This document shows, piece by piece, positions 1-33,798 of a stretch of 33,798 nt of DNA (its first letter is position 1; each line of letters opens with the position of its first letter). Origin of the DNA: an uncultured Alphaproteobacteria bacterium (lineage in GTDB: Bacteria > Pseudomonadota > Alphaproteobacteria > Methylaequorales > Methylaequoraceae); assembly GCA_902540805.1 (NCBI GenBank), contig CACBON010000011.1:1-33798 (forward strand), given 5' to 3'. Under the pieces are notes generated by a model. The model worked only from the letters and a program-made list of their open reading frames with translations. It searched no databases and had not been told where the DNA came from. The translations under genes and the position numbers were made by a program.

Positions 1-1
1 A

Positions 2-1387
2 TTCATTGAATTTCCGAAACACATAGAAATTCAGATACTTGGTGATCAGTTTGGAAATTTCATTCATCTTGGAGAGAGGGAGTGTACAATTCAAAGAAGA
101 CACCAAAAAGTTATTGAAGAAGCTCCAAGCATATTTGTAACAAAGACTTTAAGAGAGAGAATGGTAAGTGAAGCTATTCAACTAGCCAAAGCTGTTGGTT
201 ATTACTCTGCAGGAACTGTGGAGTTTGTTGTTGACAAAGATAAAAACTTCTATTTTCTTGAAATGAATACCAGACTCCAAGTTGAACACCCTGTAACTGA
301 ATTAATAACTGGAGTTGATTTGGTTGAACAGATGCTTAGAATTGCATCCGGGGAAAAGCTCTCATTGTCCCAAGATCAAATAAAATTTGAAGGATCAGCT
401 TTGGAATGCAGAATTTATGCTGAGGATTCCTCTAAAAACTTTCTTCCTAGTATTGGAAGATTGACAAGATATATTGAACCATCAGGAAAAAATATAAGGG
501 TTGACTCTGGTGTTGTTGAAGGGTCAGAAATAAGCATGTTCTATGATCCGATGATATCAAAGTTATGTGCTTATACTAATAAAAGAAAAGATACAATTTT
601 AGAAATGGTAAATGCTTTAGATAAATACTTTATTGAGGGAGTAAAAACTAATAAAGATTTTGTATCAAATATTATTCAAAAACCAGAATTTTTAAATGGA
701 GATTATTCTACATCATTTATTGCAGAAAATTATACCAAAGGATTTGATCCATACAGAACAGAACTTGAAGACAAAACAATATTATACGCAGTCGCAACCT
801 TCATAAATTATAAATATCTATTAAGAGCTGCTTCAATTTCTAACCAATTAAAAGGTTTTAACAAAACTGTTGATAATAATTGGTGCGTCATTGATAAAGA
901 AAATAAATCCAAAGTTGCTATTTCATTTAATAATTTTAATAAAAGTTATGACATCTACGTAGATAAAAAATATCTTAACCTTAAAAGCAATTGGAAAATT
1001 GGTTATCCATTGTTTTCTGCAATAATTGATAATACCTTGATGTATTTTAGCATCAAAAGAAATGGTCCTAAGTTTTCAATAAATCACAGAGGAGCAATAC
1101 AGGACATTCTTGTCCTCTCCAATAGACACTCTGAATTAAATAATTTCATGATACCAAGAAAAAAAGAAGATAATTCAAAATATTTGATGGCTCCTATGCC
1201 AGGATTGTTGGTATCAATTCTAGTAAAAACAAATCAAGAAATAGAAGCAAATCAACCATTAGCAATCATAGAGGCTATGAAAATGGAAAATATTATTAAA
1301 TCAGAAAAAAAAACAAAGATAAAAAAAATAAATTGTTCTGAAGGAGATAGTCTTGAAGTTGACCAAATAATCCTGGAATTTGAATAA
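2..1387 (+). CDS. pccA: Propionyl-CoA carboxylase alpha subunit (biotin carboxylase + biotin carrier), 5'-truncated by window edge
   Basis: The reading frame is open from base 2, so the gene begins outside the window; 461 residues are visible. Visible residues 1-170 are the distal part of the biotin-carboxylase ATP-grasp domain: HIEIQ near residue 7, GEREC..QRRHQK near 24-36 and the catalytic EMNTRLQVEHP near 87-97. The C-terminus is a biotinyl domain with EAMKMEN, biotin-accepting Lys at visible residue 427 (codon 1280-1282). The ending GDSLEVDQIILEFE is typical of propionyl-CoA carboxylase alpha rather than AccC, which has no fused carrier domain. The family carboxylates propionyl-CoA to methylmalonyl-CoA together with a beta subunit that is not in this window. 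A methylcrotonyl- or other acyl-CoA carboxylase alpha is the alternative. The first ATG in view (161) is internal, not the start. Confidence 0.9.
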   Translation, partial: FIEFPKHIEIQILGDQFGNFIHLGERECTIQRRHQKVIEEAPSIFVTKTLRERMVSEAIQLAKAVGYYSAGTVEFVVDKDKNFYFLEMNTRLQVEHPVTELITGVDLVEQMLRIASGEKLSLSQDQIKFEGSALECRIYAEDSSKNFLPSIGRLTRYIEPSGKNIRVDSGVVEGSEISMFYDPMISKLCAYTNKRKDTILEMVNALDKYFIEGVKTNKDFVSNIIQKPEFLNGDYSTSFIAENYTKGFDPYRTELEDKTILYAVATFINYKYLLRAASISNQLKGFNKTVDNNWCVIDKENKSKVAISFNNFNKSYDIYVDKKYLNLKSNWKIGYPLFSAIIDNTLMYFSIKRNGPKFSINHRGAIQDILVLSNRHSELNNFMIPRKKEDNSKYLMAPMPGLLVSILVKTNQEIEANQPLAIIEAMKMENIIKSEKKTKIKKINCSEGDSLEVDQIILEFE

Positions 1388-1393
1388 ATTCAT

Positions 1394-1482
1394 GCGGTCG
1401 TGGCGGAACTGGTAGACGCGCAACGTTGAGGTCGTTGTAGGCTTAATTGCCTGTGGAAGTTCGAGTCTTCTCGACCGCACCA
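1394..1482 (+). tRNA. tRNA-Leu (anticodon GAG), CCA encoded
   Basis: The acceptor stem GCGGTCG (1394-1400) pairs with CGACCGC, followed by discriminator A and an encoded CCA. The anticodon arm is CAACG-TTGAGGT-CGTTG, giving anticodon GAG. A long variable arm with a small stem marks a class II tRNA, as expected for leucine. The T-loop TTCGAGT is standard. The gene starts 6 nt after the carboxylase stop codon, and a recombinase-family gene begins 15 nt after its 3' end. Confidence 0.97.
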
Positions 1483-1496
1483 GCGAAATTAGAAGT

Positions 1497-2762
1497 ATGA
1501 AATATATATATAAACATGGGAATCAATATTGGTATCAAAGAGCCGTGCCTTCAAAACTTTCGAATTTATTGGGAAGAAAAACACTAAAAATCTCTTTAAA
1601 AACAAACAAAGTTCCCATAGCTATCAAAAGAGCAAAACTTCAGGCTTTAGAGCATAAAAAAATGTTTAAAATTGCAGAAAATTATTCGAATAAATATTTT
1701 AAAAACTTCTTTAATAATAACAAATTTGATTCGCAAAAATATGCACTAAGCTTTATCGATGATTTCGATGATTTAGTTAACAATCTATTTTTTAGTAAAA
1801 AAGACTTAATAAATCTTTTAAAAAATAAAAACCTTGATAACGAAAAGAATATTTCTATTGAGAGAATTCTTTTAGATAATAGTTCAACAGAAGTAATGTC
1901 TTTAAGTGCACTTGTCGACGAATATTTACATGATATGAATATTTTAAATGACAAAAAAAAGTTATATTCAATAAAAAAATCTCTTTCACTTATGATTGAG
2001 ATTTGCGGAGATAAACCAGTTGACTCATATAATACTAACGACGCCAACACTTTTAAAAACCATTTTATTAAATTAGATAGAATTTCTACAGGTAAGAGGA
2101 ATCAATCCAATCTACAGAATTTTTTTTCAGTGATTTTTCAAAAACACTTTGTGGATAAAAAAAATCCATTTTTAGGTCTTAAATGGCCAAATATTAAAAC
2201 TAAAAGTAGTTATCAAAATTTCTCAGATACAGAATTAATAAGAATTAAAGATTTTTGTCTAAAAAATAATTCTTTTATTTGTTGTTTGAGTGGCATAATG
2301 TTTGATACGGGGTGTTCATATTCTGAAATTATTGGTCTAGAATCAGAGGATGTTGATCTAAATAAATATAATCCATATATAATTATTAGATCAAACTCTA
2401 TCAGACAGATAAAAAATATATATAAAAGAAGAATAATACCTTTAGTAGGTGTCTCACTAAATAAAATTGAAAAAATTTATAAATTTACCGATAGAGGCTC
2501 CTTATTTAAAAATTACTTTAATATAATTGAACTATATAAATTTCAGTATGAAAAAAAATTAAATGATGAGTTAAAAAAACTATCAAGCGGCAAAACCTCA
2601 ATTTCATTTAAATACTCTTTAATAGAAAGATTAAAATCAGTAAATTGTCCAGAGTCGGTTATTTGTGATCTCATTGGAATGGCAAATAGAGAATCTTTCT
2701 ATAGAAGTGAAGTAACACTAGATATAAAATCTAGTTGGATGGATCAAATTAAAATATTATGA
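1497..2762 (+). CDS. Tyrosine-recombinase-family protein with degenerate catalytic site
   Basis: The 421-residue protein has the layout of phage-type integrases. The N-terminal segment (about 1-60: YWYQRAVP, LGRKTLKISLKT) resembles the N-terminal domain of many proteobacterial integrases, the SAM-like core-binding region is about 135-225, and the catalytic fold is about 240-405. Catalytic residues are mostly lost. The first Arg (normally TGxRxSE) is Ser274 in TGCSYSEI; the HxxR box reads ISFKYSLIERL, so His becomes Ile369 and Arg becomes Lys372; the usual LLGH reads LIGM (Met395). Tyr402 could be the nucleophile, and KRRIIPL (310-316) keeps the beta-hairpin lysine region. The position right behind tRNA-Leu is classic for an integrase, but no second copy of the tRNA-Leu 3' end was found. 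It is probably a vestigial or repurposed recombinase. Confidence 0.75.
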   Translation: MKYIYKHGNQYWYQRAVPSKLSNLLGRKTLKISLKTNKVPIAIKRAKLQALEHKKMFKIAENYSNKYFKNFFNNNKFDSQKYALSFIDDFDDLVNNLFFSKKDLINLLKNKNLDNEKNISIERILLDNSSTEVMSLSALVDEYLHDMNILNDKKKLYSIKKSLSLMIEICGDKPVDSYNTNDANTFKNHFIKLDRISTGKRNQSNLQNFFSVIFQKHFVDKKNPFLGLKWPNIKTKSSYQNFSDTELIRIKDFCLKNNSFICCLSGIMFDTGCSYSEIIGLESEDVDLNKYNPYIIIRSNSIRQIKNIYKRRIIPLVGVSLNKIEKIYKFTDRGSLFKNYFNIIELYKFQYEKKLNDELKKLSSGKTSISFKYSLIERLKSVNCPESVICDLIGMANRESFYRSEVTLDIKSSWMDQIKIL

Positions 2763-2838
2763 GAATATCAGATGCAATTGTTTAAATAAATTAAGTTCTA
2801 TTATAATGTGCACTCATTCATATTTAAGATGTAGAAGT

Positions 2839-3261
2839 CTATTCAACTTCTGTAACTGTAATTTTTACTTTGGATCCAATGAAAGTTTTTTCAAAAATTT
2901 GTATTGAAGCAAATCTTTGACTATTTTGGTAATTTAGTAAACTGCTTTCAGAACTGATTTCAGAAATTTTTTTCCATCCAAATTTTGGAAGTTCATTTCT
3001 AAAAAAATCGAAAACTTCTATTTGATCTTCAGTTGTTTCAAAAACAAGTCTACCAGACCAACCAATTTTTCTTGAAATGATTATCGATTCTTCTCTTTGA
3101 AGTTTTGAGTTAACAGGAATGGGAATATCGTCAAACTGAGAAAAATTTAATTCTAGTTCAGGATTACCTTCAGGTCCTTTTACCGGGACAAGACTTTCAC
3201 CCATACAAGATGTCAAAAAAATTATTACAAGTGTGTTAAGTATTATTTTTTTAATTTGCAT
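2839..3261 (-). CDS. Small lipoprotein of unknown function
   Basis: I take ATG at 3259-3261 as the start, giving MQIKK, a hydrophobic stretch and the lipobox LTSC; an upstream TTG at 3294 would lengthen the signal peptide without reason. After lipidation the mature protein would be about 120 residues. The mature part is mixed alpha/beta, with IPVNS, SGRLVFET and FFRNELPKFGWKKIS. The last segment suggests a small ferredoxin-like or BON-like domain, but I do not recognise the family. It is likely anchored in the inner or outer membrane facing the periplasm. It is transcribed divergently from the exported glutathione peroxidase, with 55 bp between the two starts. Confidence 0.7.
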   Translation of the reverse strand: MQIKKIILNTLVIIFLTSCMGESLVPVKGPEGNPELELNFSQFDDIPIPVNSKLQREESIIISRKIGWSGRLVFETTEDQIEVFDFFRNELPKFGWKKISEISSESSLLNYQNSQRFASIQIFEKTFIGSKVKITVTEVE

Positions 3262-3316
3262 GTTTAATAGTAAATTTTTTACTTTAATTTTCAATATTTA
3301 ATATTAAATTAATATT

Positions 3317-3853
3317 ATGAAATTATTAAGTTTTTTTTTTATTTTTATATTTATGTCTAACGTTGACGCATCCGAGAAAGTTTTTCATGACTTTACTATA
3401 GAATCTATCTCTGGCGAAACAATAAACCTATCTGATTATAAAAGTAAAGTTGTATTGCTTGTAAACACTGCTTCTAAATGCGGATTTACACCACAATATT
3501 CAGGTCTTCAAAAAATTTATGAGAGATATAAAAATGACGGTCTTGTAGTCTTTGGCGTTCCAACGAACGATTTCAACCAAGAGTTTTCTAAAGATATCGA
3601 TGTAAAAGAATTTTGCGAAATAAGGTTTGGAGTTGAATTCCCAATGTCTTCAATCCAACCAATACGTGGAGAAAATGCACATCCAATTTATAAATGGATT
3701 AAATCAAATGTTTCAGTTATAGGGCAACCTAGATGGAATTTCCACAAATACCTGATTGGTAAAGATGGTAGAATAATTAATTGGTTTTCATCAATGACTA
3801 GCCCAACATCAGAGGGCTTGGTAAATCAAATAGAGACTGCTCTATATGACTAA
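3317..3853 (+). CDS. Glutathione peroxidase family protein, exported
   Basis: The 178-residue protein has an N-terminal signal peptide (about 1-18, cleavage near VDA) followed by a complete GPx thioredoxin-like fold. The peroxidatic motif is NTASKCGFT with Cys55. Gln88 (DFNQEF) and Trp140-Asn141 (RWNFHKYLI) complete the catalytic tetrad. Cys100 in EFCEIRFGVEFPM sits where the resolving Cys of thioredoxin-dependent GPx enzymes lies, so this may reduce hydroperoxides using a thioredoxin-like donor rather than glutathione; that is an inference. The signal peptide places it in the periplasm, unusual for bacterial BtuE-type enzymes. Its stop overlaps the next start (TAATG at 3851-3855), so it is translationally coupled to the isochorismatase-like hydrolase. 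Confidence 0.92.
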   Translation: MKLLSFFFIFIFMSNVDASEKVFHDFTIESISGETINLSDYKSKVVLLVNTASKCGFTPQYSGLQKIYERYKNDGLVVFGVPTNDFNQEFSKDIDVKEFCEIRFGVEFPMSSIQPIRGENAHPIYKWIKSNVSVIGQPRWNFHKYLIGKDGRIINWFSSMTSPTSEGLVNQIETALYD

Positions 3854-4404
3854 TGCTTATTGACTCTTGCAACTCATCATTACTACTTATCGACGCACAA
3901 AATAAACTTTTTCCTAAAATACACGAACCAAAAAATTTGGAAAATGCTATTTTAAACTGCTTAGAAGTTTTTTATACACTGGATATTCCTATATTTTTCT
4001 CTGAACAGTATCCAAATGGACTTGGTTTAACAATTGATAAAGTCCTTGAAAAACTATTATCTTGTAAAGCTCATAAATTCGAAAAAACCTCTTTTTCATG
4101 TTTTCCGACTAATTCGACTGCCCTTCATGCAGATCAACTCTTAAAATCCAAACAAGTTATTTTGATTGGGATTGAAACACATATATGTGTTTTACAAACT
4201 GCTATGGATTTAAAAGACAAAGGGTACGAGGTCTTTGTAATTTTTGAGGCTGTTGGGTCTAGAAAAACTTACGATAAGGAATTAGCCATAAAGCGTATGA
4301 TTAATTATGGAATTCAAGTTGTAACTTTTGAAATGATGTTATTTGAACTTCTTAGAGATTCAAAAAACAAGCATTTCAAAAATTTATCAAGTCTAATAAA
4401 GTGA
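3853..4404 (+). CDS. Isochorismatase-like cysteine hydrolase
   Basis: The 183 residues form one isochorismatase-fold domain. The expected Asp-Lys-Cys triad is visible: Asp14 (LLLIDAQNKL), Lys78 (FEKTSFSC) and nucleophile Cys112 (GIETHICVLQTA, with the cis-peptide region before it). The sequence resembles the YcaC/ISOC1-type branch that hydrolyses small amides or related substrates; the substrate is not readable from sequence. It overlaps the glutathione peroxidase stop by one base and so shares its transcript. It runs convergently into glnA with a single base between the two stops. Confidence 0.9.
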   Translation: MLIDSCNSSLLLIDAQNKLFPKIHEPKNLENAILNCLEVFYTLDIPIFFSEQYPNGLGLTIDKVLEKLLSCKAHKFEKTSFSCFPTNSTALHADQLLKSKQVILIGIETHICVLQTAMDLKDKGYEVFVIFEAVGSRKTYDKELAIKRMINYGIQVVTFEMMLFELLRDSKNKHFKNLSSLIK

Positions 4405-4405
4405 T

Positions 4406-5815
4406 TTACACTGAATAATACATTTTAAATTCAACTGGATGAGGAGTATGTTCAAATTGCAATACCTCGTCCATTTTTAGAGCAATGTATGAATCAATTA
4501 AATTGTCTGTAAAAACATTTCCAGCTTTTAAGAAATCACGATCCTTATCGAGAGAATCAAGAGCTTCTCGAAGACTTCCACATACAGTAGGAACTCCTTT
4601 AAGTTCATCTTCTGATAATGCATATAAGTCTTTGTCCATTGCTTCACCAGGATGAATTTTATTTTTAATTCCGTCTATACCGGCCATCAACATCGATGCA
4701 AATGTAAAATAGGGGTTCCCAGATGCATCACCAAATCTTACTTCAAACCTTGCTGCTTTTGGACTACTCACGTAAGGTACTCTGCATGCAGCCGACCTAT
4801 TTCTGAATGAATAGGCTAACAAAACCGGTGCCTCAAAACCTGGTATAAGTCTTTTGTAACTGTTGGTTGTCGCATTGGAAAATGCATTAATAGCTTTAGC
4901 ATGTTTTATTATTCCACCGATATAGTATAGACACTCGTCAGATAATCCATTATATCCGTTCCCCGCAAATACAGATTTATCTCCTTTCCAAACTGATTGG
5001 TGAACATGCATACCTGAACCATTATCATTATAAACTGGCTTGGGCATGAAAGTGGCAGTTTTTCCATAAGCTTGCGCAACCATATGAACACAATATTTAT
5101 ATTTTTGAAGTGCGTCAGCACTTTTGATCAATGGCCCGAATTTCATCCCTAGTTCGTGTTGAGAAGGTGCTACTTCGTGATGATGTTTTTCCATCTCTAA
5201 ACCCATTTCTGACATTGTGGACACCATTTCTGCTCTGATATCTGTAGCAGAGTCAACAGGAGGAACAGGGAAATATCCACCTTTGTCTTTTGGTCTATGT
5301 CCCATGTTACCACCTTCCATCTCGGTCCCAGTGTTGTATGCACCTTCTTCAGAATCAATACTGTAAAAAGTATATTCCTGATTAGTTGCCCATTTGACAT
5401 CATCAAAGATAAAAAATTCAGCTTCAGGACCAAAAAAAGCGGTATCACCAATACCAGATTCTTTCAAATATTCTTCTGCCTTTTTTCCAGTACTTCTGGG
5501 GTCCAGTTCATACGGCTTTCCATCGTCTGGTTCTATAACATCACAAAAGAGAACAAGTTGTGGCTGAGCTGTAAAAGGATCCATTACAGCCGTTGATGGG
5601 TCTGGCTTTAAAATCATATCAGCCTTATCAATACTTTTCCAACCTGCAATGGACGAACCATCAAACATAATCCCATCTTTAAATGTATTTTCATCAATAG
5701 TTTCTACTGTTTGGGCTGTGTGCTGCCACTTTCCTTTAGTGTCAGTAAATCTTAGATCAACAAATTTGACCTCTTTGTCTTTAATCATTTTCATTACTTT
5801 TGATATTTCGCTCAT
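4406..5815 (-). CDS. glnA: Glutamine synthetase type I
   Basis: The 469 residues are the normal length for [12 protein letters not shown] (51-59) and the ATP/metal-binding signatures, including [25 protein letters not shown] and [11 protein letters not shown], are intact. The adenylylation loop keeps Tyr398 ([12 protein letters not shown]), equivalent to E. coli Tyr397, so GlnE control is possible. The enzyme makes glutamine from glutamate, ammonium and ATP. The start ATG at 5815 has a strong Shine-Dalgarno sequence (GGAGGG, 5819-5824). It lies 32 bp downstream of glnB on the same strand, the usual alphaproteobacterial glnB-glnA operon order. Confidence 0.98.
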
Positions 5816-5847
5816 ATTCCCTCCAATGGTTGTTAAATAAAGTTTAT

Positions 5848-6258
<411 letters not shown>

Positions 6259-6297
6259 TTATAATGCTTAAATGTTAATCATAAAAAAGGTTAATTT

Positions 6298-7470
6298 CTA
6301 CTCATTCATTAATTCTTTGAGGCTAATAATAAATTTTTCTAAGTTTTTTAAATTACTGGCGTAAGACACTCTCATAAAACCTTCTCCATTTATTCCAAAT
6401 GAGGAACCTGGAACAGTTGCTATGAATTTTTTTTCAAGCAAATATTTGGAAATTTCAACTGAATTCATATTTTCTTTTTTTATCTTAGGAAACACGTAGA
6501 ACGCACCTCCGGGTATTTTACATTCAATATTTTCAATTTTGTTTAATTCACCAACCAAATAATTTCTTCTAATTTGAAATTCTTTTATCATATCATCAAC
6601 TGGTTTTTGATCCCCAATTAACGCCTCGATTCCAGCAAACTGTGCTGCAGAATTTACACAAGAATGAGAATTTATTGCTAATTTTTCTGCAAAACCAAAT
6701 ATTTTTTTTGGGTAAATTCCAAAGCCAAGTCTCCAACCTGTCATTGAATAAGTTTTTGACCAACCATCGAGTACAATAGTTCTATCTCTAATTTCTTTAT
6801 ATTTTAGAGGTGAAAGATGTTTATGATTGTCAAATAAAATTCTACTGTAAATCTCATCTGAAAGTATATGCACTTTTGGAAATCTTAATAAACCCTCTGC
6901 TAATTTTTTTAGTTCAATTTCAGAAACAACGCCACCAGTTGGGTTTGCGGGCGAATTTAAAATAATAAGTTTTGTTTTATCGTTTATTAATGAGAGCAGT
7001 TCGTCTGCATCAAACGAAAAATCGTTTTCCATTCTGTGTGGAAGTGAAATAGCTTGAGCTCCAGTGTAATCTATCATAGATTTGTATGCTATAAACCCTG
7101 GGTCTGGGGTAATTATTTCTGCCCCTGGTTCACCAAACATTAAGAGTGTATAAAAAATAATAGATTTACCTCCTGGTGTTATTAGTATATTTTCTGGATT
7201 GATTTCTACATTATTTCTCTTAAAAAAATCATTTGCTACTGCTCTTCTTAATTCTTTAATTCCATTGGATGCTGTATAACCATGATGCCCGTCTTTTAGG
7301 GCCTTAATAGCTGCCTCTACAACATTTTGTGGTGTAGGAAAATCTGGTTGACCAATGCCAAGATTAATAACAGAATTTCCTTTTTTTTCTAACTCTTGAC
7401 TTCTTGCAAGTATAGCAAAAGCACTATCACTTCCAATATCATACATAGATTTGTTTAGTCCATCCATCAT
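6298..7470 (-). CDS. Class I/II PLP-dependent aminotransferase (aspartate aminotransferase-like)
   Basis: The 390 residues have the full fold-type I set: NPTGG (Asn176), SDEIYSR (Asp205, Tyr208), the Schiff-base Lys239 in DGWSKTYSMTGWRLG, the phosphate-binding Arg247 and a C-terminal substrate-binding Arg (GFMRVSYA). The N-terminal segment (INLGIGQPDFPTP, GYTASNGIKELR) is typical of the aspartate/aromatic aminotransferase subgroup that uses glutamate as amino donor. Substrate choice within this subgroup cannot be read reliably. Two adjacent Met codons (1 and 2) could each be the start. It lies 111 bp upstream of glnB on the same strand, but glnB appears to have its own promoter. Confidence 0.92.
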   Translation of the reverse strand: MMDGLNKSMYDIGSDSAFAILARSQELEKKGNSVINLGIGQPDFPTPQNVVEAAIKALKDGHHGYTASNGIKELRRAVANDFFKRNNVEINPENILITPGGKSIIFYTLLMFGEPGAEIITPDPGFIAYKSMIDYTGAQAISLPHRMENDFSFDADELLSLINDKTKLIILNSPANPTGGVVSEIELKKLAEGLLRFPKVHILSDEIYSRILFDNHKHLSPLKYKEIRDRTIVLDGWSKTYSMTGWRLGFGIYPKKIFGFAEKLAINSHSCVNSAAQFAGIEALIGDQKPVDDMIKEFQIRRNYLVGELNKIENIECKIPGGAFYVFPKIKKENMNSVEISKYLLEKKFIATVPGSSFGINGEGFMRVSYASNLKNLEKFIISLKELMNE

Positions 7471-7503
7471 CAGAATATATATAGATTATTGAATTTATGC
7501 AAA

Positions 7504-7527
7504 TTACATTAGATTTCTATAATGTAA
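7504..7527. promoter_or_regulatory. Operator-like inverted repeat between divergent genes
   Basis: Perfect 8-bp arms TTACATTA (7504-7511) and TAATGTAA (7520-7527) flank an 8-bp spacer. It lies in the 160-bp region between the aminotransferase (minus) and the small acidic gene (plus), 34 bp upstream of the aminotransferase ATG. There is no U-run, so a regulator site is more likely than a terminator. In AT-rich DNA chance is a real alternative. Confidence 0.35.
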
Positions 7528-7630
7528 AATCTTAATTTATTAAAACAATTTGTAAAACTTAATTTTAAAGTTAAAATTATTATGAAGTAGTAATCGTAAG
7601 TATTTATCAATACCATCATAAGGATTTTGC

Positions 7631-7966
7631 ATGGTACAAAATTTACAACCAATTGGTGAAGATTTCTCTAAGTCTATAGAAGATTTGGCAGAACATGCTG
7701 GCGAGGTTGCATTAGAAATTTACAGAGCTGAACTTGATAAGGGTTCAAAACAGACTGATGCGTTCACTAAAGCAATTGAGGCAGCAAAAAATGTTATGAT
7801 GGATTCTGGTTGTCCTCTAGATATTTGTGATTTATTAGCCGATGCAGCAATAAATGGTTATACAACATTTATTAAGAAAAACACAAATGCAGATCCCATG
7901 GAGGCGTTCGATGCTGCCGGGGAATTTGTCAATGATGCTCTAGATTCAGAATTCAGAAACAAGTAA
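7631..7966 (+). CDS. Small acidic alpha-helical protein, unknown function
   Basis: The 111-residue protein is Asp/Glu-rich, has no signal peptide or membrane segment, and looks all-helical (DFSKSIEDLAEHAGEVALEIYRAEL, then DAFTKAIEAAKNVM). Cys60 and Cys65 in DSGCPLDICDL form a CxxxxC pair. A good Shine-Dalgarno AAGGA (7620-7624) sits six bases before ATG. It is a single-gene unit between a divergent aminotransferase and tRNA-His. I do not recognise the family. Codon use and start signal suggest a real, well-translated gene. Confidence 0.75.
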   Translation: MVQNLQPIGEDFSKSIEDLAEHAGEVALEIYRAELDKGSKQTDAFTKAIEAAKNVMMDSGCPLDICDLLADAAINGYTTFIKKNTNADPMEAFDAAGEFVNDALDSEFRNK

Positions 7967-8043
7967 ATTTTACTTTTTTTTAAAAAATTAACTGAAATTA
8001 AAGTTGTAAAAATTTTAAAAGATTATTAACTTAGACCATAATT

Positions 8044-8121
8044 GGTGGCTGTAGCTCAGTTGGTTAGAGCGTCGGTTTGTGGTACCGGATGTCGGGGGTT
8101 CAAATCCCCTCAGCCACCCCA
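8044..8121 (+). tRNA. tRNA-His (anticodon GTG) with encoded G-1 and C73
   Basis: The acceptor stem GTGGCTG (8045-8051) pairs with CAGCCAC (8111-8117), followed by C73 and an encoded CCA ending at 8121. The base before the stem (8044) is G and can act as the histidine-specific G-1 opposite C73. The anticodon loop TTGTGGT gives GTG, and the D-loop and T-loop (TTCAAAT) are normal. Its 3' half is duplicated in decayed form at 11461-11508, and an unusual operon fills the interval. Confidence 0.97.
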
Positions 8122-8149
8122 TTCATTAAAACTTAATTAATAAAAAATT

Positions 8150-8959
8150 CTACTGACAACTTTCTATGTTCACTTTTGTATCTAAAAATTCATCTCCATT
8201 ATAATTATTTTTAACACCTTTTATTATTGAAGCATCTTCGAAATCAAAGCCAGTACTAATTCTTATGTATTTATCATCAATACATTTTTTATGAGACGGA
8301 TCAAATGCCACCCACCCTAAATTATTTATGAAAATTTCTACCCATGCATGCGTCGTATTAACACCTGAAACTGTTTCTTCAAGTAAAAAGCCATTTACAT
8401 ATCTTGCTGGGAATTGGTTAAACCTTGCTGCACTTATAAGAATGTGAGCAAAATCCTGACATACACCCTTTTTTTGTCTCAAAGCGTCCCTTGAACTGGT
8501 AGAAGTTGTTGTTGATCCACTTGCGTATTTAATAGAGTTTGAGACTATTAAATTTAACTTATGAGCAAATTCTATTTGGTTTTTATTATTTTTTCTTGCA
8601 TTTTCGGAAATTTTCTCAACGTTTTCGCAGGGTTTTGTCAAGTCTGTTTCTCTGAGAAAACATTGGGGATGAACTTTTTCTTTCAACCCTTTAACTACAC
8701 CAGATAAATCTTTTGTTTTTAATATCCCCTTAGAAGTTATTTTAAGTTGCCCTTGAAAATTATTGATAAAAATATTCTGTATTCTATGGCCTAAGGCATC
8801 AGTGTGTGATTCTAGTATTTTTCCGTTACTAGAAAACGTTTTCCATTCTAAAATTTCTTGATTATCGCAAATTGAAGGATAAAGTTTTAAACATTGAATT
8901 AGCCTTGGCACTGTTGAACTATATTTATAAGTTGTAGAATGAGTGATCTTAATTTTCAT
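8150..8959 (-). CDS. Transglutaminase-like cysteine protease (COG1305), third gene of the ATP-grasp operon
   Basis: The 269 residues start with the bacterial transglutaminase N-terminal beta domain (HSTTYKYSSTV..LRLYP-like, about 1-75), followed by the transglutaminase core. The Cys-His-Asp triad is visible: Cys167 (KKGVCQDFAH), His204 (TTHAWVEIF) and Asp220 (GWVAFDPSHKK). No signal peptide is present, so the protein is cytoplasmic. The family hydrolyses or transfers at amide and isopeptide bonds. Together with the alpha-E and circularly permuted ATP-grasp proteins it forms a conserved trio proposed from comparative genomics to make and trim a peptide or amide-linked modification; the product is unknown. 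Its ATG overlaps the alpha-E stop by four bases (8956-8959), implying coupled translation. Confidence 0.93.
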   Translation of the reverse strand: MKIKITHSTTYKYSSTVPRLIQCLKLYPSICDNQEILEWKTFSSNGKILESHTDALGHRIQNIFINNFQGQLKITSKGILKTKDLSGVVKGLKEKVHPQCFLRETDLTKPCENVEKISENARKNNKNQIEFAHKLNLIVSNSIKYASGSTTTSTSSRDALRQKKGVCQDFAHILISAARFNQFPARYVNGFLLEETVSGVNTTHAWVEIFINNLGWVAFDPSHKKCIDDKYIRISTGFDFEDASIIKGVKNNYNGDEFLDTKVNIESCQ

Positions 8960-9915
8960 GTTTCTGAACCGAAAAAGTATTTTTGTTCAAATTTTTTATA
9001 TACAAAATTTATTTCATCAATAAAGGATTTTAAAAATTCATGTAAACCAATTTCTGTAATTTTATTAGCATTTAGATTTTTAATTTTTTTATACATTAGT
9101 GTCATTTTTTTATTTGAAGTAGAGGTTTGTTTATAGAATTTAGATAATCTTCCTAAATGATGATTAATTTTTTCTATTGAAAAAATTAGAGATCTTGGAC
9201 AAGTCATATTTAGAATTAAAAAATCTATAATTTTAGTATATGTAATTTCTTGTCCTCCATACGCCCATTTAAATGCCCTGAATGATGAAATTGACCTTAA
9301 CATCAAACTCCATTGAAAATTGTCAATATCACTTCCAACATAGTTTATACTTGGAAGTAAAATAAAGTATTTTACATTAATAATTCTTGCAGTAAAATCG
9401 GCTCTCTCAAAATAAGTTCCTAATATCAGAAAATCATAACCATCATTAATTAGCTGGGTGTTAAGTATTGTACCTCTAATTAAATTCACTTGTTTTTTTA
9501 CCCATTCAATAATTTCAGGTAATTCTTTTAAGATATTTTTTGTATCTTTCAAATTTTTATCTAGTTCGTGATAAGATGAGTTAATTGCATTCCAAACCTC
9601 TAAAGTAACAGCAGTCCTAACCATTCTAATATTTTCCCTTGCTGTTTTTATACAGTTTTTAACCGAAGAAGAGTTTTCTGGATCAAACAGAAGAAAGAAA
9701 ATAATTTTCTCTTTAGAAATTGTTTTATATTTTTTTAAATATTCATTTTTAATTCCCGAGGTTTCTAAAATAGATTCCCATTCATTTGTATAACCTCTTT
9801 CAGTATTAGGAATCAAAGAAATTCTGTATCCAACTTCTAAAAGTCTAGCTAAAGAATCGGCTCGTTCTATATATCTCGCTGACCAAAATAAATTTTCTGC
9901 AGTTCTACTCAGCAT
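8956..9915 (-). CDS. Alpha-E domain protein (COG2307)
   Basis: The 319-residue protein is almost entirely helical and opens with the family hallmark LSRTAENLFWSARYIERADSLAR. Further conserved pieces include TARENIRMVRTAVTLEVWNAIN, GTYFERADFTARI and the Cys-Pro-Arg (CPRSL) segment near residue 240. The biochemical function is unknown. It always travels with the circularly permuted ATP-grasp and often with a transglutaminase, and a helical scaffold or partner role for the ligase is the usual suggestion. Five bases separate it from the ATP-grasp stop, and it overlaps the transglutaminase start by four. Confidence 0.93.
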   Translation of the reverse strand: MLSRTAENLFWSARYIERADSLARLLEVGYRISLIPNTERGYTNEWESILETSGIKNEYLKKYKTISKEKIIFFLLFDPENSSSVKNCIKTARENIRMVRTAVTLEVWNAINSSYHELDKNLKDTKNILKELPEIIEWVKKQVNLIRGTILNTQLINDGYDFLILGTYFERADFTARIINVKYFILLPSINYVGSDIDNFQWSLMLRSISSFRAFKWAYGGQEITYTKIIDFLILNMTCPRSLIFSIEKINHHLGRLSKFYKQTSTSNKKMTLMYKKIKNLNANKITEIGLHEFLKSFIDEINFVYKKFEQKYFFGSET

Positions 9916-9920
9916 ACTAA

Positions 9921-11327
9921 CTATTCATTAAGTATCCATGTATCTTTAACTCCTCCACCTTGAGACGAATTAACAACTAATGAACCCTGATTTAAAGCAA
10001 CACGTGTTAAACCACCATCAACTAATTTTGTTTTATTTGCTCCAACTAAACAAAATGGCCTAAGATCAACGTGTCTTGGAGATAATTTTCTCTTATCAAA
10101 AATTGGTACAGAGGATAATTCAAGTATTGGTTGGGCTATATAGTTTTCTGGGTTTAAAAGGATTTTTTTTCGAAAAATTTCAATTTCTTTTTTTGAGGAT
10201 TTACTTCCAATTAATAAACCATAACCTCCAGAACCATGAACTTCTTTAACAACTAATTTACTTAAATTGTTTAGGACATATTTTTTTGCATCACCTTCAC
10301 AACATCGCCAAGTTTTTACATTTTCTAGTATTGGTTCTTCTCCAAGATAAAATTTAATTATTTCAGGTATGTAAGAATAAATGGCTTTATCGTCAGCAAT
10401 GCCTGAACCTGGAGCTGAACAAATGTTTACATTGCCAGATTTATATGAATCAAATAAACCGGGAATTCCAATAAGTGAGGAACTATCAAAAGTGATTGGA
10501 TCAATAAATTTATCATCAATTCTTCTATAAATTATATCAACTTTTTCCGGTCCCCTAGTTGTTTTCATATAGGTTATAGATTCGTCAACGAAAAGATCAT
10601 TTCCTTGAACCAATTCAACTCCCATAAGGTCAGCAAGAAAACTATGCTCATAATATGCACTATTTAAAGAACCTGGCGTGAGTATTACAACTTTTGGTTC
10701 TTTACTACATTTTTTTGGTGCTAGACTTTTCAGCACGTCTAACAAGTAATTTGGATAGTTTTCTACAGTTTCAATTTTTAATTTTTCAAATAATTCTGGA
10801 AACATTCTCATCATTATTTCCCTATTTTCAATCATATAGGAAACTCCAGATGGAGTTCGACAATTATCCTCCAAAACTTTAAAAGTTTTTTCGTTAATTC
10901 TTACAATGTCAGATCCAATAATTGGACTGTAAATTCTTTTAGGAACTTTAAAACCAATCATTTTTATTTCATATGCAGGGTTTTTATAAATTAAATTTTC
11001 TGGTATCAACTTTGCCTTTATGATTTCACCAGAGTTATAAATATCATTTAGAAAGGCATTGACGGCTAATGCTCTTTGAATAACCCCTTTTTTAATTTTT
11101 TTCCATTCTGTTGAAGAGATTATTCTTGGAAACATATCAAATGGAATCAAGCGCTCAGTAGAATCAAAGTTATTGTATACAGAAAACGTAATTCCAATTT
11201 TTTTAAAGAGGTTTTCAGCTTCATTTTTTTTTTTAACAACAACATTTTCGGGTAATGATTTAGCCCAATCATATATTTGATTATAAAATTTTCTAACTTT
11301 TGAATTTTTGTAAACTTCGTTGTACAT
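9921..11327 (-). CDS. Circularly permuted ATP-grasp amidoligase-family protein (COG2308)
   Basis: The 468 residues match the COG2308 circularly permuted ATP-grasp family. Visible hallmarks are VLEDNCRTPSGVSYMIENR (about 150-170), LTPGSLNSAYYEHSFLA..MGVELVQGNDL (about 215-245), the glycine loop EVHGSGGYGLLIG, and a C-terminal DGGLTRVAL..GSLVVNSSQGGGVKDTW. ATP-grasp enzymes activate a carboxylate as acyl phosphate and join it to an amine; the substrates here are unknown. It is the first gene of the operon with alpha-E and transglutaminase. Its leader contains a glutamine riboswitch aptamer (11369-11413) and a hairpin that reaches to one base before ATG, so expression probably responds to glutamine. 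Confidence 0.93.
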   Translation of the reverse strand: MYNEVYKNSKVRKFYNQIYDWAKSLPENVVVKKKNEAENLFKKIGITFSVYNNFDSTERLIPFDMFPRIISSTEWKKIKKGVIQRALAVNAFLNDIYNSGEIIKAKLIPENLIYKNPAYEIKMIGFKVPKRIYSPIIGSDIVRINEKTFKVLEDNCRTPSGVSYMIENREIMMRMFPELFEKLKIETVENYPNYLLDVLKSLAPKKCSKEPKVVILTPGSLNSAYYEHSFLADLMGVELVQGNDLFVDESITYMKTTRGPEKVDIIYRRIDDKFIDPITFDSSSLIGIPGLFDSYKSGNVNICSAPGSGIADDKAIYSYIPEIIKFYLGEEPILENVKTWRCCEGDAKKYVLNNLSKLVVKEVHGSGGYGLLIGSKSSKKEIEIFRKKILLNPENYIAQPILELSSVPIFDKRKLSPRHVDLRPFCLVGANKTKLVDGGLTRVALNQGSLVVNSSQGGGVKDTWILNE

Positions 11328-11328
11328 G

Positions 11329-11358
11329 CTCTTTCAATTATTATCGGAGTGGAAAGAG
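11329..11358 (-). promoter_or_regulatory. Hairpin covering the translation start of the ATP-grasp gene (putative riboswitch expression platform)
   Basis: On the minus-strand transcript CTCTTTC (11358-11352) pairs with GAAAGAG (11335-11329), seven perfect pairs around a 16-nt loop, ending one base before the ATG at 11327. The 3' arm is the only purine-rich ribosome-binding candidate. There is no U-run after it, so a translational switch is more likely than termination. Confidence 0.55.
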
Positions 11359-11368
11359 ACAGACGGAT

Positions 11369-11413
11369 GCGTTCCTTCGGTTTCAAACCTACTTCCGACC
11401 ATATGGTTGAACG
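11369..11413 (-). promoter_or_regulatory. Glutamine riboswitch aptamer (glnA / Downstream-peptide RNA class)
   Basis: Read 5'-3' on the minus strand, P1 CGUUC (11413-11409) closes with GAACG (11374-11370). P2 is ACC-AUAU-GGU. The conserved core CGGAAGUAGG (11397-11388) follows, P3 is GGUU..AACC, and the conserved GAAGGAACG completes the three-stem junction. The order and the invariant core match the glutamine aptamers known from cyanobacteria and marine metagenomes. It begins about four bases after the predicted transcription start and lies 41 nt upstream of the ATP-grasp ATG. No short peptide ORF lies between. Confidence 0.85.
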
Positions 11414-11423
11414 TTTCTTAAAG

Positions 11424-11452
11424 CTTATAACTAATCATTTGCTAAAGCAACA
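11424..11452 (-). promoter_or_regulatory. Probable promoter of the riboswitch-ATP-grasp operon
   Basis: On the minus strand a -10-like TATAAG (11429-11424) is preceded by TTGCTT fifteen bases upstream or CTGTTG at a slightly shifted register. The expected start, near 11417, is just before the aptamer P1 stem. The match is modest, and the main support is its fit with the aptamer boundary. Confidence 0.4.
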
Positions 11453-11460
11453 GTTATTTA

Positions 11461-11508
11461 GTTTGTGGTACAGGATGTAGGCGTTTCAAAACCCCTCAGC
11501 CACCCCAT
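11461..11508 (+). repeat. Decayed copy of the tRNA-His 3' half (attachment-site-like)
   Basis: Aligned without gaps to 8075-8122 (anticodon loop through CCA plus one base), 43 of 48 positions are identical; the five differences break the T-stem and variable region. The 5' half of the tRNA is absent, so it cannot be a functional tRNA. The repeat starts at the anticodon loop and runs to the 3' end, the usual extent of integrase attachment sites in tRNA genes. Together with tRNA-His it brackets the ATP-grasp operon. Confidence 0.85.
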
Positions 11509-11588
11509 GAAAAACTTTAATGTACAGTTAATAAATAAATTTATAATTCTTTATAAAGCTGAAACCTATTTTATAATATAGTCTGATT

Positions 11589-11665
11589 TTATCCACACGA
11601 AAACTGTTAATAAAAAATCCCTAAAATGTTGACAAAATTAGCAAAATAGGGAAAAGTTATCCACA
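11589..11665 (+). promoter_or_regulatory. Paired perfect DnaA boxes in an AT-rich intergenic region
   Basis: TTATCCACA occurs at 11589-11597 and again at 11657-11665, same orientation, 68 bp apart. Weaker reverse-strand relatives (TGTTAATAA type) lie near 11522 and 11604. Between the boxes are TTGACA (11629-11634), a -35-like hexamer, and TCCCTA...TAGGGA arms (6 bp). The 184-bp stretch from 11507 to 11690 is otherwise non-coding. It may be a DnaA-controlled promoter for the downstream barrel gene or part of a replication origin. Confidence 0.5.
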
Positions 11666-11690
11666 GGTTAAAATATTTAAGGAGTTCGGT

Positions 11691-12398
11691 ATGAAAAGAT
11701 TACTATTTGTTGTTGCATTTCTCACATTACCCTTTACATCAAAAGCTGACACTTATTCTGTATCAGACAAACTATATTTAGGTTTTGGTGCTGGCATAAT
11801 TAGTCCTAACAATGTAGATATCAATGTGTCTGAAGCTGGAACTATAAGCGGTGTTACCTATTCAGCCAATATTAATGGTGAGTTTGAGTTTGACAACGGA
11901 TACCAAATAAATGGTTTGTTGGGTTATAGATTCAACGACTATTTGTCCTTTGAAACAGAATTAGGTTACACTCAATTTGATTATGATAAAGTTAACTTAA
12001 CTGCTGGTGGAACAGCTACTTCAGGAGGAGTTACATTTACTGGAGCAGCTAGCAGATCTTATGATATAGATGGAAGTATTTCTGCTTTCTCAATGATATT
12101 TGGTCCCGCATTTGATTTTGATGTAAGCAATAATCTAGAATTTTTAGTTAGTGGTGGAATAGGTTTCTCATCTTATAACGACGAAGTTAAAAGCGTCGGT
12201 GGAAGTACTGGTTTATCATATGATGAGGATTTTACAGATTTTGCCGCAAAATTTAAGACTGGTGCTAATTACTCTTTTACGCAACAAACATATCTACAAG
12301 CTACTTATGGTTTTAATTATGTTGATTCAGGAATTAATAATTTTACTGAAGATTTCACAGCTCATAGCTTTGATGCTAAGTTAGTTATAAACTTTTAA
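11691..12398 (+). CDS. Outer-membrane beta-barrel protein (OmpA/opacity-type barrel)
   Basis: The 235 residues begin with a signal peptide (about 1-19, cleavage after SKA). The rest is alternating amphipathic strands: YLGFGAGII, FEFDNGYQINGLLGYRF, YLSFETELGYTQFDY, LEFLVSGGIGFSSY, TYLQATYGFNYV and the C-terminal FDAKLVINF ending in Phe, the normal outer-membrane sorting signal. This fits an eight-stranded barrel. The exact role (structural, adhesion or small pore) is not readable. The start has a clear Shine-Dalgarno AAGGAG (11679-11684), and the promoter region contains two DnaA boxes. Confidence 0.88.
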   Translation: MKRLLFVVAFLTLPFTSKADTYSVSDKLYLGFGAGIISPNNVDINVSEAGTISGVTYSANINGEFEFDNGYQINGLLGYRFNDYLSFETELGYTQFDYDKVNLTAGGTATSGGVTFTGAASRSYDIDGSISAFSMIFGPAFDFDVSNNLEFLVSGGIGFSSYNDEVKSVGGSTGLSYDEDFTDFAAKFKTGANYSFTQQTYLQATYGFNYVDSGINNFTEDFTAHSFDAKLVINF

Positions 12399-12612
12399 AG
12401 ATTGCTTTTTCTATCAGGAAAGTGAGATTCTTACCCCATGAAGAGCAACTTTTGTAATTGTTAGTCAAAAATCGTGAAAACATTTTGATTTAAATATCAA
12501 TGAGCAGATTCTTAAAGAAATTAAATTATATACTGAAATTTTAAACACAGTAGATTTTTTTTTATTTTTAAATTTTATTTGCTTTTGCTTATCAAATTCT
12601 TAAATTTATAAA

Positions 12613-12939
12613 ATGAAATGTATTTTATTCACCTTACCTGTCTTTTTAATTTCCTTCATATTAAAGGCCGAAATAACTCTTAAAGCAAAAACACCTGAAG
12701 ACAAAGACCTTGGATGTATCACTTTATTAAAAGTAGCTAGTGAAAAAAGCAAAAATGCTGGTGAAATGATAAAATATGAAAAACTAAAAAAATTACAAAA
12801 AAGTTTTCAAGGAAAGTATAAACACAATCATTTTTCAGAAAAAGCTACCCAATTAAAGTTGGATGAACATAATTTAAAAATAAAAGAAAAAGGTCAGAGG
12901 TACATTAATAAAAATCTTCAAAAATGTGGTCTTAAATAA
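12613..12939 (+). CDS. Small secreted basic protein, unknown function
   Basis: The 108 residues start with a signal peptide (about 1-18, ending near LKA). The mature part is lysine-rich, helical and hydrophilic, with Cys35 and Cys105 as a possible disulfide pair closing the helical region. I do not recognise a family. It is a stand-alone gene with about 200 bp of featureless AT-rich DNA on each side. The start is the first ATG of the frame and is the one that yields the signal peptide. Confidence 0.6.
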   Translation: MKCILFTLPVFLISFILKAEITLKAKTPEDKDLGCITLLKVASEKSKNAGEMIKYEKLKKLQKSFQGKYKHNHFSEKATQLKLDEHNLKIKEKGQRYINKNLQKCGLK

Positions 12940-13123
12940 ATATCTTGTTTTTTTAAGCCAAATATCTTGAATAAAATTAAGCTTCAACTAAAAGAATAAA
13001 AATTAATTACAATATTTAAAACTTTAATTTGAAGTTTTTAAGAGTTTTACAATAGGAAAATACCAAAAACTAAATGATATAAAATTTATTGAATTTGTAA
13101 TAAATAATAAAAAGATTTATAAA

Positions 13124-14554
13124 ATGAAAAATTCATTGATGTGGTTTAGATATGACCTTAGAATTGAGGATAACGAGGCATTATGTGCCGCACTTAATAA
13201 TCAAGTCTGTCTCCCAATTTTTATACTTGATGTTGGTTTTTTAAAACTTAAAACTACAAGTGAGTTTCATCTCAACTTCTTAAAAGATTCCTTGGAAAAC
13301 TTAAATTACAATCTAAAAAAAAAATTTAACACCAAACTAAATCTCTACCAGGGGAAAACGATTGAAATATTAAATCATCTCATTGTAAAGTTTAAAATAA
13401 ATAATATCTATTCAAACAGAATATTTAAAGGAAGTTACTTCACACAACTGGATAAAGATGTTGATTCGTTTTTAAAACAAAAGGATATTAACTGGTCTCA
13501 AAAAAATCAATTTGGAATTCAACTTAAAAATAGAATTCGAGGAAAATGGTCTAAAGATTGGCAAAGATTTATGGCATGTCCAATAACTTCAAATATTGAA
13601 AATAATAATTTTAATAAAGACGACACAATGGAATTAAACTTTATTCCTAATTCAGCATCTGTCCAAAAAGGTGGCGAAGAAGAAGCTCGAAATTGTTTAA
13701 ATACATTTTTAAATAGTAGACATAAGGATTATTCTCAAAAAATGTCAAGTCCAATAACGGCAGAGTATTCATGCTCAAGACTTAGTCCACATATAACTTT
13801 CGGAACAATTTCTATAAAATCAATTATAACTAAAATTGAAAATATTAATAAAAATTATTTAGACAATAAATCTATTTATTCATTTAAAAAAAGATTGGCG
13901 TGGCACTGTCATTTTATTCAAAAACTATACGACGAGCCTAGAATTGAATCGGAAAATTTACATCCGCTATATAATGATTTGAGATCTGAAAATTTTAATT
14001 TTTCTTTTTATAAGAGTTGGAAAGAGGGTGCTACAGGTTTCCCGTTTTTAGACGCATGTTTGAGATTTTTAAAGACCAAAGGTTGGTTAAATTTTAGAAT
14101 GAGAGCAATGATTACTTCATTTGCATCATATCAGTTATGGTTGGATTGGAGGATTACTTCAAAATTCTTAGCAAATAATTTTACAGATTATGAACCAGGT
14201 ATTCATTATCCGCAGATACAAATGCAATCAGGTACAACAGGGATTAATACAATTCGAATATATAATGTTATTAAACAATCACATGATCAAGATCCTAATG
14301 GAGACTTTATTAGAAAGTGGGTACCAGAGATAAGAATGTTACCGAATCACTTAATTCATGAGCCATGGAAAATAAACTTTTTAGAGGAAAAGGAATATAA
14401 TTTCAAGTTGGGGAAAAACTACCATAAACCAATTGTCGACAATAATCAGAGAACTAAATTTGCGAAAGATATGATTTGGTCTGTAAGAAAGAAGCCTGAG
14501 GCCGTAAAAATTTCAAAAAATATTGTTTCGAAGCATGCGAGCATGAAGAGGTAA
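13124..14554 (+). CDS. Cryptochrome/photolyase family flavoprotein
   Basis: The 476 residues contain the N-terminal antenna-type Rossmann domain ([16 protein letters not shown], about 5-20) and a C-terminal FAD-binding helical domain (about 200-450). FAD-domain hallmarks include [54 protein letters not shown] and [13 protein letters not shown]. Photolyases repair UV cyclobutane dimers using light. The segment that in E. coli PhrB carries GGWQW reads [16 protein letters not shown] here, so the terminal electron-transfer Trp (382 in E. coli) and Trp384 are absent. The gene belongs to a variant photolyase clade or could be a photoreceptor. It appears to be transcribed alone. Confidence 0.88.
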
Positions 14555-14598
14555 AAACGTGAAATTCTTTATTTAAATTTTGATTAATGTGGTTTAAA

Positions 14599-15345
14599 TT
14601 AATTGATGTTCCAATTTACTGAATCTTCTTTTTTTACTAGCTTATGTTCTTCCTGATCCAATCCTAATTTCCAGTAGCTGGAAATATACATTTCATTTTT
14701 ACTAATTTTTTTATTTTTTTGAAAAAAATTCCTTAAACTTTTCATTTTGTTAAATTCACAAGCTACCCATACATAAGGTTTTCCATTTAACCAATTAAGT
14801 TCTTCTACCGTCTTCTTTAAAATTGAGGGATTCTTTTTTGATTTCACTACCCATTTTATTTTGATATTTTTTGGTTTGACGAGTTTAATTTTATCGTCTT
14901 TTGATATTATTTCTAAAACGGCAAAGCCTACTGCACTTTTTGGGATTCTTTCAAGATAACAAGCTATCGCTGGTAAGGCAGTCATATCTCCTACAAAAAA
15001 AAACCAATCAGAATTATCATTTATTGATTTTTTCAAACCTGGTCCTGATATTAATATTTCGTCACCAACCTTAGCTTGTGACGCCCATTTTGTGGCATAG
15101 CCTTGATTTCCAATATGATTAGAAAAATCAATGTCTAATTCTAGCCTATTTTTCCTAAAACTTCTGATTGTATATGGTCTTAAAAAGGTATCGCCTGATG
15201 ATTCTTGTTTAAATAAAAGTTTAACATATCCACCATCTTCATTTTCCGGAAAATCAATAAGATCCTTACTGTGAAATGTAATCCTTTTCATATTGGGCGA
15301 GAGTTGAGATATATTAGTAACTTTTACATTTCTGATTCTTTTCAT
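14599..15345 (-). CDS. Siderophore-interacting protein family flavin reductase
   Basis: The 248 residues match the siderophore-interacting (ViuB/YqjH-like) family. An N-terminal FAD-binding barrel carries RPYTIRSF (56-63) and the flavin-phosphate region; the C-terminal NAD(P)-binding half has GDMTALPAI, VWVACEFNKMKSLR and the family ending ISSYWKLGLDQEEHK. Such proteins reduce ferric siderophores in the cytoplasm to release iron. No siderophore transporter is in view, so the natural substrate is uncertain. It is transcribed divergently from the type III polyketide synthase; the 114-bp gap holds no convincing operator. Confidence 0.9.
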   Translation of the reverse strand: MKRIRNVKVTNISQLSPNMKRITFHSKDLIDFPENEDGGYVKLLFKQESSGDTFLRPYTIRSFRKNRLELDIDFSNHIGNQGYATKWASQAKVGDEILISGPGLKKSINDNSDWFFFVGDMTALPAIACYLERIPKSAVGFAVLEIISKDDKIKLVKPKNIKIKWVVKSKKNPSILKKTVEELNWLNGKPYVWVACEFNKMKSLRNFFQKNKKISKNEMYISSYWKLGLDQEEHKLVKKEDSVNWNIN

Positions 15346-15459
15346 ATTTAATAGTATAATTTAATAAAAAAAATCAAAAAGACATAATTTTATTCCGTTT
15401 ATAATTTTTTGTCTAAAGTTTTGCCTTTTATTAGTTGTTTAAAATACTAATTAATAATT

Positions 15460-16476
15460 ATGACTAGTATCAAAGGTTTAAGTTCTACATTTCCAAAGCA
15501 CAAAGTGTTTCAGGAGGATGTTAAAGCTTTGGGTAGAAAAATTTTTGCGTCTAAAACTAATTTTAAAAGAATGGAAAAGGTTTATGACAACTCTGGAGTA
15601 AAAGTAAGATATCTTACTAACGACTTGAATTGGTATATAAATGAGCATAATTGGTCTGAAAGAAATTCTTTATTTAAAAAGAATGCTATTTTTTTATCAA
15701 AAAAATCAATTTCTCAAACTTTTGAGAAGTCTAACATTAGACCTGAGGATATCGGGGGCATAGTTTTTATAAATAGTACAGGTATATCTACGCCAACTAT
15801 TGATGCTGAGATATTTAATTTATTTAATTTCAATAATGAAGTATTAAGATTACCTTTTTTTGGTTATGGATGTTCTGGAGGAGTTTTGGGACTAAATAGA
15901 GCAGTTGAAGTATATAAAAATATTAAAAAACCAGTTTTGGTCTGTAATGTTGAATTATGTAGCTTAACCTTTAGACCTCAAATATTTAGTAAAGAAAACA
16001 TTGTCAGTTCTTCATTATTTGGTGATGGATCAATTTCTTATATAGTTACAGAAGGAGGAAACTGTAAAATATTAAATTCAATGGAGCACACTTGGAGAGA
16101 TTCTTTAAATCTTATGGGTTGGGGCGTAGAAGATGACGGGTTGTCAGTTATTTTTGATAAAATCATTCCTGAATTTATAACTAAAAAACTTCCAGAAGTT
16201 GTCAATAAATTTCCTTTAAAGGATTTAGATGGTTACGTATTGCATTCAGGTGGTATGAAAATTATAAACGCCTACAAAAAAATTTTTAATAATGACCCAA
16301 CTATTGACGTTTCTCAAAAAATTTTATCAGAATATGGTAATGTTTCGTCAGTGTCAGTTTTGCTTGTTTTAAAAGAAATCATAAAGAAAAAAAGTAATGG
16401 AATCTTCTTAATGTCTGCTCTTGGACCAGGTTTTACCGCAGGTATGGCTGGCTTAGAAATTTGTTCTAATGATTGA
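15460..16476 (+). CDS. Type III polyketide synthase (alkylpyrone synthase-like)
   Basis: The 338 residues are a thiolase-fold synthase with the Cys-His-Asn triad of type III PKS enzymes: Cys138 (GYGCSGGVLGLNRA), His262 (YVLHSGGMKII) and Asn294 (EYGNVSSVSVL). The C-terminal GPGFTAGMAG is present. FabH also uses Cys-His-Asn, but the GCSGG surroundings, FRPQIF and the EYGN motif favour the chalcone/stilbene synthase side. It overlaps by eight bases a membrane ICMT-like methyltransferase, the same arrangement as Bacillus bpsA-bpsB and Streptomyces srsA-srsB, which make alkylpyrones or alkylresorcinols and methylate them. The product here is therefore probably a lipidic pyrone or quinone-like compound. 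At 338 residues it is somewhat shorter than plant enzymes. Confidence 0.85.
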   Translation: MTSIKGLSSTFPKHKVFQEDVKALGRKIFASKTNFKRMEKVYDNSGVKVRYLTNDLNWYINEHNWSERNSLFKKNAIFLSKKSISQTFEKSNIRPEDIGGIVFINSTGISTPTIDAEIFNLFNFNNEVLRLPFFGYGCSGGVLGLNRAVEVYKNIKKPVLVCNVELCSLTFRPQIFSKENIVSSSLFGDGSISYIVTEGGNCKILNSMEHTWRDSLNLMGWGVEDDGLSVIFDKIIPEFITKKLPEVVNKFPLKDLDGYVLHSGGMKIINAYKKIFNNDPTIDVSQKILSEYGNVSSVSVLLVLKEIIKKKSNGIFLMSALGPGFTAGMAGLEICSND

Positions 16477-16963
16477 TACTTACTTAATACTTTACATCAT
16501 TTTATGCAGATTATTTGAACTTTTATTAAGTAAAAGAAACACTGCAAAACTATTAAAAGAAGGTGGCGTTGAATATTACAAAAATCATTACAAGTATATT
16601 GTTGTTTTTCATGTCATCTTTGTATTTTTCTTTCTTATAAAATCAATGAATGAAATAGAGGTAAATATTGAATATCTTTATGCCTTTTTAGTTTTACAGT
16701 TACTAAGATATAAAATAATTTTTGATTTAGGTTTTTTTTGGACAACAAGAATCATAGTTATAAACAAACCCTTAGTTAAGACATTCCTTTTTAAATATTT
16801 AAAACATCCGAATTATGTTGTTGTAATTTTAGAAATAATATTAGTTTGTTTATTTTTTGACGACTTGCTTGCATTGATTTTCTTTACGTTTTTTAATTTT
16901 ATTTTGATATGTATTAGAATATTTTACGAAGAAAAGGCTAATAAATTTAGAAAAAATTTATAG
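16469..16963 (+). CDS. Isoprenylcysteine carboxyl methyltransferase-family membrane protein (YpbQ/BpsB-like)
   Basis: The 164 residues have four or five hydrophobic segments (about 4-16, 43-58, 66-80, 108-122, 128-148). The conserved ICMT-family LKHPNYVVV motif (about 110-118) is followed by a terminal YEEKANKFRK. Family members methylate carboxyl or hydroxyl groups of lipidic substrates at the membrane. The eight-base overlap with the type III PKS strongly suggests it methylates that enzyme's product, as BpsB does with alkylpyrones. The next 150 bp hold no gene or clear terminator. Confidence 0.85.
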   Translation: MIDTYLILYIILCRLFELLLSKRNTAKLLKEGGVEYYKNHYKYIVVFHVIFVFFFLIKSMNEIEVNIEYLYAFLVLQLLRYKIIFDLGFFWTTRIIVINKPLVKTFLFKYLKHPNYVVVILEIILVCLFFDDLLALIFFTFFNFILICIRIFYEEKANKFRKNL

Positions 16964-17116
16964 TTTATATTCAAAATATCAATAGTTAATTTTTTCAAAT
17001 AACTTTTCTTAAAATAAAAAAAACAAAAGAGATATTAAAATTGTCTTATTTTATCTATTATTAATAAAATGCCAAAACCAACTATGATTTTCAGCTTTGA
17101 TTCATAAAAAATAAAA

Positions 17117-17947
17117 GTGAAGTTTTTAATTTTCTCAGATCTTGATGGAACCTTTTTAAATCATAATACATATTCTTATGGAACACTAAAAAATTATATA
17201 AATAATCTTGATTTAGAGTTTGAGTTGATATTCGTAACCAGTAAAACATTTGAAGAAATCTTAGAAATACAGAATAAACTAAATATTAATCATCCGTTTA
17301 TTGCTGAAAATGGAGCTTGTATTTTCTTCCCACCTGGCTATTTAAAGCATACTAGAAATACACGGGAAAATTTTTTTATACATAATAATCATTATTGTTA
17401 CAAAATGTCTAATCTTAAATCTGATTATCTAATCAACAGTTTTTCAGATTTAAAAAAAAAATATAAATTTTGTTTTTATAGTGAATTAAGCAATGAGAGT
17501 CTTTGTAAATTGACAAAACTTAAATTGAGTGAAGCTGAAAATAGTAAGATTAGATTATTTACAAATCCAATTTTTTGGAAAGATACAAATAAAAAATTGT
17601 TAAATTTTAAATCCGATGTAATGAAAATTAATAAAGGTCTTAAAATTCTTAAAGGTGGGAGATTTTTACATATTTCCGATAACTACAATAAAGCAAAAGC
17701 TGTAAAAAATTTTATAAAAACAATTAAGTCAATTTCAAATGATAGATTTTTGACTGTTTCTCTTGGAGATAGTGAAAATGATATTTGTATGCTTGAATCT
17801 ACTGATTATAGTTGTATTGTTAAAAGAAAAGCAAATAAAATTTCTTTAAAAAAAAAAGATAATATTTATTATAGTAAAACTGAAGCACCTGAGGGGTGGA
17901 GAGAATCCTTGGAATTTGTAATTAGAATGGAGAGTGAAAATTTCTGA
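17117..17947 (+). CDS. gpgP: Glucosyl/mannosyl-3-phosphoglycerate phosphatase (HAD-IIB)
   Basis: The 276 residues are a HAD phosphatase: DLDGT with nucleophile Asp8 and Asp10, motif II Thr/Ser near 41-42 (VTSKT), a cap domain in the middle, and motif IV GDSENDICML (217-226). FIAENGACIFFP is typical of the mannosyl-3-phosphoglycerate phosphatase branch. The start is GTG (17117-17119). It overlaps by 14 bases the following GpgS-like synthase, so the likely reaction is dephosphorylation of glucosyl-3-phosphoglycerate to glucosylglycerate. The naming relies on that neighbour; from sequence alone mannosyl-3-phosphoglycerate is equally possible. Confidence 0.85.
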   Translation: MKFLIFSDLDGTFLNHNTYSYGTLKNYINNLDLEFELIFVTSKTFEEILEIQNKLNINHPFIAENGACIFFPPGYLKHTRNTRENFFIHNNHYCYKMSNLKSDYLINSFSDLKKKYKFCFYSELSNESLCKLTKLKLSEAENSKIRLFTNPIFWKDTNKKLLNFKSDVMKINKGLKILKGGRFLHISDNYNKAKAVKNFIKTIKSISNDRFLTVSLGDSENDICMLESTDYSCIVKRKANKISLKKKDNIYYSKTEAPEGWRESLEFVIRMESENF

Positions 17948-19154
17948 TTTTTATCAAAACGGTATAGTAGCTACATTACACAATTTTTCTAAAAGGCCCT
18001 ATAATGAATTAGAAAAAGAACTAATAAATTATTCTAAATTTAGACCTATTACCTTGATACTTCCTTCTCTTTTTACTGAGATAGAAGGTAAAGCTTTACC
18101 AAAAATAATAGATGAAATATCAAAAGTTAAGTTTCTGCAAAATATAGTTATTGGATTAGACAAAGCAAATCAAAAAGAATTTAAGATTGCAAGAAATTTT
18201 TTTTCAAGATTGCCTCAAAGACACGAAATATTATGGAATGATGGCCCAAACTTGAAGAAACTCAATAAACAGCTTGCTGAGCAGAATCTTGCCCCACAAG
18301 AAATGGGAAAAGGTAGAAATGTTTGGTATTGCATGGGATATATTCTTTCATTAGGCGATACAGAAGCTATAGCATTACATGATTGTGATATCTTGACATA
18401 CAACAAAAATTTGTTAGCCAGACTTGTTTATCCAGTAGCAAATCCTCGTTTTAATTTTGATTTTTGTAAAGGCTATTATCCCAGAGTTTCAGATAATAAA
18501 GTAAGGGGAAGAGTTGCAAGGCTTTTAGTAACACCTCTATTAAGGGCGTTGGAGAAGACAATTGGTTTCAAAGAATATATTTCATTTATAGATTCTTTTA
18601 GGTATCCACTTGCAGGTGAATTTTCATTTAGGCGAAGAGTTCTAAAAGATATAAGGATTCCTTTTGATTGGGGACTTGAGATTGGTGTTTTATCTGAAAT
18701 GTACAGAAACTACGCTGGAAACAGATTGTGTCAAGTTGATATTGCGGATAATTATGATCATAAACACCAAGATATATCTCTGCGTGATATGTCAAAAGGA
18801 TTATCAAAAATGTCCATTGATATAATTAAGGCGGTCATTAGAAAATTAGCTTCACAGGGAGAAACCTTCTCGATGTCAATTTTTAGGTCTCTAAAAGCTA
18901 CATACTATAGAGAAGCTCTCGATTTTGTTCAAATTTATAAAAAAGACGCTATAATGAATGATTATGAAATTGATGTTCATGAAGAAGAAACAGCAGTTGA
19001 GTTGTTTGCTCAAAATATAATGCATGCTGGAAAAATTTTTTTAGATTCGCCGATGGAATCACCAAATATACCAACATGGAGTAGAGTTGACACCGCAATT
19101 CCGAGTTTTTTAAATAATCTTAAGAAAGCAGTCAAGGAAGATAACGAGCTTTAA
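17934..19154 (+). CDS. gpgS: Glucosyl-3-phosphoglycerate synthase (GT81)
   Basis: The 406 residues form a GT-A glycosyltransferase. GKGRNVWYCMGY (125-136) binds the nucleotide sugar and donor phosphates, and HDCDI (149-153) supplies the metal-binding DxD. YYPRVSDNKVRGRVARLLVTPLLRAL and PLAGEFSFRR follow in the order seen in GpgS proteins, which transfer glucose from an NDP-glucose to 3-phosphoglycerate. The start is GTG (17934) inside the end of the phosphatase gene. Both neighbours act on the product: a phosphatase upstream and a GH13_18 phosphorylase ten bases downstream. An NDP-glucose:glucosylglycerate role in longer glycosides is a less likely alternative. Confidence 0.9.
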   Translation: MKISDFYQNGIVATLHNFSKRPYNELEKELINYSKFRPITLILPSLFTEIEGKALPKIIDEISKVKFLQNIVIGLDKANQKEFKIARNFFSRLPQRHEILWNDGPNLKKLNKQLAEQNLAPQEMGKGRNVWYCMGYILSLGDTEAIALHDCDILTYNKNLLARLVYPVANPRFNFDFCKGYYPRVSDNKVRGRVARLLVTPLLRALEKTIGFKEYISFIDSFRYPLAGEFSFRRRVLKDIRIPFDWGLEIGVLSEMYRNYAGNRLCQVDIADNYDHKHQDISLRDMSKGLSKMSIDIIKAVIRKLASQGETFSMSIFRSLKATYYREALDFVQIYKKDAIMNDYEIDVHEEETAVELFAQNIMHAGKIFLDSPMESPNIPTWSRVDTAIPSFLNNLKKAVKEDNEL

Positions 19155-19163
19155 TTACTTTTA

Positions 19164-20891
19164 ATGAAAGAATTAGATCAAAAAATACTTCAAAGTCATT
19201 TAAGCTCAATTTATAAAGATAAGAATATCAAACAAATTGATTTTTTATGCAGTGAAATAAGAAAAATATTTCCCAATAGTTTAAAAAAAAATATATATAA
19301 AGATCTTTGGAATGAAAATGATTGCTTCTTAATTACTTATGCTGATTCAGTAAGAACAAAAAATAATAAAAACTTTAAAACGTTAGATGCTTTTCTTAAT
19401 AAATATTGTAAAGTTTTTAATTTCTTACATATTCTTCCTTTTTTTCCTTCATCTTCTGACGATGGTTTTGCAGTAATCGATTATAAAAAAATAGATGAAG
19501 TAAATGGTGATTGGAGTGATTTTAGAAAAATATCAAAAAATTTTAAGATTATGGCTGATTTGGTTATTAACCATTGTTCCTCTATTAATGAACTTTTCCT
19601 TAACTTTCTCAAAAATGCGGAACCTGGACTAGATTATTTTATTTATAGTAAAAATAAGTTTAAAGGTTTAAATAAAGTTGTTAGACCAAGGACATCTAAT
19701 CTTTTAAAAGAAATAAAAATTGAAGGTAAAAAAGGATATGTATGGTGCACTTTTAGTCATGACCAAATAGACTTAAATTTTAAAAATCCAAAAGTTCTTA
19801 TTTACTTCCTTAAAATCATTAAATTTTACATAGATAATGGTGTATCGGTTTTAAGATTGGATGCAGTTGCATTTTTATGGAAAAAAGAAGGGACAAATTG
19901 CATAAATCTCCCTGAAACACACAGTATTATAAGGTTAATCAGACTTATAGTAGAAAATTACTCTCCAAACTCAATAATTATTACTGAAACAAATATACCA
20001 AGCCATGAAAACCTAAGTTACTTTGGAAATAATAATGAAGCACATTGTATTTATAATTTTTCATTAGCACCTCTCCTTATTCACGCAATTATTTCAGGAA
20101 GTAGTTTTTATTTAAAGAAATGGTCTCGAAGTATGCCACCTGCACAGTTAGGAAACGCTTACCTAAATTTTTTATCCACTCACGATGGAATTGGAATGCG
20201 TCCGCTAGAGGGGATTATTCCAGAAGATGAACAAAATAAACTTTTTAAAACTCTTCAAAAATCTGGTGCATTTCTTTCTTACAGATCATTCAATAATAAA
20301 GAAAATGTTTATGAAGTTAATACAACATTGTTAGATGCATTTTCTCTCACTTATCACGGTAAAGATAAGTTTAAGACTAAAAGATTTATATTAGCTCACG
20401 AAATTTTATTTTCAATGGAAGGTATACCCGCAGTTTATTTCCAAAATTTAGTAGGTTCAAATAATGATATTTCAAAGTTTAAAAAAACTAAATCAGTAAG
20501 ATCCATAAATAGAAAAAATTGGGACTTCAATATACTTTCAAAAAAACTCGAAAAATCATCTTCAATAAATAGCAAAATGTATTCTTCACTGATAAGATTG
20601 ATTGTATTAAGAAAAAAGCAACCTGCTTTTCATCCTAACGCAACTCAGTTTACATTACAGTTAGATGATTTCTTTTTTGGAATATGGAGGCAAAGTATAG
20701 ACAGAAGTCAAAGTATTTTTTGTGTAAGTAATTTGACAAAATCAAGAAAAAAATTCTTCTTGCATGATATTAATTTAATTTCTACGAATAATTGGTTTGA
20801 CATACTCAAACACAAAAAAATTAAAAATATTAATTCTGAGATAATTCTTCAACCCTATCAAAGTGTGTGGATAACTAACAAATTATTTTAA
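19164..20891 (+). CDS. GH13_18 sucrose/glucosylglycerate phosphorylase-like enzyme
   Basis: The 575 residues are an alpha-amylase-family barrel of the sucrose phosphorylase subfamily. LHILPFFPSSSDDGFAV marks the first conserved strand, nucleophile Asp233 lies in VLRLDAVAF, acid/base Glu275 in IITETNIPS and the third carboxylate Asp341 in STHDGIG. The subfamily cleaves alpha-glucosides with phosphate to release glucose 1-phosphate. Placed ten bases after gpgS and in one transcript with the GpgP-type phosphatase, glucosylglycerate is the likely substrate, as for E. coli YcjM. Sucrose or glucosylglycerol remain possible. Cytoplasmic; no signal peptide. Confidence 0.88.
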   Translation: MKELDQKILQSHLSSIYKDKNIKQIDFLCSEIRKIFPNSLKKNIYKDLWNENDCFLITYADSVRTKNNKNFKTLDAFLNKYCKVFNFLHILPFFPSSSDDGFAVIDYKKIDEVNGDWSDFRKISKNFKIMADLVINHCSSINELFLNFLKNAEPGLDYFIYSKNKFKGLNKVVRPRTSNLLKEIKIEGKKGYVWCTFSHDQIDLNFKNPKVLIYFLKIIKFYIDNGVSVLRLDAVAFLWKKEGTNCINLPETHSIIRLIRLIVENYSPNSIIITETNIPSHENLSYFGNNNEAHCIYNFSLAPLLIHAIISGSSFYLKKWSRSMPPAQLGNAYLNFLSTHDGIGMRPLEGIIPEDEQNKLFKTLQKSGAFLSYRSFNNKENVYEVNTTLLDAFSLTYHGKDKFKTKRFILAHEILFSMEGIPAVYFQNLVGSNNDISKFKKTKSVRSINRKNWDFNILSKKLEKSSSINSKMYSSLIRLIVLRKKQPAFHPNATQFTLQLDDFFFGIWRQSIDRSQSIFCVSNLTKSRKKFFLHDINLISTNNWFDILKHKKIKNINSEIILQPYQSVWITNKLF

Positions 20892-20898
20892 TTGCTTT

Positions 20899-21354
20899 AT
20901 GTTTAAAAAATTAATTAATCTGATAAAAAAAATTGATAATGGAATAAATACTTTTTCTGAAGGTCTGTTTATATACTCAGAATTTTTATTAAGAATATTT
21001 TTAGGAATTGCATTTATTATACACGGTTATAATAAATTTCCCTTACCACCAGCTACGTTGATAAAATATTTTGGATTTAGTCCACATCTAGCGTCATTCG
21101 TTGCAATTTCAGAAGTTTTGGCAGGTATTTTAATAATTTTGTCTAGATTTATAAATTCATTTTTAGGAAGTTTATTAACCAGAATATCTGCATTGATGAT
21201 TGTAATTATTATGATTTTTGCTTTTTATTTTGCTCACAAAGATTGGTTTTTTAATCAAAAGCTTTTTACAAGTGAACAGATATTTTTATTTATATTAGGA
21301 GTTTATTTTTTAATTAATGGAAATTGTAATTATAGAAATAAAAATGAAAGTTGA
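20899..21354 (+). CDS. DoxX-family membrane protein
   Basis: The 151 residues have four hydrophobic helices (about 23-43, 65-82, 92-112, 124-141) and the DoxX pattern LLRIFLGIAFIIHGYNKF followed by FVAISEVLAGILIIL. DoxX proteins are small inner-membrane proteins linked to redox or thiol stress, with no single agreed function. It starts eight bases after the phosphorylase stop and probably belongs to the same transcript, although it has no obvious metabolic link to glucosylglycerate. A long amphipathic N-terminal extension (1-20) precedes the first helix. Confidence 0.85.
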   Translation: MFKKLINLIKKIDNGINTFSEGLFIYSEFLLRIFLGIAFIIHGYNKFPLPPATLIKYFGFSPHLASFVAISEVLAGILIILSRFINSFLGSLLTRISALMIVIIMIFAFYFAHKDWFFNQKLFTSEQIFLFILGVYFLINGNCNYRNKNES

Positions 21355-21410
21355 ATGTCAATAAAAAATAACTGTCGAAATAACGTGAAAAAGTGAATTT
21401 TAATTTTTAA

Positions 21411-22574
21411 TCATATTTCAAACAATAACATATAGCTATAAGCTACAATAACTGCTGGGATCCCACTATATAAAGTTGCTAAAATTGCTGACTTAGGTGC
21501 TAAGGCGATAGCTGGAAAAAGTGCATCTCCATCATTGGAAATTGCATTCCCAAGTTCAGCTGATAATGGTATATATCCATTTAAGTAAAAGGTTGTCACA
21601 ATTATTTGAGGACCACAACCAGGAATAAAACCAAATAAAATTGCAATTAAAGGAACAAAAGCTATCCAAACATTAAAAAATGCTATTAAATCTATATCAG
21701 TAAAATAAATTAATAATTCAAAAAAAAGAAAACCACAGACCACCCAAGTAGTTACAAAATTTGTCGTATCTATAACTCTAGAAAGAAAACTTCGTGTTTT
21801 TTCGGTTGAACATTGGAAATCACTCAGTGGATTCAATGTCCACATAAAGATAGAAATAATTGCACCAATTGAACCTATTGATTCTACAAGATTGAAATTA
21901 GAAACAAGAAAATAATTATCTAAATTGACTCTAAAGGCGGTTAGTAAACCTACACAAAAACCTGGAACAAAAATAATAACCCAAAAAATATTAAATCTTG
22001 AAACAAATGTATTACCAATTTTTTCAAATTCTATCTTGAAATTTTCCTTGAGTTCCTGAAATTTATGATTGTGAAAAAAATCTACGAAATAGCCTGTCAC
22101 TATTCCAGTTCCACATGTTATTACGAAAACAAGAATTCCTGTAGATGGTTCCTTTGAAAGAAGAAGAAAAGCTGCATCACCCATTGTAGCAGTTAATACT
22201 GCTACTAGTGAACCAAAGCTTATTCTTCCTTGAATAAATTGAGTTACTACAATTATAGCTCCTCCACAACCTGGTAGCGCTCCAAGAATTGTAGCAATTG
22301 GAACATGAAATGTTTTTGTTTTATTTAAGAAATTTTCAACATTGAATTTTGTTAACGAATCAATTCCTATGAATATGAATAATGTGAAACCAACAAAAAC
22401 AGAAACTTGTAAGTAAGCTTCAACTAAAACACTTCTGACAATATCTCCCAAATCGTTTGATTGAAAAGCAAATGACAGAATCAAAAAACCAAGCAGGCAT
22501 TTTTTTAACAAACGACCATCGTTTGCAACAAATATCGCCTTATTATTTCTGATTACTGATAGAATTGCATTCAT
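21411..22574 (-). CDS. Putative heavy-metal/manganese exporter, 10-TM ArsP_2-like
   Basis: The 387 residues contain about ten hydrophobic segments arranged as two related halves. Each half has a PGCG motif (101-104 and 318-321) followed by a Gly-Asp pair (MGDAAF at 131-136, NDGDALF at 347-353), which fits an internal duplication with pseudo-symmetric substrate site. This matches proteins annotated as putative manganese transporters or 10-TM heavy-metal exporters. Direction and metal are not readable from sequence. A Fur-like palindrome (22621-22635) lies about 50 bp upstream of the ATG, which supports metal-responsive control. It runs convergently toward doxX. Confidence 0.8.
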   Translation of the reverse strand: MNAILSVIRNNKAIFVANDGRLLKKCLLGFLILSFAFQSNDLGDIVRSVLVEAYLQVSVFVGFTLFIFIGIDSLTKFNVENFLNKTKTFHVPIATILGALPGCGGAIIVVTQFIQGRISFGSLVAVLTATMGDAAFLLLSKEPSTGILVFVITCGTGIVTGYFVDFFHNHKFQELKENFKIEFEKIGNTFVSRFNIFWVIIFVPGFCVGLLTAFRVNLDNYFLVSNFNLVESIGSIGAIISIFMWTLNPLSDFQCSTEKTRSFLSRVIDTTNFVTTWVVCGFLFFELLIYFTDIDLIAFFNVWIAFVPLIAILFGFIPGCGPQIIVTTFYLNGYIPLSAELGNAISNDGDALFPAIALAPKSAILATLYSGIPAVIVAYSYMLLFEI

Positions 22575-22620
22575 AGCACATATTAAATATACTGTTTCTT
22601 ATGAAGAATTCAATAATCTA

Positions 22621-22635
22621 AATAAGAATCATTCT
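22621..22635. promoter_or_regulatory. Fur/Mur-like operator upstream of the metal transporter
   Basis: AATAAGAATCATTCT contains the perfect palindrome AGAAT-C-ATTCT, the core of Fur-type boxes. It is identical in 14 of 15 bases to the palindrome at 30171-30185. It lies between the metal exporter (minus, start 22574) and the end of the ABC permease gene. Confidence 0.5.
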
Positions 22636-22713
22636 AAAATAATTATTTATATCTTAAAATATAAAGATGATTAATAACCAAAAATTTTTAGACATTGTAT
22701 TTTAATCATCTTA

Positions 22714-23475
22714 TTATGTTTTGATTTTATAGCCAGTTTTAAAAATCCAAGAGACAAAAACCATGCACAAAATTAGAAAAAACAATGTAGCTGAAATTGA
22801 AACAACAACATTTACATCAGATTTACCGTAAAAACTCCATCTAAAAGAGCTTATTAAATACACAATTGGATTAACGTAAGAAAGTTTCTGCCAAAAATCA
22901 GGTAGCATACCTATTGAATAAAAACTTCCACCAAGAAAAGTTAATGGTGTCAAAATAAATGACGGAATTAATTGTATTTTTTGAAAGTCGTTTGCCCATA
23001 TTCCAATTATAAATCCAAACAAACTGAATGTTATGCTCATTAGAATAAGAAATAATAGCATCCAAAACGGATGTAGAATTGTTATTTCTATAAAAAAGGC
23101 CGAAGTTATTAAAATAATCAGTCCTACCAATACTGACTTGCTTGCTGCAGCTAAAACATATCCACATGTTATCTCAATAGGTGAAATTGGGGCAGATAAT
23201 ATTTCATAAATGGTCCCACTAAATTTTGGAAAGTAAATTCCGAATGATGCATTTGAAACACTTTGATTTAATATTGTTAACATTATTAGACCCGGGACAA
23301 GAAAAGATGTGTAATTTACTCCATCAATATTTCCAATTTTCGAACCAATTGCAGAACCAAAAACAATAAAGTACAATGCAGTTGAAAGAACTGGTGATGC
23401 TATACTTTGAGAAACCGTTCTAAACATCCTTGACATTTCAAAATGGTATATTGCAAAAATTCCTCTTAAATTCAT
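22714..23475 (-). CDS. ABC-2 type exporter permease (YadH-like)
   Basis: The 253 residues contain six predicted membrane helices and the ABC-2 pattern. [17 protein letters not shown] (about 24-40), [47 protein letters not shown] and a C-terminal [28 protein letters not shown] are all typical of the YadH/NodJ branch. The substrate is unknown. Its ATG overlaps the stop of the ATPase gene by four bases, so the two form one exporter. The gene ends about 140 bp before the metal exporter start. Confidence 0.92.
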
Positions 23476-24383
23476 TTTTCTACCATATTTAAAAAAATCT
23501 CTTCAAGGTTACTTTTTTCAATTTCAATGTCATCAATTTTAACTGAAGATTTTACTAAGTCAGATAATAGACTAGCGGAAAGATCAACATTTTTTTTGGA
23601 GTTATAAATATAACTGAGTTTATTTTTATTTTTCTTTAGCTGATATTTTTTTGTAATGTACGAAATTTTATTGTGTGAGCTATTTATTGTAATAATAATT
23701 TTTTTTTCACCTAATTTATCTATCAATTTCTTTTTATTTTCAGTTATTACAATTTCTCCGTTGTTGATTATTCCAATTCTATCTGCAATATTCTCAGCTT
23801 CTTCAATATAATGGGTTGTAAGAAAAATGGTCACTCCATTTTTTTTTAGTTTATTTAAAAAATTCCATAGAGTTTTTCTAAGATTGACGTCTACGCCTGC
23901 AGTTGGTTCGTCTAAAAAAAGAATTTTTGGTTCATGTGACAATGCCTTTGCAATCATAACTCTTCTTTTCATGCCCCCAGAGAGAGTTCTAATTTGATTG
24001 TTTTTTTTTGTAACTAAATTTAAACTTTTTAGAATAAAACTTAAATATTCATCAGAAGGAACTTTATTAAATAAACCTCTACTGAATTTAAGCGTATTAA
24101 TTACTTTTTCAAATGAGTCAGTGGCTATCTCTTGTGGAACTAATCCAATTTTAGATCGTGTGAATTTGTAATCAAGAATATTGTCTTTTCCAAATATAGT
24201 AACCTTACCACTAGTTTTTTTTGAAATACCACAAATTATGTTTATTAATGTTGATTTTCCTGCTCCATTTGGACCTAATAAAGCAAAAATTTCACCACTT
24301 CTAACAGAAAGGTTTATATTTTTTAAAGCTTTTAATCCATTTTCATAGGACTTATTTAAATTTTTAATATCAATAACGATCAT
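23472..24383 (-). CDS. ABC exporter ATPase (YadG-like)
   Basis: The 303 residues contain a complete nucleotide-binding domain: Walker [10 protein letters not shown] (37-45), Q-loop VPQE (82-85), signature LSGGM (134-138), Walker B ILFLDEP (154-160) and switch His191 (TTHYIEEAE). Residues after about 215 form the C-terminal accessory domain of this exporter branch and end [13 protein letters not shown]. It pairs with the ABC-2 permease whose start overlaps its stop. Candidate cargo includes lipids, glycans or drugs, with no direct indication here. Confidence 0.95.
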
Positions 24384-24447
24384 TTAATAAAACCTTAAAA
24401 GGTTTGTTAGTTTTAATGTACTCATAATGATAAGTTTGGATTCTCTT

Positions 24448-24726
24448 CTACGACTTTTCAATGATAAAAGATCTATTACCTTCAAAAATCTCAACTTTAA
24501 TATTAGAATTTGATTTCAATTTATTTATTACTAGTTCTTTCGATTTTTCTGCTGATTCTTTGGAATCAAATTTATTTATTACTATACTGTGAAGATCTGT
24601 TATTCGAACAACTTCTATTGACAAAATACCTGGTAAGACATCGATTAATTCATATTTAGCCAGTGCATTCATTGCATCTGCTTCAATCTTTGAAGAAAAC
24701 TTAATATTAACAACTCTTATAAACAC
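24448..24726 (-). CDS. Small ferredoxin-fold-like protein, unknown function
   Basis: The 92 residues show a beta-alpha-beta-beta-alpha-beta pattern: FIRVVNIKF, a helix with ADAMNALAKYELID, LSIEVVRI, LHSIVINKF, a helix SAEKSKELVINKL and IKVEIFEGNRSFI. This resembles dimeric alpha/beta-barrel (ABM/Dabb-type) proteins, a superfamily including small monooxygenases and stress proteins, but no catalytic residues can be assigned. It lies 32 bp downstream of the CBS-domain gene and 64 bp upstream of the ABC ATPase gene, all on the minus strand. Confidence 0.65.
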   Translation of the reverse strand: MFIRVVNIKFSSKIEADAMNALAKYELIDVLPGILSIEVVRITDLHSIVINKFDSKESAEKSKELVINKLKSNSNIKVEIFEGNRSFIIEKS

Positions 24727-24758
24727 TATAACTTTAACTAATTGTAAGTGTTTATTTA

Positions 24759-25274
24759 TTATACCAATTTAATAGCAAGAACTGTAGTTACTAAAGTATA
24801 CATCAGTAGACTTAAAATAATGAGAACTACTTGATTTGCCTTAAAGTAATTTTCTTTTGTCATTTCTTTTACCTGATACATTAAATTTGGCCAAGAATAA
24901 GAAACAAAATCACCTTGAGACATGATATTAATGAGTTTCCCAGATTTATCTACAACAGGTACATGTCTAAATCTCTCGTTTGACATCTGTCTCAACCATA
25001 TTACCATTTCATCGTCTTTGTCAGCAACTTTTACAGGGGAAGTCATTATATCTTTGAGCTTTGTCGTTTTGGGATTCATAGATTTGAATAAAAGTTTTTT
25101 CATAAGGTCTCTTTCAGTCACTATTCCCCTTACTTTGCTTTGCTTATCTGTTATAACAACAGACCCAAAATTATCTTTTGTCATCGCTTTTACAGCATCG
25201 ATAACCTTATCATTTTCAAAAAATGTAATTGGCGGTTTTTTACTCTTAAATTCTGGTCTTTCAGATATCTTCAT
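24759..25274 (-). CDS. CBS-pair protein with C-terminal membrane anchor
   Basis: The 171 residues contain two CBS motifs, about 15-65 (DNFGSVVITD..GIVTERDLMKKLL) and 76-130 (RFRHVPVVDKSGKLINIMSQGDFV). One hydrophobic helix lies at 147-168 (NQVVLIILSLLMYTLVTTVLAIKLV). CBS pairs sense adenosine nucleotides or ions; here the sensor would be tethered to the inner membrane facing the cytoplasm. The partner is unknown. The start ATG has a good ribosome site (GGAG five bases upstream). It heads a minus-strand run through the 92-residue protein to the ABC exporter. Confidence 0.88.
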   Translation of the reverse strand: MKISERPEFKSKKPPITFFENDKVIDAVKAMTKDNFGSVVITDKQSKVRGIVTERDLMKKLLFKSMNPKTTKLKDIMTSPVKVADKDDEMVIWLRQMSNERFRHVPVVDKSGKLINIMSQGDFVSYSWPNLMYQVKEMTKENYFKANQVVLIILSLLMYTLVTTVLAIKLV

Positions 25275-25427
25275 AAATTCTCCAATATTTAAAAATTAAA
25301 TTCTAATGTGATTTTGTATCAAACTTAAAGAGTATTTGCAATTCTATAACTTTTTTCTGCAAAAAAGTGTTGATAATAATTTTAAAAAACAAAAATGTGA
25401 TAATAACAAGAGAGAAGAATTTTCAAA

Positions 25428-25949
25428 ATGAAATTAACTATTCCAGATTTTTTAATACCCTCTTTTAGAACAAATCATGCTGGTGAAACGGGTGCGGTAT
25501 TTATATACAAAGCAATTCTAATGGTTTCTCGAGACAGTGAAGTCATAGATTTTTCTAAAAGTCATCTAAAAACAGAATCTGAACATTTAAGAATGATCGA
25601 AGAAATCCTTGAAAAAAAACACAGAAGTAAATTAATTCCCTTGTGGAAGATTGCAGGGTTTTTGACAGGTTTTATACCAGCTCTTTTTGGCAAAAACTTT
25701 ATATTTGCTACTATATATTACGTTGAAAGTTTTGTTGAAAAACATTACGAGCAGCAAATTAAATCTTTAGGTTCAATAAAAAAGTACACACATATAAAAA
25801 GATTTATAAAAAAACTACAAGATGACGAAGTTTCTCATAAAAACGAGGCAAGATTTTCTGCCAAAAAATTTTCTACACTACAAGTTCTCTGGGGAAGGAT
25901 AGTAGATTCAGGGTCATCATTTGCTGTAAAGCTTTCAAAAAAAATTTAA
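25428..25949 (+). CDS. coq7: 3-demethoxyubiquinone hydroxylase COQ7
   Basis: The 173 residues match the COQ7/CAT5 di-iron hydroxylase family that adds the C6 hydroxyl in ubiquinone synthesis. Carboxylate and histidine ligands are in place: Glu20 (NHAGETGA), Glu50 and His53 (TESEHL), Glu100 (YYVES), Glu134 and His137 (DDEVSH). A hydrophobic helix near 75-88 fits peripheral membrane attachment. The gene is short, as in other alphaproteobacteria. It runs head-on into the endonuclease III gene with no base between the stops. Confidence 0.95.
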   Translation: MKLTIPDFLIPSFRTNHAGETGAVFIYKAILMVSRDSEVIDFSKSHLKTESEHLRMIEEILEKKHRSKLIPLWKIAGFLTGFIPALFGKNFIFATIYYVESFVEKHYEQQIKSLGSIKKYTHIKRFIKKLQDDEVSHKNEARFSAKKFSTLQVLWGRIVDSGSSFAVKLSKKI

Positions 25950-26600
25950 TTATTTTTTAGTTTTAAAAGGTCTTATTCTTTTTGGAAAACACGTTTTACA
26001 GATTGCACAAATAAGACCTTTGCAACCTCTAGCCGTACAGTGTTCTCTTCCATAAAATATTATTTGGAGGTGAAGTTTATTCCAGTTACTTTTAGGAAAA
26101 AGCCTCTTTAGATCTTTTTCTGTTTGATTAACACTTCTTCCGTTTGTGAGCCCCCATCTTTGTGCTAATCTGTGTATGTGAGTGTCGACCGGAAATGCTG
26201 GATGCCCAAATCCCTGAGAAATTACAACACTTGCAGTTTTGTGCCCTACGCCTGGCAGTTTTTCTAATTCGTCAATGTTTTCTGGAACTTTTCCTTGAAA
26301 ATTTTTTACAAGTATCTTTGATAACTCTGATATAGCCTTTGATTTTTTGGGAGCTAATCCGCAAGGTCTTATAATATTATAAATCAAATCAGTATTTAAT
26401 TTAGCCATACTAAAAGCATTATTTGCCTTTTTAAATAATTCTGGAGTAATCTTATTAACTCTTTCATCTGTACATTGCGCGCTTAATAAAACAGCTATTA
26501 ATAATTGAAAATTGTTTTTGTGGTTCAGTGGAACCGGAGTTTTTGGGTAAAGTGAATCTAAAGTCTGTATTATGAATTCTACTCTTTGTTTTTTATTCAT
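25950..26600 (-). CDS. nth: Endonuclease III (base-excision repair glycosylase/AP lyase)
   Basis: The 216 residues show LLSAQCTDERV (38-48), the helix-hairpin-helix LPGVGHKTA with catalytic Lys121, and catalytic Asp139 (FPVDTHIHR). The enzyme removes oxidised pyrimidines and nicks the resulting site. The C-terminal iron-sulfur loop has cysteines at 188, 193, 198, 201 and 204. This gives C-x9-C-x2-C-x2-C with an extra Cys193 instead of the E. coli C-x6-C-x2-C-x5-C, so the cluster ligands differ in spacing. It follows the amidotransferase gene by three bases on the same strand. Confidence 0.95.
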   Translation of the reverse strand: MNKKQRVEFIIQTLDSLYPKTPVPLNHKNNFQLLIAVLLSAQCTDERVNKITPELFKKANNAFSMAKLNTDLIYNIIRPCGLAPKKSKAISELSKILVKNFQGKVPENIDELEKLPGVGHKTASVVISQGFGHPAFPVDTHIHRLAQRWGLTNGRSVNQTEKDLKRLFPKSNWNKLHLQIIFYGREHCTARGCKGLICAICKTCFPKRIRPFKTKK

Positions 26601-26603
26601 TAT

Positions 26604-27332
26604 TTAATTGATATTAAAACTTTTTATTAAGTTGAAAATAAATTTTTCACAAAGAAGATTCATTTTATGAAAATCATTTGCATATTTTTTTTTTATAATT
26701 CTCAATGGATTGGATCCAAATATTTTTTCTAGAGTTATTTTAAAAGTTTTTTCTTTAAGCCATTTTTCAATGGTATGAAGATCTACCTCAAAATGAAATT
26801 GTAGTCCATATGCGTGACTCTTGTATCTGAATAGTTGATTTTCAGTGCAACTCGAAGTGGCGAGATTTTCAATATTTGAATTTATTAAAGAACATACTTC
26901 GTAACTATGCCATTGAAAAACTGATGTTTTTTTGGGAAAAAAATTTAAATTTTTATCTTTGTATATTGTTTTTTTTGTATTTATGTTAAAAAAACCTACC
27001 TCACTAAATTTTGACTTTTGGACTTGTCCCCCTAGTACTTCTCCTAACAGTTGGCAACCAAGGCAAATACCTACAAAAGGTTTCTCTAAATTAATTACAA
27101 ATTCTTTGATTGCATTTTTTTCTTTTACAATCCATGGGTATTGTTTTATCATCCAAGTATCCATTGGTCCTCCTAAAGAAATCATTAAAGAAAATTGCGA
27201 TAAATTTTTAGGGATATCTTCATTCTCAAAAAGTCTAATTTTTTTAATAACTAAATTTTTTTTTAATAAATATTCTTCAATTTTTTCCAAATCTTCATTT
27301 TGAACATGCTGAAATACAATTACTTTTTTCAT
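26604..27332 (-). CDS. Class I glutamine amidotransferase domain protein
   Basis: The 242 residues are a stand-alone class I amidotransferase: nucleophile Cys90 in GICLGCQLLGEVLGG, and His180 and Glu182 in YGLQFHFEVD. It resembles the GMP-synthase-like amidotransferases of unknown function that lack a synthase domain. It may release ammonia from glutamine or act on gamma-glutamyl compounds. It lies immediately upstream of nth in one transcript, with no functional link evident. The C-terminal 60 residues are helical and basic. Confidence 0.88.
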   Translation of the reverse strand: MKKVIVFQHVQNEDLEKIEEYLLKKNLVIKKIRLFENEDIPKNLSQFSLMISLGGPMDTWMIKQYPWIVKEKNAIKEFVINLEKPFVGICLGCQLLGEVLGGQVQKSKFSEVGFFNINTKKTIYKDKNLNFFPKKTSVFQWHSYEVCSLINSNIENLATSSCTENQLFRYKSHAYGLQFHFEVDLHTIEKWLKEKTFKITLEKIFGSNPLRIIKKKYANDFHKMNLLCEKFIFNLIKSFNIN

Positions 27333-27402
27333 TTAAGATAATTATATTACAAAAAAAAGTTTTTCTAATTGATTATAAAACTTTCTTAAATATTATTTTG
27401 TC

Positions 27403-27858
27403 ATGAGATTTATATTCAAATTCTTAATTTTATTTTTTGTATTTGAAAGTCAATGCTACGCAACATCAACTTCTTTTGAGCAAAATATTATTTTTAACAA
27501 TAATAATCGATCTTTCAAAATGAAAGCTAATAAATCAATAAGTAATTTTAATACTTTGGCAGTAACTGGTTCAATAAGTATTATTGTTGAAAAATTATAT
27601 CACGCTGGATTTCTGTCTCCTTTTGGATTAATTCCTCATAATATTAAAAATTTATCACCTATGGTTTTTAATAGTAAATCTCAACTGGAATTATTTAATA
27701 TTAATCCAATGTGTTATGATTCATATTTAAATGATAAACTTATAAATTCTGAATTTGAACATACCCTTTTCGATAGTGAAGTAATTAAAAAGTGTAACTT
27801 AATAATTGAAGAAAATAACTTTAAATCAATTGATAATCTAATAAGCAGATATTTTTAA
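27403..27858 (+). CDS. Secreted protein of unknown function
   Basis: The 151 residues begin with a signal peptide (about 1-20, cleavage after CYA). The mature protein is Asn-rich, with a hydrophobic stretch TLAVTGSISIIVEKL (about 51-65) and two cysteines (104 and 131) that could form a periplasmic disulfide. I recognise no domain. It is transcribed from the region divergent to the amidotransferase and lies 88 bp before the 645-residue gene, possibly in the same transcript. Confidence 0.6.
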   Translation: MRFIFKFLILFFVFESQCYATSTSFEQNIIFNNNNRSFKMKANKSISNFNTLAVTGSISIIVEKLYHAGFLSPFGLIPHNIKNLSPMVFNSKSQLELFNINPMCYDSYLNDKLINSEFEHTLFDSEVIKKCNLIIEENNFKSIDNLISRYF

Positions 27859-27946
27859 TTTTTTTATTAAGAGTTTATCACACCCATTAATTATTACTTG
27901 AATTTATTGATAAAGTTTCATATAAAAAATTGAAATTAATAGACTT

Positions 27947-29884
27947 ATGAGTGAAATTTTAGAAATCAGAGATGGTTGTCAGACCCCATTAGAACTTCTT
28001 ACAAGTCAAACATTTAATAAATACTTAAATATTTATAAACAAAAGTTTTTATCTGAGCTCAAATCTCGAGAGCAGTCCGAACAAAAAGATGAAATCATTC
28101 ATAAGAGTGACTTTGTTGAAAAAGTCAACCCAGACATATTTATCGAAATCTTTAAATCTGAAAATATTTCTGACGCAAAACTATCAATTTACAAAGAGTA
28201 CATAAGATTTTTAGAAGGATTATTTCATCACTTTAGAAAAAAGTCTTACACAAGACATATCAAGCAACATAATGAAATATTATCTTCTAATGAGAGTGCT
28301 GAATCAATAAAAGATAGAATTAGTAAAAGAGCGAGTGAATTAAATGATCTTATTTTAGAAACTAGGAGAATTTTTTTATCTAAAGTGGATATGGGAATTG
28401 GTGTGAGAAGAAGTCAAGGTCTAGAATGCCAACCAAATGTGACATGTGGTGAGATTACGGGAGATAATATTGAATTACCCAAATCTTATACAAATTTAAA
28501 TAAGGTTCCTTTAACTACTCATGCTGATATGAGAACAGGTGTTCACTATACTACACATGCGAACAAAAGGGCATTTCCGTTTTTTGCCTTAAATAAAAAC
28601 CCTTATAAAGATAATTTATTTAATTCAAAAGATTACGTTGCAATTCCTTTCGAGGTTGGTGGTTGGAACATCATTGCATACATTCACAAATCTAGAGGTT
28701 GCATTGAGTTAGAACCCGGTCTTTTAAATCTATTTCCATTTTCAAAGGTAAGAAAACTGGTTAATAAAAAACCAGATGGTATCTTCATTTTTGGTTGCCC
28801 ACATTCTACGATGGATGATTTGGGGTATTATTACGATAAGGATAATAACCTTTTGGTGGGGTTGATACCAAACATTGATGACTGCAAGTATTTTGGATAC
28901 GGAAAAAAACCAATTTTAACATTACATAACGTTTTATGCATATTAAACGATCACTTACCACTTCATTGCGGTTGCACACGTTATTTAGTCAAATTTGATT
29001 CCAAAACTAATGAGCCTTATATTTCAGATTCTTTTATTAAAGCAGATGATATGGGAAGAGCTTCATTATTTAATAAATCAGAGAATAATTCATCAGACTT
29101 CAAGGAAGGAGTACCTTATTTTTTTGGTACTGAAACAGGAGCATTTGCATGTTTGGATGGATTTAGCGAACATACAAAAATGCAGATGGAAGGCAGAGAA
29201 ATAGGATATAATAAACACGCTGGAACTAATGCTCGACAAATTGTTCCAGTTACTGATTATACTGAAGTTTCAAATGGGTCAGAGTTAGATATATTACTTT
29301 ATTTAAATAATTATGATTTAATAGAGCCTGGAAAATCATGCATGGATGTTGAGATGAATGTCGAAGAAGCTCTCGAACATTTTAGAAAAGGAGCAAGGGT
29401 TGCAGCAGGAAGTACTCAAACGCATAGAGGAAAAATTGAAATAAGCTATTGGGCAAACCCATTCCCATTGTTGAAAGATGAAAACTGGGTAGACTTACCT
29501 GAACATATTGATTTATCAAAAAAATTCTCAGATATCGAGAAGAAGTTTTTCGATATTATAAAACAAAGAGTTGAATCTGGAAAAATGAAAATTGGAGTAG
29601 CGCATAGCATGCTTATGGCTGGCGTTTACGCAAAAAATACGGACAAAAGGCTCATTGAATGCGGTTTTAACAACAGAGAGTTAGTAGAGCACGAGGGGCC
29701 AGAAAGAGCTGCTAAAGATATGATTAATCTAATAAAAACAACAGCAATTGATAAAGTGGGAAAACTTAGAAAAAAAGTCGATGAAATAAGTATCACTGTT
29801 GCCACAGTAGGTGATAGTAGAACAGGTAAATCCGAAATGTCAGAAAAAATGGAGGAGGTTTTAAGCATGAAAGGTGCAAATTAG
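27947..29884 (+). CDS. Large conserved-looking protein of unknown function with C-terminal P-loop-like motif
   Basis: The 645 residues have no signal peptide. Residues 1-150 are helical and charged; from about 150 the sequence becomes rich in Gly, Cys, His and aromatic motifs of the kind kept under strong constraint: ECQPNVTCGE, THADMRTGVHYTTHANKRAFPFFAL, VGGWNIIAYIHKSRGC, FGCPHSTMDD, LPLHCGCTRY, YFFGTETGAF, HAGTNARQIVP. The last 24 residues contain GDSRTGKSE (622-630), a Walker A motif much like the GDSGxGKSE of HPr kinase/PEPCK P-loops, but the protein ends 15 residues later, so no downstream Walker B exists. It looks enzyme-like; the family could be DUF4914, recalled by size only. It is a gene I cannot name. 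Confidence 0.8.
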   Translation: MSEILEIRDGCQTPLELLTSQTFNKYLNIYKQKFLSELKSREQSEQKDEIIHKSDFVEKVNPDIFIEIFKSENISDAKLSIYKEYIRFLEGLFHHFRKKSYTRHIKQHNEILSSNESAESIKDRISKRASELNDLILETRRIFLSKVDMGIGVRRSQGLECQPNVTCGEITGDNIELPKSYTNLNKVPLTTHADMRTGVHYTTHANKRAFPFFALNKNPYKDNLFNSKDYVAIPFEVGGWNIIAYIHKSRGCIELEPGLLNLFPFSKVRKLVNKKPDGIFIFGCPHSTMDDLGYYYDKDNNLLVGLIPNIDDCKYFGYGKKPILTLHNVLCILNDHLPLHCGCTRYLVKFDSKTNEPYISDSFIKADDMGRASLFNKSENNSSDFKEGVPYFFGTETGAFACLDGFSEHTKMQMEGREIGYNKHAGTNARQIVPVTDYTEVSNGSELDILLYLNNYDLIEPGKSCMDVEMNVEEALEHFRKGARVAAGSTQTHRGKIEISYWANPFPLLKDENWVDLPEHIDLSKKFSDIEKKFFDIIKQRVESGKMKIGVAHSMLMAGVYAKNTDKRLIECGFNNRELVEHEGPERAAKDMINLIKTTAIDKVGKLRKKVDEISITVATVGDSRTGKSEMSEKMEEVLSMKGAN

Positions 29885-30128
29885 ACTTATACTTTTAATT
29901 TTTTTTGTGATTTCTTTTATTACAGAAGAATATTTCTTTTTCATCTTATGATTTTTGCATTTCAGGTTAACCCATCTCACTTCTAGCTAATATTACCTTA
30001 TAGCAATGAGTTGAAATTTCCCAAGGATTGAAATATCAAGTGTTCCAAAAAGCTTTGTAATTTAGAGATAAACTAACTAAGATTACTTTTTTTATTCGAG
30101 ACCATTAGAAAGTACAGTTATTGAAGCT

Positions 30129-30153
30129 CAAGAATGATAAATTATTGTTCTTG
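30129..30153. promoter_or_regulatory. Imperfect 25-bp palindrome (Fur-like)
   Basis: The arms CAAGAATGATAA and TTATTGTTCTTG surround a central A; 10 of 12 positions are complementary. Its centre is 39 bp upstream of the centre of the second palindrome, and it resembles the GATAAT-type repeats of Fur boxes. Confidence 0.4.
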
Positions 30154-30170
30154 TATCAAAAGATCAAATA

Positions 30171-30189
30171 AATAAGAATGATTCTTATT
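30171..30189. promoter_or_regulatory. Perfect 19-bp palindrome, Fur-box-like
   Basis: AATAAGAAT-G-ATTCTTATT is a perfect 9-1-9 inverted repeat, like Fur boxes of the GAGAATGATTCTC type. It ends 31 bp upstream of the chosen ATG (30221) and is near-identical to the site at 22621-22635. An intrinsic terminator is unlikely because the stem is only A/T-rich and the T-run is part of the repeat. Confidence 0.5.
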
Positions 30190-30220
30190 TTTAAATATCT
30201 TGATTAAAGGATACGAAAAA

Positions 30221-31255
30221 ATGGTAAAAAAAATTAAGATCGAAGCAATAATTGAGATTAAAGACGAATCTCACATAGATAATGCTTTGCTTAGACGGAC
30301 TTTGACTCCTATTGGAGAAATTGAGTCATGTAATATTATTAGCCAATTTAGTGAAAATTTTAATGATAGAAAAGAAGAAAACATCTCGTCAGTGGATAAA
30401 AGTGTATCTGAAGTTGAACATTTTATTAATGATGCAAATAAAATTTATTTCGGCACCCTGTCAATTGAGGAGAGAAAATATGTAGCGGCATCAATTTTAA
30501 AATCTTCATCAATTACTAGTCTCAAGGATAATGCTAATTTTAAAGATAATTTTTTTCAAACACTAACTAAAAAGTTTGAAATCGATTCAGAATACGTAAA
30601 CACATTACTAGATCAAGAAAAAGATCCTGACGTTTTAGAAACATTAAAAAGTAAGTTTTTAGAAGGTGACTTAATTCAAATGTTTACTTTTATCTGGGAA
30701 AAGATTTTATCAGTTGGAGAGGAAGATGATTTTGAGATTGATCTTATTGAAAATAGTGCTGAAAAATTTGGATTAGAGAAACAAAGCATTAACGACACAA
30801 AAAAAATTGGAAATGAAAGGGCTAAAATTATAAAGGCTATTAGTGCTATTGAAGCTGGAAAGGTCGCATATAACAAACTTAAAGCTTTTGAAAAAACAGT
30901 TTTGCTTTCTTTGATGTTAACGGAGTGTTCAAGAATTGATGGCAAAATCTCTTCTGATGACCTTGCTTTATTGAAAAATATATTTAGCGATCAATTTAAT
31001 ATTTCAAGCAATGTGATGACTGCTATTATTGAAAAAAAATTTAACTATTCAATAACAAAGAAGGTTGAACAAGTTGAAGTGTATAGAGAAAAATATGAGT
31101 TAGTTGAATTTCTTTGGGAAAAAATATTATCTAGCGAATCAGAAATTAACGACAACGAGATGACGTTAATAAGGAAATGGGTAAGAAGACTTGACATATC
31201 AGACGTTGAGTCTGAGGGAGCTAGGAAAGACGTAGAAGCAAATCTTAATCCATAA
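30221..31255 (+). CDS. TerB-like repeat protein
   Basis: I choose ATG 30221 because AAAGG (30206-30210) lies ten bases upstream; the upstream in-frame TTG at 30200 has no such signal. The product is 344 residues, acidic and cytoplasmic. After a basic N-terminus (MVKKIKIEA) there are several helical repeats of TerB-like form: FIWEKILSVGEEDDFEIDLIENSAEKFGL, LLSLMLTECSRIDGKISSDDLALLKNIF and FLWEKILSSESEINDNEMTLIRKWVRRLDI. TerB domains occur in tellurite-resistance and envelope-stress proteins and in DjlA fused to a J-domain, which is notable because a J-protein is encoded two genes away. The assignment is by pattern only. Confidence 0.7.
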   Translation: MVKKIKIEAIIEIKDESHIDNALLRRTLTPIGEIESCNIISQFSENFNDRKEENISSVDKSVSEVEHFINDANKIYFGTLSIEERKYVAASILKSSSITSLKDNANFKDNFFQTLTKKFEIDSEYVNTLLDQEKDPDVLETLKSKFLEGDLIQMFTFIWEKILSVGEEDDFEIDLIENSAEKFGLEKQSINDTKKIGNERAKIIKAISAIEAGKVAYNKLKAFEKTVLLSLMLTECSRIDGKISSDDLALLKNIFSDQFNISSNVMTAIIEKKFNYSITKKVEQVEVYREKYELVEFLWEKILSSESEINDNEMTLIRKWVRRLDISDVESEGARKDVEANLNP

Positions 31256-31267
31256 ATTTTATAAAGA

Positions 31268-31984
31268 TTAAGAGCTAAAAAAGATTTTCGATCTGTTGAT
31301 TTGAATTGTATTGTTATTTGACATTATTGAATCTCTTCTTTTATGAATTTCAACTCTATTTTCAGCCAAGTCGTTCGAATTATTTTTTGATTTTTCAACA
31401 AGTTTGTGCATGGCATCTTTATTTTGTTTTTCATTGTTTTCTAACATATGCATAGTTTCTTTATTTTGTTTTCTTACTAACTCATTTGATTCGTCAGTAA
31501 TTTTTGATTCATCAATTTTTTTCTCTAAAAGTTCCTTATTTCTATTAATTTGGGTCTTATTGAATTCGAATATTAATTTATTTGTTTCCATTATTTTCGT
31601 ATTAATTTCAATTAGTTTTGAATTTATTTCTGCCATTTCATTGCTGATTTCTAAATTGGCAGAATTAACTTTTGATTGATGCCTCATGAAGTCAAGCTTT
31701 GCTTTATTTTTTTCAACGTCAATAAACTCCTCTTGTAATTCTCCCTTCACTTCAATTTTTGAAATTATAGATTTTCTATTCTCGTAGATTTCATTTGTGT
31801 TCATCAAAGTCAGATTTCTGTTACCAGCATAAGCCGCTGAGTAATTATTTAAGATCATGGCCCTATTTTCCTCAATTAGGAGTCTTGATTCTAGAATTAG
31901 TTTTTTATTTGAGTTAATATCAGATTCAATTCCAAAAATTCTTTTTTGATTGTTTTTTTTTTCAGCACTCACGTTGTTTACCAT
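31268..31984 (-). CDS. Asn-heptad coiled-coil protein
   Basis: The start is taken as ATG 31982-31984, with GGAG (31991-31994) six bases upstream; the upstream TTG (31999) and ATG (31990) lack spacing for a ribosome site. The product is 238 residues, mostly coiled coil with no signal peptide. Asn recurs every seven residues at 121, 128, 135, 142 and 149, and again at 55, 62 and 69. Hydrophobic residues three positions before each Asn fit Asn in core d positions, and one unit reads IEINTKI. Residues 172-199 hold two copies of a 14-residue repeat (KQNKETMHML.. / KQNKDAMHKL..). No known family is recognised; a structural or filament role is an inference. It is convergent with the TerB-like gene, with 12 bp between. 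Confidence 0.7.
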   Translation of the reverse strand: MVNNVSAEKKNNQKRIFGIESDINSNKKLILESRLLIEENRAMILNNYSAAYAGNRNLTLMNTNEIYENRKSIISKIEVKGELQEEFIDVEKNKAKLDFMRHQSKVNSANLEISNEMAEINSKLIEINTKIMETNKLIFEFNKTQINRNKELLEKKIDESKITDESNELVRKQNKETMHMLENNEKQNKDAMHKLVEKSKNNSNDLAENRVEIHKRRDSIMSNNNTIQINRSKIFFSS

Positions 31985-32073
31985 TAGCATCTCCGTCAAT
32001 TATAATTTAAGTATCAACTTAATTGGTTTATACGATACATGATTTTTAACTAAAATCTAAACAAAATCATTTA

Positions 32074-32844
32074 TTAACTATTTACAATAGTAAAAAAAAA
32101 TAGGATTAATAAAACTATAAGAAACAAAATAAGAACTTTTTTACTTTCAGAATTATTGGTTTCACCTTTTATTATTTTTTTATAAAATTTCATTTCTTCT
32201 GATAAATAATTCTGTAAATCAGGAAATTGTTTGAAAAAAGTTTTGATTATTCTGTCTTCACTTTTTGAACCTAAAACTTTAATGAGTTTATTTAAGTATA
32301 TAGCATTTTTCCTAAATCCATTCTCGATAAGTATTTTTGAAAACAATTTTATTTTTGTTGATGTACCAAACTTTCTCTCTAGAAATGCATTGATAAATCT
32401 TTCTGTAATTATTTCAAATTTATAAAATTCTTTTGTTTCTAGCAAATAGAATTGAAATTGAAAACTTAGCTTCTGACTATATTTTGACAATTTCTTTTTC
32501 TTTATTTCGAGTTCTGGATAAACTAATAATGCTATTTCCCAATCTTCATCAACATATTTTTTATTAAATATATCTTTATCTTCGAACTCTTGGTCTGAAT
32601 AATCAAATGATTTATTAATGTGATAATTTTTCAGTTTTTCATCATAAACTTTTTTTTTTGATTCATTACTTAGAGTTTCATATGACTCATTTATTTCACG
32701 GATCTTTCGACTCAAACTTTTTTTATCTCCATTATAAACATCTGGATGATAAAGTTTAACTAATGCTTTATATGCTGCCTCGATAAGTTGTTTCTCTGGA
32801 GATGATTCAAAAGAAAGACCTAAAATATGATAATAATTTTTCAT
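32074..32844 (-). CDS. J-domain protein with C-terminal membrane anchor
   Basis: The 256 residues start with a J-domain (about 1-70: YYHILGLS, HPD at 33-35, REINESYETLSNESKKKVYDEKL), which stimulates Hsp70 (DnaK). No Gly/Phe, zinc-finger or DnaJ C-terminal domain follows; the middle is a helical domain of unknown type. The last 20 residues are a hydrophobic helix (VLILFLIVLLILFFFTIV), so the protein is tail-anchored with the J-domain in the cytoplasm. It is a specialised co-chaperone rather than DnaJ itself. It lies about 90 bp upstream of the coiled-coil gene on the minus strand, and its client may be a neighbour. Confidence 0.88.
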   Translation of the reverse strand: MKNYYHILGLSFESSPEKQLIEAAYKALVKLYHPDVYNGDKKSLSRKIREINESYETLSNESKKKVYDEKLKNYHINKSFDYSDQEFEDKDIFNKKYVDEDWEIALLVYPELEIKKKKLSKYSQKLSFQFQFYLLETKEFYKFEIITERFINAFLERKFGTSTKIKLFSKILIENGFRKNAIYLNKLIKVLGSKSEDRIIKTFFKQFPDLQNYLSEEMKFYKKIIKGETNNSESKKVLILFLIVLLILFFFTIVNS

Positions 32845-33048
32845 TATGATAATAAATTAAATTAAAATTAATAAATCATGAATATTAATTTTAGATTTTT
32901 GAGAAATTATATTTAGCATGAGATAAGTTTTAGTCATAATGTTGGGAAAATTAAATATGGCAAATTAAAATTTGAAAGTGGTAGATGATTAAAAATTATT
33001 GCTAAGTTTAATTAAAATGTAATTTGTAATTATTGTAGGTAAATTTTG

Positions 33049-33651
33049 TTAATTAAGTAAGCCTTCTTTTTCAAACTTTTTAAAATACTCGTGCCCAAGA
33101 ATACTTTTTATTTTTTCTAATGTGAGCTTTCTTATGATTCCCTCATTCTCCTCGAACATTTTTTGGCAATTATTTGAAGTTTTTCTTGCAATCGCAAGGT
33201 CAATAAACTCATTTTCGACTGCATGCTTTGATCTGATAACTGGGTCCATTTTAGCTTTACTGCATTTTGAAAGAGTTTTATTTTTTTTTGTTTCAATATC
33301 ATCAACTAGAGTCATCAAATCGTTGTATGAAAAATCAGGTTGAAATACTTCAATAAATTGTCCGTTAGTTTCAAAGTTTAAATTTAGCTGCTTAACTTCA
33401 TCTTCAATGGCTGAAAGATAATCATCATTATAAATTAAAATTTTGATTTTTTTATTAGCTAACTCTTTAGTTATATTCGCAACTTCACTTATCCATCTCG
33501 TTCTGTTGTTGACATTGACTCTTATTGATTTTATTTGTTTGAGAACAATATCGATTTTATGAATATCCTTTATTAAATTCTTATATTCTTCTACAAGGTT
33601 ATCTAAAAGATTTTTTGCTTGAATGGAATAATTTTCATCCACTTTTATCAC
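33049..33651 (-). CDS. Helical protein of unknown function
   Basis: The 200 residues are mainly amphipathic helices, probably coiled coil at 9-50 (NLLDNLVEEYKNLIKDIHKIDIVLKQI) and around 165-195. A short mixed segment at 70-105 (KKIKILIYNDD..FETNGQFIEVF) separates them. No signal peptide is present. The start is uncertain: GTG 33651 has a GGGGGG run only one base upstream, while GTG 33642 (codon 4) lies ten bases from it and may be the true start, giving 197 residues. No family is recognised. It shares strand and style with the J-protein and coiled-coil genes. Confidence 0.6.
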   Translation of the reverse strand: MIKVDENYSIQAKNLLDNLVEEYKNLIKDIHKIDIVLKQIKSIRVNVNNRTRWISEVANITKELANKKIKILIYNDDYLSAIEDEVKQLNLNFETNGQFIEVFQPDFSYNDLMTLVDDIETKKNKTLSKCSKAKMDPVIRSKHAVENEFIDLAIARKTSNNCQKMFEENEGIIRKLTLEKIKSILGHEYFKKFEKEGLLN

Positions 33652-33712
33652 ACCCCCCTAGATAGTTATTATAATACATTTTGGCATATTTCTATATATG
33701 TATTATTATTTT

Positions 33713-33798
33713 TTACTCAATTATTATTTTTCCAACCATTCCCATTTCTGAATGTTTTTTATAAGTTTGTAAATCTTTTACAGAACAATTTAAATCAT
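33713..33798 (-). CDS. C-terminal fragment of probable zinc-type alcohol dehydrogenase/quinone oxidoreductase, truncated by window edge
   Basis: The minus-strand frame ending at TAA (33713-33715) gives 27 residues of C-terminus: DLQTYKKHSEMGMVGKIIIE. The final helix plus GKIxxE is the normal end of medium-chain dehydrogenases such as quinone oxidoreductases. The rest lies outside the window, so the assignment rests on this short tail. Confidence 0.45.
   Translation of the reverse strand, partial: DLNCSVKDLQTYKKHSEMGMVGKIIIE

Follow-up and report, generated by a model that had tools for sequence, protein, structure and literature searches.

A class-I glutamine riboswitch ahead of an Anbu-less amidoligase operon in marine Alphaproteobacteria, and its probable role as a glutamine OFF switch

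Introduction

In the genome of an uncultured alphaproteobacterium, an operon for a circularly permuted ATP-grasp ligase, an Alpha-E protein and a transglutaminase-like protein is preceded by a class-I (glnA-type) glutamine riboswitch, and both the identity of this sensor and its association with the operon have strong sequence support. The riboswitch is likely to be a glutamine OFF switch on the translation of the operon, which we read as an Anbu-type amidoligase operon without Anbu that belongs to nitrogen starvation. All positions refer to the window, the whole stretch of 33,798 nucleotides that was analysed, in which the following features are of interest:

11424-11450, minus strand: predicted sigma-70-like promoter, TTGCTT-15-TATAAG, its columns conserved in 23 leaders
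11366-11415, minus strand: glutamine riboswitch aptamer, RF01739, from cmscan and P2/P3 covariation
11413-11409 and 11374-11370, minus strand: 5' and 3' arms of P1 of this aptamer
11329-11358, minus strand: predicted expression platform, in which CTCTTTC (11358-11352) can pair with the Shine-Dalgarno sequence GAAAGAG (11335-11329)
9921-11327, minus strand: circularly permuted ATP-grasp ligase, 468 aa (PF14403 508.8 bits, PF04174 445 bits)
8956-9915, minus strand: Alpha-E protein, 319 aa (PF04168 269.9 bits)
8150-8959, minus strand: transglutaminase-like protein, 269 aa (PF01841 81.6 bits, PF08379 39.1 bits)

Identity of the aptamer

A preliminary description, made from the letters of the window, had claimed a glutamine aptamer with its P1, P2 and P3 core in the right order at 11369-11413, and this is what cmscan of the whole window recovered: the RF01739 model (glutamine riboswitch, glnA leader; gathering score 35 bits) matches 11366-11415 on the minus strand with 59.6 bits (E 6.5e-11), so that the element first described is this match minus a few terminal bases. 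The match spans positions 1-53 of the 53 of the model, with P1, P2, CGGAAGUA, P3 and GAAGGAACG all present; besides it, cmscan gave one Rfam match over threshold in the window, a tRNA. It is the sole RF01739 match in its own genome (G000; 39 contigs, 74.7% complete), and its end lies 38 bases from the ATG of the ATP-grasp gene at 11327. Of the two models that the description had named for the check, only the glnA model stood, as RF01704 (Downstream-peptide) gave no covariance-model match up to E = 1 in the region 11200-11700 and was rejected as the identity of the leader.

Covarying stems, whose absence from homologous leaders the same description had named as a refutation, were found in 56 distinct aptamer copies gathered by motif. 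Pairs 1-3 of P2 form in every one of the 56 copies, each pair in two to four types, and those of P3 in 56, 56 and 53; not one of these counts was equalled in 500 shuffles, a comparison that overstates the support because the copies are related, and P1 pairing says nothing on covariation since P1 was fixed by the collecting motif. Score, covariation of P2 and P3, and a place in the 5' leader of nitrogen-related genes (glnA and amt in relatives) all speak for membership in RF01739.

The operon and its proteins

The trio of ATP-grasp, Alpha-E and transglutaminase had been recognized from the letters alone, and the Pfam matches listed above bear this out. The ATP-grasp protein has a solved relative, 3n6x (E 4.4e-167), and in the transglutaminase Cys167, His204 and Asp220 are each kept in 80 of 80 aligned sequences (that of the window and 79 from the loci). 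The AF2 model of the Alpha-E protein is all-helical with a mean pLDDT of 86.8; its best Foldseek match in the PDB has E 0.55, and a further comparison gave Z values up to 8.6, which are uninformative for a helical bundle.

These are the three genes of the Anbu operon in the same order, collinear in 79 of 81 loci, but no Anbu gene lies alongside them in the window. With a motif for the Anbu start, no such start was found in any of the 34 marine loci that have at least 800 bases after the transglutaminase gene (19 of the window's order, one of family f141, one of TMED25 and 13 others), versus 40 of the 42 remaining, mainly Rhodobacterales, loci, and therefore the marine version can be regarded as an Anbu operon without Anbu. 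A search for the proteasome-like domain PF00227 found no match in G000 and one match each in 29 of 32 genomes of the order, in frames of 184-212 aa, one of which looks like HslV, while the others are judged by length alone. The operon had first been called an orphan pathway; this holds in that it has no known product, but its gene order is that of the Anbu operon and its relatives are reported to be linked to NtrC and nitrogen limitation. About 2 kb past the end of the operon, at 4406-6237 on the minus strand, the window also holds a P-II gene and a type I glutamine synthetase gene, which are without a glutamine aptamer, unlike the glnA genes of family f141 described below.

Association of the aptamer with the operon

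The window's order comprises one family, of which 32 genomes were examined. RF01739 and PF14403 each occur in 23 of them, and the 23 are identical; the nine genomes without the aptamer (54-93% complete) are the same nine that have no PF14403. In all 23 the aptamer lies directly upstream of the ATP-grasp gene, with which it shares contig and strand, and 198-245 bases ahead of the PF14403 domain; these counts are not independent since genomes within one order are kin. In a protein scan of 80 loci, the aptamer motif is present in all 20 loci of the order (L041-L060) and in L074 ('Rhizobiales bacterium TMED25'), and missing from the other 59, where the motif would miss degenerate copies. The 20 relatives are single-cell genomes and MAGs recorded as 'uncultured Alphaproteobacteria bacterium' or 'Rickettsiales bacterium', titles that back the alphaproteobacterial origin proposed at the outset.

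Four of the 27 aptamers of the order lie elsewhere than before the ATP-grasp gene. One (L039; G009:C1, 1361-3312) is a single aptamer followed by a Gcw_chp porin, an outer-membrane protein, and an ammonium transporter, a locus that is possibly a further member of a glutamine regulon in this order. The other three are on phage-like contigs of G006 (L025, L026, L027 and L040; contigs C2, C10 and C26), where a compact glutamine aptamer directly precedes a frame of 77 aa, with long, repeated frames resembling tail fibres next to it, in three copies of apparently one locus.

In wider samples, scanned with stricter filters by which weak matches are lost, RF01739 was found in 6 of 385 genomes of the class, five of the window's order and one of another family (G190, family f141), and in 1 of 398 genomes of the phylum, which is the window's own. 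In f141, a second alphaproteobacterial family, the aptamer is present in 49 of 50 sampled genomes, at up to eight matches per genome, and it lies upstream of the PF14403 gene in all 30 genomes that have one (26 by coordinates; G444, G452 and G474 by cmscan; G484, locus L166, by motif). The proposal to look for the same aptamer before COG2308 operons in related genomes thus gave a strongly positive answer, 23 of 23 in the order and 30 of 30 in f141. When 29 f141 loci are taken, one per genome and hence no census, the aptamer precedes the ATP-grasp gene in 21, glnA in seven and amt in one. In the sister family f30 the aptamer occurs in none of 50 genomes and PF14403 in 35 of 50, two of these matches being fragments; ten upstream stretches of its divergent circularly permuted ATP-grasp genes (L153-L161, L165) were examined and none holds the aptamer.

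The f141 genome G190 has four tandem aptamer pairs, before glnA, two amt genes and the ATP-grasp trio. Behind the second aptamer, ATP-grasp, amt1 and amt2 have a block of approximately 40 bases that is almost the same in all three (alignment scores of 30-33 vs shuffled maxima of 6-12), and the corresponding block of glnA is only weakly similar (7-10 vs a shuffled maximum of 4). The block common to the three genes is seen in L036 and L038. In L038, near 3930-3960, amt2 is also preceded by a strong hairpin and a short T run resembling an intrinsic terminator, and therefore amt2 may be controlled at transcription.

In a tree of 45 ATP-grasp proteins, 41 taken from the 80-locus protein scan and four from f141, the aptamer label needs at least two changes and the f141 operon stands far from that of the window's order, so that the pairing of aptamer and operon probably arose more than once, with the caveat that long branches meet between the f141 rows and the rest.

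Predicted promoter and expression platform

Upstream of the aptamer, 23 leaders (22 of the order and L074) agree in the promoter consensus TTGaTTT...tTAtAA, and the predicted promoter would place the transcript start at about the first base of the aptamer. A generic promoter scan, whose spacers of 16-18 omit TTGCTT-15-TATAAG, gave 19 promoter-like sites vs 18.5 expected, which is no excess, and the generic scan for promoters and terminators is uninformative.

In folding comparisons, where the Shine-Dalgarno sequence was picked by a simple rule and tertiary contacts lie outside the model, the predicted unpaired fraction of the Shine-Dalgarno sequence in the window leader (L001) is 0.00 with the aptamer enforced vs 0.45 in the free fold. 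In L001 and its close kin the enforced aptamer leaves CUCUUUC free for the Shine-Dalgarno GAAAGAG, whose unpaired fraction is then 0.00, and in the free fold the fraction is 0.25-0.50 in L001, L003-L006 and L008. Across 23 leaders, accessibility is lower with the aptamer enforced in 15, higher in seven, L017 and L022 among them, and equal in one. The platform hairpin of L001 alone has a z of -1.0, with 47 of 300 shuffles as low, and its aptamer-platform pairing was reached by 3 of 100 shuffles; among 18 distinct leaders, the hairpin stands out from shuffles at the 5% level in five (mean z -1.06) and the pairing in seven. In L017 and L022 the ATG follows the GAACG of the aptamer by three bases, so close that the sole Shine-Dalgarno-like run, GAAGGA, is itself aptamer sequence, a hint that may be read as the clearest anatomical sign for an OFF mechanism.

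Nitrogen control of related operons

A sigma-54 consensus was matched against the leaders of all 80 loci, each taken to at most 200 bases, and sites scoring at least 10 of 12 occur in none of the 21 aptamer leaders vs 11 of the 59 others. Nine of the 14 nearest aptamer-less marine leaders (L061-L073, L077) carry a candidate site of 11-12 of 12, each equalled by at most two of 200 shuffles, and the leaders of L067, L068, L070, L071 and L072 have no site of this score. These sites of the marine relatives are matches to a consensus only, and since most of the remaining loci, mainly Rhodobacterales, are without a sigma-54-like site within 200 bases, the contrast between aptamer and sigma-54 holds for the nearest marine relatives only. 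Compared with the operons of these relatives, the window has a leader RNA sensor in place of the sigma-54-like site.

It has been reported, in passages of the respective papers, that the DUF404/407, DUF403 and transglutaminase cluster of Burkholderia cenocepacia is NtrC-dependent (PMC5491218), and that the Anbu operon PP_2685-2688 of P. putida is likely under NtrB/NtrC control and is induced by nitrogen limitation (PMC7801951), a likeness to the role proposed here; the first value column of the table concerned gives a rise of 11-15 fold for PP_2686-2688, whereas the Anbu-like PP_2685 stands there at 1.12 (PMC7801951). In marine metagenomes the domains of these operons reportedly associate with urea-metabolism domains (PMC3597751). 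Within the window's order, many genomes have NtrC-like proteins that score about 500-530 bits, the NtrC equivalog cut-off of 558.6 bits is passed in none of the 32, which leaves their identity as NtrC uncertified, and the best match in G000 is a partial one of 307 bits. Sigma-54 (RpoN) was found in 24 of the 32, G000 included. The idea of the riboswitch as a mere substitute for a lost NtrC was rejected: it fills no gap, because the order does have genes for NtrC-like proteins and for RpoN.

A proposed mechanism and its alternatives

The window RNA would bind glutamine and act with an OFF sign through the expression platform. When glutamine is plentiful the aptamer would fold, and the pyrimidine-rich arm downstream would pair with the Shine-Dalgarno sequence, which in the most compact relatives is itself aptamer sequence; with falling glutamine the aptamer would open, its purine-rich core could pair with the pyrimidine arm and the operon would be translated. 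The operon would thereby be a nitrogen-starvation module, putatively for the salvage or remodelling of cell nitrogen, with an RNA sensor doing here the job of the sigma-54-like promoters of several relatives. Ammonium transporters serve nitrogen-poor cells, and their presence among the targets in f141 suggests repression by glutamine; as the block after the aptamer is near-identical there, ATP-grasp, amt1 and amt2 are probably controlled with the same sign.

A glutamine ON switch, by which expression would rise with glutamine and the operon would be of use to nitrogen-replete cells, for example in making a nitrogen store or a peptide tag, has precedents on its side. According to passages of PMC6316151, the tested class-I riboswitch of Synechocystis, that of gifB, activates expression, the opposite of the sign predicted here, and experiments noted in part of PMC2864571 suggest a reduced expression by glnA and Downstream-peptide RNAs when nitrogen is depleted, which also counts against an OFF switch; the platform statistics are modest, with the fold going the opposite way in seven of 23 leaders. 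We nevertheless consider the ON switch unlikely, given that the f141 operon has its aptamers and near-identical post-aptamer block in common with ammonium transporters, that related operons are induced by nitrogen limitation in the published excerpts (PMC5491218, PMC7801951), and that the Shine-Dalgarno sequence falls within the aptamer in L017 and L022.

Even less probable is a feedback on the pathway itself, with glutamine as direct substrate or product of the ATP-grasp and transglutaminase chemistry and the riboswitch as substrate or end-product control. In its favour, part of PMC6376114 describes transglutaminase action at glutamine residues and the formation of amide bonds by ATP-grasp proteins, and the catalytic triad is kept, but in f141 the same sensor also precedes glnA and amt, in agreement with a general nitrogen signal, and relatives are under NtrC control or carry sigma-54-like sites. 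The link to glutamine drawn in the preliminary description is supported by the aptamer and its pairing with the operon, while its 'glutamine-containing peptide' fits worse than a general low-nitrogen response. That an RNA of class-I fold responds here to a different ligand, or that it is a functionless relic, seems very improbable: the match is full-length and well over the gathering score, the stems covary in 56 distinct copies and nitrogen genes lie downstream in other settings. The OFF switch on a nitrogen-starvation operon is accordingly the explanation we prefer.

Relation to known systems and implications

The aptamer class is known, and the Anbu-type amidoligase operon as its target appears to be new within the literature searched, in which the matches listed, main texts in excerpt, contain no report tying a glutamine riboswitch to this operon. 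No paper in that literature has both 'glutamine riboswitch' and 'transglutaminase', and two HIMB59 papers (PMC10308909, PMC3815206) make no mention of riboswitches. In passages of the earlier reports, glnA RNAs are described from cyanobacteria and marine sequences (PMC2864571), the class-I glutamine riboswitch is called restricted to cyanobacteria (PMC6316151), and glutamine riboswitches are reported from marine phages (PMC9004378); here, by contrast, the class lies in alphaproteobacterial genomes and its target is an Anbu-type amidoligase operon. The window copy has the full class-I consensus and f141 has tandem copies, whose targets glnA and amt are genes already listed for glnA RNAs, tandem arrangements included, in part of PMC2864571. 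The glutamine-II RNA RF01704 also senses glutamine (PMC6316151, in part) and has core features in common with the glnA RNA (PMC2864571, in part), but it precedes short peptides, whereas the window leader precedes a protein operon.

On balance we lean towards the view that an Anbu-less amidoligase operon, which elsewhere is a nitrogen-starvation operon run by sigma-54 and NtrC, came on two or more occasions under an RNA that senses glutamine directly, in streamlined marine Alphaproteobacteria. The finding assigns class-I glutamine riboswitches to defined genomes of this class of bacteria, and it provides a test case for evolution, a single operon with nitrogen control of two unrelated kinds. 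Hypotheses on the role of the Anbu-type operon are, to the knowledge of the authors of PMC6376114 (in part), without experimental confirmation, and a dedicated glutamine sensor points to glutamine depletion as the condition in which to hunt for the substrate, with the riboswitch as a ready reporter. If the view is true, the operon would be, along with glnA and amt, a core part of a regulon for glutamine starvation, in which ATP-dependent ligation and transglutaminase chemistry would serve to salvage or remodel the nitrogen of the cell.
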